From the NCBI RefSeq assembly GCF_024730785.1, contig NZ_CP102830.1, forward strand, positions 3,410,001-3,474,000: a stretch of DNA of 64,000 nucleotides. Reading direction: 5' to 3'. Below, in pieces: positions 1-64,000 of the stretch (positions are counted from its first letter, which is position 1; each line of letters begins with the position of its first letter). The stretch is from Pseudomonas sp. LS44 (lineage in GTDB: Bacteria; Pseudomonadota; Gammaproteobacteria; Pseudomonadales; Pseudomonadaceae). Below the pieces are notes generated by a model, which was given only the letters and a program-made list of their open reading frames with translations, searched no databases and had not been told where the DNA came from. The translations under genes were made by a program, and so were the position numbers.

Positions 1-682
1 CCTCGCACTGTTGCTCGCACATCTGCACAGTGGCCGGGTTGGCCAGCGCCATAGGGCGGTCCAGATAGATCCGCGGCAGGCTCAGACGATGGAACGGCTG
101 ATCGAACAGCGGCAATACGCCGAACACCTCCTGGTAGCGCGCCACATAGGATGGCGGTGAATAGGCGAAACCGACCTGCATGTCGCCGAGATGCTCGCCC
201 ACCAGAAAACGCGCGATGGTGCACAGACTGGTCATCAAGCCTTCGGCGGCGAAGCGATTGAGGCTACCCAGCGGCATCGACTCGCTGGCGCGCAGCTCGA
301 CATGTTCACCGACCTCGACCATCTCCAGCTCGAACGCCAGGCCCAGGACCCGGTAATAACGCAAGGCGAACTGAATGGCCTTGCCCAGGTTGGCGCTGGA
401 CAGCACCGCATAGCCGAGGATGCCGTGGGTCGAGACGTTGAGCCGCTGACCGAGCAGCAAACCGAGCGCCGGCTCGTCACAGCGCAGCATCACCGCGCTG
501 ACCAGCAGATTGAAATCGATGAACGACAAGCGCCCGTTGGGATTGCCTAGCACTTCGGGGCGCAAGCGCGCGGCGGCGAGCAGTTCGTCGCGGGTAATGC
601 CCCGCTCGCCAGCGAGGGTCAGCAACGCCTCGACATACGCCAGAGGCACCAGTTCGGCAGTGAAATTCAGTGGCTGTTTCAT
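1..682 (-). CDS. AraC-type transcriptional regulator, N-terminal part (truncated by window edge)
   Basis: Reading leftwards from an ATG at 682-680 there is an open frame that runs off the window, so the stop is not seen. The product begins MKQPLNFTAELVPLAYVEAL and contains the 'arabinose-binding-like' N-terminal domain of OruR/ArgR-type AraC regulators (hydrophobic run LSFIDFNLLVSAVMLRCDEP, then the stretch ending LNRFAAEGLMTSL). The C-terminal double helix-turn-helix that would bind DNA lies beyond position 1. It is divergent from the metal-dependent hydrolase gene at 815 with about 130 bp between them, so that gene is its most likely target (inference). The family call is firm; the effector is unknown. 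Confidence 0.8.
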   Translation of the reverse strand, partial: MKQPLNFTAELVPLAYVEALLTLAGERGITRDELLAAARLRPEVLGNPNGRLSFIDFNLLVSAVMLRCDEPALGLLLGQRLNVSTHGILGYAVLSSANLGKAIQFALRYYRVLGLAFELEMVEVGEHVELRASESMPLGSLNRFAAEGLMTSLCTIARFLVGEHLGDMQVGFAYSPPSYVARYQEVFGVLPLFDQPFHRLSLPRIYLDRPMALANPATVQMCEQQCE

Positions 683-814
683 AGCGGCCGCTTATTGTTA
701 TGGGTGGCTGCAGATGGCCGGATAGGACCTGCTGATTGGCCGCTTTTGCCTTGTTGCTGCTCAGCAGCGCGCGCATAGTCGGGACCAGCGTTCCAGATTA
801 TCGAGGCAGTGTGT

Positions 815-1648
815 ATGGCCAGTACCACACCTAAAGGTTTGGAAATTCACCCGCGCCAGCCGAAATTTGGCTTACCTGAGCCGATGCCGCGCCATTGGCA
901 TGGCGGCGATGCTTTCAAAACGCATTTGTTCGATGCCATGTCGGTGCTGTTTCCGGACGGCGAACGCTTCTTCATTGACTCGGTGCGCTTATTTCGCGAG
1001 CAGATCGACGACCCGCTGCTGAAAGAGCAGATTCGCGGCTTTATCGGTCAGGAAGCCCATCACAGCCGTGAGCATGCGCACTACAGCGAGCGCCTACGGG
1101 AGCTCGGTTACGACGTCGATTACCTGGAGCGTGGCCTGAAACGACGCCTGGCGTTCATCCAGAAACACCTGCCCGCCGAGCTGCAACTGGCCGCCACCTG
1201 CTCGGTCGAGCACCTCACCGCGATCATGGCCGACGCCGTGCTGCGCAACCCGCTCTGGCTGCAGGGCGCCGATCCGACGATGGCGCGCTTATGGCGCTGG
1301 CATGCGCTGGAAGAAACCGAACACAAGGCGGTGGCCTTCGACGTCTACCAGAGCGTGTGCGCCAGCCCCTGGTTGCGCCGCCGGGCGATGCTGCAAAGCA
1401 CGGTGTTTTTCACCATCGACACTCTCAAAGGCCTGATCCACATGCTCAAGCGCGATGGCCTGCTGTGGAACTGGCGGGTCTGGCGCGATGGCCTGAGCTG
1501 GCTGTGGGGCAAGAACGGCATCTATCGCGAACTGGTGAAGGCCTATCTGGACTTCTATCGCGGCGGCTTCCATCCCTGGCAGCACGACAATCTCTATCTG
1601 GTCGAACAGTACCGGCGCGAGTTCGATGCGCCGACCAAAGTGGCCTGA
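815..1648 (+). CDS. Metal-dependent hydrolase family protein (ferritin-like, PF10118 type), copy 1
   Basis: The 277-residue product has no signal peptide. It carries acidic/histidine clusters that look like a di-metal ferritin-like centre: QEAHHSREH near residue 72, VEHLTAIMAD near 130 and EETEHKAVAFD near 164. Family members are annotated 'metal-dependent hydrolase', but the substrate is not established. The ATG at 815 is chosen over the GTG at 809 because GAGG at 803-806 is well spaced from it and because the paralogue at 1961 starts with the same MASTTP. It is one of two tandem copies, about two-thirds identical by eye, and is divergent from an AraC-type regulator. Confidence 0.85.
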   Translation: MASTTPKGLEIHPRQPKFGLPEPMPRHWHGGDAFKTHLFDAMSVLFPDGERFFIDSVRLFREQIDDPLLKEQIRGFIGQEAHHSREHAHYSERLRELGYDVDYLERGLKRRLAFIQKHLPAELQLAATCSVEHLTAIMADAVLRNPLWLQGADPTMARLWRWHALEETEHKAVAFDVYQSVCASPWLRRRAMLQSTVFFTIDTLKGLIHMLKRDGLLWNWRVWRDGLSWLWGKNGIYRELVKAYLDFYRGGFHPWQHDNLYLVEQYRREFDAPTKVA

Positions 1649-1720
1649 TCGCACCGCCCTGCCCTGACCTGCCGGCTGCCAGGCAGCAAAGAGCCCCGCA
1701 TACAGCAGCTCGGCGTTTTC

Positions 1721-1831
1721 GTAGGGTGGGTTAGCCGCGCAGCGGCGTAACCCACCATCGATGCCACAGAGCGTGCCATTGCCGGCCAGGTGGCCGGTCG
1801 GTGGGTTACGCCTGCGGCTAACCCACCCTAC
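1721..1831. repeat. REP/BIME-like palindromic repeat, family R1
   Basis: The element begins GTAGGGTGGGTTAGCC and ends with the reverse complement GGCTAACCCACCCTAC; each end is itself a small hairpin. The same layout recurs at 4207, 5577, 9572 and 29172. It fills most of the 312-bp gap between the two hydrolase copies. The rest of the gap holds only the leader of copy 2. Confidence 0.85.
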
Positions 1832-1960
1832 ACATAGCGAAAATCAAACCGCCGGCCGGTGGCCATAAATGACTCGCAGATTGGCTGGTCATAACCTTTG
1901 CCGCTCGCCGGCCCCGCCCCATAGTGCGGCCATGAACAACCACGACTCAGGAGAGTCCGC

Positions 1961-2800
1961 ATGGCTAGCACCACCCCTGAAGGCCTGGTCATCCGTCCAC
2001 GGCACATGGATTTCGATCTGCCCAACCCGTTTCCGCGCCACTGGCACAGCGGCGATGCCTTCAAGTCGCACCTGTTCGATGCCATGTCGGTGATGTTTCC
2101 CGATGGCGAGCGCTTTTTCATCGACTCGGTGCGCCAGTTCCGCGACCAGATCGACGACCCGGTGCTGAAAGAACAGATCCGCGGCTTCATCGGCCAGGAA
2201 GGCCATCACAGCCGCGAGCATCTGGAATACAGCGCCCGTCTGCGCGACCTGGGTTACGACATCACCAGCCTGGAGCGTCGTGCGCAAGTCCGCATCCGCT
2301 ACACGCAGAAGAAGTTCTCCGCCAAACGCCAACTGGCGGCCACCGCGGCTTTGGAACACATCACCGCAATCATGGCCGACGGCCTGCTGAAGAACCCGGC
2401 CAATCTCGAGGGCGCGCACCCGACCCTGCAACGCCTGTGGCGCTGGCACGCGCTGGAGGAAACCGAGCACAAAGCGGTGGCCTTCGATGTCTACAACCAG
2501 GTCTGCGGCAATCGCAAACTGCTGCGCCGGGCGATGATCATGGGCACCTTCTTCTTCCTGCTCGACACCACCCGCGGGCTGATCCATATGCTCCAGCGCG
2601 ATGGCCTGCTGTGGAACTGGCGGGTCTGGCGCGACGGGCTGAAATGGACCTGGGGCAAGGACGGTATCTTCCGCCAGTTGGTCCGCCCGTATCTGGACTT
2701 CTTCAAGGCCGACTTCCATCCCTGGCAGCACGACAATCTCGACCTGCTGTACCAGACCCGCGAAGAGTTCGAGCCACAGGCCCTGGCCCAAGCCAGCTGA
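1961..2800 (+). CDS. Metal-dependent hydrolase family protein (ferritin-like, PF10118 type), copy 2
   Basis: The 279-residue paralogue of the gene at 815 keeps the same acidic/His clusters (QEGHHSREH, LEHITAIMAD, EETEHKAVAFD) and the segment RDGLLWNWRVWRDGL near the C-terminus. The start has a good ribosome site, CAGGAGAG, 7 bases upstream. Divergence from copy 1 is concentrated in residues 12-22 and 95-115 and in the C-terminal tail. An R1 repeat separates the two copies, so copy 2 may have its own promoter. The function is unknown beyond the family name; the duplication suggests separate substrates or regulation (inference). Confidence 0.85.
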   Translation: MASTTPEGLVIRPRHMDFDLPNPFPRHWHSGDAFKSHLFDAMSVMFPDGERFFIDSVRQFRDQIDDPVLKEQIRGFIGQEGHHSREHLEYSARLRDLGYDITSLERRAQVRIRYTQKKFSAKRQLAATAALEHITAIMADGLLKNPANLEGAHPTLQRLWRWHALEETEHKAVAFDVYNQVCGNRKLLRRAMIMGTFFFLLDTTRGLIHMLQRDGLLWNWRVWRDGLKWTWGKDGIFRQLVRPYLDFFKADFHPWQHDNLDLLYQTREEFEPQALAQAS

Positions 2801-2813
2801 GCGCCGCGCGGTC

Positions 2814-3452
2814 TCAGGACGCCAGCGCCAGCTCCTGACGAGCCTGGCGCAGTACCTGCAGCGCGGCGGAGATCGCCAAGCTGCCCATGATCCCGGCGAC
2901 CAGCAAGTCCGGCCAGGCGCTGCCTGTGCCGAACACACCCAACGCGGCGAGCAGCACGGCGAGGTTGCCCAAGGCATCGTTTCGGGTGCACAACCACACG
3001 CTACGCATGTTGCTGTCGCCCTGCCGATAGGCATACAGCAGCGCCGCCACCGCCAGGTTGGCCATTAGCGCCAAGACACCGATTGCACCCATGGTCGGCG
3101 CACTCGGCACACTGCCAACCAGCACACTCCAAGCCGCCGCGCCGAGCACGCCGACGCCGAACAGCAACATGCACAGGGCCTTGAACAGCGAGGCCTTGGC
3201 GCGCAGCGCCACGCCCAAACCCAGCACCCATAAACTGATCGCGTAGTTGCCGGCATCGCCAGCGAAATCCAGCGCGTCGGCGAGCAACGACACCGAGCCG
3301 GCATGCACCCCGGCGCCAATCTCGACCAGGAACATGCCGAGATTGACCGCCAGGGCGATCCACAGAATCGTTCGATAGCGGCCGTGCTGGCCGCCGCCCT
3401 GTGCCGCGGTTTGCGGCCCCGCGGTGTCGTGATCGCAGCAATGTATGCCCAT
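2814..3452 (-). CDS. Cation efflux protein (CDF-like), probable heavy-metal exporter
   Basis: The 212-residue membrane protein starts MGIHCCDHDTAGPQ, a short Cys/His tail likely to touch metal, followed by about six hydrophobic segments. The CDF signature aspartates appear in SLLADALDFAGDAGNYAISL (helix II) and in the helix-V stretch RNDALGNLAVLLAALG. It is shorter than the usual ~300 residues because the cytoplasmic C-terminal domain is missing, as in the small CDF-related proteins next to MerR genes. The ATG at 3452 has GGGAGAGAA upstream; longer in-frame starts run into the mobile-looking element at 3477. It is divergent from a MerR regulator, which supports metal-induced export of Zn, Cd or Pb (metal not determined). 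Confidence 0.85.
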   Translation of the reverse strand: MGIHCCDHDTAGPQTAAQGGGQHGRYRTILWIALAVNLGMFLVEIGAGVHAGSVSLLADALDFAGDAGNYAISLWVLGLGVALRAKASLFKALCMLLFGVGVLGAAAWSVLVGSVPSAPTMGAIGVLALMANLAVAALLYAYRQGDSNMRSVWLCTRNDALGNLAVLLAALGVFGTGSAWPDLLVAGIMGSLAISAALQVLRQARQELALAS

Positions 3453-3476
3453 AATGGTTCTCTCCCAGAGGTGTAA

Positions 3477-3603
3477 GAACCTGTTTACGAGGCCATACCG
3501 CGTTAAAAACAGGCTCGGAATGCTCATTTACAGCTCGTAAACTCCGCTTCCTCGCCTGTTTTTGCCTTGTCTGGCTCTAGTCCAAAAGATCGTAAACAGG
3601 TTC
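3477..3603 (+). mobile_element. MITE-like element with GAACCTGTTTACGA termini, copy A
   Basis: The 127-bp sequence is bounded by inverted repeats (GAACCTGTTTACGA at the left, TCGTAAACAGGTTC at the right) and flanked by TA on both sides (TAA/TAG), consistent with a TA target duplication. The core contains AATGCTCATTTACA and CGCCTGTTTTTGCC, shared with the copies at 25254 and 37869. It has no coding capacity. It lies between the MerR-type promoter at 3612-3642 and the cation exporter. Confidence 0.75.
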
Positions 3604-3611
3604 TAGGGCGT

Positions 3612-3642
3612 ACGCTAAACCCTGTAGTCACTACGGAGTCAA
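3612..3642 (-). promoter_or_regulatory. MerR-type promoter/operator driving the cation exporter
   Basis: On the minus strand a -35 TTGACT (3642-3637) and a -10 TAGCGT (3617-3612) are separated by 19 bases, the over-long spacer typical of MerR-activated promoters. The spacer holds the dyad CCGTAGT-GACTACAGGG. It points at the exporter gene, but the MITE-like element begins about 8 bases downstream of the -10 box, so any transcript passes through it. The GGAG at 3635-3638 also serves as ribosome site for the divergent regulator gene. Confidence 0.7.
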
Positions 3643-3645
3643 GCA

Positions 3646-4080
3646 ATGAGCAAGCCGTTGACGATCAGCGTCCTCAGCCGCGCCAGTGGCGTCAATCTGG
3701 AAACCATCCGTTTCTATGAGCGCAGCGGATTGCTGCCCGAACCGCTGCGCAGTGCGTCTGGCTATCGGCATTACCAGGACGCCGATGTGCGCCGCCTGCG
3801 CTTCATCCGCCGCGGCCGGGAACTGGGTTTCAGCCTGAACGAGATCCAGACTCTGCTGAGCCTCGCCGATCATCCGCAAAGCCCCTGCGATGAAGCCGAC
3901 CAGCTGGTCCAGCAACACCTCACTGCCATCGAGGCACGCATCCGCGATTTGCGCGCCATGCAGGCCGAGCTGCGCAAGGTCAGCGCCTGTCGCAGCGAAC
4001 ACGCCGAACATTGCCGGCTGCTCGAAGCGCTGGACAATCGAACCTGCTGCGCCGCGGACGACTCAACAGGCGCACCCTGA
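3646..4080 (+). CDS. MerR-family heavy-metal-responsive regulator (ZntR/PbrR/CadR-like)
   Basis: The 144-residue protein has an N-terminal winged helix (SVLSRASGVNLETIRFYERS), the conserved SGYRHY turn, a long dimerisation helix, and a metal loop with C81, C115, H119, H122 and C123, plus a CC pair at 134-135. C81 and a C-x7-C loop are the pattern of the Zn/Cd/Pb-sensing branch; the metal cannot be assigned by eye. The ATG follows GGAG with 7-base spacing, inside the operator. It should repress and then activate the divergent exporter gene at 2814. Confidence 0.9.
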   Translation: MSKPLTISVLSRASGVNLETIRFYERSGLLPEPLRSASGYRHYQDADVRRLRFIRRGRELGFSLNEIQTLLSLADHPQSPCDEADQLVQQHLTAIEARIRDLRAMQAELRKVSACRSEHAEHCRLLEALDNRTCCAADDSTGAP

Positions 4081-4206
4081 GCACCGCGTATCTCCATCTT
4101 CGATCCGCAGCTGCCGCCATGTGCTGATCGACGAAAGCAGCGAGCACTTCCCACGGCCGCATCGAGATAGGAGTCCATATCGATCCGGTCAACATGACTC
4201 AGATTC

Positions 4207-4311
4207 GTAGGGTGGGTTAGCCGTAGGCGTAACCCACCGACCAGGCTGGACGCCGATGGCCGGGACCGTGCCGCTGGCGGGTTACGCCGCTACGCGGCTA
4301 ACCCGCCCTAC
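4207..4311. repeat. REP/BIME-like repeat, family R1
   Basis: GTAGGGTGGGTTAGCC at the left end is matched by an imperfect GGCTAACCCGCCCTAC at the right end. Together with the R4 repeat at 4335 it makes up most of the 365-bp gap after the merR gene. Nothing else is recognisable there. Confidence 0.8.
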
Positions 4312-4334
4312 AAAAGCTGGATTCAGCGCCTTGT

Positions 4335-4393
4335 TAGGAGCGAATTCATTCGCGATCCGCCGCGCCGGCTATCGCGGATAAATCCGCTCCTAC
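4335..4393. repeat. REP-like repeat, family R4 (TAGGAGCGAATTCATTCGCG type)
   Basis: TAGGAGCGAATTCATTCGCG at the left and GCGGATAAATCCGCTCCTA at the right form a split palindrome; the inner GCGAATTCATTCGC is a hairpin. A related unit lies at 36546-36612. This is a common Pseudomonas REP type. Confidence 0.75.
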
Positions 4394-4445
4394 AAAAAAA
4401 TCTACGTCAGACCCGTAGATTTCGTAGGGTGGCGCGGTCGCACGA

Positions 4446-5387
4446 TCAGCCGTGCAGGAAACGCATGGCGTCGGCGGCGCTCTGCTCGGGAATTTCTTCC
4501 ATGGGCACATGCCCGACGCCTGGATAGGTCTTGATCTGGATGCCCGGCACATCACGCTGCCAGAGCGGCACATGCTTGGGCGAGATCCACCGGTCGCGCT
4601 CGCCCCACATCAGCAACGTCGGCATTTGCAGCGCCTTCACGCGGGCCGGCGTGCTGGGCAGGTCGTCGCGATTGGCGTCGAGCAGCACGCGGAAGATGTC
4701 CATCATCGCCCGCCGGTTACCCGGCCGCCGGCTCAGGTCGTAGTAGCGGTCGACCACCCCAGGCTTGATCCGCCCCGGCTCGCCATAGACTTCCTTGATG
4801 CCCTGGGCGATCAGCGCGCGCGGCATCCACAGCGGCATCAGTAGCGGCGCGCCGGGCAGCGCGGCGGAGGCGATCATCCACGGCACTTTCTTCATCGAGT
4901 AGCCGGCCGGATCGATGAGGATCAACTTCTCGACCCGCTGCGGCTGGGCCAGGGCGAAGTTCCAGGCGATATAGCCGCCCAGCGAACTACCGGCGACCAC
5001 CGCCTTGTTGACGCCCAGATAGTCGAGCAGCAGCTCGAAGACCCGCCCCATGCGTTCGGCGCTGTACACCCCGTCGCGCGCCGGGCCGGTGAGGCCGAAG
5101 CCGGGCACATCGAAGCGGATGATCCGGTAATGCGGCGCGAAGGCCTGCACCCAGCCGTCCCAGGTGTGTAGCGAAGCGACCACCCCGTGAATCAGCACCA
5201 GTGCCGGCTTGTCGCGACTGCCTTCGTCACGGTAGTGGATATTGAAGCCATCCAGTTCGATGAAGCGCGAACCGCTGTCGACGCTGGCGTAGCGCGCCTT
5301 GAGCCGTTCGAGCGGCAAGGCGCCGAAGCCCAGGCGGGCGAAGCCGGCCGCCAGCGGTGGATTCAGAGAAAGGCTGGAAGCGGACAT
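4446..5387 (-). CDS. Alpha/beta-fold hydrolase
   Basis: The 313-residue protein has the alpha/beta-hydrolase layout: HG oxyanion region (ALVLIHGVVASLHTWDGW), nucleophile elbow GSSLGG (VVAGSSLGGYIAWNFA), an acid in WGERDRWISP and a terminal histidine in GVGHVPMEE. The ATG at 5387 is preceded by GAGGTG; upstream in-frame starts give an implausible extension. It has no signal peptide, although residues 1-45 may form an extra helix. It resembles esterases and C-C bond hydrolases; the substrate is unknown. It stands alone, flanked by repeats on both sides. Confidence 0.88.
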   Translation of the reverse strand: MSASSLSLNPPLAAGFARLGFGALPLERLKARYASVDSGSRFIELDGFNIHYRDEGSRDKPALVLIHGVVASLHTWDGWVQAFAPHYRIIRFDVPGFGLTGPARDGVYSAERMGRVFELLLDYLGVNKAVVAGSSLGGYIAWNFALAQPQRVEKLILIDPAGYSMKKVPWMIASAALPGAPLLMPLWMPRALIAQGIKEVYGEPGRIKPGVVDRYYDLSRRPGNRRAMMDIFRVLLDANRDDLPSTPARVKALQMPTLLMWGERDRWISPKHVPLWQRDVPGIQIKTYPGVGHVPMEEIPEQSAADAMRFLHG

Positions 5388-5576
5388 GCAGGCACCTCGG
5401 CAGTTGTTATGGTTTTGCCTAGCAAAGCACGCCAGGCCGCACTTGAGGCCCCAACCTAGGTTGAGCGTGAACGACGAACCAGGCGCACCCAACCAAGGCT
5501 CTGGGTGACGCCGATGCTTGCGCTGGTTACTCTTGAGCAGGTTATTTAAGGCTATGCCTCAAAAGGTGTTGGCGGT

Positions 5577-5668
5577 GTAGGGTGGGTAACCCACCAGCCC
5601 TGCTGGACACCGGGGTCCATGGCGGCACCGCCGGTGGGTTACGCCGCTGCGCGGCTAACCCACCCTAC
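5577..5668. repeat. REP/BIME-like repeat, family R1 (left arm shortened)
   Basis: The left arm reads GTAGGGTGGGTAACCCACC, lacking the inner part seen in other copies; the right arm is complete (GCGGCTAACCCACCCTAC). It lies in the 313-bp gap between the hydrolase and the secreted protein gene. The remainder of that gap shows no recognisable signal. Confidence 0.8.
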
Positions 5669-5700
5669 AAAAGCCCTTGACCGCTGGAATCCTCTTCGCG

Positions 5701-6564
5701 ATGACGCTCCTACGCCGTCTGCTCTGGCCGCTGGCCATCCTCTTGCTGGTCGTGTTGCGACCGCTGGCCGCCGCCGAACTGTTCTATCTCGGGCAGAAGA
5801 TTCCCGACCTCAACCAGCCGTGGGGCAGCGCGCAATACCATCAGTTGTTGGCGGCGTTGCAGAAGGTCGACACCAGCCAGATCAACGCCCTGCCGCGCCG
5901 CAGCGGCGAATTCACCGGGCCGATCTACCGACGCATGGTCAGCGAGGAGAATTTTCGTCCACAGCTGAACATCTATGCGCCACTGGAGCTGCGCCAGAAC
6001 GAGGCGCGCGAGGTGTTGTTCCAGCTCAAGGAGCTGATGCGCCTGTACTTCGACTTCCGCGCCGCGCAGCAGCCTTACGGCACCGAAGCACTGGGCCTGA
6101 TGACCTACTCGCTACGCCAGCAGGCGGTGCTATTCACCCTCACCACCGAGTTCTGGATGACCCTCTCGCAAAAGGAGCAGAGCAACCCGGTGCGTCTGCA
6201 AGGTCTGCAGGAAACCAAGGCGGCGGCGGCCATGCTCACCTCCAGCGCACTGGACTATCTGGGCCTGACCAAGCAGTTCAATCGCGAGGATCTGGTGCTG
6301 TATGCCGCCGAACTCGGCAAGCAGTTGCCGGAGCTGTTCGTGCACCTGAGCGCCGAGGTGCGCCCGCAGATTCTGGCCCGCGTCAGCCAGTTGGCCGAGC
6401 AACATGGCTACGCAGAAATCCGCGCCAGCATGGCCGAACTGCAACCGGTGTTAGTGGCGATTCAGGGCGATGTGCAGAGCCAGTTGGCCGCCGCGAAAAA
6501 TGCCAAGCCCGCAGCGCCCGCGGCCAAACTCGATCTCAGCGTGCCCGCCGCGGCCACGCCGTAG
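5701..6564 (+). CDS. Conserved exported protein of unknown function
   Basis: The 287-residue product has an N-terminal signal peptide (hydrophobic LLWPLAILLLVVLRPL followed by AAA, likely cleavage near residue 23). The mature part is mostly helical and charged, with no motif I recognise; the tail is Ala/Pro-rich (KNAKPAAPAAKLDLS). The ATG at 5701 gives a well-formed signal peptide; the TTG at 5677 is possible, but neither has a good ribosome site. Its promoter would have to lie in or beside the R1 repeat just upstream. It may act in the periplasm (inference from the signal only). Confidence 0.7.
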   Translation: MTLLRRLLWPLAILLLVVLRPLAAAELFYLGQKIPDLNQPWGSAQYHQLLAALQKVDTSQINALPRRSGEFTGPIYRRMVSEENFRPQLNIYAPLELRQNEAREVLFQLKELMRLYFDFRAAQQPYGTEALGLMTYSLRQQAVLFTLTTEFWMTLSQKEQSNPVRLQGLQETKAAAAMLTSSALDYLGLTKQFNREDLVLYAAELGKQLPELFVHLSAEVRPQILARVSQLAEQHGYAEIRASMAELQPVLVAIQGDVQSQLAAAKNAKPAAPAAKLDLSVPAAATP

Positions 6565-6575
6565 CCAGGTAACCC

Positions 6576-6658
6576 GTAGGTTGGGCTGAGGAGCCAGCGA
6601 CGATGCCCAACGCGCGGAGGACGCCCGTTGGGCATCGCTGCGCTCAGCACCAACCTAC
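6576..6658. repeat. REP-like repeat, family R2 (GTAGGTTGGGCTGAG type)
   Basis: The left end GTAGGTTGGGCTGAGGAG and right end CTGCGCTCAGCACCAACCTAC are near-complementary, with an inner pair of ...GATGCCCAAC / GTTGGGCATC. Related copies lie at 16528 and 24427. It sits between the convergent ends of the exported-protein gene and the LuxR regulator gene and may act as a terminator. Confidence 0.8.
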
Positions 6659-6672
6659 CCCCACCCGAGGGC

Positions 6673-9399
6673 TCAGCGCAGCAGGCCCAAGGCCTTGGCC
6701 CGCGCTACCGCCTGGGTGCGGCGCTCGACACCCAGTTTGCTGTTGATGTGCCGCGCGTGAGTCTTCACCGTGTGCAAGGAGATGAACAGGCGCTCGCTGA
6801 TTTCCTGGTTCGAGCAGCCCTGGGCGATCAGCTTCAACACCGCCAACTCACGCGAGCTGAGGGATTCGGCGGCGTTGCCAGCCGCGGGCAGCGGCTCGTC
6901 GTCCGTCTGCGGCAGGTGTGCCAGGAGCATTTCACCGAGGGCACAGGCCGGGCGTCCCAACAGTTGCTCGCGCAGCCATTGCGGATGTTTTTGCAGCAGC
7001 TCATCGAACGGCAGCAACGCCCCGCCAGCCGCCGTCTCCAGGCACAAGCCCAGATGTTGCTGGGCATCGCGCAGCTGGCCGACCTGCAGGTATTGGACGA
7101 TCAGCTGCACCTCGGCCAGCACGCTCATGGTCTGCCCTCCGCGGCTGCGCGCGCGCTGACTGAGTGCGCGCAGCCGCCGTTCGGCAGCCGGCAACAAACC
7201 CTGCACACGCTCCAGGGCGGCCTGTTGCAGTTCCAGATACAACGGCAACTGCGGGTGATATTCCGGCGCGCTGGCCGCCTGGAGGCCGCAGTAGGTTTTC
7301 GCCAACCGCCCCAACCATAAGCTGGCCAGCTCCAGCTGCCCCTGGGCCAGCCACAGCTCACACTTGGCCAAGGTCAGGATGGCCAGGTAATACACCGGTG
7401 GCACATCCCAGATATGCATCAGCCGCTCGGCCTCGGCGAGCTGGGCGAAGGCTTCGGCGTACCGCCCTTCGCGGCCGTAGAGGCCAGCCAGCAAGTAGTA
7501 GCCGGTCAACAGGCTGAGATCCCGACAGGCGCTCGCCTCGACGATGCCGGCCTGCAATTTGAGCCGCGCGGCGTCCGGTTGCAGACGCAGCGCCAGCAGC
7601 AGCCCTTCGTACAACGTCAGGCGCGCGCGCACCGCGTACAGGCGCTGCGCCGGCAGTTCGCGGAGGCGCTCCTGGCCATGGTGCACTTCGTCGAGGGCGC
7701 GCAGCACTTCGCCGCGGGCCTGTAGGACGCGCGCCCGGTCGTAATGGGCCAATGCCTCGAACAGCGGATTGCCGACCCGCTGGGCCAGCTCCAACGATTC
7801 GCGATTGAGGCCGCGGGCGCGCCACATGTCGCCGCGCACCACCGCCAGGTTGGAGAGGGTCGACAGGCACATCTGCCGCTGTCCGGTCCGTTCGCGCGGC
7901 AGACTGGCCAACGCCTCGTCGCAATACTCCTCGGCGCGCGCGCCCTCACCGCGGCCCCGGGCGATGATGCCGCTCAAGGCCAACCATTGGGCGAGCATCG
8001 AACGTTGCGCACTGGCCGAAGGGGCCGGCAGAAATTTCGCCAACTGACTGGCCAGCTCTTCGGCAGCATCCGACTGACAGGCCAGGGCCAACGCCCAGGC
8101 ATACAGCACGATCAGCCGCGGAGTGCTGATCAGCAGGCTTTCCGGCAGGTCCATCTTCCAGCGCAACAGCATCGCCACGTTCTGCTCGCCGAGCAGCTGC
8201 GCCTCGGAAAGGTTCTGCACCAGGCTAGCCGCCACGTCCGGCTGACCGGCGCACAGCGCCTGGTCGATGGCTTCGTCGAGCAGCCCTTGGGCGCTGAACC
8301 AGCGGCAGGCGCGCAGATGCAGGCGCGCCGGCGATTGCCCGACCTCGGACGGCCGTGCCCGCAGCAGGTCGGTGAATAGATGGTGATAGCGAAACCACTG
8401 GCCCTGCTCATCGAGCGGCACTAGAAACACCTGATGCGCCTGCAGATGACGGAGGATCGCCGCGCTGTCGTGGCTCTCGCGCACGACATCGCAAAGCTGC
8501 GCGCAGAAGCGATCGAGACAGGCGGTGTCGTAGAGAAACGCCTGGACTTCGCTGCTCTGCCGCTCGATCACCTCTTCGAGCAGGTAATCGCGGATTAACC
8601 CATCGGCGCCATACAGGGCCGGCGCCGGGCCGCTGGTTTCCTGCTCGGCAGCCAGCAACCACAGGCGCAACCCGGCAACCCAGCCTTCGCTGCGCCGCAC
8701 CAGCGTTTGCAGGGCTTCGCCATGCAGGTCGGCGCCCTGACTGGCGAGCAGCTCGGTGGATTCTTCAGGGGTCAGGCGCAGATCCTGTTCCTGCAACTCG
8801 AACAGTTGCTGGGAAAGTCGCAGGCGGGCCAGATGCCAGTCCGGACGCTGGCGGCTGGTGACCAGCAACAGCAGGCCGGCGGGTAAATGATTGAGAAGAA
8901 ACTGCAGACAGCGATCGAGCACTGCACCCTGCGCCAGGTGGTAATCGTCGAGCACCAGGAGCAACGGCTGGGCCCGGTCGAGATGGCTGCTCAGTTCGTC
9001 AAGCAGGCCGTCCAGCCATTCTTCGAAGGCGAACGGTTGATGGCGCTGGCGCATGCGCAACAGGGCGAACGCGGCAGCGCCGAGATCGGGGAAAAACTGC
9101 TGCAAACCACTCAACAAGCGTTCGAGAAACCGGCTCGGATCGCTGTCGCGTGGGTTCAAACCCAGCCACAGGCTGCGCCAATGCGCCGGTAACTGCTGGC
9201 AGAACTCACTGGCCAGCGAGCTTTTGCCGAAGCCGGCCGGCGCGCAGACCAACAGCAGGCGGCCGGACAACCCATGCGCCAGGCGCTCGCAGAGCAGCGG
9301 ACGCGAAACGTAGCCAGCCGGCAGCGGCGGACGAAAGAAACGTCCGTCGGCAATGCTGAGGGGCAGGGAAAAATTCGGGGAACGCGAAAGGTCTGTCAT
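6673..9399 (-). CDS. Large ATP-binding LuxR-family (MalT-like, LAL) transcriptional regulator
   Basis: The 908-residue protein has the LAL/STAND layout: Walker A CAPAGFGKSSLA near residues 52-62, a Walker B-like LLLVLDDYH near 147, a long helical TPR-like middle rich in Leu/Ala, and a C-terminal LuxR helix-turn-helix (last ~65 residues, SSRELAVLKLIAQGCSNQEI then HTVKTHARHINSKL). Such proteins use ATP and an inducer to assemble into activators. It is transcribed in the same direction as, and lies downstream of, the DUF1329/DUF1302 genes, so it probably controls that locus (inference; similar arrangements occur in other pseudomonads). GTG 9402 and ATG 9399 are both possible starts. Confidence 0.9.
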   Translation of the reverse strand: MTDLSRSPNFSLPLSIADGRFFRPPLPAGYVSRPLLCERLAHGLSGRLLLVCAPAGFGKSSLASEFCQQLPAHWRSLWLGLNPRDSDPSRFLERLLSGLQQFFPDLGAAAFALLRMRQRHQPFAFEEWLDGLLDELSSHLDRAQPLLLVLDDYHLAQGAVLDRCLQFLLNHLPAGLLLLVTSRQRPDWHLARLRLSQQLFELQEQDLRLTPEESTELLASQGADLHGEALQTLVRRSEGWVAGLRLWLLAAEQETSGPAPALYGADGLIRDYLLEEVIERQSSEVQAFLYDTACLDRFCAQLCDVVRESHDSAAILRHLQAHQVFLVPLDEQGQWFRYHHLFTDLLRARPSEVGQSPARLHLRACRWFSAQGLLDEAIDQALCAGQPDVAASLVQNLSEAQLLGEQNVAMLLRWKMDLPESLLISTPRLIVLYAWALALACQSDAAEELASQLAKFLPAPSASAQRSMLAQWLALSGIIARGRGEGARAEEYCDEALASLPRERTGQRQMCLSTLSNLAVVRGDMWRARGLNRESLELAQRVGNPLFEALAHYDRARVLQARGEVLRALDEVHHGQERLRELPAQRLYAVRARLTLYEGLLLALRLQPDAARLKLQAGIVEASACRDLSLLTGYYLLAGLYGREGRYAEAFAQLAEAERLMHIWDVPPVYYLAILTLAKCELWLAQGQLELASLWLGRLAKTYCGLQAASAPEYHPQLPLYLELQQAALERVQGLLPAAERRLRALSQRARSRGGQTMSVLAEVQLIVQYLQVGQLRDAQQHLGLCLETAAGGALLPFDELLQKHPQWLREQLLGRPACALGEMLLAHLPQTDDEPLPAAGNAAESLSSRELAVLKLIAQGCSNQEISERLFISLHTVKTHARHINSKLGVERRTQAVARAKALGLLR

Positions 9400-9571
9400 C
9401 ACCGACTTTTGTTATGCCTGGCTAATGGGCCGCTCGCAGCCTAGACGCTTGGCTCCCGTAATAGAAGCCTTGGCCTACCTGTTTAGGTAACAGTGCGACT
9501 TGCGGTTCTCCCCTGCCCTCGCACGCGGCATAAAAAACTCATGTACCCGTTAAGTGTTGCGCACCGCTTTT

Positions 9572-9676
9572 GTAGGGTGGGTTAGCCGCGCAGCGGCGTA
9601 ACCCACCAGCAGCACCGCGCAGAACACTGGCGTCCAGTCTGGTCGGTGGGTTACGCCTACGGCTAACCCACCCTAC
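9572..9676. repeat. REP/BIME-like repeat, family R1
   Basis: Full-length copy: GTAGGGTGGGTTAGCC...GGCTAACCCACCCTAC. With the terminator at 9743 it accounts for the informative part of the 389-bp gap between the LuxR regulator and DUF1329 genes. The ~170 bp next to the regulator should hold its promoter, but no clear boxes are visible. Confidence 0.85.
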
Positions 9677-9742
9677 GAATCATCGCCGCAGGCATCACCT
9701 AGCGGGCCTGCACGTCTCGACACGTAGCTGGGCTATAGACAT

Positions 9743-9767
9743 AAAAAAACCGGCCCTGAGGCCGGTT
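9743..9767 (-). terminator. Rho-independent terminator of the DUF1302-DUF1329 unit
   Basis: On the minus strand AACCGGCC-TCAG-GGCCGGTT is followed directly by a run of seven T residues. It lies 22 bases after the DUF1329 stop codon, so the transcript ends before the regulator gene. Confidence 0.85.
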
Positions 9768-9788
9768 CAATTCACGCCGAATAGAGGC

Positions 9789-11162
9789 TTAGCGCACGCC
9801 CGACTGGCGCAGGGCCGCTGGGGTGAAGTCGCTTTCCGAGGCGCTGTAACCGAAGTCATAGGCCTGCTTCTCTTCGTTCTTCAGGCCCAGCACCAGGTAA
9901 CGGCCGGACTGCAGGTCATACAGGGTTTCGGCGGTGTACCACGGTACTTGGTTGTTGTAGTAGAACTGGTTGTGCGCCTCGGCGACTCGCCACAGCTGGC
10001 CGCGGCCGTCGTAGTGATCGATTTCCACGGCTTGCCAGGTGTCCTCGTCAATGAACATGTCGCGCTTGGCGTAGATGTGCCGCTCGCCCGATTTCAGGGT
10101 CGCGGTCACGCGCCAGACGCGGTGCAGTTCGTAACGGGTCATGTCCGGATTGAGGTGGCCGGGCTTGATGATCTCGCTGTACTTGATCTTCGGATCATCC
10201 ATCTTGTAGCTGTTGTACGGGATGTACAGCTCCTGCTTGCCGACCAATTTCCAGTCGTAGCGGTCCGGCGCACCGTTGTACATGTCCAGGTTGTCGGAGG
10301 TGCGCAGGCCGTCGGCGGCGGTACCCGGGCCGTCGTAGGAAACCTGCGGGGCGCGGCGTACACGGCGCTGGCCGGCGTTGTACAGCCAGGCCAGACGTGG
10401 CTCTTTCACCTGGTCGAGGGTTTCGTGCACCAGCAGGACGTTACCGGCCAGACGCGCTGGCGCGGTGACCCGCTGCTTGAAGTAGAACAGCACGTTGCTC
10501 GGCTTGCTGGCGTCGTAGCCCTTCAGCTTGTCGCTGAACACGAACTCGTCCTGGAAGTACACCAGCGAGTAGGAACCGTTCGGCTGCGGCGTGGCCTGGG
10601 TGACCAGACGGCGCACGCTGCCGCCGCGGTAGCGGGTGATGTGGTTCCACACCGCTTCCAGACCGTTCTGCGGAATCGGGAACGGGTTGGCGGACTTGAA
10701 GTCTTCCAGGCCGTTACCGCCCTCCACCAGCTTGGTGTGCGTGGCGTTGTACTGGGTGGCGGCCAACACTTCCGCCGGCAGGGTGGAGGTGCGATGGCTG
10801 GTGTAGACCGGCAACTTGTAGGTTTCCGGGTAGCGCTTGAGCATCGCCAGCTGACCGGGAGTCAGCTTGTCTTTGTACTGGTCGGCGTTCTGCGCGGTGA
10901 TGGTGAACAGTGGCTTCTCACCCGCGAACGGATCAGACAGGAAGCCCTTGGCGTCGACCGTACCGGCATTCTTCGGCAGACCGCCGGTCCAGGCCGGAAT
11001 GCTGCCATCGGCATTGGCGGCTTTTTCCGCACCAACTGGCGTCAGGGTCGAACCGAGCTTGCTGGCCTGGTCGGCGGAAACCGCCGCCATCACGCTGGTC
11101 GCCAGCAGAGACAAGGCCACGGCGCCGGTTTGCAATAGGCGTTTTGTCGTTTTCATCGTCAT
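9789..11162 (-). CDS. DUF1329 family outer-membrane/periplasmic protein
   Basis: The 457-residue product has a clear signal peptide (KRLLQTGAVALSLLATSVMA, cleavage after AMA/A near 27) and the DUF1329 body with aromatic-rich segments such as RYDWKLVGKQELYIPYNSYK. DUF1329 proteins resemble LolB/LppX-type lipid carriers and are nearly always paired with a DUF1302 beta-barrel. It follows the DUF1302 gene by 22 bases in the same operon. The start at 11162 has AAGGAA upstream. Likely role: passing hydrophobic substrate across the periplasm or outer membrane (inference from family and context). Confidence 0.88.
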   Translation of the reverse strand: MTMKTTKRLLQTGAVALSLLATSVMAAVSADQASKLGSTLTPVGAEKAANADGSIPAWTGGLPKNAGTVDAKGFLSDPFAGEKPLFTITAQNADQYKDKLTPGQLAMLKRYPETYKLPVYTSHRTSTLPAEVLAATQYNATHTKLVEGGNGLEDFKSANPFPIPQNGLEAVWNHITRYRGGSVRRLVTQATPQPNGSYSLVYFQDEFVFSDKLKGYDASKPSNVLFYFKQRVTAPARLAGNVLLVHETLDQVKEPRLAWLYNAGQRRVRRAPQVSYDGPGTAADGLRTSDNLDMYNGAPDRYDWKLVGKQELYIPYNSYKMDDPKIKYSEIIKPGHLNPDMTRYELHRVWRVTATLKSGERHIYAKRDMFIDEDTWQAVEIDHYDGRGQLWRVAEAHNQFYYNNQVPWYTAETLYDLQSGRYLVLGLKNEEKQAYDFGYSASESDFTPAALRQSGVR

Positions 11163-11184
11163 GGTTTTCCTTGATTCAGTCCGC

Positions 11185-13140
11185 TTAGAAGTTCACGCCG
11201 AGGCTCATCGCGACGAAGTCGCGATCATCAACGGTGGTGTACTTGCCATCGAAGAAGTTGGTGTACGACAGGCTAGCGGTGTAGGTGTTCTGGTATTCGG
11301 CATCCACCCCCAGGCTGACGGCCTTGCGGCCTTCCTCGAAGTTGCCGCCCGGGCCCGGCGAATAGCCGTCGACGTCGTGCGACCAAGCCACGTTCGGCTT
11401 GAGGTTCACCCCGGCGAACACGTCGTTGTAATCCCAGATGGCGCGGGCGCGGTAACCCCAGGAATCGGAGGTGGTGTAGCCCTCGCTCTCGCAGTAGCGG
11501 CTGACGTTGTTGGCGTTGGCGGTGCCCAGCGTAGAGATGTTCAGCGCCTGGCAGGACGGCTGGCCGGAGATAGTGCCCGGCAGCGGCCCCGGGCCGAATA
11601 CCGGGTCGCGGCCGTAGCGCGCCTTCGAGGTGCTTTCCAGGCCACCGACGTGGGTCCAGCCAACCTCGCCCACCAGGGTCAGTCGTTCGGCACCCATCAC
11701 CTGATCGAAGAAGTGGGTGAAGGTGGTCTGCAGCTGGCTAATCTCCTTGCGCCGATAGCCGGGCTGGTCCTGGCCGGCGGTGCCGGTGAGCACCGAGGCG
11801 TTGTTGAATGGACGCACCACGCCAAGCGGGGTGGTAATGGCGATCGGGTCCAGGCCGGAGAACAGGATATCGGTGGTATTCAGCTGCACAGGGGCATTCG
11901 GCCGGTAACTGAACTCGCCCTGCCAGGCGGTGCCAGTGGGCAGCGTGGTGGAGAAGCTCAGGCCATACAGGCGGATGTCCTCCGGATACTCCACGAAGTA
12001 GCTTGAGTTTCCGGCCATGCCGGCTGCAGCGACCTGTCCGGCCAGAGCGACAGAGCCCGGTGCAAAGCTGCCAGCGGCAGCGATGTTGCTAGCCAGGCCA
12101 TTGATGCGCGCGGCCGCGCTAGTGGAAGCACCGGCACCGCTGAAGATCGGTGCACGACTGTGGTAGTTCATGGCGTAGGCGCCGAACTCGGTGTCCAGCG
12201 GTTCGAACATATAGCGGAACGCCACGCCGAACTGGCCGCTGTCACGCGCATCGCGGTCCGGGCCGCGCTGGACCACCAGGCCCTCGCCCCACTGCGACGG
12301 AGTAACACCCAGGCCAACGTTGCGCAGTAATCCGTTGACTGCAGCGATCTGCGTCGGGTTGTTGGTCAGCACCGCGAGGTTCTGGTCGCAGCCGTCGGCG
12401 ACCACGTCCGGCTGGGAGAAGAAGGTGCCGCAGTTGTCCACCACGGTCTGGTCCCACTCCAGCTGATAGAAGGCCTCGGCGGACAGGGTTTCGGTCAGGC
12501 TCTGCTGGACGAAGAACATGTTGACCGGAATCAGGCCTTCCTTGACTTCCGCGCCGGGGCGGCGGAACGCGGACACGTCGACCGGGTTGATGCTGTTGAT
12601 GCCGCCCTGGATAAAGGTGCTCTCACCCCAGCTCACCACCTGCTTGCCCAGGCGTGCCGAGCCCGGCTGGTCGGCCACCGCATAGTTGTAGTAGGCGAAG
12701 GCATCGAGCAGTTGCGCGCCGGAAGACTGGGCGCCTTCCTTGCGGTTGTGATCGTCGATGTCTTTGAACAGGCGGCTTTCGTCCTTCAGCTCGAAGTCGT
12801 ACCAGTACTTGCCGCGGGTGAACACGCCGAAGTCGCCGTATTTCAGTTCGAGGTCATGGATGCCCTTGAAGATCTTCGAGAAGGTTTCGCCCTTCTTGAA
12901 GTTCAGGTGGCCGTCATCGGAGGTCTGCGACAGGCCTTTGCCGCCGTTGTTGACGCCGATCAGGTTGCGGTTCGGGTCGGTGGTCGACCAGCTGGCGCCG
13001 ACGGAGAGCGCGGAGTCGAACTGACCTTCGATTTCACCGATGTTGAAATTGACGGCAAAGGCCGGGGAAGCGAGGGAGGAAGCCAGGCTGACTGCCAGCG
13101 GCAGTTTCGCCAGGCGCCAGAATGCTCTTGTTGTGGTCAT
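11185..13140 (-). CDS. DUF1302 family outer-membrane beta-barrel protein
   Basis: The 651-residue product has a signal peptide ending SPAFA/VNF near residue 27 and many alternating aromatic strands ending ...DRDFVAMSLGVNF, with a terminal Phe as in outer-membrane barrels. The family occurs beside DUF1329 in fatty-acid, steroid and aromatic degradation loci and is a candidate channel or transporter for hydrophobic compounds. The ATG at 13140 has GGAGTAGCG upstream. It heads the DUF1302-DUF1329 operon; the 218-bp gap to the acyl-CoA synthetase holds its promoter and that gene's terminator. Confidence 0.88.
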   Translation of the reverse strand: MTTTRAFWRLAKLPLAVSLASSLASPAFAVNFNIGEIEGQFDSALSVGASWSTTDPNRNLIGVNNGGKGLSQTSDDGHLNFKKGETFSKIFKGIHDLELKYGDFGVFTRGKYWYDFELKDESRLFKDIDDHNRKEGAQSSGAQLLDAFAYYNYAVADQPGSARLGKQVVSWGESTFIQGGINSINPVDVSAFRRPGAEVKEGLIPVNMFFVQQSLTETLSAEAFYQLEWDQTVVDNCGTFFSQPDVVADGCDQNLAVLTNNPTQIAAVNGLLRNVGLGVTPSQWGEGLVVQRGPDRDARDSGQFGVAFRYMFEPLDTEFGAYAMNYHSRAPIFSGAGASTSAAARINGLASNIAAAGSFAPGSVALAGQVAAAGMAGNSSYFVEYPEDIRLYGLSFSTTLPTGTAWQGEFSYRPNAPVQLNTTDILFSGLDPIAITTPLGVVRPFNNASVLTGTAGQDQPGYRRKEISQLQTTFTHFFDQVMGAERLTLVGEVGWTHVGGLESTSKARYGRDPVFGPGPLPGTISGQPSCQALNISTLGTANANNVSRYCESEGYTTSDSWGYRARAIWDYNDVFAGVNLKPNVAWSHDVDGYSPGPGGNFEEGRKAVSLGVDAEYQNTYTASLSYTNFFDGKYTTVDDRDFVAMSLGVNF

Positions 13141-13325
13141 CGACGCTACTCCATGTGTTTTTTTGTTATGGATGGCCGAACTATAGCCAGTAGGTATTAG
13201 TACCTTGATCAGCCTAAAGTGTGATTTGAACTGCCAAACACTATAGACCAAGGCGCTCAATACTGGCCTTTGCGGCCATCCTCACCCGAAAGAGGTGAAA
13301 AGCGCGGTATCCCAGCGGAAAAGAC

Positions 13326-13351
13326 GGGTTGCCGGTGCAGGCCGGCAACCC
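13326..13351 (-). terminator. Rho-independent terminator of the acyl-CoA synthetase gene
   Basis: A perfect 10-bp stem (GGGTTGCCGG / CCGGCAACCC) with a 6-base loop lies 7 bases beyond the synthetase stop codon and is followed on the minus strand by GTCTTTTCC. Confidence 0.75.
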
Positions 13352-13358
13352 AAAAGGC

Positions 13359-15041
13359 TTACAACGTGGAGAGAAACGCGCTGCCGCTGGCCTGCCATTG
13401 GGCGATATCGCCCCGAATGCGTTTCTTGTCGAGCTTACCGACACTGGTCTTGGGGATTTCCGTAACAAAAGCGATTTGGCTGGGGATCGCCCACTTGTTG
13501 ATCAGCCCTTGTTCCACGAACGGCTTGAGGTGCTCCTTCAGCGCTTTGGCATCCAGACTGGCCCCCTCGCGCAATACCAGCAGGGCAAACGGCCGCTCAC
13601 CCCACTGCGGATCGGGCACGCCAACCACCGCCACTTCGCGCACCGCCGCGTGACGACTGATCAGGTCCTCCAACTCCAGCGATGACAACCACTCGCCGCC
13701 GGTCTTGATCACATCCTTGATGCGGTCGCGGATGTCGATGAAGCCCATGCTGTCGATGGTGGCGACGTCGCCGGTATGCAGCCAGCCGCCCTGCCACAGT
13801 TCGACGCCCTTCTCCGGTTCGCGGAAATAGCCCTGGGTCAGCCAAGGCGCGCGCAGCACCAGTTCGCCCTGGGACTCGCCGTCGGCCGGCAGCAGGTGGC
13901 CATGCTCGTCCATGATCGCCGCGTCGACCAGCGGCACGGGAATCCCGGCCTTGATCCGGTAAGTGGTGCGCTCGTCTTCGTTACCTGCTTGCAGCTGTTC
14001 GTTGAGGTAGCCGCAGGAAATCAGCGGGCAGGTCTCGGACATGCCATAGGCGGCGGTCAGCTGGATGCCACGCGACTTGGCCAGTTCGTACAGCGAGCGG
14101 TTCAGCGCGCTGCCGCCGATGATCATCTTCAGCCCGCCGAAGTCGTAACCCTGGGCGGTCGGCGCATTGAGGACCATCTGCAGGATGGTCGGCACGCAAT
14201 GCGAGAAGGTCACTTTCTCTTCGCGAATCAGGCGGCACAGCATGTCCGGCTCGTAACGTCCGGGGTAGACCTGTTTGACCCCGAGCAGGGTGGCCACGTA
14301 CGGCACGCCCCAGGCATGTACGTGAAACATCGGCGTGATCGGCATGTACACGTCGTCGCTGCCCATCAGGCGGATGCTGTCCAGGCTGCCGACCGTCGCG
14401 GCCATCGACAAGGTATGCAGGACCAGCTGGCGATGGCTGAAGTACACGCCTTTCGGGTTGCCGGTGGTGCCGGTGGTATAGAAGGTGGTGGCCACCGAGT
14501 TCTCGTCGAAATCGGGGAAGGCGTACTGCGGGCTGGCCGCGGCCAGCAGGGTTTCGTATTCACCGAGCAGATTGGGTAGCTCGGCGTGCCGGCCCGCTGT
14601 ATCGGTGAGTAACAACGTCTTCTCGACCGTGGTCAGTTGCGCGGCAATGCCCTGGTAGAGCGCCACGAACTCGCTGTTGACCAGCACATAGCGGTCTTCG
14701 GCGTGGTTCATGGTGTAGAGGATCTGGTCCGGCGACAGGCGGATGTTGATGGTGTGCAGCACCGCGCCGATCATCGGGATGGCGAACATGCATTCCAGAT
14801 AGCGATGGCTGTCCCAATCCATCACCGCCACAGTATCGCCCGCCTTCACGCCGGCCTCGGTCAGCACATTGGCCAGCCGCGCGACCCGCTCGTTAAAGGT
14901 CGCATAGCTGTAACGCACGCTGTCGCGATAGACGATTTCGCGGTTCTTCTCGTAACGCTTGCCAGACAGCAGCAGGCTCTTGATCAGCAGCGGATAGGCA
15001 TGGGCATTGTCGGCCGGGGCGATGAGACGGGTCTGGAGCAT
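13359..15041 (-). CDS. Medium/long-chain fatty acyl-CoA synthetase (AMP-forming, AlkK-like)
   Basis: The 560-residue ANL-family ligase has the AMP-binding P-loop FYTTGTTGNPKGVYFSHRQ near residue 185, the AYGMSETCP motif near 338, the hinge HTGDVATIDSMGFIDIRDR near 420 and the catalytic lysine region KTSVGKLDKKRIRGD near 540. It activates a carboxylic acid with ATP and CoA. Length and N-terminus (MLQTRLIAPADNAHAYPLLI) fit AlkK-type medium-chain enzymes. It is co-oriented with DUF1302/DUF1329 and divergent from a thiolase, pointing to fatty-acid-like substrates. As I recall, an orthologous P. putida cluster (around PP_0763-PP_0767) is linked to medium-chain fatty acids. Confidence 0.9.
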   Translation of the reverse strand: MLQTRLIAPADNAHAYPLLIKSLLLSGKRYEKNREIVYRDSVRYSYATFNERVARLANVLTEAGVKAGDTVAVMDWDSHRYLECMFAIPMIGAVLHTINIRLSPDQILYTMNHAEDRYVLVNSEFVALYQGIAAQLTTVEKTLLLTDTAGRHAELPNLLGEYETLLAAASPQYAFPDFDENSVATTFYTTGTTGNPKGVYFSHRQLVLHTLSMAATVGSLDSIRLMGSDDVYMPITPMFHVHAWGVPYVATLLGVKQVYPGRYEPDMLCRLIREEKVTFSHCVPTILQMVLNAPTAQGYDFGGLKMIIGGSALNRSLYELAKSRGIQLTAAYGMSETCPLISCGYLNEQLQAGNEDERTTYRIKAGIPVPLVDAAIMDEHGHLLPADGESQGELVLRAPWLTQGYFREPEKGVELWQGGWLHTGDVATIDSMGFIDIRDRIKDVIKTGGEWLSSLELEDLISRHAAVREVAVVGVPDPQWGERPFALLVLREGASLDAKALKEHLKPFVEQGLINKWAIPSQIAFVTEIPKTSVGKLDKKRIRGDIAQWQASGSAFLSTL

Positions 15042-15186
15042 GGCAAGTACCTGGGAACGTGACGATTATTGGACATTTCGTCAGACTGTAGGACGCTCGC
15101 GAGGCGGAAGAATCAGCCCTAAGAATGATTTCCGCTAGAATCCGCAGCCCGAATTCGTTAGAGCCTAGTTAAGTAGAGGTGACACC

Positions 15187-16362
15187 ATGACCGATATCGT
15201 TATTGTCAGCGGAGCCCGTACCCCGATGGGTGGCTTTCAAGGCAGCCTGTCCGGCGTCAGCGCCGTCGACCTGGGCGCCATCGCCATTCGCGAAGCCGTC
15301 AGCCGTGCCGGCATCGCTCCTGCCGACGTGCAGGAAGTGATCATGGGTTGCGTGCTGCCCGCCGGCCTCAAGCAAGGCCCGGCCCGCCAGGCCGCCCTCA
15401 ACGCCGGCCTGCCGAGCGCCGCCGGTTGCACCACCATCAACAAGCTCTGCGGCTCGGGCATGAAAGCGGTGATGCTGGCCCATGACCTGCTCAAGGCCGG
15501 CACCAATAACGTGATGGTCGCCGGCGGCATGGAAAGCATGTCCAACGCGCCTTACGTGCTGGAAAAAGCCCGCAGCGGCCTGCGCATGGGTCACGGCGAG
15601 ATCAAGGACCACATGTTCCTCGACGGTCTGGAAGACGCGCGCACCGGCCGCCTGATGGGCTCCTTCGCCCAGGAAACCGCCGACAAGTACGGCATTGGCC
15701 GTGAAGACATGGACGCCTATGCGATCGAGTCGCTGAAGCGCGCCCAGAACGCGATCAAGGCCGGCGCGTTGGATGCCGAAATCGTCCCGGTCACCGTGAC
15801 CAGCCGCAAAGGCGAAGTCGTGGTCAAGGACGACGAGCAGCCGCTGAATGCCAACCTGGACAAGATTCCTGGCCTCAAGCCGGCCTTCCGCAAAGACGGC
15901 ACCATCACCGCGGCCAACGCCAGCTCGATCTCCGACGGTGCCAGCGCGCTGGTCCTGATGACCGCTGAAGAAGCCGCCAAACGCGGCCTCAAGCCGTTGG
16001 CCAAGATCGTCGGCCATGCCACCCAGAGCCAGGACCCGAGCGAGTTCACCATCGCCCCGATCGGCGCCATGACCAACCTGTTCAAGAAGACCGGCTGGAG
16101 CAAGGACGACGTCGACCTGTTCGAAATCAACGAAGCCTTCGCCATGGTGACCATGCTGGCGATGCGCGAACACGGCCTGGATCACGCCAAGGTCAACGTC
16201 TACGGTGGCGCCTGCGCCCAGGGCCACCCGGTCGGCTCGACGGGTTCGCGGATCATCATCACCCTGATCAACGCCCTGAAGAACACCGGCGGCAAGCGCG
16301 GCGTGGCCTCGCTGTGCATCGGCGGCGGCGAAGCGACGGCGGTGGCGATCGAGCTGATCTGA
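15187..16362 (+). CDS. Acetyl-CoA C-acyltransferase (thiolase)
   Basis: The 391-residue type-II thiolase carries the nucleophile C88 in NKLCGSGMKA, the NEAFA motif, the catalytic His in QGHPVGSTGSR and the second Cys in SLCIGGGEA. It condenses two acetyl-CoA or cleaves 3-ketoacyl-CoA in beta-oxidation; the degradative or biosynthetic direction cannot be told from sequence. A good ribosome site (AGAGGTG) precedes ATG 15187. It is divergent from the acyl-CoA synthetase with a 145-bp shared promoter region, consistent with joint regulation. Confidence 0.92.
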   Translation: MTDIVIVSGARTPMGGFQGSLSGVSAVDLGAIAIREAVSRAGIAPADVQEVIMGCVLPAGLKQGPARQAALNAGLPSAAGCTTINKLCGSGMKAVMLAHDLLKAGTNNVMVAGGMESMSNAPYVLEKARSGLRMGHGEIKDHMFLDGLEDARTGRLMGSFAQETADKYGIGREDMDAYAIESLKRAQNAIKAGALDAEIVPVTVTSRKGEVVVKDDEQPLNANLDKIPGLKPAFRKDGTITAANASSISDGASALVLMTAEEAAKRGLKPLAKIVGHATQSQDPSEFTIAPIGAMTNLFKKTGWSKDDVDLFEINEAFAMVTMLAMREHGLDHAKVNVYGGACAQGHPVGSTGSRIIITLINALKNTGGKRGVASLCIGGGEATAVAIELI

Positions 16363-16377
16363 TCGGCTTTACCGCTA

Positions 16378-16412
16378 ATAAAAAGCCCCGCTAATGCGGG
16401 GCTTTTGCTTTT
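16378..16412 (+). terminator. Rho-independent terminator after the thiolase gene
   Basis: AAAAGCCCCGC-TAAT-GCGGGGCTTTT hairpin followed by more T residues, 16 bases after the stop codon. Confidence 0.9.
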
Positions 16413-16414
16413 TA

Positions 16415-16520
16415 TCCCCTCGCCCCTCCGGGGAGAGGGTTAGGGAGAGGGGGGGCAGATCACACCGCTCCTACCTGAGCCCTCTCCCCCGCCCCTCTCC
16501 CATAAATGGGCAGAGGGGAG
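16415..16520. repeat. CCCTCTCC-type palindromic repeat, family R5
   Basis: CCCCTCGCCCCTCCGGGGAG / AGGGTTAGGGAGAGG is followed about 50 bp later by CCTCTCCCCCGCCCCTCTCC and CATAAATGGGCAGAGGGGAG. Closely similar units lie at 24301 and 57576. Together with R2 and R3 units it fills the 345-bp gap downstream of the thiolase. Confidence 0.8.
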
Positions 16521-16527
16521 CCAGACC

Positions 16528-16619
16528 GTAGGTTGGGCTGAGCGCAGCGATGCCCAACGACCACGACCGATGTCGATGGGTATCGCTTCGCTCAACCTGC
16601 GCGGCCCGACCCATCCTCC
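16528..16619. repeat. REP-like repeat, family R2
   Basis: Begins GTAGGTTGGGCTGAGCGCAG with GCGATGCCCAAC inside and a degenerate complementary right half (GGTATCGCTTCGCTCAACC...CCATCCTCC). Confidence 0.7.
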
Positions 16620-16651
16620 AAAGCTGTTCAACGTCTCGCGATCCGAGATCT

Positions 16652-16684
16652 GGTGGAAAATGCTTCGCAGTTTTCCACCCTACG
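16652..16684. repeat. REP-like repeat, family R3 (GGTGGAAAA...TTTTCCACC)
   Basis: GGTGGAAAATGCTTCGCAG followed by TTTTCCACCCTACG forms one hairpin with CTTCG near the loop. The same unit occurs at 24077 and, in variant form, at 19680. Confidence 0.75.
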
Positions 16685-16707
16685 CGAACGGGCAGGCTGC
16701 AAATCCC

Positions 16708-17217
16708 TCAACGCCGCCGAAACAACGGCCGCGGTTCGATCACCGAGCGGCCGTACTGCACGCTCATGCCGGCCAGACCGAGCAGTGCATCGTCCACCGA
16801 CTTGTCGGCACGCACCGCGAAGGCATCGAAACCGCACTGGCGCATATGGCTGAGCTGATCGCGCAGCACCTCGCCGACCGCGCGCAACTCGCCGCTCCAG
16901 CCGAGGCGCGAGCGCAGCAGATACGCTTGGCTGTAACCGCGACCATCGCGAAAACTGGGAAAGTCGACGGCCAGCAGCGGCAACGCCGACAGGCAGGCGA
17001 CCAGGCTTTCCACCTCATCGTCAGGTGCCAACCACAGGCCATCCGCGCTGGGCTCGCGACCGGCCAGTACTGCATCGCTCTGCCGTTCGCGCCACACGGC
17101 CAGGGGTAGAATCAGCGGTCCCGACGCGTCCAGCTCTTCCGCCTCGCGCACCAGCTGCCAAGGATCGTCCTGCACCACCTGCGCCGCGCCATCCAGCAAC
17201 TTGATCAGGTTGTTCAT
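16708..17217 (-). CDS. DUF934 protein, partner of sulfite reductase
   Basis: The 169-residue soluble protein (MNNLIKLLDGAAQVVQDDPW at the N-terminus; DFPSFRDGRGYSQAYLLRSR in the middle) matches the DUF934 family that almost always sits next to cysI/cysH-type genes in proteobacteria. Its biochemical role is not established; a part in assimilatory sulfite reduction is inferred. Its ATG overlaps the cysI stop codon (ATGA), so the two are translationally coupled. Confidence 0.88.
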   Translation of the reverse strand: MNNLIKLLDGAAQVVQDDPWQLVREAEELDASGPLILPLAVWRERQSDAVLAGREPSADGLWLAPDDEVESLVACLSALPLLAVDFPSFRDGRGYSQAYLLRSRLGWSGELRAVGEVLRDQLSHMRQCGFDAFAVRADKSVDDALLGLAGMSVQYGRSVIEPRPLFRRR

Positions 17218-18884
17218 GCCGGTTGCTCCTGCGCCCGATAGATCTGCGCCTTGAACGGCTCCAGGCCGACGCGCGCACAGGTGTCGACGAATGCTTCGCC
17301 CTCCTCGCGGCGCTGCAGATAGACCCGGATGATCCGCTCGATCACCTCCGGCACCTGTTCGGCGCTGAACGCCGGGCCGATCACCTTGCCCAGCGCGCTG
17401 GCGTTGCCCTGGGCGCCGCCGAGGGTGATCTGGTACCACTCGCTGCCGTTCTTATCCACGCCGAGGATGCCGATATTGCCGATGTGGTGGTGCCCGCAGG
17501 CGTTCATGCAGCCGGAGATATTCAGGCTCAGCGCGCCGATGTCATGCAGGTAGTCGAGATCCTCGAAACGCTGCTGGATCGCCTGGGCGATAGGGATCGA
17601 TTTGGCGTTGGCCAGCGCGCAGTAATCACCGCCGGGGCAGGCGATGATGTCGCTGAGCAAACCGATATTCTCCGTCGCCAGCCCGGCTGCCGTGGCCGCC
17701 TGCCAGAGCGCGAACAACTGGTTTCGCGGCACGTCCGGCAGGACCAGGTTCTGTTCGTGGCTGACGCGGATTTCGCCGCAGCCGAAGCGCTCGGCCCAAT
17801 CGGCGACCGCCTCCATCTGGGCCGCGGTGATGTCCCCCGGCGGTGCGCTGGCTCCCGGCTTGGTCGACAGCACCACGCTGGCGTAGCCGGCGACCTTGTG
17901 CGGCTGCACGTTGCGCGTAAACCAGCGGGCGAAGGCCGGTTCGCGCTGTAACTGGCTGCCGAAATCGAGGTCGACAGCGGGCTGTGCCAGATAACCCGGC
18001 GGCAAGAAGTGCGCGGCGACCCGCGCGTATTCCTCAATCGTCAGCTCGGCCGGACCGTCCTTGATCTGCGCCCACTCCTCCTCCACCTCACGCGCGAAGG
18101 CCTCGGCGCCCAGCGCCTTGAGGAGAATCTTGATTCGCGCCTTGTACTTGTTGTCGCGCCGGCCGTGGCGGTTGTAGACACGCAGGACGGCCTCGACATA
18201 GCTGAGCAGGTGACGCCACGACAGACCGTCACGGATCGCCACGCCGATGATCGGCGTGCGCCCCAGGCCGCCGCCGACCAGCACGCGCAGGAGCAGTTCG
18301 CCGTCGCCATCGCGGTACAGCTGCAGGCCGATGTCATGCACCTGCACCGCGGCGCGCTCCTCACGGGCGGAGCTCAGCGCGATCTTGAACTTGCGCGGCA
18401 GGAACAGGAACTCCGGGTTGACCGTCGACCATTGGCGCAGCAGTTCCGCCAGCGGTCGCGGGTCGAGCAACTCGTCGGCTGCCACGCCGGCGAACGCCTC
18501 GGTGGTGACGTTGCGCACACAGTTGCCGGAGGTCTGGATCGCATGCATTTCCACCTCGGCCAGCCACTCGAGGATGTCCGGCACCTGTTCCAGCTCGATC
18601 CAGTTGAACTGAATGTTCTGCCGCGTGGTGAGGTGGCCGTAACCCCGGTCATATTCACGAGCGATGTGCGCCAAAGTGCGCAGCTGCACGGACGACAAGG
18701 TGCCGTAAGGGATCGCCACGCGCAGCATGTAGGCGTGTTTCTGCAGATACAGGCCGTTCTGCAACCGCAGCGGCAGGAATTCTTCTTCGCTCAGCTCATC
18801 GCTGAGGCGGCGGCGCACCTGATCGCGGAACTGCGCGACGCGCTCGCGTACCAGCGCGTGGTCGTAATCGTCGTATTGATACAT
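17214..18884 (-). CDS. cysI: Assimilatory sulfite reductase hemoprotein (siroheme/[4Fe-4S])
   Basis: The 556-residue protein reduces sulfite to sulfide for cysteine synthesis. It has two sulfite/nitrite reductase ferredoxin-like halves and the four cysteines for siroheme and the 4Fe-4S cluster: CPGGDYC (C-x5-C) and SGCMNACGHHH (C-x3-C). The N-terminus MYQYDDYDHALVRERVAQFR matches the Pseudomonas CysI family; nitrite reductase is the alternative reading, but the DUF934 partner and the length favour sulfite. The start at 18884 is set by this conserved N-terminus. Confidence 0.9.
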   Translation of the reverse strand: MYQYDDYDHALVRERVAQFRDQVRRRLSDELSEEEFLPLRLQNGLYLQKHAYMLRVAIPYGTLSSVQLRTLAHIAREYDRGYGHLTTRQNIQFNWIELEQVPDILEWLAEVEMHAIQTSGNCVRNVTTEAFAGVAADELLDPRPLAELLRQWSTVNPEFLFLPRKFKIALSSAREERAAVQVHDIGLQLYRDGDGELLLRVLVGGGLGRTPIIGVAIRDGLSWRHLLSYVEAVLRVYNRHGRRDNKYKARIKILLKALGAEAFAREVEEEWAQIKDGPAELTIEEYARVAAHFLPPGYLAQPAVDLDFGSQLQREPAFARWFTRNVQPHKVAGYASVVLSTKPGASAPPGDITAAQMEAVADWAERFGCGEIRVSHEQNLVLPDVPRNQLFALWQAATAAGLATENIGLLSDIIACPGGDYCALANAKSIPIAQAIQQRFEDLDYLHDIGALSLNISGCMNACGHHHIGNIGILGVDKNGSEWYQITLGGAQGNASALGKVIGPAFSAEQVPEVIERIIRVYLQRREEGEAFVDTCARVGLEPFKAQIYRAQEQPA

Positions 18885-19050
18885 GCCAATGGCCTCATCA
18901 GCGGCCCTCTGTGCGGGGCTCAGCGTGAGGCGACTATGGCGTGGTGGCGTGGTGGCGGGGATACGTAACAGACTCAGATCCAAAGAGAAAAAGCAGATCA
19001 GATGGCGTTCAGGCGGCGCACCCCTGCAGCTACGCCCGCCCTGACCGAGA

Positions 19051-19464
19051 TCAGCGCAGATGCACCGGCGGGATCGCGTAGGTCCCCACCACGTGGGCGA
19101 CGGGCTCTTCGCCACCTTCCGAATACAGCGACACCTCGCCAATGGCCAGCGTCTTGCCAACCTTCATCAGCCGGCACTCGCCGATGATGCGCTTGCCCGC
19201 CTCCGGCCTTCTCAGGAAGTTGATGGTCAGGTTGGTGGTAACCGCCAACGGCACGATGCCGATCTCGCCGAGCACCGCGACATACAGCGCCACATCCGCC
19301 ACCGCCATCAGCGTCGGCCCAGACACCGTACCGCCGGGACGCAGTTCAGACTCGCCGATTTCCTGCGAGACCGTGGCGCACTTATCGCCGACGGCTTCGA
19401 TGGCGATTCTGGAGTGGGGGAATTCGGTTTTGATGAAGTCGGCAATTTGTTGTTTGGTTGACAT
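19051..19464 (-). CDS. PaaI/YbgC-type hotdog-fold thioesterase
   Basis: The 137-residue protein has the hotdog PaaI layout: LRPGGTVSGPTLMAVADVAL (catalytic loop and helix), then NLTINFLRRPEAGKRIIGEC and a final SLYSEGGEEPVAHVVGTYAI strand. It probably hydrolyses an acyl- or aryl-CoA thioester; the substrate is unknown. ATG 19464 is preferred because the longer reading starts at TTG. It is a single gene between cysI and the repeat/attC region. Confidence 0.88.
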   Translation of the reverse strand: MSTKQQIADFIKTEFPHSRIAIEAVGDKCATVSQEIGESELRPGGTVSGPTLMAVADVALYVAVLGEIGIVPLAVTTNLTINFLRRPEAGKRIIGECRLMKVGKTLAIGEVSLYSEGGEEPVAHVVGTYAIPPVHLR

Positions 19465-19639
19465 GGTCGGGTCCAAGGAATGGCTAATAATTAGGTTTGT
19501 GGCTGTCTAGCGAACGAAGGGGTGCGAGGTTGAATTCTGTAATGACCACTCTCCGCGCCACACTCTATGCCAAGTAAGGCGCGGCGGTAATTGGACATGA
19601 CGGCTCACCCTTGAGCGTTGCGTTGCGGGATACATTGAT

Positions 19640-19730
19640 GGTGGACAAGTAAACGTTGTCCACCCTACCTCTCGATCCCGTAGGGTGGAAAACCGCGAAG
19701 CGTTTTCCACCGCAAGTTATCCACGCTACC
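19640..19730. repeat. REP-like repeat cluster, family R3 variants
   Basis: GGTGGACAAG...CTTGTCCACC-like halves (19640-19668) are followed by GTAGGGTGGAAAACCGCGAAG / CGTTTTCCACC (19680-19712) and TTATCCACGCTACC. It abuts the attC-like site starting at 19732. The rest of the 329-bp gap after the thioesterase (19465-19639) holds nothing I recognise apart from that gene's leader. Confidence 0.65.
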
Positions 19731-19731
19731 T

Positions 19732-19799
19732 CGCTAACGATTAAGCTAAGGGGCGGGCTTTAGCCCGTCCCAGCGAACGAAGTGAGCGATTTGTTAGGC
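19732..19799 (-). mobile_element. attC-like integron recombination site closing the orphan gene cassette
   Basis: Read on the minus strand, the 68-bp site starts GCCTAAC (fits RYYYAAC, and contains the gene's TAA stop), continues AAATCGCTCAC, has an inner hairpin GGGACGGGCT-AA-AGCCCGCCCC, then CTTAGCTTAATC and ends GTTAGCG (GTTRRRY with two mismatches). The outer CTAAC/GTTAG arms pair. Size and order of the boxes are those of attC sites. Confidence 0.65.
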
Positions 19800-20627
19800 G
19801 CTCCCAATTCGTTTCACTACTTGATTCATAGTGTAATGTACGAATTGCGACCCAAGCTCGGTTAGCTGATAGGGTTTTGTATTTTCAAAAGCAGACTCCA
19901 TTGTGCTAGATGAACTGCCTTTGAAACTGCTCTTTGCGGGCGTTTTCTTTACAAACTCACCGTGGTAATTTGTTTCCCTATACTGCCTTATAACGCCGCC
20001 AGTGCTTAAATCTCTAATTAGTAGCTTGAATAAATCCGCTTCTGCGCCATCTTCGCGCGGTATTACGCTACTTACAGACTTCCATATGCCCAAACGAGTG
20101 ATGCCATTGCTTTGATAAATGGCACGAATGACTTTGAAATGAATTTCATGGTATTGATCAAGCCAGTCATTAAAAAGCCGAATTAGGTCATCCGGACACA
20201 TGTTTGTGGAGGCTGAGTTGGAGATAAGATTAACAATGTATTCTTTTTTCTCTTTAGTTTCAGCATTATCCCAGCTTTTGAACGCGCGCCGCACTAGCGA
20301 GAGGTACTCTTCTGAATTTATTCTACTTTCTAGCTGGTCAGGTACTGTCTCTAATCGCTCAGTAACCTCATCTAGAGAAATCATGAGTCCTTCTATTTTG
20401 TGCTTGTGTACTTTTAGCCATTCCTGATACAGCTCATTTACTTCGTCTTGCTCTGGGTCTCCAGAAAACTCTTTCTGCGCCGAAATTATTGGCCCTACCC
20501 AAGGAATTGAGCTCATGGCATTTGCAATTACTCTGTAGTATCTCTTCCACTTGCTTCTATTTTTAATAATAGCAAGATCATAGACAATAAATTCTTCTGT
20601 TCGAATATGTTTATCTTCATTGTCCAT
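19794..20627 (-). CDS. AT-rich orphan protein, probable integron cassette gene of unknown function
   Basis: The 277-residue protein is encoded at much lower GC and with different codon choice from all neighbours, a sign of transfer. The layout has a hydrophobic segment at 32-50 (RVIANAMSSIPWVGPIISA), a charged helical or coiled-coil stretch at 60-105, a helical part around KKEYIVNLISNSAS (128-140), and a probable winged helix at 165-218 (GITRLGIWKSV, LLIRDLSTGGVIRQYR) ending QLTELGSQFVHY. This could fit abortive-infection-alpha/DUF4393-like proteins, but I cannot confirm that by eye. The ATG follows GGAG, and the stop lies inside an attC-like box. No partner gene is present. Confidence 0.75.
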   Translation of the reverse strand: MDNEDKHIRTEEFIVYDLAIIKNRSKWKRYYRVIANAMSSIPWVGPIISAQKEFSGDPEQDEVNELYQEWLKVHKHKIEGLMISLDEVTERLETVPDQLESRINSEEYLSLVRRAFKSWDNAETKEKKEYIVNLISNSASTNMCPDDLIRLFNDWLDQYHEIHFKVIRAIYQSNGITRLGIWKSVSSVIPREDGAEADLFKLLIRDLSTGGVIRQYRETNYHGEFVKKTPAKSSFKGSSSSTMESAFENTKPYQLTELGSQFVHYTMNQVVKRIGSA

Positions 20628-20644
20628 GGCTAATCTCCGGTTGT

Positions 20645-20765
20645 GTCTAACTGGGCTTATAAACCAATTGGTGCATATCACGCCAAACGGGGTTGGTGGG
20701 TACATGCCACGCACAACACAGGCCGCAGCAAACGGAAAGGCAACAGTGGCATATGGCGGTTATGC
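20645..20765 (-). mobile_element. Possible upstream attC-like site / cassette boundary
   Basis: On the minus strand GTTAGAC (20651-20645, fits GTTRRRY) lies 18 bases before the orphan ATG, where a cassette boundary is expected. About 110 bp further upstream, GCATAAC (20765-20759) could be the matching opposite box, with GGGCATAACC / GGTTTATAAGCCC partly pairing inside. The GTTAGAC box is good; the rest is weaker. Confidence 0.4.
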
Positions 20766-20923
20766 CCCATAACGAAAAATCCGTATTCGCAATGTTTTGC
20801 CGAGCCCGAGGTTAGCGTGGCCGATTGAGCAAACACAATCGCCCAATTCCACTACTTCCCTACCACCCCAAAACGACTGTCCGTCGTTAACCCGCGACAA
20901 CTAATCCTCCCTTCCTTTGATAG

Positions 20924-21028
20924 CTCCCACGCTCCAGCGTGGGAGCACCGACCCGCGGCGCTCTGCGCCGCAGGCCCGAGCCGGACGCTGAGCGTCCTGG
21001 GAGGCATTCCCACGCGGAGCGTGGGAAC
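20924..21028. repeat. TCCCACGCTCC-type palindromic repeat, family R6
   Basis: TCCCACGCTCCAGCGTGGGA at the left and TTCCCACGCGGAGCGTGGGAA at the right are two hairpins around GGCGCTCTGCGCC and GACGCTGAGCGTC palindromes. In the 547-bp gap before ccoG this repeat occupies the right half and the attC-like site the left half. Positions 20766-20923 are moderately AT-rich with no recognisable gene. Confidence 0.75.
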
Positions 21029-21174
21029 CATCAGGATTCTCCCTTCCTGCACCAGCCGGATCGGCCACACCCCATCTGATCCGTTTTTTATTCGCCGATC
21101 TGAATCTGTTACTCAATCAGCCTTGCGCGGACCATTCGCCTCATTCCTAGAAAGCTCTGATGAGGCTTAATGCC

Positions 21175-22590
21175 ATGACCGAACGCATCCCCGCCCGGAT
21201 CGTCGAATCCATCGATCCCCAGCCAATCCGCCTGACCCCGTCCCTGGCCGGCGGGCCGATCCACACCCGCAGTTTCAGCGGCCAGTTTCGCAATCTGCGG
21301 CGCTACGGCGCCGGCCTGCTGTGCCTGTTGTTCTTCGGCACGGCCTGGCTGGACTGGGACGGGCGCCAAGCGGTGCTGTGGAATCTCGCCGAACACCGCT
21401 ACTACATCTTCGGCGCGACCTTCTGGCCGCAGGATTTCATTCTCCTGTCGGCGTTGCTGATCATCTGCGCATTCGGCTTGTTCGCCATCACCGTGGTCGC
21501 CGGGCGGGTCTGGTGCGGCTACAGCTGCCCGCAGAGCGTGTGGACCTGGATGTTCATGTGGGCGGAAAACCTCACCGAGGGTGAGCGCCACCAGCGTATT
21601 CGCCTGGATGCCGCGCCTTGGTCGCCGAGCAAGTTGCTGCGCCGTAGCGCCAAACACGGTCTGTGGCTGGCACTCAGCCTGGCCACCGCACTGACCTTCA
21701 TCGGCTACTTCACGCCGATCCGGCCGCTGGCGCTGGAGCTGTTCAGCCTGCAACTGGAAGGCGCCGAGCTGTTCTGGATTTTGTTCTTCACCGGCGCGAC
21801 CTACCTCAACGCCGGCTGGCTGCGCGAGAAAGTCTGCGTGTACATGTGCCCCTACGCACGCTTCCAGAGCGTGATGTTCGATCAGGACACCCTCACCGTG
21901 GCCTACGACGCGGCGCGCGGCGAAGGCCGCGGACCGCGCAAGAAAGGCAGCGACCATCGCGCCGCCGGCCTCGGCGATTGCATCGACTGTCAGCTGTGCG
22001 TGCAGGTTTGCCCGACCGGCATCGACATCCGCGACGGCTTGCAGGTCGACTGCATCGGCTGCGCAGCGTGTGTCGACGCCTGCGATTCGATCATGGACAA
22101 GATGGGCTACGAGCGCGGCCTGGTGCGTTACGCCTCGGAACGCGAGCTGCAGGGCGGCAGCACGCATTGGCTGCGCCCTCGCCTGCTCGGCTATGCCGGC
22201 GCCCTGCTGCTGATGCTTGGCGCGTTCGTCTGGGCGCTGGATGTGCGTCCGCTGGTATCGCTCGAAGTAGCCCGCGACCGCAGCCTGTTCCGCGAGAACG
22301 CCGCTGGGCAGATCGAGAACGTCTATCGCCTCAAGCTGATCAACAAGACCCAGGAACCGCAGCGCTATGCCCTGGGCCTGCTGAATGAAGGGCCGTTCCG
22401 CCTGGAGGGCGCGCACCAGCAATTGCAGCTGGCGGCCGGGGAGATTCTTGAGTTACCGGTAAGCGTCACCCTGACCGCCGCTCAAGCGCCGGCCAGCACC
22501 ACGCCCGTGCAGTTTCAGGTGCGCAACCTGGCCGCTGCCGGCGAGCGGGCCCAGGCCGGCAGCATCTTCATCGCCCCCGCGCTGCGCTGA
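21175..22590 (+). CDS. ccoG: Cytochrome c oxidase accessory protein CcoG (polyferredoxin, FixG family)
   Basis: The 471-residue membrane protein needed for cbb3 oxidase maturation (CcoG/RdxA/FixG) has transmembrane segments near residues 44-62, 88-110 and 165-190, the motif RVWCGYSCPQSVWTWMFMW, a second VCVYMCPYARFQ, two 4Fe-4S ferredoxin clusters (CIDCQLCVQVCP, CIGCAACVDACD) and a C-terminal Ig-like domain. It helps reduce or deliver copper for the oxidase. ATG 21175 has GAGG about 9 bases upstream; ATG 21160 would add five residues. The ccoNOQP genes are not in this window. Confidence 0.93.
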   Translation: MTERIPARIVESIDPQPIRLTPSLAGGPIHTRSFSGQFRNLRRYGAGLLCLLFFGTAWLDWDGRQAVLWNLAEHRYYIFGATFWPQDFILLSALLIICAFGLFAITVVAGRVWCGYSCPQSVWTWMFMWAENLTEGERHQRIRLDAAPWSPSKLLRRSAKHGLWLALSLATALTFIGYFTPIRPLALELFSLQLEGAELFWILFFTGATYLNAGWLREKVCVYMCPYARFQSVMFDQDTLTVAYDAARGEGRGPRKKGSDHRAAGLGDCIDCQLCVQVCPTGIDIRDGLQVDCIGCAACVDACDSIMDKMGYERGLVRYASERELQGGSTHWLRPRLLGYAGALLLMLGAFVWALDVRPLVSLEVARDRSLFRENAAGQIENVYRLKLINKTQEPQRYALGLLNEGPFRLEGAHQQLQLAAGEILELPVSVTLTAAQAPASTTPVQFQVRNLAAAGERAQAGSIFIAPALR

Positions 22591-22654
22591 GCGTCGCATG
22601 GCCGCACAACTCCCCGTAAAGTGGCGGCACCTGCAGGCAGCTCGCGCGGACTCG

Positions 22655-24064
22655 ATGAAACGCTACGAACAATTCGCCGACCAGATCGCTCACCTGATCC
22701 GCTCCGGGGTGCTCGCCGCCGGCGACAAGGTGCCGTCGGTGCGGCATGCCAGCCGCACCTACCGGGTTAGCCCATCGACCGTGTTCCAGGCTTATTACCT
22801 GCTCGAAGATCGCGGTCTGATCAGCGCCCGGCCGCGCTCCGGCTACTTCGTCCGCGAACTGGCCGAGCACCCGCTGGCCGAACCGCAGGCCACTGCCCAA
22901 GCCGCGCGCACCACCTCGGTGGACGTCAGCGAGCTGGTGTTCTCGGTGCTCGGCTCGCTGAAAGACCCGCACACCGTGCCATTCGGTTCGGCCTTTCCGA
23001 GCCCTGAACTGTTTCCCCTCGCGCGCCTGGCGCGCTCGATGGCTCATGCCCTGCGCGACATGCCGGCGCACGCGGTGATCGCCGACATGACCGCCGGCAA
23101 TCCCGACCTGCGCCGGCAGATCGCCCTGCGTTACATGGCCAGCGGCGTGCGCCTGCCGTTGGAGGAGCTGGTGATCAGCAACGGTGCCATGGAGGCGCTG
23201 AACCTGTGTTTGCAATGCGTGACCAGCCCAGGCGATCTGGTCGCCATCGAGTCGCCGGCCTTCTACGCCACCCTGCAGGTGCTCGAACGCCTGCAGCTCA
23301 AGGCGGTGGAAATTCCCGTGCACCCGCGCGAAGGCATCGACCTGGCGACCCTCGCCGATAGCCTGGCGCGCCTGCCGATCAAGGCCTGCTGGTTCATGAG
23401 CAGCCTGCAAAATCCACTCGGCGCGAGCATCAGCGAAGACAACAAGCGCGCGCTGTACGAGCTGCTGCACCAGCATCAGGTGCCGCTGATCGAGGACGAC
23501 GTGTACGCCGAGTTGTATTACGGCAGCCAGCCGCCGAAGCCGGTGAAGAGCTTCGACCGCGACGGCTTGGTGATGCACTGCGGCTCGTTCTCCAAGAGCC
23601 TGGCGCCGGGCTATCGGGTCGGCTGGGTGGCTGGCGGGCGGTATGCCGAGCAGATCAGCCGGCTCAAGCTGATGACTACTATCTCGCCCTCGGTGCCGGC
23701 CCAAGCGGCGATCGCCGATTACCTGCAGCACGGCGGCTACGATCGCCACCTGCGCAAGCTGCGGCATGCCCTGGAAAGCCAGCAAGACGCCATGCTCGCC
23801 TCCGCCGCCCGACACTTTCCGCCGGGCACGCGAGTCAGCCGACCGAGCGGCGGTTACTTTCTGTGGTTCGAGTTCCCCGCGGCGGTGGATTCGCTGCAGC
23901 TGTTCCAGCTGGCCCTGGCCCAAGGCATCAGCCTCGCCCCCGGGCCGATCTTTTCCGCCACCCGCGGCTTTCGCAACTGCGCCCGCCTCAACCACGGCCA
24001 TCCGTGGACGGCGCAGAGCGAGCGGGCCATGGAAGTGCTGGGGCGGATTCTCGCGACGTTTTGA
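22655..24064 (+). CDS. MocR-type regulator: GntR winged helix fused to class-I aminotransferase
   Basis: The ~469-residue protein has an N-terminal GntR DNA-binding domain (LIRSGVLAAGDKVPSVRHAS then VSPSTVFQAYYLLEDRGLI) joined to a PLP aminotransferase-like domain with the lysine in CGSFSKSLAPGYRVGW. Such proteins sense PLP or amino compounds and regulate a nearby or distant gene. The start at MKRYEQFADQ is chosen because the domain begins there; ATG 22598, 7 bases after ccoG, would add 19 residues of low similarity. The close spacing suggests co-transcription with ccoG. The target is unknown. Confidence 0.88.
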   Translation: MKRYEQFADQIAHLIRSGVLAAGDKVPSVRHASRTYRVSPSTVFQAYYLLEDRGLISARPRSGYFVRELAEHPLAEPQATAQAARTTSVDVSELVFSVLGSLKDPHTVPFGSAFPSPELFPLARLARSMAHALRDMPAHAVIADMTAGNPDLRRQIALRYMASGVRLPLEELVISNGAMEALNLCLQCVTSPGDLVAIESPAFYATLQVLERLQLKAVEIPVHPREGIDLATLADSLARLPIKACWFMSSLQNPLGASISEDNKRALYELLHQHQVPLIEDDVYAELYYGSQPPKPVKSFDRDGLVMHCGSFSKSLAPGYRVGWVAGGRYAEQISRLKLMTTISPSVPAQAAIADYLQHGGYDRHLRKLRHALESQQDAMLASAARHFPPGTRVSRPSGGYFLWFEFPAAVDSLQLFQLALAQGISLAPGPIFSATRGFRNCARLNHGHPWTAQSERAMEVLGRILATF

Positions 24065-24076
24065 AGCCGTGCAAAC

Positions 24077-24175
24077 GGTGGAAAATGCTGCGCAGTTTTC
24101 CACCCTACGCGGGCAGCGATACGAACCGGCCAGCGCTGGCCTGACAGGGGTGGATAACGCTGTGCTTATCCACCA
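24077..24175. repeat. REP-like repeats, family R3, tandem pair
   Basis: GGTGGAAAATGCTGCGCAG / TTTTCCACCCTACG (24077-24109) is followed by GGGGTGGATAACGCTGTGC / TTATCCACC (24147-24173). It opens a 441-bp repeat-only gap between the MocR gene and the LysE gene. Confidence 0.7.
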
Positions 24176-24209
24176 CTCCGCCGGCCGATAATTCTCACAG
24201 GCGAGAACC

Positions 24210-24259
24210 GTAGGATGGGGCGGGCCGCGCAGGTTGAGCGCAGCGATACCCATCCTACG
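24210..24259. repeat. REP-like repeat, R2-related (GTAGGATGGG...CCCATCCTAC)
   Basis: GTAGGATGGGGCGGGCCGCG at the left pairs with GCGATACCCATCCTAC at the right, with GGTTGAGCGCAGC in the middle. Confidence 0.65.
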
Positions 24260-24300
24260 ATCCGGGTATGAATAGACGGCGGGGATTTCATGTTTCGTAT

Positions 24301-24401
24301 CCCCTCGCCCCGCCGGGGAGAGGGTTAGGGAGAGGGGTCGTGCAGACGCTACACCTCAGCCCTCTCCCCCCGCCCCTCTCCCATAAATGGGCAGAGGGGA
24401 G
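24301..24401. repeat. CCCTCTCC-type palindromic repeat, family R5
   Basis: Nearly identical in order to the unit at 16415: GGGGAGAGGGTTAGGGAGAG, spacer, CCTCTCCCCCCGCCCCTCTC and CATAAATGGGCAGAGGGGAG. In both places an R2 unit follows directly, so R5+R2 behave as a composite. Confidence 0.8.
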
Positions 24402-24426
24402 TCAGCGCACCGTATCGCCACAGACC

Positions 24427-24499
24427 GTAGGTTGGGCTGAGCACAGCGATGCCCAAAAAACCGATAGCGATGGGTATCGCTACGCTCGACCCACCCAAG
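24427..24499. repeat. REP-like repeat, family R2
   Basis: GTAGGTTGGGCTGAGCACAG with GCGATGCCCAA and a right half GGGTATCGCTACGCTCGACC; the layout matches 16528-16619. Confidence 0.7.
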
Positions 24500-24505
24500 C
24501 AGCAA

Positions 24506-25138
24506 CTAGCGCAGCTGGGTGAACGCCAGCTTCACGCCCAAGGCAATCAACACCGCACCCATCGCCCGGTCGAACCAATGGCCCATGCGCGCGAAACCGG
24601 CGCGCACGCGCTGCTGGCTGAACAACCGCGCCACCAGGCAGAACCACAGCGCAGTGGCCAGCGCCAGGTAAACGCCATAGCCGGCCTGCACCCAATGTGG
24701 GGTGTGCGGGTCGATGACCACGGTGAACAGCGAGAGAAAGAACAACGTCGCCTTGGGGTTCAGACCGTTGGTGACGAAGCCGGTGACGAAAGCGCCGCGA
24801 GAGCTGCGCGCCAGTGGCTCGACGCTGGACGACTCGAGGCTGGCCGGCGCCGCCGGCTTGGCGCGCAGGGCCTTGATGCCGATGTACAGCAAGTAAGCCG
24901 CGGCCAGCCATTTCAGCGCGTTGAACAGCAGAATCGACTGCGAGACGATCAAGCCGATGCCGAGCAGCGAATAGCCGACATGCACGAAAATCCCGGTGCC
25001 GACGCCCAGCGCAGTCCAGGTACCGGCGCGGCGACCGTTGGCCACGCTTTCACGCACCACGATGGCGAAATCCGGACCGGGGCTGGCGACAGCCAGTAGG
25101 TGAATGAGGACAACGGTAAGGAATTCCGCCCAGTACAT
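24506..25138 (-). CDS. LysE/RhtB-family amino-acid exporter
   Basis: The 210-residue inner-membrane protein has six hydrophobic segments and the family N-terminus VVLIHLLAVASPGPDFAIVV (SPGPD motif) followed by GRRAGTWTALGVGTGIFVHV. LysE/RhtB proteins export amino acids such as homoserine, threonine or lysine; the substrate cannot be assigned. ATG 25138 has GGAG 7 bases upstream; the longer in-frame start at 25165 adds an unlikely polar leader. It is a lone gene, bordered by repeats. Confidence 0.9.
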   Translation of the reverse strand: MYWAEFLTVVLIHLLAVASPGPDFAIVVRESVANGRRAGTWTALGVGTGIFVHVGYSLLGIGLIVSQSILLFNALKWLAAAYLLYIGIKALRAKPAAPASLESSSVEPLARSSRGAFVTGFVTNGLNPKATLFFLSLFTVVIDPHTPHWVQAGYGVYLALATALWFCLVARLFSQQRVRAGFARMGHWFDRAMGAVLIALGVKLAFTQLR

Positions 25139-25253
25139 AGCACTCTCCAAAAGCTCGCGGCTCACCTTACGCCGCCTTGGCAGCCGTCGACAGATACAGT
25201 TGGAAGCGATCGACCAGGATCAGCAGGCAAATCTCGCCAAACCACCTGACTTA

Positions 25254-25448
25254 GAACCTGTTTACGATCTCGCGAGCTAGAGCCATGCAAGACAAAACAG
25301 GCGAGGAAGCGGAGTTTACGGGCTGTAAATGAGCATTACTCGTTTCACTCGCCCTTCGGGTCGCGCTGCAGCGCGTTAGCCACAAGCGGCTTTCCGAGCC
25401 TGTTTTTAACGCAGCAGGGCCGACGCGCAGCAGATCGTAAACAGGTTC
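25254..25448 (-). mobile_element. MITE-like element with GAACCTGTTTACGATC termini, copy B (with internal insertion)
   Basis: The 195-bp element in reverse orientation to copy A has termini GAACCTGTTTACGATCT / AGATCGTAAACAGGTTC, flanked by TTA on both sides. Relative to copy A the core is split by about 55 extra bases containing GCGCTGCAGCGC and AAGCCGCTTGTGGC palindromes. The flanking TTA at 25449-25451 is the stop codon of the diguanylate cyclase gene. It fills most of the 310-bp gap beside lysE. Confidence 0.75.
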
Positions 25449-27026
25449 TTAGAGCTTTTCCTTGAACAGGCTGAGATCGAACCGCCGCACCCGATTGCGC
25501 CCAGCAGCCTTGGCCTGATACAGCGCCCGGTCGGCACAATGCAGCAAAGCAGCCGCACTTTCGCCCTCGCCAGACGGCACCAGCACGTGCAGCCCGGCGC
25601 TGATAGTCACCACGCCGAACGAGCTGCCGGCATGCACGATGTGCTGGGCTTGCAGGGTATGCCGAATCAATTCGGCGACGCTCTCAGCGCCCGCCGCATC
25701 GGTTTCCGGCAGCAGCACGCAGAACTCCTCGCCACCGTAACGCGCCGCCAGATCGCCCGGGCGCTTCTGGCCACAGCGTAGCGCCTGCGCCACGTTGCGC
25801 AGACACTCGTCGCCGGCGTTATGGCCATACAGGTCGTTGAACTGCTTGAAGTGATCGACGTCCAGCAGCACCAAGGCCAGCGGCCGTTGATGACGCGTGG
25901 CTCGCAGGACCTCCTCGTCCAGCCGGGCCATCAAGCAGCGGCGGTTGGCCAAGCCAGTCAGCTCGTCCTCCAGGGCCAGCTTTTCCAGGCGCTGATTCAG
26001 CGTTTCCAGGCTGTCGCGAGCGCTGCGCAGCTGCTCTGCGGCAAGCATCCCGGACTTGATCAAACGAATCAGGTAGAAGCCGAACAAACCCAGCAGCACG
26101 ACCACGAAAAGTGTCGCAGCCGCCTGTCGATACGACTCGCTGCGCCAGCTGGCCAGCGCTTCATCCCGCGACAGCGCCGCGGTGACCACCAGCGGGTAGC
26201 CTTCCAGATGCCGGTAGCTGTACAGCCGCTCGACACCATCCATGACAGAGACGAAGCGCGCGTTACCGACCGGTTGCTGACGCAGGTAGGTGCTGAAAAT
26301 CGGGCTGGAAGACAGCTTCTTGCCGATCATGCTCTCCAGGTACGGCTGACGCACCAGCAGCGTGCCGTCATCGCGAGCCAGAGTAATGGCACCGTGATCC
26401 TTCAGATCGAAGGTGTCGTAGAACTGCTGGAAGTAGCTCATGTTGATCGCCGCCAGCACCACGCCGGCGAACTGGCCTTGCGCATCGTCGACCCGCCGCG
26501 AGACCGGAATGATCCAGTCGCCGGTGGTGCGGCTGCGCACAGGCAGGCCGACATGCGGACCACTGCCGGGGTTATCGCGATGAAACTGGAAATACTCGCG
26601 GTCGCTGTTATTGACGCCGGATGGAAGATGGTTGAACGAATTGGCCAGCCAGTTACCGTCGCGATCGAAGGCGAACAGACCGAGCAACTGCGACAGCCCG
26701 CCAGTCTGCAGCTTCATAAAGCGTTCCAAGCGGGGCATGGCCGCCGGTCCCTGGCCATCGGTCTGCAGCCGCTCGACCAGCCCGACCAATACGGTGTCGG
26801 CCTTGATCAGGGTGTCCTGCGCATGGCGCGCCAGAGCGTAGGCGAGGTTGGAGGTCGAACTTTGCGCTTCCTGCAGCCGGGCGTCGCGGGCCGCATCGAT
26901 CATCCAGGCCACGCCGAGAATCAGCGACAGCGCCACCGACACCACGAACAGCCGTGCCATCGGCAGCAGCCTGTGAGGTTTGAGCAAGCGCGTCGAAAGC
27001 GGTTGGCGTGGCGACAGATCGGTCAT
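25449..27026 (-). CDS. Membrane diguanylate cyclase with periplasmic Cache sensor (dCache-GGDEF)
   Basis: The 525-residue protein has a first TM at ~24-44, a large periplasmic dCache domain (~45-300, with SDREYFQFHRDNPG and TTGDWIIPVSRRV), a second TM at ~301-320, a coiled linker and a GGDEF domain with active-site GGEEF at 431-435. The product-inhibition I-site R-x-x-D (RPGD, 422-425) is intact. It should make cyclic-di-GMP from GTP in response to an external signal, likely a small organic ligand. Its stop codon is the TAA formed at the edge of the MITE-like element, so the original C-terminus may have been altered. Confidence 0.92.
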   Translation of the reverse strand: MTDLSPRQPLSTRLLKPHRLLPMARLFVVSVALSLILGVAWMIDAARDARLQEAQSSTSNLAYALARHAQDTLIKADTVLVGLVERLQTDGQGPAAMPRLERFMKLQTGGLSQLLGLFAFDRDGNWLANSFNHLPSGVNNSDREYFQFHRDNPGSGPHVGLPVRSRTTGDWIIPVSRRVDDAQGQFAGVVLAAINMSYFQQFYDTFDLKDHGAITLARDDGTLLVRQPYLESMIGKKLSSSPIFSTYLRQQPVGNARFVSVMDGVERLYSYRHLEGYPLVVTAALSRDEALASWRSESYRQAAATLFVVVLLGLFGFYLIRLIKSGMLAAEQLRSARDSLETLNQRLEKLALEDELTGLANRRCLMARLDEEVLRATRHQRPLALVLLDVDHFKQFNDLYGHNAGDECLRNVAQALRCGQKRPGDLAARYGGEEFCVLLPETDAAGAESVAELIRHTLQAQHIVHAGSSFGVVTISAGLHVLVPSGEGESAAALLHCADRALYQAKAAGRNRVRRFDLSLFKEKL

Positions 27027-27166
27027 GGACCACTACTGGAGTCGCGGATGGATAGCACGCATATAAGCACCTTTGCCGCCGAGCCGACAGCCAAAGGTGC
27101 AATGGTTTACTCCAATAAGTCGATTATCGTGCTCTGCTCATCTCGTCAGCTAAAGCGGAATCCCCC

Positions 27167-28126
27167 ATGACTAACCGTGCCGTTTTTCTCGATCTTGCTT
27201 CCCTCGACCTAGGTGATCTTGATCTGATCCCGCTGCGCCAGTCGTTCGACGAACTGGTCGTGCATGACGCCAGCCGCCCGGAAGAAATTGCCGAACGCCT
27301 GCGCGGCGCGCAGGTGGTGATCAGCAACAAGGCGCCGATCGACGCCACCACCCTGGCCTCCTGCCCGGACCTCAAGCTGGTGCTGCTGTCGGCCACCGGT
27401 ACCAACAATGTCGACCTGGACGCCGCGCGCGCCCAGGGCGTGCGTGTCTGCAACTGCCAGGGCTACGGCACCCCATCGGTCGCCCAGCACACCTTGATGC
27501 TGCTGCTCGCCCTCGCCACCCGCCTGCCCGACTACCACGACGCGGTACGGGCCGGGCGCTGGCAGCAGGCGAGCCAGTTCTGCCTGCTGGATTTCCCGAT
27601 CATCGAGTTGCAAGGCAAGACCCTCGGCCTGCTCGGACATGGCGAACTGGGCGGCGCGGTGGCCAAGCTCGCCGAAGCGCTGGGCATGCGCGTGTTGCTC
27701 GGTCAGCTGCCCGGCCGCCCGGCGCGCGACGGGCGCCTGCCGTTGAGCGAATTGCTGCCGCAGGTGGATGCCCTGACCCTGCACTGCCCACTCAACGAAC
27801 AAACCCGCAACCTGATCGGCGCCGCCGAGCTACGGCTGATGAAACCCAGCGCCTTGCTGATCAATACCGCACGGGGCGGCTTGATCGACGAACAGGCGCT
27901 GGCCGATGCCTTGCGCGCCGGTCACCTGGGCGGTGCGGCCACCGATGTGTTGACCGAAGAGCCGCCGCGCCAGGGCAATCCACTGCTGGCCGGCGACATC
28001 CCGCGACTGATCATCACCCCGCACAACGCCTGGGGCAGCCGCGAGGCGCGCCAACGCATCGTTGGTCAGTTGAGCGAAAATGCCCAGGCCTTCTTCGCCG
28101 GTGCACCGATCCGCGTGGTCGGCTAA
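27167..28126 (+). CDS. hprA: D-2-hydroxyacid dehydrogenase (glycerate/hydroxypyruvate reductase type)
   Basis: The 319-residue protein has the NAD(P)-binding glycine motif [17 protein letters not shown] and the three catalytic positions of the family: Arg in NTARGGLID, Glu in DVLTEEPP and His in ITPHNAWGS. It interconverts hydroxypyruvate and D-glycerate or a similar pair. The symbol rests on synteny with PA4626 (recalled) next to rsmC and lysP. Start ATG 27167 follows a GCGGAA box. It is divergent from the diguanylate cyclase. Confidence 0.85.
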
Positions 28127-28173
28127 GCTGCGCGGCTTTATTTTCTAGCTGCGGTTTTAATCGGAGAACGCCT

Positions 28174-29175
28174 ATGGACCCGCGAAGCGAAGTGCTGCTG
28201 CGCCAAGCCGAACTGTTCGGCGGCAACCTGCTGCTGGCCGGCTTACCAGCTGACGATTTGCTCGCCGAGTTGCCGCACGCCCAGGGCTGGAGCTGGCACG
28301 CCGGCGATCAGGCGCGACTCGAGCAACGCTTCACCGGTCGCAGCCAGTTCGGCGTCGCACCACCGGCAACCGCATTCAGCGCCGCCGTACTGTTCCTGCC
28401 GAAATCCCGCGAACTCACCGATTACCTGCTCACCGCCCTGGCCGCGCGCCTGCCCGGCGCCGAACTGTTCCTGGTCGGCGAGAAACGCGCCGGTATCGAG
28501 CGCGCGGCCAAGCAACTGCAACCCTTCGGCCAGCCGTACAAGCTCGATAGCGCGCGGCACTGCCAATTGTGGAAGGTGCAGGTCGAGCAGACGCCCGCCG
28601 CGCCCGATCTCGAAGGGTTGGCGCGCCGTTATGAATTGCCGCTGGAGGATGGCCCACTGCAGGTGGTCAGCCTGCCCGGGGTGTTCAGCCATGGCCGCCT
28701 GGATCGCGGCACCGCGCTATTGCTCGGTCAGCTCGACAATCTGCCAGCCGGACATTTGCTCGATTTCGGTTGCGGCGCAGGAGTCCTGGGTGCGGTGCTC
28801 AAGCGCCGCTACCCACACAACCGGGTGACCATGCTGGACGTCGATGCCTTCGCCGCCGCCAGCAGCCGTCTGACCCTGGCCGCCAATGCGCTGGACGCCG
28901 AGGTACTGTGCGGTGACGGCATCGCCGCCGCGCCGCTAGAGCTCAGCGCGATTCTCAGTAATCCGCCGTTCCACGAGGGCGTGCATACCCATTACCAGGC
29001 CAGCGAAGATCTGCTGCGCGAGGCCGCCCGCCATTTGCAGCCCGGAGGCGAGTTGCGCCTGGTGGCCAACAGTTTTCTCAAATACCCGCCATTGATCGAG
29101 CAGTACCTCGGCGCCTGCCAGACCCTCGCCAGCGGCGACGGCTTCCGCATCTACCGCGCGCGGCGCAAAGCGTAG
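28174..29175 (+). CDS. rsmC: 16S rRNA (guanine-1207-N2)-methyltransferase
   Basis: The 333-residue protein has the RsmC two-domain layout: a degenerate N-terminal methyltransferase fold and an active C-terminal one with the SAM loop [15 protein letters not shown] and the catalytic [10 protein letters not shown] (NPPF). It methylates G1207 of 16S rRNA in the 30S subunit using SAM. GGAG lies upstream of ATG 28174. Its TAG stop is the first TAG of an R1 repeat (29172), so the repeat sets the end of the protein. It is co-oriented with hprA, 47 bp apart. Confidence 0.93.
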
Positions 29176-29334
29176 GGTGGGTTAGCAGCGCCATACCGAG
29201 AGGCCTAAATTCATCACGGCCTCCGAGCGCGGCGTAACCCACCAGCGCTGTCTGCCCGGACACCAAGCGGCGGGTTACGGCGCGCTCATATCGGCGCTCA
29301 ATCAATACTCCGTGGCGCGCCTAACCCGCCCTAC
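29172..29334. repeat. REP/BIME-like repeat, family R1 (long variant overlapping the rsmC stop)
   Basis: Begins GTAGGGTGGGTTAGCAGCGC and ends GCGCGCCTAACCCGCCCTAC. It is longer than other R1 copies because each arm carries an added GCGC-rich extension. The first four bases overlap rsmC. Confidence 0.8.
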
Positions 29335-29433
29335 GGTTTACCTTCGCCTGCATCTTCCCATCAAGCCCGCCCACTTGCTTTTGTACAATCAGCACGCACA
29401 CTCCATGAAGCCAACGGATCGGCGCACTGCCGC

Positions 29434-30960
29434 ATGCCCCCTGTTATCGAGGTTGTCTTGAAGACCGTCACCCGTGAAGCCGCGCTAATCTTCGCCAAAT
29501 CGCCGGAAAAGACCCCACCGCAACTCAAGCGTTCGCTGAAACCACGCCACCTGAACATGATCGCCATCGGCGGCTCGATCGGCACCGGGCTGTTCGTTGC
29601 TTCCGGCAGCACGGTGGCCACCGCCGGCCCCGGCGGCGCACTGCTGGCCTACGCGCTGATCGGCCTGATGGTGTTCTTCCTGATGACCAGCCTGGGCGAA
29701 TTGGCCGCCTACATTCCGGACTCCGGCTCGTTCTGCACTTATGGCAGTCGCTTCATCGACGAGGGTTTCGGCTTCGCCATGGGCTGGAACTATTGGTACA
29801 ACTGGGCGGTGACCATCGCCGCCGAGCTGGTCGCGGCGCAATTGGTGATGAGCTTCTGGTTCCCCGACGTGCCCGGCCTGTACTGGAGCGCGATATTTCT
29901 CGCCTTGATGTTCTTGCTCAACTTCTTCTCGGTGAAGGGTTTCGGTGAGAGCGAGTTCTGGTTCGCGCTGATCAAGGTGATCGCCGTGGTGATCTTCATC
30001 GGCGTCGGCCTGGCGAGCATCATCGGCATCATGCATGGCATCGACTCGCCCGGATTCAGCAACTTCACCAGTGGCGACGCGCCCTTCGTCGGCGGCCTGC
30101 AGGCGATGGTCGGGGTGGCGATGATTGCCGGCTTCTCGTTCCAGGGCACCGAGCTGATCGGGGTCGCCGCCGGCGAGTCGGAGAACCCGCAGAAGACCAT
30201 TCCGGTGGCGATCCGCCAGGTGTTCTGGCGCATCCTGATGTTCTACATCCTGTCGATCTTCGTCATCGGCATGCTGATTCCGTATACCGACCCCAACCTG
30301 CTGAAGACCGGCGATGCGAGCATCAGCACTTCGCCATTCACCCTGCTGTTCGAGCGCGCCGGGCTGGCTGCGGCGGCCGGGGTAATGAACGCGGTGATCC
30401 TCTCGGCGATCCTCTCGGCCGGTAACTCCGGCATGTATGCTTCGGCGCGCATGCTTTACACCATGGCCGTGCAGCACAAGGCGCCCAAGCTGTTCAGCCG
30501 CCTGTCGCAGAACGGCGTGCCACGCAACGCGCTGTACGCGACCACGCTGATCGGTGCGCTGTGCTTCCTCACCAGCTTCGTCGGCGACAAGACAGTGTAC
30601 ACCTGGCTGCTGAATACCTCGGGAATGTGCGGCTTCATCGTTTGGCTGGGTATTGCCATCTCCCACTACCGCTTCCGCAAGGGCTTCGTGCTGCAAGGCG
30701 GCGATCTCAACGAGCTGCCCTATCGCGCCAAGTGGTTTCCATTCGGCCCGCTGTTCGCCTTCTGCCTGTGTCTGGCGATTACCCTCGGGCAGAACTATCA
30801 GGCCTTCTTTGGCGAGCAGATCGACTGGGCCGGGCTGGTCGCCACGTACATCAGCTTGCCGCTGTTCCTCGCCATCTGGTGGGGCTATCGGCTGAAAAAT
30901 CACTCGCAATTCGTGCGCTACGAGGAAATGAACGTACGCTCGGCCCACGAGCAAGAGTGA
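29434..30960 (+). CDS. lysP: Lysine-specific permease (APC superfamily)
   Basis: The 508-residue permease has twelve hydrophobic segments and the APC signature IAIGGSIGTGLFVASGS in TM1, plus GFSFQGTELIGVAAGESENP around TM6 as in LysP. It imports L-lysine by proton symport. The assignment follows these motifs and the position after rsmC (as in PA4627-PA4628, recalled). ATG 29434 has no ribosome site; TTG 29458 has GAGG five bases upstream and may be the real start (MKTVTREAALIFAK). Confidence 0.88.
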   Translation: MPPVIEVVLKTVTREAALIFAKSPEKTPPQLKRSLKPRHLNMIAIGGSIGTGLFVASGSTVATAGPGGALLAYALIGLMVFFLMTSLGELAAYIPDSGSFCTYGSRFIDEGFGFAMGWNYWYNWAVTIAAELVAAQLVMSFWFPDVPGLYWSAIFLALMFLLNFFSVKGFGESEFWFALIKVIAVVIFIGVGLASIIGIMHGIDSPGFSNFTSGDAPFVGGLQAMVGVAMIAGFSFQGTELIGVAAGESENPQKTIPVAIRQVFWRILMFYILSIFVIGMLIPYTDPNLLKTGDASISTSPFTLLFERAGLAAAAGVMNAVILSAILSAGNSGMYASARMLYTMAVQHKAPKLFSRLSQNGVPRNALYATTLIGALCFLTSFVGDKTVYTWLLNTSGMCGFIVWLGIAISHYRFRKGFVLQGGDLNELPYRAKWFPFGPLFAFCLCLAITLGQNYQAFFGEQIDWAGLVATYISLPLFLAIWWGYRLKNHSQFVRYEEMNVRSAHEQE

Positions 30961-30968
30961 GCAAAAAG

Positions 30969-30997
30969 TTGCTCACCCCCCACGTCTTGGGCACAAT
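30969..30997 (+). promoter_or_regulatory. Candidate sigma-70 promoter for the riboswitch-transporter transcript
   Basis: TTGCTC (30969-30974) and CACAAT (30992-30997) are separated by 17 bases, with transcription predicted to start a few bases before the structured leader at 31003. Confidence 0.45.
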
Positions 30998-31002
30998 GCA
31001 CC

Positions 31003-31172
31003 CCGTCCTAGGGGAGTAGTCTCCCACGAGCGCCCTGCTCGTATGGTACGCGTCAACATACTTGGTCCACAGACCATGGCGCGTACGACCCAAGCCTGCT
31101 CAGACAGGCTCGCGGTTTGACAAGACCTATGACACGAATGACCTGACCCGGGGTGGGCAGGCGTACGTGTCA
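31003..31172 (+). ncRNA. yybP-ykoY (manganese) riboswitch leader
   Basis: The 245-bp gap before the TMEM165-type transporter contains the class hallmarks: TAGGGGAGTAG near the 5' end, GCGTCAACATACTTGG, and a 3' part GACCCGGGGTGGGCAGGCG, with several internal hairpins (GAGCGCCCTGCTC, AAGCCTGCTCAGACAGGCT). yybP-ykoY RNAs bind Mn2+ and switch on Mn exporters, including TMEM165/GDT1 genes. The call is by eye on the conserved blocks and the downstream gene; the exact 3' limit is approximate. Confidence 0.8.
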
Positions 31173-31207
31173 TATGTGATTAGTCGACCCGCCCCTTAGG
31201 AAGTCTG

Positions 31208-31792
31208 ATGCTGGAATCCCTACTGGTCCCTACCGGAATCGTTGCCATCGCCGAAATCGGTGATAAGACGCAGCTGCTCGCCCTGCTGCTGGCCGCACGC
31301 TTTCGCAAGCCCTGGCCGATCATCGCCGGGATCGTCGCCGCGACCCTGGCCAACCATTTCGCCGCCGGCGCCATCGGCAACTGGGTCGCCAGTTTCTTCT
31401 CCGCCGTGACCCTCAGCTGGATTCTGGCTGCCTCGTTCGCCGCCGTGGCGCTATGGACGCTGGTGCCGGACAAAATGGATGACGACGAAGCCTCGAAATT
31501 CAAACGCTATGGCCCGTTCCTCACCACCCTGATCGCTTTCTTCCTGGCCGAGATGGGCGATAAGACGCAGATCGCCACGGTGATGCTCGCCGCGCAATAC
31601 CCGCACCTGCTGATGGTAGTGATCGGCACCACGGTGGGCATGCTGCTGGCTAACGTACCGGTGGTACTAGCGGGCAACTTTGCCGCCGAGCGCTTACCGC
31701 TGGATCTGATTCGCAAGATTGCTGCCATCGCCTTCGCCATTCTGGCGGCAGCTGCCGGCTACCACGCCTTGCAACTGAGCGGCTTCATCTGA
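31208..31792 (+). CDS. TMEM165/GDT1-family (UPF0016) manganese/cation exporter
   Basis: The 194-residue membrane protein of six hydrophobic segments carries the twin family motif E-x-G-D-K-T: IAEIGDKTQLLALLL near residue 15 and LAEMGDKTQIATVML near 117, the two symmetry-related cation-binding repeats. Relatives export Mn2+ (MneA) or exchange Ca/Mn for protons. Location directly after a yybP-ykoY riboswitch argues for Mn2+ efflux. The ribosome site TAGGAAG lies 6 bases before ATG 31208, so switching may act on translation. Confidence 0.92.
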   Translation: MLESLLVPTGIVAIAEIGDKTQLLALLLAARFRKPWPIIAGIVAATLANHFAAGAIGNWVASFFSAVTLSWILAASFAAVALWTLVPDKMDDDEASKFKRYGPFLTTLIAFFLAEMGDKTQIATVMLAAQYPHLLMVVIGTTVGMLLANVPVVLAGNFAAERLPLDLIRKIAAIAFAILAAAAGYHALQLSGFI

Positions 31793-31851
31793 CCTGACCC
31801 TGACGCCGGCAGAGCGGCGTTTCGGCCAATGCCGCTCCGATCCGCACTGCT

Positions 31852-31885
31852 AGAGTGCGTCGAAGCCTCTTCCTCGACGCACTCT
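31852..31885 (+). promoter_or_regulatory. Perfect 12-bp hairpin immediately before the ribosome site of the SnoaL-like gene
   Basis: AGAGTGCGTCGA and TCGACGCACTCT pair perfectly around a 10-base loop. The stem ends one base before GGAG (31886-31889), which itself sits 6 bases before ATG 31896. It could be an operator dyad or an RNA element limiting ribosome access. It has no T-run, so it is not a standard terminator. Confidence 0.45.
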
Positions 31886-31895
31886 GGAGTAACGG

Positions 31896-32339
31896 ATGAC
31901 CCTGGACGACATGAAACGGCTGATTCGCCAGCACATCGATCTATCTTGGAATCGTGGGCGGCTGGCTCTCGCCGAGCACCTACACAGCAAGACCTTTCTG
32001 TACAAAAGCTCGTTTGCCGGTCACCCCATAAATAGCGCCGCTTTCGTCGCTCTGGTTCAGGAAATCCGCGGTGCCATGCCGGATCTGGAGGTGGTGGTCG
32101 AGGAGTGCCTGGCCGAGGGCAACAAGGTGTTCAGCTGGAGCACGCTGATCGGCACTATCAGCAAACCGGCGTTTGGCTATCCGGTCAGCGACAAGGTGTT
32201 GAGTATTTCCGCCATGGCCTGCTGGACCATCGGCAGCAACGGCTTGATCGAAGAAATCTGCACCATGTTCGACATGGAAAGCTTCCGCGCTCAGCTGGGG
32301 CTGCAGTCTCGCCCGCTGGCGGAAACCGCCCTGCCGTAA
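31896..32339 (+). CDS. SnoaL-like / NTF2-fold ester cyclase-type protein
   Basis: The 147-residue soluble protein looks like the NTF2-like SnoaL superfamily: helical start MTLDDMKRLIRQHIDLSWNR, the pocket strands FAGHPINSAAFVALVQEIRG, then DLEVVVEECLAEGNKVFSWS and a final sheet ending in ICTMFDMESFRAQLGL. Members are hydrolases, isomerases or ligand binders; no catalytic residue can be fixed here. A good GGAG ribosome site is preceded by a strong hairpin. It is convergent with the epimerase gene, with a 15-bp gap. Confidence 0.75.
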   Translation: MTLDDMKRLIRQHIDLSWNRGRLALAEHLHSKTFLYKSSFAGHPINSAAFVALVQEIRGAMPDLEVVVEECLAEGNKVFSWSTLIGTISKPAFGYPVSDKVLSISAMACWTIGSNGLIEEICTMFDMESFRAQLGLQSRPLAETALP

Positions 32340-32354
32340 AGCAGCGTCCGCCGA

Positions 32355-33341
32355 TTAGTTCAGATAGCCGTTGGCCCGAAACCACTGGATGGTGCGGGTC
32401 AGCGTCTCTTCCACCGACGTTTCGGCGACAAAGCCGAGTTCGTCACGGGCTTTCTGGCCATCCAGATACTGCCCGCCCGCCATCACCGCAATCGTCGTGT
32501 CGTCCAGCAACGGCAGCTTGCCGGTCAGTCGATAACGCACTCGACCGAGCCCGGCGAGTAGCTTGGCGGCCGGCAATGGCAACGGGGTCGGCGCCGGCAC
32601 ACCCAGTAACGCCGCGACCCGCCCAGTCAGTTCGCGCATATCGATGTTGTGCCCGGTGAGCAGATAGCGCTCGCCAATGCGCCCTTTCTCCAATGCCAAC
32701 AGCAAACCGCGCCCGGCATCGCTGGCATCGATCAGGTTGCGCTGGCCCGATACGTAACGGCTCATCAGGCCGTTGCTCATGGCGGTAATCAAACGCCCGG
32801 TGCTCGGTCCGACATCGAATTCGCCGAGGCTCATACCAGGAATGCCGATCACCACTGGTAAACCGCTACGCGCCTGCTCGCGGGCCTGCTCGTCGAGCGC
32901 CCACTTGCTCAGCAGATAGGCATTGCGCCAGCTCGGCATGGCTTCGTGGAACAACCCTTCATGCCCTGGCAGGCCCCGTGGATGGCGTGGCAAGGCGATG
33001 GCCGCGCCGACATAGAGAATCCGCGGTACCCGTGCGGCCTGACAGGCCGCGTAGAAGTGCTTGCTGCGGCTCAACGCGTTGGACACATCGTCCTGCCAGC
33101 GCCGCGGCTTGGTGGGGTAGTAACCGGCGCAGAACATCACCCCGTCCAGCCCCTGCAAGGCGCGGCTCAGGGCCTGGTGATCGAGCAACTCGGCGGAGCG
33201 GTATTCCGGCTCGAGATAGGCCAACCGCTCGATGCGTGAGGATGGCCGGTGGATCAGCACCAATTGGTGGCCGGCCGCCCGCACCGCGCGGGCGCAATGA
33301 TGACCGAGCAAACCGGTCGCCCCCAGAACGCCAATCTTCAC
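32355..33341 (-). CDS. NAD-dependent epimerase/dehydratase (extended SDR)
   Basis: The 328-residue protein has the extended-SDR nucleotide motif GVLGATGLLGHHCARA at the N-terminus, DGVMFCAGYYP, and the catalytic YLLSK (Y-x3-K) near residue 144. It resembles dihydroflavonol-4-reductase-like and NDP-sugar epimerase proteins; the substrate is unknown. The start is a GTG at 33341 with AGGAG six bases upstream. It is in the same orientation as the downstream-lying M48 protease gene order known in P. aeruginosa (recalled). Confidence 0.88.
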   Translation of the reverse strand: MKIGVLGATGLLGHHCARAVRAAGHQLVLIHRPSSRIERLAYLEPEYRSAELLDHQALSRALQGLDGVMFCAGYYPTKPRRWQDDVSNALSRSKHFYAACQAARVPRILYVGAAIALPRHPRGLPGHEGLFHEAMPSWRNAYLLSKWALDEQAREQARSGLPVVIGIPGMSLGEFDVGPSTGRLITAMSNGLMSRYVSGQRNLIDASDAGRGLLLALEKGRIGERYLLTGHNIDMRELTGRVAALLGVPAPTPLPLPAAKLLAGLGRVRYRLTGKLPLLDDTTIAVMAGGQYLDGQKARDELGFVAETSVEETLTRTIQWFRANGYLN

Positions 33342-33405
33342 GACAGCTCCTTGCCTTCAACCCGAAGCGAGCAGTCTAGGACGGCATTTTTCGATACACC
33401 AGCAG

Positions 33406-34224
33406 TCATTGACGGCCTTTGGCCTGCTCATACAGCGGCATCACTTTGGGGATCGCCGCCTGCAACGCGGAGATGCGGCTGCCGGACGATGGGTGGGTGC
33501 TCATGAACTCCGGCGGCGCGCCTTCGCTGGCCTGGGCCATCTTGTTCCACAGGGTGACCGCGGCGTTGGGGTTGTAGCCGGCGCGGGCCGCCAGCTCCAG
33601 GCCGATCAAGTCAGCCTCGTTCTCATTGCTGCGGCTGTTGGGCAGAGTCATCAGGTACTCCACGCCCATGTTGGCCATCTGCATGCTGCCCGCGCCAACG
33701 CCCATCGCGGCGCCGATCTGGCTGGCCATCTGCACGCCGTAGGCTTTGGACATGGCCTCGCGGCCATGCTCGCGCAGGGCGTGGGCGATTTCGTGGCCCA
33801 TCACCGCGGCCAATTCGTCATCGCTAAGTTTGAGCTGATCGATCAGGCCGCTGTAGACGATGATCTTGCCGCCCGGCCCGCAGTTGGCGTTGAGCTCTTG
33901 GCTATCGATCAGATTGACCTGCCAGTCCCACTGCGCGGCGTCCGGGCGGAACACCGGCGCCTGGGCGATCAAGCGGCGCGCGACGTTATCGACCTGGCGG
34001 GACTGCGCGCTGTTTTTGTCCAGCACGCCCTTGCCCGAGGCTTCGCTCAGGGTTTGCTGATAGGACTGGGCATACATCTGATTGACCTGGTCGGTCGACA
34101 GCATGCTGAACATGTACTGTTTGCGCTCGACGCCAACGGCGCCGCCGCTGGTGGTATTCACCGCCTGACAACCTGCCAGCAGCAACGCTGCGCTCAACCC
34201 GCCAAGACGAAACAAGGAAACCAT
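33406..34224 (-). CDS. M48-family zinc metalloprotease, lipoprotein
   Basis: The 272-residue lipoprotein has a signal with lipobox LLAGC (Cys near residue 19) and the gluzincin motif HEIAHALREHGR near residue 144, with the third ligand Glu in SRSNENEADLIGLELAARAG. It resembles LoiP/YggG-type outer-membrane quality-control proteases. The ribosome site GGAGAG precedes ATG 34224. It is divergent from the chemoreceptor gene, as at PA4632-PA4633 (recalled). Confidence 0.9.
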   Translation of the reverse strand: MVSLFRLGGLSAALLLAGCQAVNTTSGGAVGVERKQYMFSMLSTDQVNQMYAQSYQQTLSEASGKGVLDKNSAQSRQVDNVARRLIAQAPVFRPDAAQWDWQVNLIDSQELNANCGPGGKIIVYSGLIDQLKLSDDELAAVMGHEIAHALREHGREAMSKAYGVQMASQIGAAMGVGAGSMQMANMGVEYLMTLPNSRSNENEADLIGLELAARAGYNPNAAVTLWNKMAQASEGAPPEFMSTHPSSGSRISALQAAIPKVMPLYEQAKGRQ

Positions 34225-34397
34225 GGTGACTCTCCAGTGAACGAGGACGACATGCTAGGCGCCGTCAATTGCCCGGGCAACCGCCGGCGTATTGAGCGAA
34301 TAGACCAACGGTATTCATTTTTCTCACCGCTGTACTCATGACTTATTTGCCACCTGCCGATAACCGGCCACCGATTGCAATCGACTTGTGGTGCCGC

Positions 34398-36533
34398 ATG
34401 AAATTCAGATCCATTCAGTTTTCCGTTGCCGCGTTGGCTGGCGCGAGTGTCCTGGCCGTCGTGATCGCCCTGGTGCTGTATGCACTGTTCGCCAGCGGTC
34501 GTACCCAGGCCCTGGTCGAGGAGCGTACGCAGAAGCAGCTTCAGCAGCTGATTGAAGGTCGCCTGACCGCCCTGGCCCGTGCCCAGGCCAGTCAAATCCA
34601 GCGTGAGCTGGACCTGCCGATGACCATCGCCAGCAGCCTGGCGCAAAGCAATGTGCTGATGGGTAAAACCGACGCCAACGGCGATGCGCAGCTGGGTATC
34701 AGCCGCGAGGAACTGTCCCGGCTAGTGCAGCAGACTCTGCACGGCAATCCCAAGCTGCTGGATGCCTATGTGGGTTGGGAGCCAAATGCCATCGATGCCA
34801 GCGACGCCCTTTACGCCAACCAACCAGGCCATGACGCGAGTGGACGTTTCATGCCCTGGTGGTTCCGCGACAGCGATGGCAGCCTGAAGCTGGAAACCCT
34901 CGGTGCCAGCATGGACAGCGAAAAGGTACTGTCCACCGGCGTACGCGAAGGCGAGTACTACCTGTGTCCAAAGCAGAGCAAGCGTAACTGCGCCATCGAC
35001 CCGACCCCCGACGAATTGAACGGCAAAAAGATCATGCTCACCTCGTTCAACGCGCCGATTCTGGTCAACGGCGAGTTCAAGGGTGTTGCCGGCGCCGACC
35101 TGTCACTGGAGTTCATCCAGCAACTGCTGGTCAAGGCCGACCAGCAGCTGTACGACGGTGCTGGGGAAATGGCCCTGATCTCCAGCAACGATCGACTGGT
35201 CGCCTACACCAAGGACCCGAGCAAACTCGGGGCCACGGCAACCAATGCGCTGGATGCCAACGAGCTGAAGAACCTCAAGAACCTGCAAATCGATGAGGCC
35301 AAATTCGATTTAGACCCAGAACATGGTCACCTCGAGCTGTATCTGCCATTCAGCGTGGCGGGCACCGATACCCGCTGGACGCTGATGCTGCAAATTCCCC
35401 AGCAGGCGGTTTTCGCCGAGCTGACCGCGATGCAGAAGGATCTGGCCGAGCAGCGCGAAGAAGACACCCTGGGCATGATTCTGATCGGCCTGCTGGTCGC
35501 CGGACTGGGCCTGCTGGTGGTCTGGATGGTCGGCCACGGCATCGCGCGACCGCTCAAGCAGATGGTCGCCATGCTCGACGATATCGCCCAGGGCGAAGGC
35601 GACCTGACCCGCCGCCTGCACAGCGATCGCGTCGATGAGCTGGGCCTGATCGCCAGCGGCTTCAATACCTTTCTGAGCAAACTGCAAACCATGATCGGCC
35701 AGGTGGTCGGCTCGGTGCAGAAGGTCAGCGACTCCTCGGAGTACACCGCCGACATCGCCATCCGCACCAACCAGGGCGTGCAGAAACAGCTCTCGGAGAT
35801 CGAACTGGTCGCCACCGCGGTGCACGAGATGACTGCCACCGCGCAGGATGTCGCGCGCAATGCCAGCCAGGCGGCCGAAGCAGCCAATCATGCCGACCAG
35901 GCGGCCAGTCACGGCAAGCTCACGGTGCAAGGCACCGCCCACTCGATCAGCGCGCTGGCCAACGAAATCGGCCGTGCAGTCGGCGTGGTGCAGACCCTGG
36001 CCAAGGACAGCGAGAACATCAACGCGATCCTCGTCGCCATTCGCGGCATCGCCGAGCAGACCAACTTGCTGGCCTTGAACGCCGCCATCGAAGCGGCGCG
36101 CGCGGGCGAGCAAGGACGTGGCTTCGCGGTGGTCGCCGATGAAGTCCGCAACCTGGCGCAAAAGACCCAGCAAGCCACCGAAGAAATCCAGAGCATGATC
36201 CAGCAGCTGCAGCACGGTACCCGTGAGGTGGTGAAGGTCATGGAAGACAGTCAGGCGAAGACCGAGAACAGCGTGCAACAGGCCAGTGAAGCAGCGCACG
36301 CGCTGGAATCGATCACCCAGGCGGTGTCGGTGATCAATGACATGAACATTCAGATCGCCAGCGCCGCCGAACAGCAAAGCGCGGTGGCCGAGGATCTCAA
36401 CCGTAACGTCACCACCATCGGCCAAGTTGCCAACCAGGTCGCCAGCGGCGCCGACGAGTCGAGCCAGGCCAGCGCCGAACTGACCAAACTGGCCGAACAG
36501 CAGCGCCGCCTGATCAATCAGTTCAAGGTGTAG
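34398..36533 (+). CDS. Methyl-accepting chemotaxis protein with dCache sensor
   Basis: The 711-residue chemoreceptor has TM1 at ~9-32, a large periplasmic dCache domain (~45-355) with the [13 protein letters not shown] and [11 protein letters not shown] signature region, TM2 at ~358-378, a HAMP domain at ~379-432 and the signalling hairpin at ~556-588 containing [20 protein letters not shown]. It should relay ligand binding to CheA/CheW. The two Cys in CPKQSKRNC may form a disulfide in the sensor. The longer in-frame start at 34338 would add a 20-residue leader before TM1. The ligand is unknown. Confidence 0.9.
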
Positions 36534-36545
36534 GGGAACGGAGGT

Positions 36546-36612
36546 CTTCGCGGCCATGGGCCGCTCCTACGGCTCCGTACCTGAATCGTAGGAGCGAATT
36601 CATTCGCGATGG
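36546..36612. repeat. REP-like repeat, family R4
   Basis: TTCGCGGCCATGGGCCGCTCCTAC followed by GTAGGAGCGAATTCATTCGCG, related to the unit at 4335. It lies between the convergent ends of the chemoreceptor and SRAP genes. Confidence 0.75.
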
Positions 36613-36623
36613 CCACCCCACCT

Positions 36624-37241
36624 TTAGGCCGGCGTCAGGCACTCCGGCCCATTGAGCTTGGGATCATTGACCAGGGTGGCCAGCGGCCGTTCGCGCAGTT
36701 GCGGCTGTGCTTGGCAGAGCAGCCCATGCAGCTCGGGCAACGCTGTTTCCGCCGCTAGCCAGGCGGCCTGACCGGCCTCATCGAGGATCAGCGGTCGGCG
36801 TTGATTGGCCGCCGCTAACGTCACCACGGCCGCGCTCAGGTAGGTATGACCGCTGACCGGGTAGGCTTCCCAAAGCGCCGCGAAGTACAGCGTCGGTGCT
36901 TCGCCAGTCAGCCAGTACGGGCGCTTGCGCACGCTCCCCCGCCACTCATAGAAACCGTTGGCCGGCAGCAGACCGCGACGCGCGACGAACGCCTCACGGA
37001 ACATCGGCTGCTCGGCGAGGGTTTCCGCGCGCGCCTGCGCCGGGGTCTTGGTCAAGTCGGTCAGCCAAGCCGGCGTCAACCCCCAGCGCACCCGCTCGAG
37101 CTGACGTTGCCCACCCACGCTGCGCACCAGCAGCACCTGGCTGTTCGGAGCAATGCTCCAGGCCGGCTGCTGGTCCGCCGGGAAACCGGGTAACGCCGCA
37201 AATGCGGGCGACCAGCGGAACAGGGCATAACGTCCACACAT
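36624..37241 (-). CDS. SRAP-domain protein (HMCES/YedK family), abasic-site shield
   Basis: The 205-residue protein starts MCGRYALF; Cys2 is the residue that forms a thiazolidine crosslink with abasic sites in single-stranded DNA once Met is removed. The other conserved parts are present: WSIAPNSQVLLV (Asn), VRWGLTPAW, LLPANGFYEWRG (active Glu) and a C-terminal block with the usual His replaced or shifted (SGHTYLSAAVVTLAAANQRR). It protects replication forks at abasic sites. Confidence 0.92.
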   Translation of the reverse strand: MCGRYALFRWSPAFAALPGFPADQQPAWSIAPNSQVLLVRSVGGQRQLERVRWGLTPAWLTDLTKTPAQARAETLAEQPMFREAFVARRGLLPANGFYEWRGSVRKRPYWLTGEAPTLYFAALWEAYPVSGHTYLSAAVVTLAAANQRRPLILDEAGQAAWLAAETALPELHGLLCQAQPQLRERPLATLVNDPKLNGPECLTPA

Positions 37242-37366
37242 GGGCGGAACAACTCTTCAAAAGGAAAATGGAAGACTGCAACGGCCGAAGCGCACTAGCG
37301 GCAAGCTGCGTTCTGAGGCTAGCTCTAACGCCGTATCGCCGACACACCGCAGATCGAGGCAGGTTC

Positions 37367-37627
37367 TCAGCAGAGCAACACGCCGGGAAAGCTATCGGGC
37401 TCATCGCCCGGCAGAGGCTGCGCGGTATTGTACGCAGCGATCAGGTTGCGCGCGCGCTCGGCCTGCTCGTTGACCACCAGCAGACCCAGCAAGCCGCACG
37501 CCGGCAGCTCGCCAATCGCACCGAGCAGGTGGCCACCGACCACATGCGCATCGACGCCCTCGCTGGCCAACATGCCGACCAGTAGTTCGGCCTCGATCAA
37601 ATCCTGCGGATCATAGATTCGCTGCAT
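37367..37627 (-). CDS. DUF2007-type small protein (putative signal-transducing protein)
   Basis: The 86-residue protein [20 protein letters not shown]...ACGLLGLLVVNEQAERARNLI has the beta-alpha-beta layout of DUF2007, named 'putative prokaryotic signal transducing protein'. Its function is not known. Its ATG overlaps the TGA of the preceding CPXCG gene by one base (TGATG), so the two are coupled. Confidence 0.8.
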   Translation of the reverse strand: MQRIYDPQDLIEAELLVGMLASEGVDAHVVGGHLLGAIGELPACGLLGLLVVNEQAERARNLIAAYNTAQPLPGDEPDSFPGVLLC

Positions 37628-37809
37628 CAATCGTTCTCCGTACGCACGTCCAGGGACCATTCCATACCGTCGCTGCGCAAGTCGAAGACGATCGGCCGAC
37701 AGCACACCGGGCAATCCTCGATGTATTGCTGATCGCCGCCCGACAAATCCAGCAACGCCTCGACCGGCTCGCCGCAGTAAGGGCACTGATACGCCTGCGT
37801 TTCCAGCAT
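37627..37809 (-). CDS. CPXCG-motif cysteine-rich small protein
   Basis: The 60-residue protein carries two zinc-knuckle pairs, CPYCGEP (residues 9-12) and DCPVCCRP (33-37), as in the CPXCG family. A Zn-binding role is likely; no pathway is known. It is the first gene of a two-gene unit with the DUF2007 gene, and its upstream region lies next to the MITE-like element at 37869. Confidence 0.85.
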
Positions 37810-37868
37810 CGCGGCCTCCGGTTGTGACTTGCCGTATACTCGGCCGGTCTATTTTCGACCTCCGCTTA

Positions 37869-38010
37869 GCAGGCCGTTGAAAAACTACTGCGCTCGGCTA
37901 TACCGCGTTGAAATCAGGCTCAAAATGCTCATTTACCACTCGTAAACTGCGCTTTTTCGCCTGATTTCGCCTTGTCTAGCCTTCGCTCGCTACGTTTTTC
38001 AACGGCCTGC
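37869..38010 (+). mobile_element. MITE-like element with GCAGGCCGTTGAAAAAC termini, copy C
   Basis: The 142-bp element has 17-bp terminal inverted repeats GCAGGCCGTTGAAAAAC / GTTTTTCAACGGCCTGC, flanked by TA on both sides. Its core (TACCGCGTTGAAATCAGGCT, AATGCTCATTTAC, CTCGTAAACTGCGCTT, GCCTTGTCTAGC) is clearly related to copies A and B although its ends differ completely. Confidence 0.8.
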
Positions 38011-38058
38011 TAGAGCCTGTTGCTTTTTCATCACCGCACGCACAAACAAGAGAACATG

Positions 38059-39222
38059 ATGGGCGAATTCGATGCCATCCGACCTTACGCCGACGCCGAA
38101 GTCCCCGCGGTGCTGGCGCGCCTGCTGACCGATCAGGCATTCTTGGAAATCATCACGCGCTTCCGCTTTCCGCGGCTGGCCAAATCGTTTGGCTGGCTGC
38201 TTAAACCTCTTATAGCTCATCGGTTGAAACGCGAGTTCAACGGCATCGATTCGGTGGCCCGCCTGCAGGATAAAGTCGAACCCTACGTCGACCACACCAT
38301 CGAGCGCGCCACCGATGGCATCAGCTATTCCGGCGTCGAACAGCTGCAGGCCGGCAGCGCCTATCTGTTCCTCGCCAACCACCGCGACATTGTCATGGAC
38401 CCGGCGTTCGTCAACTACGCGGTGTACCACGCCGGTTTGCCAACCCCGCGCATCGCCATTGGCGACAACCTGCTGCAGAAGCCGTATGTCAGCGACCTGA
38501 TGCGTCTGAACAAGAGCTTTATCGTGCACCGCTCACTGAGCAATCGCCGCGAGAAGCTGGCGGCGTTCCAGCTGCTGTCGGCCTACATCAATCATTCAAT
38601 CCGCGCGGACGGCGAATCGGTGTGGATCGCCCAAGCCGAGGGGCGTGCCAAAGACGGCGACGACCGTACCGACTCGGCGATCCTCAAGATGTTCCACATG
38701 AGCCGCAAAAACGAGGCGTTTGCCGACGTGGTGCGCGAGCTGCGCGTGACGCCGGTGGCGATCAGCTACGAATACGATCCCTGCGACCAAGCCAAGGCCC
38801 GCGAGCTGTATATCCGCGCCAGCACCGGGGATTACACCAAGGTACCGGGCGAGGATGACCAGAGCATCGGCCTGGGCATCACCGGCTACAAAGGCCGCGT
38901 GCACTTGAGCTTCTGCGCGCCAATCAGCGCGCCGCCCGCCGACGCCAAGCTGCTGGCCAGCGAAATCGACCGGCAGATTCTCAGCAGTTATCGCCTGTTT
39001 CCCGTGCATTACCTGGCCTACGCCCAGTGGGATCAGCGCGATCCGGCACTCGCGGTACCGAGCGCTGCGGAACTGTTCCCCGCCGCCGAGCTGGCCGCTG
39101 CCCAGGCCGAATGGCAAAAGCGCCTGGCCGTCTGCCCTGCCGAGCAGCGTCCGTACCTGATCCTGCAATACGCCAATCCGGTGCGAAATCACTACCGGAT
39201 CACCGCTGGGCTGGAGCTGTAA
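38059..39222 (+). CDS. Lyso-phosphatidic-acid-type acyltransferase (PlsC family, COG0204)
   Basis: The 387-residue protein has an acyltransferase block LFLANHRDIVMDPAFVNYAV; the His-Asp pair has five intervening residues rather than the textbook four, as seen in some relatives. Downstream are SFIVHRSLSNRREK and WIAQAEGRAKDGDDRT (the EGTRS-equivalent substrate block). It probably acylates a lyso-phospholipid or similar. It has no transmembrane segment. ATG 38059 is favoured over 38056 by spacing to AAGAG. Its promoter region is largely MITE copy C. Confidence 0.8.
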   Translation: MGEFDAIRPYADAEVPAVLARLLTDQAFLEIITRFRFPRLAKSFGWLLKPLIAHRLKREFNGIDSVARLQDKVEPYVDHTIERATDGISYSGVEQLQAGSAYLFLANHRDIVMDPAFVNYAVYHAGLPTPRIAIGDNLLQKPYVSDLMRLNKSFIVHRSLSNRREKLAAFQLLSAYINHSIRADGESVWIAQAEGRAKDGDDRTDSAILKMFHMSRKNEAFADVVRELRVTPVAISYEYDPCDQAKARELYIRASTGDYTKVPGEDDQSIGLGITGYKGRVHLSFCAPISAPPADAKLLASEIDRQILSSYRLFPVHYLAYAQWDQRDPALAVPSAAELFPAAELAAAQAEWQKRLAVCPAEQRPYLILQYANPVRNHYRITAGLEL

Positions 39223-39225
39223 CGC

Positions 39226-39255
39226 AAAACGGCGACCTCAGGGTCGCCGTTTTTG
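39226..39255. terminator. Bidirectional rho-independent terminator
   Basis: ACGGCGACC-TCA-GGGTCGCCGT hairpin with A-run before and T-run after, between the convergent acyltransferase and small membrane protein genes. Confidence 0.88.
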
Positions 39256-39270
39256 TATGCGTAATTGCCG

Positions 39271-39561
39271 TTACAACTGAGTGCTCGCCCAGGACAGCAA
39301 CAGCGCAGCAACCAGACATAGCCCGCCGAAACGCGTGAAGAAGCGATTGATGCGCAGGGTGCGTCCGTCCACCAGCAGGTTGGTCTCATCGTCCAGCGTC
39401 TGCAGCTCGCTATCGATGGCCAGGCGCGCCAGGGCGCGATGCTCGCGAAGACGGGTGGCGAGCAGCAGCCAACTACCGGCGACCGCAAAAAACAGCGCCA
39501 GACCATTGATCACGTGGGCGGGATAGGCCTGCAAAAGGCTCCAGAGCACCTGCAACGACAT
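39271..39561 (-). CDS. Small membrane protein of unknown function
   Basis: The 96-residue protein has two hydrophobic helices (INGLALFFAVAGSWLLLAT at ~18-36 and FGGLCLVAALLLSWAST at ~77-94) flanking a charged loop (LAIDSELQTLDDETNLLVDG). I do not recognise the family. ATG 39561 is preceded by GGAG at a 9-base spacing. It shares a terminator with the acyltransferase gene. Confidence 0.7.
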   Translation of the reverse strand: MSLQVLWSLLQAYPAHVINGLALFFAVAGSWLLLATRLREHRALARLAIDSELQTLDDETNLLVDGRTLRINRFFTRFGGLCLVAALLLSWASTQL

Positions 39562-39770
39562 CGAGAAAACTCCGCTTAGGTAAACGGTGGCGAGCACACT
39601 ACCGGAAAGGCAACCGCGCCAAATTGATCTGGCGGTCAGGATATGGCGGCGCAGTCTACCCGAGCGATTCTGCGCCGCGCGTCGTTTCCGACGGACTGCC
39701 AGGCGTCTGTCATGGCCTTGTCATCACGGATCGGCAGCCTTGCTGCTCCCTCGCCAGCCGGAGCTCGGCC

Positions 39771-39977
39771 ATGCTGCATGCGCACAATCAGGACCCGCTG
39801 TACCGGATCGCCCACAGCGACGAACAACAGGCGCTGATCGACGCGTTCGCCATTAATGTCCAGGACTGCAATTGGCTGACCTATTGCGCCCTCGGCGGCC
39901 ATCTGCACCCCGAATTGCCCGAGGCCGACCTGCTTACCGGCATCTCGCAACTGGCCTTGTACGAACAACCAGACTGA
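39771..39977 (+). CDS. Small hypothetical protein
   Basis: The 68-residue acidic protein starts MLHAHNQDPLYRIAHSDEQQ; GGAG precedes the ATG at 7 bases and a strong terminator follows, both supporting a real gene. It has no membrane segment and no recognisable domain. It may correspond to a short conserved Pseudomonas ORF upstream of the YajG-type lipoprotein gene. Confidence 0.65.
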   Translation: MLHAHNQDPLYRIAHSDEQQALIDAFAINVQDCNWLTYCALGGHLHPELPEADLLTGISQLALYEQPD

Positions 39978-40000
39978 GCGCCGAAGAATCCGTCAGGCAC

Positions 40001-40028
40001 AAAAAAGCCCGGTCGAGCCGGGCTTTTC
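40001..40028. terminator. Rho-independent terminator
   Basis: AAAAAAGCCCGGTCGAGCCG / GGCTTTT stem-loop between convergent genes; usable from both strands. Confidence 0.88.
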
Positions 40029-40059
40029 CGTTAATTCGCGATGAGTTATCCGCGCGGCC

Positions 40060-40644
40060 TCACTGACCGAGCATCTGGCCAATAGTCGGGTCTTTGAACG
40101 CCCGAGTCATGGCATCGCTGAGCACATCGCCGACCAGCTTGGTGTTGGTCTGCTCATTCGGCGCGGTACCGAAGCGCTGATTCAGCGAAGCGCCGTAACG
40201 GCCACTGTAGCGACGGCTAGCGTTCTGCACATCGGCGCGGAACGAGGCACTGATGTTCGCCTCGGTGACGTACATGCCTTCTTTCGGCGACTGATACTTC
40301 AGCTCGGCCAAGGTCAGGGTCAGCTGCGGCGCGTTATAAGCGTTCGGCGTCGGCGTGTAGCCGAGCAAACGCACCGCGGCCTCGGCCTGGGCCTGCAGCT
40401 TGGGGACGATATCGGCGCTGGTGACGGTGATCGCGCTGGTTTCCGCATACAAACCACCGCGGGTACCCAGCGACGGCGAAGGACGACCATCAACCACCCG
40501 CACCACCACTGGCTGACCTTGACCGACCGCGGTCAGGGAGCTGGTCAGCTTGGGCTGCGGGCTGAGTTGTTGCGGGCTGAGGGCACAACCGCCCAGGGTC
40601 AGGCCGGTGACAGCGATCAAACCAAACAACAAACGATGCAACAT
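40060..40644 (-). CDS. YajG-family outer-membrane lipoprotein
   Basis: The 194-residue lipoprotein has signal LLFGLIAVTGLTLGGCALSP (lipobox LGGC). The mature part has the YajG pattern VVVRVVDGRPSPSLGTRGGL and a C-terminal KLVGDVLSDAMTRAFKDPTI. Its function is unknown; the E. coli relative is an abundant lipoprotein. ATG 40644 is better spaced from GGAGAG than ATG 40650. The gene precedes the mqo region, as in P. aeruginosa (recalled). Confidence 0.85.
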   Translation of the reverse strand: MLHRLLFGLIAVTGLTLGGCALSPQQLSPQPKLTSSLTAVGQGQPVVVRVVDGRPSPSLGTRGGLYAETSAITVTSADIVPKLQAQAEAAVRLLGYTPTPNAYNAPQLTLTLAELKYQSPKEGMYVTEANISASFRADVQNASRRYSGRYGASLNQRFGTAPNEQTNTKLVGDVLSDAMTRAFKDPTIGQMLGQ

Positions 40645-40818
40645 GCTCATCTCTCCAAAAGGAAATCGGGCTAAAAAACCGGCGGGCAGTATACCCAGCG
40701 CTGCAAACGTCTAACAGCGCCGAACATTTCGACCCGGCGGCGACGTAGCGGTTCCTGTCATACGGGCGTCACGCGGCCATGGGATAAAGCCGGCATCGCC
40801 ACTACCAGAGACCGCGCC

Positions 40819-41052
40819 ATGAATCTGCTCAGCCTGTTGTCTTTCTGGCCAAGCCCATGGCGCCATTACGCCTTGCTCGATGCACAAGGCATCTGCCGCG
40901 CGCTGCGCCACGCGCGCATGGCCCCGCAAGGCGCTGGCTGGGTTGAAGTCAATGAATCACGCCTCTCCTGGCTGCACCAGCCCCTGCCCGCCAGCGCCCA
41001 CCGCCGCCCGCAAATCGCCCAGAGCCCGCGCCGTTTGCCGCGGGCAGCCTGA
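40819..41052 (+). CDS. Small hypothetical protein
   Basis: The 77-residue product MNLLSLLSFWPSPWRHYALL... has a basic, Pro-rich tail (RRPQIAQSPRRLPRAA). A weak AGAG box lies upstream of ATG 40819. It has no known domain. The position between the yajG-type gene and mqo matches a short conserved ORF in P. aeruginosa (recalled), which supports it being real. Confidence 0.55.
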   Translation: MNLLSLLSFWPSPWRHYALLDAQGICRALRHARMAPQGAGWVEVNESRLSWLHQPLPASAHRRPQIAQSPRRLPRAA

Positions 41053-41103
41053 GCCGCGGCAAAGAAAAGTCAGCGTAAACGCCCAACTTTGCCGATTTCA
41101 CCG

Positions 41104-41126
41104 TTATAATCGCGCCCCGATTATAA
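41104..41126. promoter_or_regulatory. Palindrome of two TATAAT-like boxes upstream of mqo
   Basis: TTATAATCG and CGATTATAA are perfect 9-bp arms around CGCCC. Each arm holds a consensus-like -10 box on opposite strands. It lies in the 454-bp gap between the small ORF and mqo; the remaining ~380 bp up to mqo contains no gene I can support and may be a long leader. Confidence 0.4.
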
Positions 41127-41506
41127 GGACGTCTCCTGATCGGGCCCCGCACTTATTCTGACGCGTTCAGCATCAGCCGCTTCGCCCACAGTAGAGCCGC
41201 CCACTTCGTGCTGCCCCACACGGTTGCCGACTGCCTTCACCCCTTGGCGCACAACGCCGCACGGGTGCCGACAGCGCACCGCACGCGCACGATCTTTGAG
41301 GTTCACGACTCCAAAAGAGCGTGAAAAAACGGGTTATCAACTTCACAAGAGTGTGGCGACAGATGAATAGTTTTGCGGCTGACCAGTGCACCCTTAACGA
41401 TCCCCCTTCCTGCTCTCGACACTTCCGGCCTTCACATACCCTGCGCTGAACATCGCGCGCAGGCATATGTCGTCAATCTAGTGCTGTAGATCTTGGAGAA
41501 GCGTTA

Positions 41507-43021
41507 ATGGCGCAGAACGAAATTGAAACCGTGGACGCGTTGCTGGTAGGCGCTGGCATCATGAGTGCCACCCTGGCCGTGCTGCTGAAAGAGCTCGACC
41601 CCGGCATCAAACTTGAAATCGTCGAGTTGCAGGAGTCCGGAGCGATCGAAAGCTCCAACCCCTGGAACAACGCCGGCACCGGCCACGCCGGCCTGTGCGA
41701 GCTGAACTACACGGCGGAAGCGGCTGACGGCTCGGTCGACATCAAGAAAGCCGTGAACATCAACACCCAGTTCGAGGTGTCGAAACAGTTCTGGGCCTAT
41801 CTGATCGCCAAAGGTGCCTTCACCTCGCCGCGCGAATTCATCAACCCGATCCCGCACCTGAGCTTCGTGCGTGGCGCCAAGGGTGTGAACTTCCTCAAGA
41901 ACCGTTTCGCCGCGATGAGCAAGCACCATGCTTTCGCCGAGATGGAATACAGCGAAGACCGCGCCACCATGACCGAGTGGATGCCGCTGATGATGGCCAA
42001 CCGGCCGGCCGACGAGCCCATCGCCGCGACTCGCGTGCTGGGCGGCACCGACGTCAACTTCGGCGCACTGACCAGCCAACTGCTCGGTTACCTGAACAAG
42101 CAGACCGCTTCCGAGGTCAAGTGCAACCAGAAAGTAACCGGCCTGCAACGCACCGCTAACGGCTGGCGCGTCGAAATCAAAGACACCCAGAGCGGCCAGG
42201 CTCGCGAAGTCAACGCGCGCTTCGTGTTCCTCGGCGCTGGCGGTGGTGCTCTGCCGTTGCTGCAGATGTCCGGCATCCCGGAAAGCAAAGGCTTCGGTGG
42301 TTTCCCAGTGAGCGGCCAATGGCTGCGCTGCGACAACCAGGAAGTGGTCAAACAGCATCAGGCCAAGGTCTACAGCCAGGCCGAAGTCGGCGCCCCGCCG
42401 ATGTCGGTTCCGCACCTCGACACGCGCGTCGTCGACGGCAAGACCTCCCTGCTGTTCGGCCCGTATGCCGGGTTCAGCACCAAGTTCCTCAAACACGGCT
42501 CGTTCCTCGACCTGCCGCTGTCGGTGCGGCCGAGCAACCTCGGCCCGATGCTGGCCGTGGCGCGCGACAACATGGACCTGACCCGCTACCTGATCAAGGA
42601 AGTGATGCAGTCCCAGGAACAGCGTCTGGACGCCCTGCGCAAGTTCTACCCGGATGCCAAGACCGAGGACTGGCGCCTGGAGATTGCTGGCCAGCGCGTG
42701 CAGATCATCAAGAAAGACCCGAAAAAAGGCGGCATCCTGCAGTTCGGTACCGAGTTGGTCGCGGCTGAAGACGGCTCCATCGCCGCCCTGCTCGGCGCCT
42801 CGCCGGGCGCGTCGGTGACCGTGTCGATCATGCTCGAGCTGATCGAGCGCTGCTTCGCCGGCAAGGCCCGTGACGAGTGGGTCGGCAAACTGGCGGAAAT
42901 CTTCCCGGCGCGGGAAAAAACCCTGGAAAGCGATGCCGAGCTGTACCGCAAGGTCAGCGAGCACAGCGATCAACTGCTGCAGTTGGCCAACAAGAGCTCG
43001 GTTGCTGCAGCCAGCGTCTGA
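41507..43021 (+). CDS. mqo: Malate:quinone oxidoreductase
   Basis: The 504-residue FAD enzyme oxidises malate to oxaloacetate and passes electrons to quinone at the inner membrane (TCA cycle). The N-terminus has the FAD-binding [20 protein letters not shown] and the family block [40 protein letters not shown] and [16 protein letters not shown] are further Mqo signatures. The ribosome site TTGGAGAAG lies upstream and a strong terminator follows. It is equivalent to mqoB (PA4640) by synteny (recalled). Confidence 0.95.
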
Positions 43022-43036
43022 CGCCTGCTGCGCCCT

Positions 43037-43067
43037 AAAAAAACCGCCCCTCTCGGGCGGTTTTTTT
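43037..43067 (+). terminator. Rho-independent terminator after mqo
   Basis: AAAAAACCGCCC-CTCTC-GGGCGGTTTTTTT, 16 bases after the stop codon. Confidence 0.92.
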
Positions 43068-43098
43068 ATGCCCACTGGGATGGTGAGCCAACCGACTG

Positions 43099-43503
43099 TC
43101 ACTGCTCGCAGTTAATCATCCATGGCACGCCGAAGCGGTCGACCAGCATGCCGAAGCTTTTCGCCCAGAAGGTTTGCTGCAGCGGCATGGTTACCTGACC
43201 ACCGTCCGCCAGCGCATCGAACAACTGTTTCGCCTGTTCCGGGCTGGTAACGGCAATCGACAAGCTAAAACCGGCGAAATTGGTCGGGCCCTCATTCATG
43301 CCGTCCGAACACATGATCTGGTTGGCGCCGATCTGCAGATTGGCATGCATGATTTTTTCCGGATCGTTAGAGCCGTTGCTCTCGGCCTCCGGAGCCTCTT
43401 TGAAGCGCATCAGGTAGGAGGTTTTCGCGCCGATGGCTTTGCCGTAGAACGCCATCGCCTCTTCGCAGCGACCATTGAAGAATAGATACGGTTCGACTTG
43501 CAT
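43099..43503 (-). CDS. PhnB-like VOC superfamily protein (glyoxalase/demethylubiquinone-methyltransferase fold)
   Basis: The 134-residue protein starts MQVEPYLFFNGRCEEAMAFY with the paired beta-alpha-beta-beta-beta VOC layout; ANLQIGANQIMCSDGM and TFWAKSFGMLVDRFGVPWMI are typical of PhnB-like proteins. The biochemical role is undefined. GGAG precedes ATG 43503; an upstream in-frame start would add a poorly supported leader. It is convergent with mqo. Confidence 0.9.
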   Translation of the reverse strand: MQVEPYLFFNGRCEEAMAFYGKAIGAKTSYLMRFKEAPEAESNGSNDPEKIMHANLQIGANQIMCSDGMNEGPTNFAGFSLSIAVTSPEQAKQLFDALADGGQVTMPLQQTFWAKSFGMLVDRFGVPWMINCEQ

Positions 43504-43552
43504 AACGAAGCTCCCAAAGTTGACGGGCACACCCGGTTTAGGAGCTGACAGC

Positions 43553-43581
43553 AAAAGCCCGCGATGTTCGCGGGCTTTTTT
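43553..43581 (-). terminator. Rho-independent terminator of the PA4642-like gene
   Basis: AAAAGCCCGCGA-TGT-TCGCGGGCTTTTTT stem-loop directly beyond that gene's stop codon, before the VOC gene. Confidence 0.85.
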
Positions 43582-43595
43582 ACATCGATTCTGAC

Positions 43596-43883
43596 TTAAC
43601 CGCGGGCGGCTTCGATCACTTCAATATAGGGCTCAGCCTGACGCTGGTCGCGGATCAGGGCGATGAAGTCATTGCCCTGGTCATCCTTGGCGCTCAGGTC
43701 GTAGCCAGCGGCCACGAAGAAGCCTACGAAACGCTCGAAGTCATCAACGCGCAGACCGCGATAGGCCTTGACCAGCTTGTGCAGCGACGGCGGCGTGGCA
43801 TCGCCCGGCTCCACCGCGAGGAACAGCTTGATCTGCTCGTCGCCGACCTCTTCGCCAATCACCTGTTTCTTGTCTTTGCGCAT
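43596..43883 (-). CDS. PA4642-family small conserved protein
   Basis: The 95-residue soluble protein MRKDKKQVIGEEVGDEQIKL...LFLAVEPG...LRVDDFERFVGFFVAAG ends YIEVIEAARG and belongs to a short family conserved in pseudomonads downstream of mqo. Its function is unknown. A strong ribosome site (GGGAGTGAG) precedes ATG 43883, and it has its own terminator. Confidence 0.82.
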   Translation of the reverse strand: MRKDKKQVIGEEVGDEQIKLFLAVEPGDATPPSLHKLVKAYRGLRVDDFERFVGFFVAAGYDLSAKDDQGNDFIALIRDQRQAEPYIEVIEAARG

Positions 43884-43949
43884 CGCTCACTCCCACCCAC
43901 TGACCGGATAACTTCGGGCGCGCAGTTTACCCCCACGCCGCAGCGCGGC

Positions 43950-44135
43950 TCAACGCGCGCGCTGCACGCCGGTATGCAGGTCGGCCCAGACATGGCCGTT
44001 GGGAGCTGAGGAACCGGCAATACGTACGCGGTATTGGGTCGGCGGATAGTTCAGGCTGAGCATCCGGGTCTTGGGGGCGTAGCTGGGTTTCTTCAGGCTT
44101 TCGCCCCCGGGCAAATCAGCCAGACACCCTAGCAC
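43950..44135 (-). pseudogene. Possible remnant of a small lipoprotein gene (signal interrupted)
   Basis: A 61-codon frame from GTG 44135 reads as a mature lipoprotein (VLGCLADLPGGESLKKPSYA ... YRVRIAGSSAPNGHVWADLH). In the same frame immediately upstream is a hydrophobic VASTLVGLLVG, cut off by a TAA nine bases before the GTG. This looks like a signal peptide broken by one stop codon. Alternatively the hydrophobic match is chance and a short cytosolic protein starts at the GTG. It occupies the 344-bp gap before the SulP gene, whose promoter must overlap it. Confidence 0.35.
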
Positions 44136-44227
44136 GCGGGTTTAGCCCACCAACAAGCCGACCAGAGTCGAGGCCACGGGCCAGGCTCCGCCGCCTATAC
44201 TGCCGGCAATTGTCTGGGGGAAGGACT

Positions 44228-45976
44228 ATGACTTTGCCACCGCTGTTCGCCGCCTGGCGCCAGGTGCTGCGCGCCGGTTATGGCTGGAGCGCCCTGCGCG
44301 GCGATATCAGTGCCGGCCTTACCGTCGGCATCATCGCCATTCCCCTGGCCATGGCCCTGGCGATCGCCGTCGGAGTGGCGCCGCAGCATGGCCTGTACAC
44401 GGTGCTGATCGCCGCCCCGCTGATCGCCCTGACCGGCGGCTCGCGCTTCAACGTCAGCGGCCCGACTGCCGCGTTCGTGGTGATCCTGCTGCCGATCACC
44501 CAGCAGTTCGGCCTCGGTGGCCTGCTGCTGTGCACCATGCTGGCCGGGCTGATCCTCATCAGCCTCGGCCTGCTGCGCGCCGGCAAGCTGATCCAGTTCA
44601 TTCCCTATCCGGTGACGCTGGGCTTTACCGCCGGCATCGGCATCGTCATCGCCACTCTGCAGCTCAAGGACCTGCTCGGCCTGCAGCCGGGCGGCCAGCC
44701 GCAGAACTATGTGGAGCAGTTGCAGGCGTTGGCGCTGGCTCTGCCCAGTGCCCATGCCGGCGATGCCCTGGTGGCGCTGGTCTGCCTGGCGGTGCTAATC
44801 CTCTGGCCGCGCTGGGTGCCCAAGGTGCCAGGGCACCTGGTCGCCCTCGCGGTCGGCGCGCTGTTCGGCCTGCTGCTGGAACGCATCGGCCTGCCGGTGG
44901 CGACTCTCGGCGAACGCTTCAGCTACAGCCTCGACGGCGTGACCCACGCCGGCATCCCGCCCTTCCTGCCGAGCCTGGCCTGGCCCTGGCAGCTGCCCGA
45001 CGCTAACGGCCAGCCGCTACGCCTGTCCTTCGAGCTGTTTCGCCAACTGCTCTCCCCGGCCTTCGCCATTGCCATACTCGGCGCGATTGAATCACTGCTG
45101 TGCGCCGTGGTTGCCGACGGAATGACCGGCAGCAAACACGATCCGAACGCCGAACTGCTCGGCCAAGGCCTGGGCAATCTGGCCGCCCCGCTGTTCGGCG
45201 GCATCACCGCCACGGCCGCCATCGCCCGCAGCGCCGCGAACATCCGCGCCGGCGCCTGTTCGCCGCTGGCGGCGATCATCCATGCCGGCGTGGTGCTGGT
45301 GGCGATTCTGCTGCTCGCGCCGCTGTTCAGCTATCTGCCGATGGCCGCGCTGGCGGCCCTGCTGCTGATGGTGGCGTGGAACATGAGCGAGGCCCGCCAT
45401 GTCGCTCACACCCTGCGCATCGCTCCACGCAACGACGTGCTGGTGCTGCTGACCTGTCTGTCGCTCACCGTGCTGTTCGACATGGTCATGGCGGTGGGCG
45501 TCGGCCTACTGCTGGCGGCCGGCCTGTTCATCAAGCGCATCAGCGACCTGACCGATACCGCCGAATTGCCCAAGCGCCTGTACCGGGAGCTCCACGACCT
45601 GCCCGCGCATGTGCAGGCCTATGCGATCCGCGGCCCGCTGTTCTTCGGCGCCGCGGAAAAGGCACTGAGCGTGCTGCGCCGCTTCAATCCGGAGGTACGG
45701 GTCGTGGTGGTGGAGATGAGCGCGGTGCCGCTGCTGGACATGACCGCCCTGGCGGCGCTGGATAACGTGTTGCGCGATTACCGCCAACAGGGCATCGGCC
45801 TGATTCTGGTCGGCACCACCGCGCAGGTGCGCCTGAAGTTGCGGCGCGCCGGGGTGCAGCGCGCCGACGGCCTGCTGGCCTTCGTCCGCAACCTGCAACA
45901 AGCGCGCGAGAAGGCCTTGCAATGGTTGAACCCGGAACCGGCTCAGGCGAACAGCGAACGCATCCAGGCCAAGTAG
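44228..45976 (+). CDS. SulP-family anion transporter with STAS domain (DauA-like)
   Basis: The 582-residue transporter has about twelve hydrophobic segments, the SulP signature GVAPQHGLYTVLIAAPLIAL with NVSGPTAAFVVILLP, and a C-terminal STAS domain (~440-550, VVVVEMSAVPLLDMTALAAL). SulP proteins move sulfate, bicarbonate or C4-dicarboxylates; DauA-like aspartate/succinate transport is possible. GGGGGAAGG precedes ATG 44228. The 3' end overlaps the convergent cupin gene by 34 bases. Confidence 0.9.
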   Translation: MTLPPLFAAWRQVLRAGYGWSALRGDISAGLTVGIIAIPLAMALAIAVGVAPQHGLYTVLIAAPLIALTGGSRFNVSGPTAAFVVILLPITQQFGLGGLLLCTMLAGLILISLGLLRAGKLIQFIPYPVTLGFTAGIGIVIATLQLKDLLGLQPGGQPQNYVEQLQALALALPSAHAGDALVALVCLAVLILWPRWVPKVPGHLVALAVGALFGLLLERIGLPVATLGERFSYSLDGVTHAGIPPFLPSLAWPWQLPDANGQPLRLSFELFRQLLSPAFAIAILGAIESLLCAVVADGMTGSKHDPNAELLGQGLGNLAAPLFGGITATAAIARSAANIRAGACSPLAAIIHAGVVLVAILLLAPLFSYLPMAALAALLLMVAWNMSEARHVAHTLRIAPRNDVLVLLTCLSLTVLFDMVMAVGVGLLLAAGLFIKRISDLTDTAELPKRLYRELHDLPAHVQAYAIRGPLFFGAAEKALSVLRRFNPEVRVVVVEMSAVPLLDMTALAALDNVLRDYRQQGIGLILVGTTAQVRLKLRRAGVQRADGLLAFVRNLQQAREKALQWLNPEPAQANSERIQAK

Positions 45977-46416
45977 GCCGGGGCGCCGGCCTCACCTTCG
46001 CGCGGCGCCCAAGGGGCCAGTTCGCCATCACCCACCGGACGGTAGGGGCCGGCCTTGCACTCGAACATCAGAGTGTCAGGCTCCAGCACCACCAAGCTGT
46101 GGAATACCCCAGGCGGTAGGTCGACGCCGACGCAATCGCCGCCGGCGACCAATTCGCGTTGCTCCAGCAGCTCGCCGTCAACGCTGAAAATCAGCAAACC
46201 CAGCCGACCCTTTAGCACCAGCAGGGTTTCCGCCTTGTCGGCGCTCAGGTGGCGATGCGGCGGGATGTAGGTATTGGGCTGCAAGCCAACCGCCAGACGG
46301 TGGCAAGGCTCTTCCATGGCGTGAAAATTATGGTGCTGGCGGCCGCGCGGGTTGGCCGCAGCTAGATCCGCCAGCTCACCGAACAAGGCTTGATCGAGAA
46401 AACGTGGGCTGCTCAT
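45943..46416 (-). CDS. WbuC-family cupin metalloprotein
   Basis: The 157-residue single-domain cupin has metal-binding motifs NTYIPPHRHLSADKAETLLV and GVFHSLVVLEPDTLMFECKA plus the C-terminal APAYLAWMRSLFA. WbuC relatives occur in O-antigen clusters and elsewhere; the reaction is unknown. It lies four bases after the hpt stop codon and is therefore co-transcribed with it. The 3' end overlaps the SulP gene on the opposite strand. Confidence 0.85.
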   Translation of the reverse strand: MSSPRFLDQALFGELADLAAANPRGRQHHNFHAMEEPCHRLAVGLQPNTYIPPHRHLSADKAETLLVLKGRLGLLIFSVDGELLEQRELVAGGDCVGVDLPPGVFHSLVVLEPDTLMFECKAGPYRPVGDGELAPWAPREGEAGAPAYLAWMRSLFA

Positions 46417-46420
46417 CGGT

Positions 46421-46978
46421 TTACAGTCCCTTGACCGCATAGATGCCCGGCGCATTGCGCCAGTAGCCCTTGTAATCCATGCCGTAGCCGAAGAGGTAGC
46501 GGTCGACACACGACAAGCCGACGTAATCGGCCTGCATGTCCGGACGCGCTTTACGGTCATGATCCTTGTCGATCAGCACGGCGATATGCACGTTGCTTGC
46601 CCCAGCATGTCGGCAGAAGTCGACGATGGCACCGAGCGTGTAACCCTCATCGAGAATGTCGTCGATGATCAGCACGTCGCGGTCGATGAAGGAAATTTCC
46701 GGCTTGGCCTTCCAGAACAGCTCACCGCCGGTGGTTTCGCTGCGATAGCGCGTGGCGTGCAGATAGGACAGCTCGAGCGGGAAGTTGAGCTTGGGCAATA
46801 GTTTGCCGGCGAAGATCAGCCCGCCATTCATCACGCAGAACACCACCGGGTTGCGCTCGGCCAGCTGCGCGTTGACGGCTTCGGCGACCTGGTCGATGGC
46901 GGCCTCCACTTCGGCTTCGGGGTACAGGCAGTCGGCTTCCGCCATCACCTGGCGAATGTGGGCGAGATCAACGGACAT
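46421..46978 (-). CDS. hpt: Hypoxanthine-guanine phosphoribosyltransferase
   Basis: The 185-residue purine-salvage enzyme has the PRPP-binding motif VLIIDDILDEGYTLGAIVDF near residue 101 and the flexible-loop ELSYLHATRYRSETTGGELF. It converts hypoxanthine or guanine with PRPP to IMP or GMP. GAGGAAA precedes ATG 46978. It is divergent from upp across 271 bp, as for PA4645-PA4646 (recalled), and co-transcribed with the cupin gene. Confidence 0.92.
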   Translation of the reverse strand: MSVDLAHIRQVMAEADCLYPEAEVEAAIDQVAEAVNAQLAERNPVVFCVMNGGLIFAGKLLPKLNFPLELSYLHATRYRSETTGGELFWKAKPEISFIDRDVLIIDDILDEGYTLGAIVDFCRHAGASNVHIAVLIDKDHDRKARPDMQADYVGLSCVDRYLFGYGMDYKGYWRNAPGIYAVKGL

Positions 46979-47249
46979 GGGAATTTCCTCGGTTTCAGCT
47001 GGAGCGGAGCGGTCGGCGTCCAGGGAAGTTGATCGGGGCGTCAAGATAAAAGCCGGCAAAGGTACTCATCCGCTGACTGCCGAGCAACCCTCTGCAGACC
47101 AACGTCGACCATACTCTGAGCAACCGAACGGCGGACTCCTGCCCATAGAGCCAAGAAATTTCGCTGACCATGCGGTCATGCCCTTAACTGGCATAGCCAA
47201 TGCTTTACTCTAACGCACTTTTTTTGCGAGCCCGCCGGAGACCTTTGCC

Positions 47250-47888
47250 ATGCCCATCCGTGAGATCCGCCACCCGCTGATCCGCCACAAGCTCGGCCTG
47301 ATGCGCCGCGCCGACATCAGCACGAAAAACTTCCGCGAACTGGCCCAGGAAGTGGGCGCGCTGCTCACTTATGAAGCCACCCAGGATCTGCCTCTGGAAA
47401 ACTACGAGGTCAAGGGTTGGTGCGGCACCGTGACCGTGGAGAAAATCGCCGGCAAGAAGATCACCGTGGTGCCGATCCTACGCGCCGGCATCGGCATGCT
47501 CGACGGCGTGCTCAGCCTGATTCCCGGCGCCAAGGTCAGCGCCGTCGGCGTTGCGCGCAACGAGGAGACCCTCGAAGCGCACACCTATCTGGAAAAACTC
47601 GCACCGGAGATCGACGAACGCCTGGCATTGATCATCGACCCGATGCTCGCCACCGGCGGCTCGCTGGTCGCCACCATCGACCTGTTGAAGAAAGCCGGCT
47701 GCAAGGAAATCCGTGCCATGGTGCTGGTCGCCGCGCCAGAGGGCATCCGCGCCGTCGCCAATTCGCACCCGGACGTGACCATCTTCACCGCTTCGATCGA
47801 TGAGCGCCTCAACGAACACGGCTACATCATTCCCGGCCTCGGCGATGCGGGTGACAAGATTTTCGGCACCAAGCAGAAGGACGCCTGA
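47250..47888 (+). CDS. upp: Uracil phosphoribosyltransferase
   Basis: The 212-residue enzyme makes UMP from uracil and PRPP. Motifs: [40 protein letters not shown], the PRPP loop [18 protein letters not shown] and the uracil-site [18 protein letters not shown]. The ribosome site CCGGAG lies upstream. It is followed after three bases by the uracil permease gene, forming a salvage operon. Confidence 0.95.
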
Positions 47889-47891
47889 TTG

Positions 47892-49169
47892 ATGAGCAGT
47901 GAATTCAACGATCCTCTCTGGCGCCAGGTGATTTCCGGCGCGCAGATGCTCTTCGTCGCTTTTGGCGCGCTGGTGCTGATGCCGCTGATTACCGGCCTCG
48001 ATCCCAACGTCGCGCTGTTCACCGCCGGCTTTGGCACCTTGCTGTTCCAAATCGTCACCGGCCGCCAGGTTCCGGTGTTTCTGGCCTCCAGCTTCGCCTT
48101 CATCACCCCGATCATCCTCGCCAAGGGCCAGTTCGGCCTGGCCGCGACCATGGGCGGCGTGGTCGCCGCGGGCTTCGTCTACACCTTTCTCGGCCTCGCC
48201 GTGAAGATCAAAGGCACCGGTTTCATCGACCGCTTGCTGCCGCCGGTGGTGATCGGTCCGGTGATCATTTCCATCGGCCTAGCCATGGCGCCGATCGCCG
48301 CCAACATGGCGATGGGCAAAGCTGGCGACGGCAGCGAGCTGATTCCCTATCGCACCGCGCTGCTGATCTCCATGCCAGCGCTGCTCGTCACGCTGATCGT
48401 CGCGGTATTCGGCAAAGGCTTCTTCCGCCTGGTGCCGATCATTTCCGGCGTGCTGCTCGGCTTTGCCCTGTCGTTCTATTTCGGCGTGGTCGATGTTGCC
48501 AAGATTGCCGCCGCGCCATGGCTGGAACTACCGAAATTCACCGCGCCGGAATTCAACTGGCAAGCGATTCTGTTCATCGTCCCGGTCGCTTTGGCGCCGG
48601 CCATCGAACACATCGGCGGAGTAATCGCGGTGGGCAGCGTGACCGGCCGTGACTACCTGAAAAAACCCGGCCTGCACCGCACCCTGCTCGGCGACGGCCT
48701 GGCTACTTCGGCCGCCGGCCTGTTCGGCGGCCCGCCGAACACCACCTATGCCGAAGTCACCGGCGCGGTGATGCTGACCAAGAACTACAACCCGAAAATC
48801 ATGACCTGGGCGGCCTGCTTCGCCATCGGCCTGGCCTTCGTCGGCAAGTTCGGCGCCATTTTGCAGAGCATTCCGGTGCCGGTGATGGGCGGCATCCTCT
48901 GCCTGCTGTTCGGTTCCATCGCCGCGGTGGGGATGAACACCATGATCCGCCACCAGGTCGATCTGGCCGAGGCCCGCAATCTGGTGATCGTCTCGGTGAC
49001 CCTGGTGTTCGGCATCGGCGGCATGCTGATCGGTACCGGCACCGGCGCCGAGGATTTCGGTCTGAAAGGCATCGCCTTGTGCGCCGTAGTGGCTATCGGC
49101 CTCAATCTGCTGCTGCCCGGCCATGAGAATTGGAAGCACAAGGCGCCGACTGCACCGCCGGACCTCTGA
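47892..49169 (+). CDS. uraA: Uracil:H+ symporter (NCS2 family)
   Basis: The 425-residue permease has fourteen-segment NCS2 topology with the substrate motifs APAIEHIGGVIAVGSVTGRD (TM8) and GLFGGPPNTTYAEVTGAVML (TM10). It imports uracil to feed Upp, whose gene is three bases upstream. ATG 47892 is preferred over the TTG at 47889. A terminator follows at 49181. Confidence 0.93.
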   Translation: MSSEFNDPLWRQVISGAQMLFVAFGALVLMPLITGLDPNVALFTAGFGTLLFQIVTGRQVPVFLASSFAFITPIILAKGQFGLAATMGGVVAAGFVYTFLGLAVKIKGTGFIDRLLPPVVIGPVIISIGLAMAPIAANMAMGKAGDGSELIPYRTALLISMPALLVTLIVAVFGKGFFRLVPIISGVLLGFALSFYFGVVDVAKIAAAPWLELPKFTAPEFNWQAILFIVPVALAPAIEHIGGVIAVGSVTGRDYLKKPGLHRTLLGDGLATSAAGLFGGPPNTTYAEVTGAVMLTKNYNPKIMTWAACFAIGLAFVGKFGAILQSIPVPVMGGILCLLFGSIAAVGMNTMIRHQVDLAEARNLVIVSVTLVFGIGGMLIGTGTGAEDFGLKGIALCAVVAIGLNLLLPGHENWKHKAPTAPPDL

Positions 49170-49180
49170 CCCAGCTCCAC

Positions 49181-49208
49181 AAAAAGCCCCGCAATGCGGG
49201 GCTTTTTG
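49181..49208. terminator. Rho-independent terminator after uraA
   Basis: AAAAAGCCCCGC-AAT-GCGGGGCTTTTT; it can also serve the convergent MFS gene. Confidence 0.9.
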
Positions 49209-49226
49209 TTCGTCTTAATCAGCCAT

Positions 49227-50606
49227 TCAGCTCTGGCGCAGTAGCGCCTCGCCAGACCCGTCGCGTACTTGCGCACTGTCGGCACGCCACTCTTTGAGGC
49301 GCAGCATGCTCTCGCGATACGGCCGCAGGCCTCTGCTGAGCAGGATGATCGAGCTGACCACCGCGATCGCCGTGACTATCAACAGCGAATAGCGCAGCGC
49401 GTTGTCGTCGCCAAAGCCGAAGTCGGTGACCAGCGCCACCGCCGTCGGACCGATGCCCAGGCCGATCAGGGTAATCACGAACAGGTAGATCGCCGATGCC
49501 TGACCGCGCATGGAGTTGGGCATCACTTCCTGAATTGCCGCCGGAGCCACGCCAAACGGCATGCTCAGGAAGAACACCGAAGGCGCCAGCAGCGCCGCGG
49601 CCTGGTTGCCGGTTCCTGCCAGCGGGAATAGCAGCACCGCTGGCAAGGCACCGATGGCCGCATACAAGCCGACACGCATGTTCGCGTCGGTGCGCCCGCG
49701 CTTGGCCATCCAGTCCGCCAGACGCCCGCCGAAGACGATGCCGAGGCAACCGAACACCGCGACGATGCTGCCGTAGACCACGCCGACATGGCCGGCGTCC
49801 CAGCCATAGGTGCGGATAAAGAACGAGGGAATCCAGGCCGCGCTGCCATAGCCGGCGAAAGCCAGGCCGGCGAAGCCGAGGTTGTGGCAGAGCACGGTCC
49901 GGCGGTTGCTGCGGATATAGCGACCGACTTCGGAAAGCGGCACCGCCACACCGGCACCGACGCCGCGGCGCGCCGGCTCGCGCACGGCCAGCATCAACAG
50001 GGTGAACAACGCCCCGGCAGCGCCGAGGATCAGGAAGATCAACTGCCAGGGACGCACTTCACCGAGCACCGGCAGAACCACATCGCCTTGCGCCGAGGCG
50101 AACTTGATCACCAAGCCGCCAAGCAGAAAGGCGATACCCGATCCCAGGTACACGCCCATCGAGTAGACGCTGATCGCGGTGGCGCGGCGCTCGCTGGGGA
50201 AGCTGTCAGCGATCAGCGAATAGGCTGCTGGCGACAACGCCGCCTCACCGACACCGACGCCGATGCGGCAGATCAGGAACTGCCAGTACAGCTTGGCCAT
50301 ACCGCAGGCCGCGGTGGCCGCACTCCAGAACAGCACGCCGATGGCGATCAAGCCGCGGCGGCTCTTGGTGTCGGCCAGGCGCCCCAGCGGGATGCCACAG
50401 ACTGTGTAGAAAATCGCGAAGGACAAACCCATCAGCAGGCTCATCTCGGTATCGCTGATCATCAGATCGCGGCGGATCGGGCCGACCAGCAGATTGAGAA
50501 TCTGCCGATCGATGAAAGACAGCACGTACGCGACCATGAGGATGGACACTGTGGTCCAGGCGGAAAGGCTGGAGGGGTAACCGTTATTGTTATTAGGCAC
50601 TGGCAT
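49227..50606 (-). CDS. Major facilitator superfamily transporter (spinster-like)
   Basis: The ~459-residue transporter has twelve hydrophobic segments, starting at ~18-38 (TVSILMVAYVLSFIDRQILN), with the MFS loop-2 motif GIPLGRLADTKSRRGLIAIG and TM5 motif AALSPAAYSLIADSFPSERR. The spinster-type N-terminus is common in pseudomonads; the substrate is unknown. GGAG is only one base from ATG 50606, so GTG 50600 (spacing 8) may be the true start. P. aeruginosa has the cupE cluster in this place (recalled). Confidence 0.88.
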   Translation of the reverse strand: MPVPNNNNGYPSSLSAWTTVSILMVAYVLSFIDRQILNLLVGPIRRDLMISDTEMSLLMGLSFAIFYTVCGIPLGRLADTKSRRGLIAIGVLFWSAATAACGMAKLYWQFLICRIGVGVGEAALSPAAYSLIADSFPSERRATAISVYSMGVYLGSGIAFLLGGLVIKFASAQGDVVLPVLGEVRPWQLIFLILGAAGALFTLLMLAVREPARRGVGAGVAVPLSEVGRYIRSNRRTVLCHNLGFAGLAFAGYGSAAWIPSFFIRTYGWDAGHVGVVYGSIVAVFGCLGIVFGGRLADWMAKRGRTDANMRVGLYAAIGALPAVLLFPLAGTGNQAAALLAPSVFFLSMPFGVAPAAIQEVMPNSMRGQASAIYLFVITLIGLGIGPTAVALVTDFGFGDDNALRYSLLIVTAIAVVSSIILLSRGLRPYRESMLRLKEWRADSAQVRDGSGEALLRQS

Positions 50607-50661
50607 TCTCCTCGGCGCTGAACTGCGGCGCGCGACGGTTGAAAGATATGCCAGCTTAGGC

Positions 50662-50685
50662 CGATATAAAGATTCGTTAATATCG
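50662..50685. promoter_or_regulatory. AT-rich dyad upstream of the MFS gene, candidate operator
   Basis: CGATAT and ATATCG arms around a 12-base AT-rich spacer lie in a locally AT-rich island (50640-50700) about 60 bases before the MFS start, in the only gap where its promoter can be. No cognate regulator gene is adjacent. Confidence 0.25.
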
Positions 50686-50771
50686 CTCTAAAGAATTATC
50701 AGCACGCTGAATCGGCGCGCTGGTCTCGCGCGAATGCTGGCACCCTGGCCCCACTAATAACGGCTTGTTGA

Positions 50772-51800
50772 TTACAGACTACCGCCGGCCCGTTCGGCCA
50801 ATTTCGCCAGAGCGGCCACCCATTGCGGTTGACTGTTCAGGCACGGCACCAGCTGCAACTCCTCGCCGCCCGCCGCTGTGAACTGTTCCTCGCCGCGGAT
50901 ACCGATCTCCTCGAGGGTTTCGATGCAGTCGGCGACGAACGCCGGACACATTACCAACACCTTTTTAGCCCCCCGCCGCGCCAATTCATCAAGACGTGCC
51001 TCGGTGTACGGCTCAATCCATTTGTCACGGCCCAGACGCGACTGGAACGACACCGACCACTGTTCCGGGCGTAGCCCAGCCCGCGCAGCGAAGGCTTCGG
51101 CGGTGCGCTGGCACTGACTGCGATAGCACAGCGCGAGGATCTCCGCGCGCACCTCGCGGCTGCTCGAGGCACGCAGGTCGTGATGCGCATCGAGCGACTT
51201 GACCAGCTTGCGGATGTGCCGCTCCGGCAGGCCGTGGAAGCTCAGCAGCAGGTGATCGAAGTCCTGCTGCAGATACGGCTGGGCGCTGGCCACCAGGGCA
51301 TCGAGGTATTCCGGCTGACTGAAGAACGGCTCCAGCACGCGCACCTCCAGTGGCAAAGCATGCGCGGCGATGACCCGCCGCGCCTCGGTGATCGCCGTGG
51401 TGGTGGTGCTCTCGGCGAACTGCGGATACAGCGGCGCCAGCGTCACCTGCTGCACGCCCTGCCCGGCCAACCCACGCAGCGCCTGCTCGATGGACGGTTC
51501 GCCATAGCGCATCGCCAGTTCCACCGGGCCATGCGGCCAATGATCACGCATCGCCTCCTGCAACTGGCGGCTGATGGCGATCAGCGGCGAGCCTTGCGGC
51601 CACCAAATCGAGGCATAGGCATGTGCCGACTGCGCCGGGCGCCTGAGCAGGATCAGCGAGACCAGCAAACGTCGCAGCGGCCAGGGCAAGTCGACCACAA
51701 AAGGGTCCATGAGGAACTGATCAAGATAGCGGCGCACATCGGCGACGCTGGTAGAGGCAGGCGAACCCAGATTGACGAGCAGCAGGGCGTGATCGGTCAT
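50772..51800 (-). CDS. hemH: Ferrochelatase
   Basis: The 342-residue final heme-pathway enzyme inserts Fe2+ into protoporphyrin IX. Motifs: [20 protein letters not shown] at the N-terminus, [16 protein letters not shown] (metal-binding His) and [17 protein letters not shown] with the [20 protein letters not shown] block. ATG 51800 is preceded by TAGGA. It follows the TIGR01777 gene by 12 bp in one operon. Confidence 0.95.
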
Positions 51801-51812
51801 GCGCAATCCTAG

Positions 51813-52715
51813 TCAGGGTGAACCGAGCAAATTGTCCAGGGCTCGATCCAGTTCAGGGTAATGAAAGATGAAGCCGGCCTCTGCGAGCCGCGTCGGGATC
51901 ACTCGTTGGCCACCGAGCAACAGCCCGGCCAATTCGCCCAGGCCGACGCGCAGCACCAGCGTCGGCACCGGTAGCCGCGCCGGACGGTGCAAGGCCCGAC
52001 CCAGCGCGCGAGCGAAGTCCTTGTTGCGCACCGCTTGCGGCGCGCACGCATTATAAGGACCCTCGGCGCCCTGATGGCGGAGGAGAAAATCTATCGCGGC
52101 AATTTCGTCCTGCAGATGGATCCACGGCATCCACTGCCGGCCATTGCCAATCGGTCCGCCCAGCCCCAAACGAAACGGCGGCAGCAGGCGCTTGAGAAAT
52201 CCGCCATCGCGGGCCAGCACCAGCCCGCTGCGCACCAGCACCACTCGGATCCCCAGCGTCGACGCGCGTTGTGCGGTTTCTTCCCAGGCCACGCACAACT
52301 GACTGGCGAAATCCTCGCTGATCGGCGGCATATCCTCACGCAACTCGCGCTCGCCGCCATCGCCATACCAGCCCACCGCCGAGCCGGAGATCAGCACCTC
52401 CGGCCGCTGCTCGCGACTTTCCAGCCACGCCAGCAGCTGCTCGGTCAGATTGATCCGGCTCGTCCACAGCAGCGCCTTGCGCTTGTGCGTCCAGGGCCGG
52501 TCGGCGATCGGTGCGCCAGCCAGATTGATTACCGCATCGAGCGGCTCGTCGGCCAACTCGTCGAGCCGACCGATACCACGCACCTGGGCGCCGCACAGCC
52601 TGGCAACCTGCTGCGGACGGCGACTCCAGACTGTAACTCGATAGCCCTGGGCGAGCCAGTGACGACAGAGTCCGCGACCGATCAAACCCGTTCCTCCGGT
52701 CAACAAGATATGCAT
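51813..52715 (-). CDS. TIGR01777-family epimerase/SDR (YfcH-like)
   Basis: The 300-residue protein is an extended SDR: MHILLTGGTGLIGRGLCRHW at the N-terminus, AVINLAGAPIADRPWTHKRK, SGSAVGWYGDGGERE (active Tyr) and WIHLQDEIAAIDFLL, all typical of YfcH/TIGR01777. The substrate is not known; a plant relative acts in plastid division and an SDR role in cell division is debated. AGGAG precedes ATG 52715. It heads the operon with hemH. Confidence 0.9.
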   Translation of the reverse strand: MHILLTGGTGLIGRGLCRHWLAQGYRVTVWSRRPQQVARLCGAQVRGIGRLDELADEPLDAVINLAGAPIADRPWTHKRKALLWTSRINLTEQLLAWLESREQRPEVLISGSAVGWYGDGGERELREDMPPISEDFASQLCVAWEETAQRASTLGIRVVLVRSGLVLARDGGFLKRLLPPFRLGLGGPIGNGRQWMPWIHLQDEIAAIDFLLRHQGAEGPYNACAPQAVRNKDFARALGRALHRPARLPVPTLVLRVGLGELAGLLLGGQRVIPTRLAEAGFIFHYPELDRALDNLLGSP

Positions 52716-52747
52716 GACGTTCTCCTCGCATGGCCTAGGCTGATGTC

Positions 52748-52766
52748 AGATAAGCGTGGTTTATCT
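52748..52766. promoter_or_regulatory. AGATAA...TTATCT dyad in a divergent promoter region
   Basis: Perfect 6-bp arms, AGATAA and TTATCT, with a 7-base spacer lie in the 191-bp divergent region between the TIGR01777 gene and the renalase-like gene. It could be an operator for either. In other pseudomonads this neighbourhood holds photolyase and MerR/LitR genes, which are absent here. Confidence 0.2.
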
Positions 52767-52870
52767 CTACCTCACGTGTCTTTTTTCGGACGACTTGCTG
52801 TCCTATTTAATAGCAGCGCCCGAACTGCCGAACGCACAGCCAGTAATCTACTGGCTCGGAATTTGTCTAA

Positions 52871-53893
<1,023 letters not shown>

Positions 53894-54051
53894 ATCTTCT
53901 TCCTTGCCGTTTTGCTCAGTATCCGGGCACGGTGCAGCTTGATGCGCCGCAACCAGCCAGAGCGAATCGGCACAGATAATTTATGTGCAGCTTTTTTGTC
54001 GCTGGTCGCCGCGCCGCCACATCGCCGGATGGCTGCCGTAAACTCCCGGCC

Positions 54052-54360
54052 ATGATCGAAATCCCTCTGGTCCAACTCCCTGTCGAACCCGCCGTCAGCT
54101 GTTCAAATTGCGCCGCCTGCTGTTGTCAGCTGGAAGTCATGCTGATCACCGATACCGGTGTGCCGCAACGCTTCATCGACACCGACGACTGGGGCGGCGA
54201 AGTGATGCGGCGTCTGGATGACAATTGGTGCGCGGCCCTCGACCGCGACACCATGCGTTGCAGCATTTACGAACAACGCCCGCTGATCTGCCGTGAGTTC
54301 GAGATGAGCTCGGCCGAATGCCTCGAAGAGCGCCGTGGCATGTCCGATATCTATCGCTGA
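54052..54360 (+). CDS. YkgJ-family cysteine-cluster protein
   Basis: The 102-residue protein contains CSNCAACCCQLEVML near residues 17-31 and WCAALDRDTMRCSIYEQRPL ... CREFEMSSAEC, the cysteine set of YkgJ/FliB-like proteins that probably bind Zn or Fe-S. The role is unknown. The translation start is chosen from family fit; the ribosome site is weak (ACTCCCGG). A terminator follows directly. Confidence 0.85.
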   Translation: MIEIPLVQLPVEPAVSCSNCAACCCQLEVMLITDTGVPQRFIDTDDWGGEVMRRLDDNWCAALDRDTMRCSIYEQRPLICREFEMSSAECLEERRGMSDIYR

Positions 54361-54389
54361 ACCCGTCTCGCCGAGCCCATTGCAGGCAT

Positions 54390-54420
54390 AAAAAAACCGG
54401 GTCAGAGCCCGGTTTTTTTA
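54390..54420. terminator. Rho-independent terminator shared by convergent genes
   Basis: AAAAAACCGGG-TCAGAG-CCCGGTTTTTTT between the YkgJ-type gene and pagL. Confidence 0.9.
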
Positions 54421-54431
54421 ACGCGCTAAGT

Positions 54432-54944
54432 CTAGAAGCTGAGCCGGTAATGCAGGGTGTAAGACTCCAAACCATCGTTGGGCGTCTGCAGTCCGGCGTT
54501 GGAGTAGTGAATGGCCCGCACGCCGACTTCCTGCCCGGAGAAACGCAGGCCCAGACCGATGCGATCCTCAAACTGGAAAGACGAGCCGAGATCCTGGTCC
54601 TCGAACTCGGTATTGGCGAACGCCGCCACGCCGATGCCGGCTTCAATATAGGGTCTGACCGCTTCCCCGGCGAACTCGTATACGAACACTGGGGTGAAGG
54701 AAATGCTGTGGTTACTCGAGCCCTCGTCGCCGTCCCAATAGGTGTAACCGACATCCCAGTAACCGGTCAGGCGTCCGACATCGCTCTGCCACCAGCTAGA
54801 AGCGAAATCGAACTGGGCACCCAACCGGTACACCATGGTCGACTCTCCCGACTGCCCGACCGCGAAGGTCACATCGGCAGCCGATGCGGGAACGACAACC
54901 CCAAGCGAGAGTGCGGCAATCACAGCTAGAGAACGTAACTGCAT
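54432..54944 (-). CDS. pagL: Lipid A 3-O-deacylase (outer-membrane beta-barrel)
   Basis: The 170-residue product has signal peptide ending PASA/ADVTF near residue 23 and an eight-strand barrel ending LHYRLSF (C-terminal Phe). The catalytic set is visible: H146 and S148 in AIHYSNAGLQTPNDG and E160. It removes the 3-linked acyl chain of lipid A. The location before murI matches PA4661 (recalled). A TATAAT-like box (ATTATA forward, ~55010) lies about 70 bases upstream; no confident PhoP box is seen. Confidence 0.93.
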   Translation of the reverse strand: MQLRSLAVIAALSLGVVVPASAADVTFAVGQSGESTMVYRLGAQFDFASSWWQSDVGRLTGYWDVGYTYWDGDEGSSNHSISFTPVFVYEFAGEAVRPYIEAGIGVAAFANTEFEDQDLGSSFQFEDRIGLGLRFSGQEVGVRAIHYSNAGLQTPNDGLESYTLHYRLSF

Positions 54945-55140
54945 GGGAACTTCCTTTTTCAGTGTCAGTAAGAAAAGCGCAACAGGTGTGATTGTTAGGA
55001 ATTATAGGAATAACCAGCGCAAACGAAAGCCACTGACAGACATCGAAAAGTCGTCCTTGGATGCCACTGTCGCGAGCAAGGAATATTGTCAGATCGCGAC
55101 TGATCGTTCGCGTTGACCCCCAATTACCGCTTGCTCCGCG

Positions 55141-55935
55141 CTAGCCAACGAAAGCTTCGACATTTTTTTTATCACCCCACAGCAGCGGCAATACCGCCGC
55201 CAATTCGCTCTGTGCACCGCTCGACCAGAAGCGCGCGGCAAGTGCAGGCCCCGCAGCCAGCTGCGCGCGTTCGCCGAGGACGCGCTGCAGGTGTCGAGCC
55301 ACCGCCGCGCCGGTATCGATCAGGCTGACCGACTCCGGCACCAGCTCGCGGAGCAGCGGTTTGATGAAGGGATAATGCGTGCAGCCGAGGATCAACGTAT
55401 CGCAGCCCTCGGCGAGCAGCGGCTCGACCCAGCCGCGGAGTAATTCGCGGGTCGCCGCACCGTTGAGTTCGCCCGCCTCGATGCGTTCGACCAAGCCCGG
55501 ACACGGCTGGGTAATCACTCGCACATCGCTGGCGAAACGATCGAGCAAAGCGGCGAACTTGGCGCTTTTCAACGTGCCGGTGGTGGCCAACACGCCGACC
55601 ACACCGCTGCGGGTCGCCGCCGCAGCGGGCTTGACCGCCGGTTCCATGCCGATGATCGGCAGCTGCGGATAACGCTCGCGCAGCTCCGCTACCGCCGCCG
55701 CCGTGGCGGTGTTACAGGCCAACACCAAGGCTTTGGCGCCTTGACCAAGGAGGAACTCGGCAATCGCCGTGCTGCGCTCGCGGATGAATGCAGGGGTTTT
55801 CTCGCCATAGGGAACATGGGCGCTATCGGCGACGTAGAGCAGCGACTCGTTGGGCAGTAAACGGCGGATTTCCCCCAACACCGACAGGCCACCGACGCCG
55901 GAATCGAATACCCCGATCGGCGCCTGATCAGCCAT
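55141..55935 (-). CDS. murI: Glutamate racemase
   Basis: The 264-residue enzyme makes D-glutamate for peptidoglycan. The two catalytic cysteines are C74 in [10 protein letters not shown] and C185 in [23 protein letters not shown] at the N-terminus holds the acid/base Asp-Ser. ATG 55935 lies inside the last codons of moeB (8-base overlap). It is the last gene of the hemA operon. Confidence 0.95.
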
Positions 55936-56683
55936 GCGCACTACCGCACACGGCACACGCCGGATCGCGCTTGACCCGCAGCTCACGGAAACGACTGCCC
56001 AGCGCATCGATCAACAACAAGCGGCCCACCAGCGGCTCGCCGAACTCGGCCAGCAGTTTCAGTGCTTCCAGCGCCTGCAAGCTGCCGACCAGACCGACCA
56101 GCGGGCCGACTACGCCGGCTTCGCTGCAGGTCAGCTCGGCCTCGCTGCCGTGACCGTACAGGCAGTGGTAACAGGGACTGTCGGCACGCCGCGGATCGAA
56201 TACCGAGAGTTGGCCTTCCAGACGAATCGCCGCGCCGCTAACCAAAGGTTTACGTGCCGCCACGCAGGCGGCATTGACGGCCTCGCGGGTGGCGAAGTTG
56301 TCCGAGCAGTCGAGCACCAGATCGACCGCGGCCACCACGGCGGCCAGCGAATCCTCGTCCAGCGCCTGGCGATGCGCCTGCAGGTGGATCTCGGGATTCA
56401 GGGCGATCAGGCGCGTGCTGGCTGAATCGACCTTGCTCTGGCCGATGCTCTGGCTGTCGTGAACGATCTGCCGTTGCAAGTTGGTCAGCTCGACCGTGTC
56501 GAAATCGGCCAGATGCAATTCGCCCACCCCAGCGGCGGCCAGGTACAGCGCCACGGGCGAGCCCAGCCCGCCGAGACCGACAATCAAGACCCGGCTGGCC
56601 TTAAGGCGCAGCTGGCCATCGATATCGATCTGCGCCAGGAGAATCTGGCGGCTGTAGCGCAGCAGTTCTTCGTCAGTAAGCAT
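55928..56683 (-). CDS. moeB: Molybdopterin-synthase adenylyltransferase (MoeB/ThiF family)
   Basis: The 251-residue E1-like enzyme has [20 protein letters not shown] (ATP site), the [13 protein letters not shown] substrate loop and two Zn pairs, CYHC and CAVC. It adenylates the MoaD C-terminus for sulfur loading in molybdopterin synthesis. ATG 56683 overlaps the prmC TGA by one base and is better spaced from AAGGTGG than ATG 56689. Confidence 0.93.
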
Positions 56684-57531
56684 CAACATTCCACCTTCTC
56701 GTCGCCCGCCCAACGGCCCAGGCTGATGCGCTCGTGGCCGCCAAGATCGCGGCGACTTTCCACGGCAGTGAAACCGGCCGCTGCGAGCAACGCCCGTACC
56801 GCCACGGCCTGTTCGAAACCATGTTCGAGCAACAACCAGCCAGTAACCTCAAGATGCGCCGGCGCCTGGCCGATGATCGCGCGAATGTCGTCGAGACCAT
56901 CGGCGCCTGCCACTAGCGCGCTAGCCGGTTCGAAACGTACATCGCCCTCGCCGAGGTGGCGGTCGTCAGCGGCAATATAGGGCGGATTGCTGACGATCGC
57001 CTGGAAGCGCTCGCCAAGCAGCGTGGAAAACCACTGGCTCTCGCGAAATTCAACATTCGTTAGCCCGAGGCGCTGGCGATTGCGTTCGGCCAGCGCCACC
57101 GCTTCGCTCACCCGGTCGACCCCGCAGACCGTCCAGCCCGGCCGTTCGCAAGCCAGGGCCAGGGCAATAGCGCCGCTGCCAGTACCCAGATCGAGCACCC
57201 GCGCCGGTGTCGCCGGCAACAGGGCCAGGGTGGTTTCCACCAGCAACTCGGTGTCCGGGCGGGGAATCAGGGTGTGTTCGCTAACTTCCAGATCGAGGCT
57301 CCAGAAGCCTTGGCGGCCGAGGATATAAGCCACCGGCTCGCCGTTGCGCCGGCGTTGCAGGGCGGCTTGGAAGTCGGCGTCCTGCTGCTCCGACAACTCT
57401 CGCTCCGGCCAGGTACGCAGATAGCTACGCGGCTTGCCCAGCGCGGCGGCGAGCAGCAGCTCGGCGTCCAGACCAGGGGTCGGCGAGTCGGGCAGCGCGG
57501 CGTTGTCGAGCAGGGATTGGATGGTGGTCAT
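56683..57531 (-). CDS. prmC: Release factor glutamine methyltransferase
   Basis: The 282-residue SAM enzyme methylates the Gln of the GGQ motif in RF1/RF2. Motifs: SAM loop VLDLGTGSGAIALALA at 112-127, NPPY at 182-185 and the N-terminal helical domain. It lies between prfA and moeB, so it is co-expressed with its substrate RF1. An R5 repeat occupies the 159-bp spacer after prfA. Confidence 0.95.
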   Translation of the reverse strand: MTTIQSLLDNAALPDSPTPGLDAELLLAAALGKPRSYLRTWPERELSEQQDADFQAALQRRRNGEPVAYILGRQGFWSLDLEVSEHTLIPRPDTELLVETTLALLPATPARVLDLGTGSGAIALALACERPGWTVCGVDRVSEAVALAERNRQRLGLTNVEFRESQWFSTLLGERFQAIVSNPPYIAADDRHLGEGDVRFEPASALVAGADGLDDIRAIIGQAPAHLEVTGWLLLEHGFEQAVAVRALLAAAGFTAVESRRDLGGHERISLGRWAGDEKVEC

Positions 57532-57575
57532 GGGGCAGGTGTCCGTGGAAGCCAAAGTACTGGCGATGCCTTTAC

Positions 57576-57682
57576 TCCCTCTCCCCACTGGGGAGAGGGT
57601 TGGGGTGAGGGGTGGCAGGATCACGCCATACGCTTACCAACACCCATCTCCCCCGCCCCTTTCCCATGAGTGGGAGAGGGGC
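57576..57682. repeat. CCCTCTCC-type palindromic repeat, family R5, inside an operon
   Basis: CTCCCTCTCCCCACTGGGGAG / AGGGTTGGGGTGAGGGG, spacer, then CTCCCCCGCCCCTTTCCCAT and GAGTGGGAGAGGGGCG. It lies between prfA and prmC in the hemA operon, so it is transcribed and could form mRNA structure. No R2 unit follows, unlike the other two R5 copies. Confidence 0.8.
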
Positions 57683-57690
57683 GCAATCCA

Positions 57691-58773
57691 TCAATCGCCG
57701 AGCGCCGCCAACTGGTCGGCCTGGTATTCGCTTAGCAGCGGTTCGATCACCGCATCCACGCCACCGGCGAGCACTTCGTTGAGGCTGTAGAGGGTCAGGT
57801 TGATGCGGTGATCGGTGACCCGGCCCTGCGGATAGTTGTAGGTGCGAATGCGCTCGGAACGGTCGCCAGAGCCGACCAGCAGCTTGCGCGTCTCGGAGAT
57901 TTCCTTGTGCGCGGCGGCTTCCTGCTGGTCTTGCAGCTTGGCCGCCAGCCAGGCCATGGCCCGTGCACGGTTCTTGTGCTGCGAGCGCTCTTCCTGGCAT
58001 TCGACGACGATGCCGGTGGGCAAGTGGGTGATGCGGATCGCCGAGTCGGTGGTGTTGACGTGCTGGCCACCGGCGCCCGAGGAGCGGTAGGTATCGACGC
58101 GCAGATCGGCCGGGTTGATCTCGATGGCTTGCTGCTCGTCCGGCTCCGGCAATACCGCCACGGTGCACGCGGAGGTGTGGATGCGCCCTTGCGACTCGGT
58201 TTCCGGCACGCGCTGCACGCGATGTGCGCCGGACTCGAACTTGAGCTTGGCGTAGACGTTGTCGCCCTCGACGCGGGCGATGACTTCCTTGAAACCGCCG
58301 TGCTCGCCTTCGTTCTCGGAGAGCACCTCGACGCGCCAGCCGCGACGCTCGGCATAGCGCGAATACATGCGGAACAGGTCGCCGGAGAAGATCGCCGCCT
58401 CGTCGCCGCCGGTGCCGGCGCGGATCTCGAGGAATACGTTGCGACCGTCATTCGGGTCTTTCGGCAGCAGCATGCGTTGCAGGCGACTCTCCAGCTCGCT
58501 CAGCTGCTCCTTGGCCTGGGCGACTTCTTCCGCCGCCATCTCGCGCATGTCGGGGTCGTTGTCTTTGAGCAGCGCCTGCGCGCTGAGCAAATCCTCCTGC
58601 ACCTTGCGGTAGTCGCGGAAGCACTGGGCAACCGGCTCGACCTCGGCATATTCCTTGGAGTAGGCGCGGAACTTGGTCTGCTCGCTGATCACTTCAGCAT
58701 CGCCGAGCAGCGCGGTGAGCTCCTCGAAGCGATCTTGCAGGGCGTCGAGCTTGTTTACTAATGACGCTTTCAT
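57691..58773 (-). CDS. prfA: Peptide chain release factor 1
   Basis: The 360-residue RF1 terminates translation at UAA and UAG. The catalytic GGQ is at 235-237 ([20 protein letters not shown]); the codon-reading tripeptide position reads P-E-T (190-192) instead of the E. coli P-A-T. Its ATG overlaps the hemA stop codon (ATGA). Confidence 0.96.
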
Positions 58774-60038
58774 TGTTTCGACTCGCCTTCATCGAGGCTG
58801 AACAGCTCTTGAGCCGCGGCAAGCACATCGATGCGGCCATCGGCGGAGAGTTTCTTCAACTGCACGCTGGGTGCGTGCAGCAATTTATTGGTCAACCCGC
58901 GCGCCAGCAGCGCCAGCACTTCATCGGCCGAACTGCCATTGGCGAGCAACCGCTGGGCCTTGGCCAGTTCCTCGTCGCGCAGGCGTTCGGCCTGTTGACG
59001 GTAGGCCTTGAGCACATCCACCGCTGCCAGTTCGCGCAGCCGCTGCATGAAGTCGTCGGTACCGGCGGCAATCAGTTCTTCGGCCGCCTGCGCAGCGCCC
59101 TGGCGGCTCTTGAGGTTCTCGGCGATAACTTCGTGAAGATCATCGACGGTATACAGATAGACGTCGTCCAGCTCGCCGACCTGCGCTTCGATATCGCGTG
59201 GCACGGCGATGTCGACCATGAAGATCGGCTTGTGCTTGCGTTGTTTCAACGCACTTTCCACCGCACCCTTGCCCAGAATCGGCAGCTGGCTGGCGGTGGA
59301 GCTGATCACGATGTCGCTGTGCACCAGCTCTTGGGGAATGTCCGACAGTAACACCGCATGCGCGCCGAACTGCTCGGCCAGCGAACTGGCGCGCTCCAGC
59401 GTGCGGTTGGCGACAACGATGCGTTTGACGCCTTGATCATGCAGGTGTCGGGCGACCAGGCTGATGGTCTCTCCGGCGCCGATCAGCAGCGCTTGGCTGC
59501 GATGCAGGTCGCTGAAGATCTGCTTGGCCAGGCTCACCGCGGCAAACGCCACGGACACCGGGTTTTCGCCGATGGCGGTGTCGGTCCGCACCAGTTTCGC
59601 GGTGCTGAACGTAGCCTGGAACAGGCGACCGAGCAGCGGACCGATAGTGCCGGCCTCGCGCGCCACCGCGTAGGCGGACTTCATCTGGCCGAGAATCTGC
59701 GGCTCGCCCAGCACCATCGAATCGAGCCCCGAGGCCACGCGCATCATGTGCCGCACCGCCGAGTCGTCTTCATGCACGTAGGCGCAGGCACGCAACTCGT
59801 CGAGGCTCAACTGGTGGTAATCGGCCAGCCAGACCAACACCTCGTCAACGCCCAGCGCGTCTTGTTCGAGATACAGCTCGCTGCGATTACAGGTCGAAAG
59901 AATCGCCGCTTCACGGCTGGAAGTGCGCAAACAAAGCAACTGCAAGGCCTCAACCAACTGCTCTGGACTGAAGGCCACGCGTTCGCGAACCTCCACTGAA
60001 GCGGTCTTATGGTTGATACCGAGGGCAAGAAAGGCCAT
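58770..60038 (-). CDS. hemA: Glutamyl-tRNA reductase
   Basis: The 422-residue first enzyme of the C5 heme pathway reduces Glu-tRNA to glutamate-1-semialdehyde with NADPH. The catalytic Cys is C50 in [31 protein letters not shown] and the NADPH motif [17 protein letters not shown] follow. ATG 60038 is set by the family N-terminus [13 protein letters not shown]. It heads the operon hemA-prfA-prmC-moeB-murI and is divergent from the TPR lipoprotein gene. Confidence 0.95.
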
Positions 60039-60228
60039 GCAGAGTCGCTGACAAAAACGGGGGCCGGTAATTCTCCTACTTCGCCAGAGGTAGAACAACT
60101 ACTGCGACGGATTGTCCTAACTCTCAGGTCAAGTCTGCACCCTCTCTTTAGTGCGGTAGTCGCCCATGGGTTTGCCTACCGGCTTGTGTCATGATGCGCC
60201 CACCGCAGGTAAGTCATCCTTTCCTAAT

Positions 60229-61959
60229 ATGAATAGATTTTTCGCCTTGCTCGCCGCCCTGGCCTTCCTGGGTGGCTGCCAATCTCTGACTTCGTCGCCA
60301 TCCGACGGCAGCGCCCCTGTCGATGACTCCGAAGCTACGCCTGCCAAGGCCGAACCGCAGGTTTACAGCTCCTTCAACGAAGACACCCTGTATTCCCTGC
60401 TGACTGCCGAACTGGCCGGGCAGCGCAATCGCTTCGATATCGCGCTCAACAACTACGTCGAGCAGGCCACCAAGACTCAGGATCCTGGCGTCGCCGAACG
60501 TGGCTTTCGCATCGCCGAATACCTGGGTGCCGACCAGGCCGCGCTGGATACCGGGCTGATCTGGGCCAAAGCCGCGCCGGACAACCTCGACGCGCAGCGC
60601 GCCGCCGCTATCCAGCTGGCCCGCGCCGGCCGCTACGACGAATCCATGGCCTACATGGAACGCGTGCTCAAAGGCCAGGGCGACACCCACTTCGACTTCC
60701 TCGCGCTATCCGCGGCAGAGACCGATCCAGACACCCGCGCCGGCCTGCTGCAGAGCTTCGATCGCTTGCTGACCAAATATCCAGATAACGGCCAACTGTT
60801 GTTCGGCAAGGCCCTGCTACTGCAGCAAGATGGCCATCCCAACGAAGCCCTGAAGCTGCTCGAAGATCAGCCAGCAGCCAATAACGATGTCGCACCGCTA
60901 CTGCTCCGCGCCCGCCTACTGCAAAGCATGCAGCGTGGCGAAGAAGCGTTGCCGCTGCTGGAAAAAGCCATCAAGAAGAACCCTGACGACAAGCGCCTGC
61001 GCCTGTCCTATGCACGCCTGCTGGTCGAACAGAACCGCATCGAGGATGCCAAGGCCGAATTCGCCACCTTGCTGCAACAGGCACCCGATGATGATGACCT
61101 GCGCTTTTCGCTGGCCCTCGTGTGCCTGGAAGCCAAGGCTTGGAAAGAAGCCATTGTCTATCTGGAAGAGTTGGTCGAACGTCGCAGTCATGTGGACTCC
61201 GCCCACTTCAACCTTGGCCGCGCATATGAGGAATTAGGTGAAACCGAGAGCGCCTTGAGCGAATACGGCATGGTCGGCGCCGGCAATGATTATCTGCCCG
61301 CCCAGCAGCGCCAGACCGAGCTGCTCTTCAAGCAAGGCCACGCTGCAGAGGCCTCGAGCAGACTGGCCAAGGCGCGCGAAGCTCAACCGGATGTAGCCAT
61401 CCAGCTGTACATGATCGAAGCCGAGGCGTTCTCCAACCGTGAACGCTATGACGCTGCCTGGCAAGTGATCCAGCAGGCCTTGAAACAGTTTCCGAATGAT
61501 CTCAACCTGCTCTATACCCGCTCGATGCTGGCGGAAAAACGCAATGACCTTGGCCAGCTGGAAAAGGATCTGCGCTTCATCATCGAGCGCGAGCCGGACA
61601 ATGCCATGGCCCTCAACGCCTTGGGCTATACGCTGGTCGACCGCACCACGCGCTACGCCGAGGGCAAGGCACTGATCGAGCAAGCTCATCAGCTCAGCCC
61701 GGACGACCCGGCAATCCTCGACAGCCTTGGCTGGGCCAATTACCGGATGGGCAATCTCGGTGAGGCCGAACGCCTGCTGCGACTGGCTGTCGAGCGCTTC
61801 CCCGATCCGGAAGTTGCCGCGCATCTAGGTGAAGTCCTGTGGGCCGCTGGCAAACAACGCGAAGCCCGCAAAGTCTGGGCCGACGCTCTGCATCAACAAC
61901 CCGACAACAGCATCTTGCGCGACACCTTGTTGCGCCTGACTGGCTCCGAGACCCTGTAA
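60229..61959 (+). CDS. TPR-repeat outer-membrane lipoprotein (PA4667-like)
   Basis: The 576-residue protein has lipoprotein signal [20 protein letters not shown] (lipobox LGGC) followed by many tetratricopeptide repeats, for example [20 protein letters not shown] and [20 protein letters not shown] ... [20 protein letters not shown]. Probably a scaffold in the outer membrane. It leads the operon with lolB and ispE (4-base and 1-base gaps). The 190-bp divergent region with hemA contains its promoter; no clear boxes are picked. Confidence 0.9.
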
Positions 61960-61963
61960 ATTC

Positions 61964-62584
61964 ATGCGCGCGCGTCATCATCTCCTGGCCCTCGGCCTGC
62001 TCGCCCTGCTGAGCGGTTGCGCCGGCCTGATTTCCCATGAATCCCTGCAGGGCACTGGCGACCCAGCCCGCTGGAAAACCCACAAGCAGCAGACCACCCG
62101 CCTCGACGGCTGGCAAATCAGCGGCAAAGTCGGCATCCGCGCACCTAAAGATTCGGGCAGCGGCACGCTGTTCTGGCTGCAGCGTCAGGATTATTACGAT
62201 ATCCGCCTATCCGGCCCGCTCGGTCGCGGCGCCGCCCGCCTGACCGGACATGCCGGCGCCGTGACTCTGGAGGTCGCCAATCAGGGCCGCTACCAGGCCA
62301 CGTCCCCGGAAGACCTGCTGAAAGAACAGCTAGGCTGGAAATTGCCGGTTTCCCACCTGGTCTGGTGGATACGCGGCCTACCAGCTCCCGATAGCAAGAG
62401 CCAGCTGACCCTCGACAGCGCCAGCCGCCTGTCCCGCCTCGAGCAGGACGACTGGCAGGTCGAATATCTCAGCTATGTCGAGCAAAACGGCTACTGGCTA
62501 CCGGAACGCATGAAACTGCACGGCCGCGATCTTGACGTGACCCTGGTGATCAAGGACTGGCAACCGCGCCAGCTCGGCCTGTGA
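61964..62584 (+). CDS. lolB: Outer-membrane lipoprotein-insertion factor LolB
   Basis: The 206-residue lipoprotein has signal [20 protein letters not shown] (lipobox LSGC). The LolB body has [20 protein letters not shown] and the hydrophobic cavity strands [20 protein letters not shown]. It receives lipoproteins from LolA and inserts them in the outer membrane. It is tightly packed between the TPR gene and ispE. Confidence 0.93.
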
Positions 62585-62585
62585 A

Positions 62586-63437
62586 ATGCCCGGCAAGCGC
62601 CTAACCCTACCAGCTCCCGCCAAGCTCAATCTGATGCTGCACATCCTCGGCCGACGCGCCGATGGTTACCACGAACTGCAGACCCTATTTCAGTTTCTCG
62701 ACTACGGCGACGAACTCAGCTTCGTCGTACGCGAGGACGGTGAAATCCGCCTGCACACGCAGATTACCGGCGTCCCTCATGACAGCAATCTGATCGTCCG
62801 CGCGGCTCGCCAATTGCAGCAGCAGAGCAATTGCCCACTCGGCGCGGATATCTGGCTCGATAAGCGCCTGCCCATGGGCGGCGGCATTGGTGGTGGCAGC
62901 TCGGACGCCGCCACTACCCTGCTCGGCCTCAATCATCTCTGGCAGCTCGACTGGAGCGACGATCGTCTGGCAGCCTTGGGCTTGGGCCTGGGCGCGGATG
63001 TGCCGGTATTCGTCCGTGGCCGCGCGGCATTCGCCGAGGGCGTGGGCGAGCAGCTGACCCCGGTGGAACTCGACGAACCGTGGTTCCTCGTCGCAGTGCC
63101 GCAAGTATTTGTCAGCACAGCAGAAATTTTCTCCGCCCCGGAGTTGACACGCGATACTCCGGCAATTAAAGTGCGCTCCGTTCTCGAGCGAGGCGGTCGT
63201 AATGACTGTCAGTCGGTTGTCGAGAAGCGTTACCCAGATGTTCGTAACGCTTTGATCTTGCTGAATAAATTTGTTTCAGCTAGATTAACCGGCACTGGAG
63301 GTTGTGTGTTTGGGAGCTTCCCAAACCAAGGCGAAGCTGATAGAGTCGCCGCCCAACTTCCAGCCTCCCTGCCAAGTTTTGTAGCGAAAGGCAGCAACGT
63401 TTCGATGTTGCACCGAACACTAGAAAACTTGTCCTGA
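62586..63437 (+). CDS. ispE: 4-diphosphocytidyl-2-C-methyl-D-erythritol kinase
   Basis: The 283-residue GHMP kinase of the MEP isoprenoid pathway has the conserved Lys in [12 protein letters not shown] and the ATP loop [20 protein letters not shown] at ~95-114; [11 protein letters not shown] is the third GHMP motif. The 3' third (from ~63160) is clearly less GC-rich, with rarer codons, than the first two-thirds. It is followed by tRNA-Gln and prs. Confidence 0.95.
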
Positions 63438-63471
63438 GAAGCGGATGCGCAAGCATCCAGTTGCACTATAC

Positions 63472-63546
63472 AGGGGCGTCGCCAAGCGGTAAGGCAGCAG
63501 GTTTTGATCCTGCCATGCGTTGGTTCGAATCCAGCCGCCCCTGCCA
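63472..63546 (+). tRNA. tRNA-Gln (anticodon TTG)
   Basis: The 75-nt gene has acceptor stem AGGGGCG / CGCCCCT, anticodon stem GCAGG-CCTGC with loop TTTTGAT (anticodon TTG), T-arm loop TTCGAAT and an encoded CCA end. It lies between ispE and prs, the usual place in Pseudomonas. Confidence 0.97.
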
Positions 63547-63592
63547 TTTTCTATACTCATCCAGGTATACCCTCAGCCGGCAGGTACTGCGC

Positions 63593-64000
63593 GTGTCCAA
63601 GATGATGGTCTTTACGGGGAATGCTAACCCCGATCTGGCGCGACGTATCGTACGTCAGCTGCACATCCCTCTCGGTGATGCTTCCGTTGGAAAATTTTCC
63701 GACGGCGAAATCAGCATCGAAATCAACGAAAACGTTCGCGGTAAAGACGTCTTCCTGATTCAACCGACGTGCGCGCCAACCAACGACAACCTGATGGAAC
63801 TGGTAGTGATGGCCGATGCCTTCCGCCGCTCCTCAGCTACTCGAATCACCGCTGTTATCCCCTACTTCGGCTATGCCCGCCAGGATCGCCGTCCGCGCTC
63901 CGCACGTGTGGCAATCAGCGCTAAAGTCGTGGCTGACATGCTTACTGTGGTAGGCATCGACCGGGTACTCACCGTCGACCTGCACGCGGATCAAATCCAA
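63593..64000 (+). CDS. prs: Ribose-phosphate pyrophosphokinase, N-terminal part (cut by window end)
   Basis: The visible 136 residues start at GTG 63593 ([20 protein letters not shown]) and include [40 protein letters not shown] and [20 protein letters not shown] (ATP/PRPP site), ending within DLHADQIQ. It makes PRPP, which also feeds hpt and upp encoded nearby. Start choice: the family N-terminus [11 protein letters not shown] requires the GTG rather than ATG 63602. Confidence 0.95.

Follow-up and report, generated by a model that had tools for sequence, protein, structure and literature searches.

How does a single gene, much richer in A and T than the DNA around it and bounded like an integron cassette, come to lie in a Pseudomonas chromosome with no integrase beside it? 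The question arises between cysI and ccoG in Pseudomonas sp. LS44, whose genome is one contig of 4,461,138 bases (NZ_CP102830.1; coordinates prefixed C1), and we addressed it in a stretch of 64,000 nt (C1:3410001-3474000), which we call the window. A single integron cassette outside its array is real here, as a natural example of a known process and nothing new in kind, and the segment 20651-19738 of the window, read on the minus strand, is almost certainly that cassette, intact and stranded. Beside it lies an attI-like stretch that is absent from an earlier note on this DNA and is new here.

Anatomy of the cassette and its attC site

Read directly on the minus strand, the cassette runs from GTTAGAC through 17 bases to the ATG of a 277-codon gene, whose TAA lies within GCCTAAC, and ends in GTTAGCG (Table 1). 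The earlier note, which was silent on the strand, had described an AT-rich gene, GTTAGAC, GCCTAAC at the stop codon and a palindromic site, all of which direct reading bears out. The gene, the start of which is preceded by GGAG, has a GC content of 40.8%, against 62.7% for the window as a whole; when 1264 segments of 831 bases were taken at steps of 50, only one had as low a value, and that one overlaps the cassette gene.

Table 1. Features of the locus, in window coordinates
Feature	Position	Strand	Basis or remark
5′ cassette boundary, GTTAGAC, fits GTTRRRY	20645..20651	-	Sequence; P. benzenivorans cassette similar from 20652 on
Cassette gene, 277 codons plus stop	19794..20627	-	ATG 20627-20625, TAA 19796-19794
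attC, 68 bases	19732..19799	-	Covariance model; BLAST; R″ GCCTAAC 19799-19793, R′ GTTAGCG 19738-19732
Expected crossover	between G 19738 and T 19737	-	
attI-like stretch, resembling attI in the 5′ half only	20661..20702	-	attI model, nhmmer, alignment
Dispersed repeat of the Pseudomonas sp. LS44 genome	19578..19735	+	End 2 bases from the expected crossover
Presumed thioesterase-like gene, between cassette and cysI	19051..19464	-	In the inserted block
REP-like dispersed repeat	20918..21034	+	
Block missing between cysI and ccoG in 11 relatives	19006..21067		Edges from L023
Predicted empty site, 20651-19738 removed			GCCCAGTTAGCGAGG

The attC covariance search that the earlier note had proposed as a check was run with a model whose only training sites were the seven attC of the integron that resides elsewhere in this genome (the home integron), the window site being left out. 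In 64 kb it scored the window attC at 60 bits, with an E of 9.7e-14; the next match in the window reached 10.9 bits (E 2.5), with no other at E up to 10, so that this model found no second attC in the 64 kb. In the whole genome the model found ten sites at E < 1e-8, namely, the seven from which it was built, the window site, C1:2699067 and C1:2700548; an eleventh had an E of 0.48. The window site is 84 to 95% identical to four home attC sites by BLAST, and its best-matching sites come from the arrays of related genomes first and then from the home array. Folding had also been proposed: the 68-mer of the attC (19732-19799), folded plainly and alone, was only mildly unusual (z -1.42 and -2.10), and the second suggested region, taken here as 20645-20771, with z -0.10 and 1.03 (not significant) and no match to the attC model, was rejected as a second attC. 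At its 3′ end the cassette has GTTAGCG, which does not fit GTTRRRY, and R″ and R′ can pair at five of seven positions. When a cassette stands alone or last, whatever comes after GTT is flanking sequence, so that such a mismatch is to be expected.

The window attC is short by nine bases in its 5′ arm (19785-19799). The last home attC (L009:11658-11680) and one attC in the array of genome G013 (L210:5914-5935) have the same short arm, which occurs in none of the complete ones among 132 sites from the other arrays, those of relatives and of P. benzenivorans (L111). By computed folding, 24 of 108 relatives' sites of 74 to 80 nt have as few L-arm pairs or fewer, which makes the window site low but ordinary. 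We considered whether the 9-base loss had fixed the cassette in place, and this was not upheld: the L-arm is ordinary, and the same short arm lies inside the G013 array, so the loss is no marker of stranded cassettes as such.

The cassette gene and its copies elsewhere

The gene is not the orphan that it had been called: with an E cut-off of 0.001, 3838 relatives were found, 120 of which were listed. Among 36 loci of named genomes that encode relatives, the closest copy is that of P. benzenivorans DSM 8628 (L111), in which 262 of 277 amino acids and, at the DNA level, 752 of 831 bases are the same as in the window gene. DNA similarity between the two (89.8% over 915 columns) runs from window position 20652 to 19747 and excludes the flanks, its edges lying one base outside the 5′ boundary and nine bases short of the crossover. 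In L111 the copy heads an array: a canonical attI lies directly before it, and its own attC and then five further attC sites come after it. The gene has evidently moved as a cassette, given that it has the same edges in the P. benzenivorans array. An attC directly follows the gene in L114, L119 and L130 as well (E 0.0017 to 0.0054 with a Pseudomonas-type model applied to the 36 loci) and was seen by eye in L112, L113, L115 and L118; a crude pattern, which misses L113 and some of whose matches are doubtful, gave no match downstream of the gene in 26 of the 36. A protein search of 56 other genomes found the cassette gene in none.

Between the window and P. benzenivorans copies dN/dS is 0.045 with dS at 0.51, which shows the gene to be under purifying selection that has long preserved it. 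Two Pfam models match the cassette protein, both below cut-off; no PADLOC or NCBIfam model matches at E up to 1; and phrog_11520 matches at E 0.0016. PDB profile matches are weak, TenA leading at 0.0078 and winged-helix chains such as histone H5 following from 0.028, and an F-93 winged helix was matched in 4 of 66 family members; taken together, these hint at most at a C-terminal winged helix. PADLOC matches across the family are weak and scattered, the commonest being typeIV_Cas8 (10 of 66, best E 0.0017). Ten chosen neighbor proteins around distant relatives included one HerA-like protein and gained no name for the cassette protein.

The locus between cysI and ccoG

The earlier note had placed the cassette between the cysI and ccoG loci, which is correct coarsely; the immediate neighbor is not cysI but a gene that we take, from its sequence, to be thioesterase-like. 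Among 25 ccoG loci of relatives, 12 have cysI on the same stretch and 13 lack it there. The distance between the two genes is 211 to 358 bp in 11 relatives and ~1.2 kb in L033. On the ccoG side, all 11 match the window from 21068-21073 onward; the cysI-side piece (~18920-19005) is clear in six (L022, L023, L038, L044, L047 and L048), weak in four and not found in L028, and in L023 the two flanking pieces are 8 bases apart. The cassette is absent at this locus in 11 relatives; the earlier note had envisaged an empty site without 19732-20650, but what is missing is a whole block of ~2.06 kb. Besides the cassette and the attI-like stretch, this block holds the thioesterase-like gene, the dispersed repeat and the REP-like repeat. 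Flank searches of 199 and 398 genomes gave, among the matches listed, neither a close strain nor a genome that lacks the cassette alone; the best flank matches listed from the 199 genomes reached ~82 to 84%, and the REP-like repeat explains the listed right-flank matches in other Pseudomonas genomes. The idea that an integron lies beside ccoG in G084 and G198 led nowhere, cysI being the neighbor there.

The left dispersed repeat starts AGCGAGG in the window (at 19735-19738) and in four of its five other printed copies. Elsewhere in the window, at 30999-31118, an Rfam model of the Mn2+ riboswitch (yybP-ykoY) matched at 59.4 bits.

The resident integron and a second array

That no integrase is in view, as the earlier note had remarked, is true of the window and not of the genome. 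Neither tblastn nor a profile search matched IntI in the window, and 20640-21700 holds no remnant. Of eight matches to the intI profile in the genome, only C1:3051718-3052659 exceeds the curated cut-off (489.5 bits against 265); this resident intI is full length and free of stops. It is followed in the home integron (L009) by attI (GTTAGGC at L009:7810) and then by seven attC sites, the whole lying 377 kb from the stranded cassette, where intI is not adjacent as it would be in a complete integron. A second array, at ~C1:2698433-2700621 (L158:5434-7622), has a canonical attI, three cassette-like genes and two attC sites found by the model, and no intI in the scanned stretch upstream.

At the far end of the home array lies a broken gene akin to the thioesterase-like gene (L009 ~12089-12420), together with a weak attC-like stretch of 20.3 bits (L009:12413-12492).

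An attI-like stretch adjoins the cassette

In the attI family formed by the home site and those of relatives, GGTGTCTATTTATAGTTA is nearly invariant in 14 relatives and the upstream part is looser. The stretch next to the cassette resembles this looser (5′) half. An nhmmer search with a set of 13 attI sites that included the home one gave the stretch as the top match in the window (E 0.0075 in 64 kb), and it was the only window match (15.5 bits, E 7.5e-4) of a sequence model, R2, made from the attI sites of 14 relatives with the home attI and the window site left out. It shares 32 of 40 bases with an attI from genome G206; this alignment scores 40, and none of 200 shuffles exceeded 27. The second-best locus overall is an unrelated one of 12.6 kb with a score of 32. 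The stretch's alignment with the home stretch L009 is not significant, 12 of 200 shuffles reaching the same score. Across the genome, the attI model ranked the home attI first (74.2 bits), C1:3336876 second (16.4) and the window stretch third (15.5, E 0.052). TGCACCAATTGG lies 12 bases before GTT in the window, as in the home attI. An off-register pattern with 13 spacer bases instead of 12 matched in 16 of 398 genomes, which shows only an off-register chance rate.

The conserved 3′ half before GTTA is missing, the window having TTTATAAGCCCA where attI has TGTCTATTTATA. We therefore rejected the upstream region as a standard attI and call the stretch attI-like. The match is weak alone, and position, strand and register add weight to it. 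The stretch at C1:3336876-3336917 (L224:3877-3918), likewise attI-like, lies before a gene and has no match to the attC model within 8 kb.

Lone attC sites and attI without intI in Pseudomonas

IntI was found at E 1e-60 or better in 48 of 398 Pseudomonas genomes. An attC at E 1e-5 or better was found in at least 65 of 249, in a survey with stricter filters than that for IntI and with at most 19 candidates scored per genome. Exactly one attC was found in 20 of these 65 genomes, 18 of which are not among the IntI-positive ones, and on this count lone attC sites look common in the genus. We also took 18 further attC-bearing stretches, hand-picked from the genus attC matches rather than drawn at random and fetched such that intI could lie outside them. 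As fetched, 17 showed no trace of intI and one (L216) held a fragment; pattern or model found attI in five (L205, L206, L207, L211 and L222), and pattern matches in L209 and L210 and a second one in L211 were judged spurious. The closest parallel to the window is L222:4478-5015 (genome G168), where an attI of 58.5 bits is followed ~400 bases on by one attC, with no intI in 8 kb; the attI of L111 has none in the 3 kb scanned upstream. Arrays headed by attI without intI thus seem to recur in Pseudomonas, and counts of "clusters of attC" would lump them with stray attC sites.

In the G206 array, two very similar transposase genes, presumably IS110/IS1111-like, each lie ~60 bases from an attC match (L200:7310-8356 and 9763-10824).

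Discussion

The earlier note's stranded single cassette stands, borne out by the attC model, by the L111 copy and by its absence at the locus in 11 relatives; its "orphan" and its "cluster" do not, the latter because there is one attC in the window and a 2025 Xanthomonas study took CALIN, a cluster of attC sites lacking integrase, as at least two attC sites. That the region instead holds a foreign AT-rich gene beside a chance palindrome is scarcely credible: the plain fold of the 68-mer alone is indeed only mildly unusual, but an attC score of E 1e-13 from a model built without the site contradicts it, as does the same gene standing as an array cassette in L111, with homology confined to the cassette.

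How the cassette came to its place is a matter of degree. The intact cassette lies stranded away from any array with an integrase, and we consider it probable that it sits on a decayed attI. A circular cassette, its attC cleaved between G and TT, would have been joined by an integron integrase to the attI-like site AG^TTAGCG; that enzyme may have been encoded at the locus and later lost, or it may have been the resident one working in trans. The local integrase gene would then have been lost and the attI would have decayed. The cassette would now be in effect fixed, because only one good attC is present; PMC2426708, on secondary-site insertions, describes renewed excision as unlikely when a cassette has just one flanking site. 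The P. stutzeri cassette promoter is placed at or within intI in the account of PMC8876359. Since the loss of intI would have taken the usual promoter with it, transcription of the cassette gene would have to start from a local one; a simple scan of 19600-21160 found no sigma-70-like promoter. Sites of attI with cassettes and with no intI in the stretch scanned, at L158 in the same genome, at L111 and in 5 of the 18 picked stretches, favor a decayed attI. Integrase inactivation is described as frequent in PMC3108266. Against a decayed attI stand the absence of the nearly invariant half, the genome-wide E of 0.052, the non-significant alignment with L009, the score of 32 reached by an unrelated locus, the lack of any intI trace and the lack of a cassette-only empty site among the matches listed.

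The same missing half and the same weakness of the attI-like match genome-wide speak for another route, in which the resident integrase, which is full length, inserted the cassette circle at an ordinary AG^TTAGCG of the attG type, so that likeness to attI would be chance or a trait of good targets. Insertion of this kind is established by the accounts in PMC12444791 and PMC12901181 for attG (Loot et al. 2024, Nat Microbiol, as presented there and cited in PMC11023631) and in PMC2426708 for single sites, and a 3′ flank that is a dispersed repeat with its edge 2 bases from the crossover fits a non-integron target. Yet the attI-like stretch is the best match in the window to the attI models, adjoins the cassette and lies on the right strand and in register. 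We regard the secondary-site route as rather unlikely, if still to be reckoned with, and on balance favor an attI platform that decayed and lost its integrase. That the cassette is the tail of a longer array whose other cassettes were deleted or excised would differ from the decayed-attI reading in array length only; the second array of the genome (attI and three cassette-like genes, without intI) and the 17 of 18 picked stretches that show no intI trace as fetched are consistent with it, but the window has no second attC, and we hold it to be improbable.

The locus offers a clean natural instance of a cassette that became fixed away from its integron: another holder of the cassette (the P. 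benzenivorans array), the resident integrase and a candidate docking site are all visible, so that a simple recombination assay can distinguish the relic-attI route from the secondary-site route. It is doubtful, though conceivable, that decayed and intact attI sites without intI (~C1:2698433, the window and perhaps C1:3336876) serve the resident integrase in trans as satellite docking places; if they did, one integron would feed several scattered cassette sites.

The cassette resembles those of the Pseudomonas chromosomal integrons of the P. stutzeri and P. alcaligenes group in its GTTRRRY start, its one gene and its genus-type attC, and differs in standing alone, 377 kb from intI, with an attC that lacks nine bases of the 5′ arm. 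With the P. benzenivorans array it shares the gene and a similar type of attC, whereas the copy there follows a canonical attI and has five further attC sites after it. Like the attC clusters without a nearby integrase, as the 2025 Xanthomonas study delimits them, the window has attC away from any integrase, but one site where at least two were required. It is like attG insertions, as the sources cited above portray them, in being a cassette outside an array with a single attC and GTT at the junction, and differs in that its target looks like a decayed attI.
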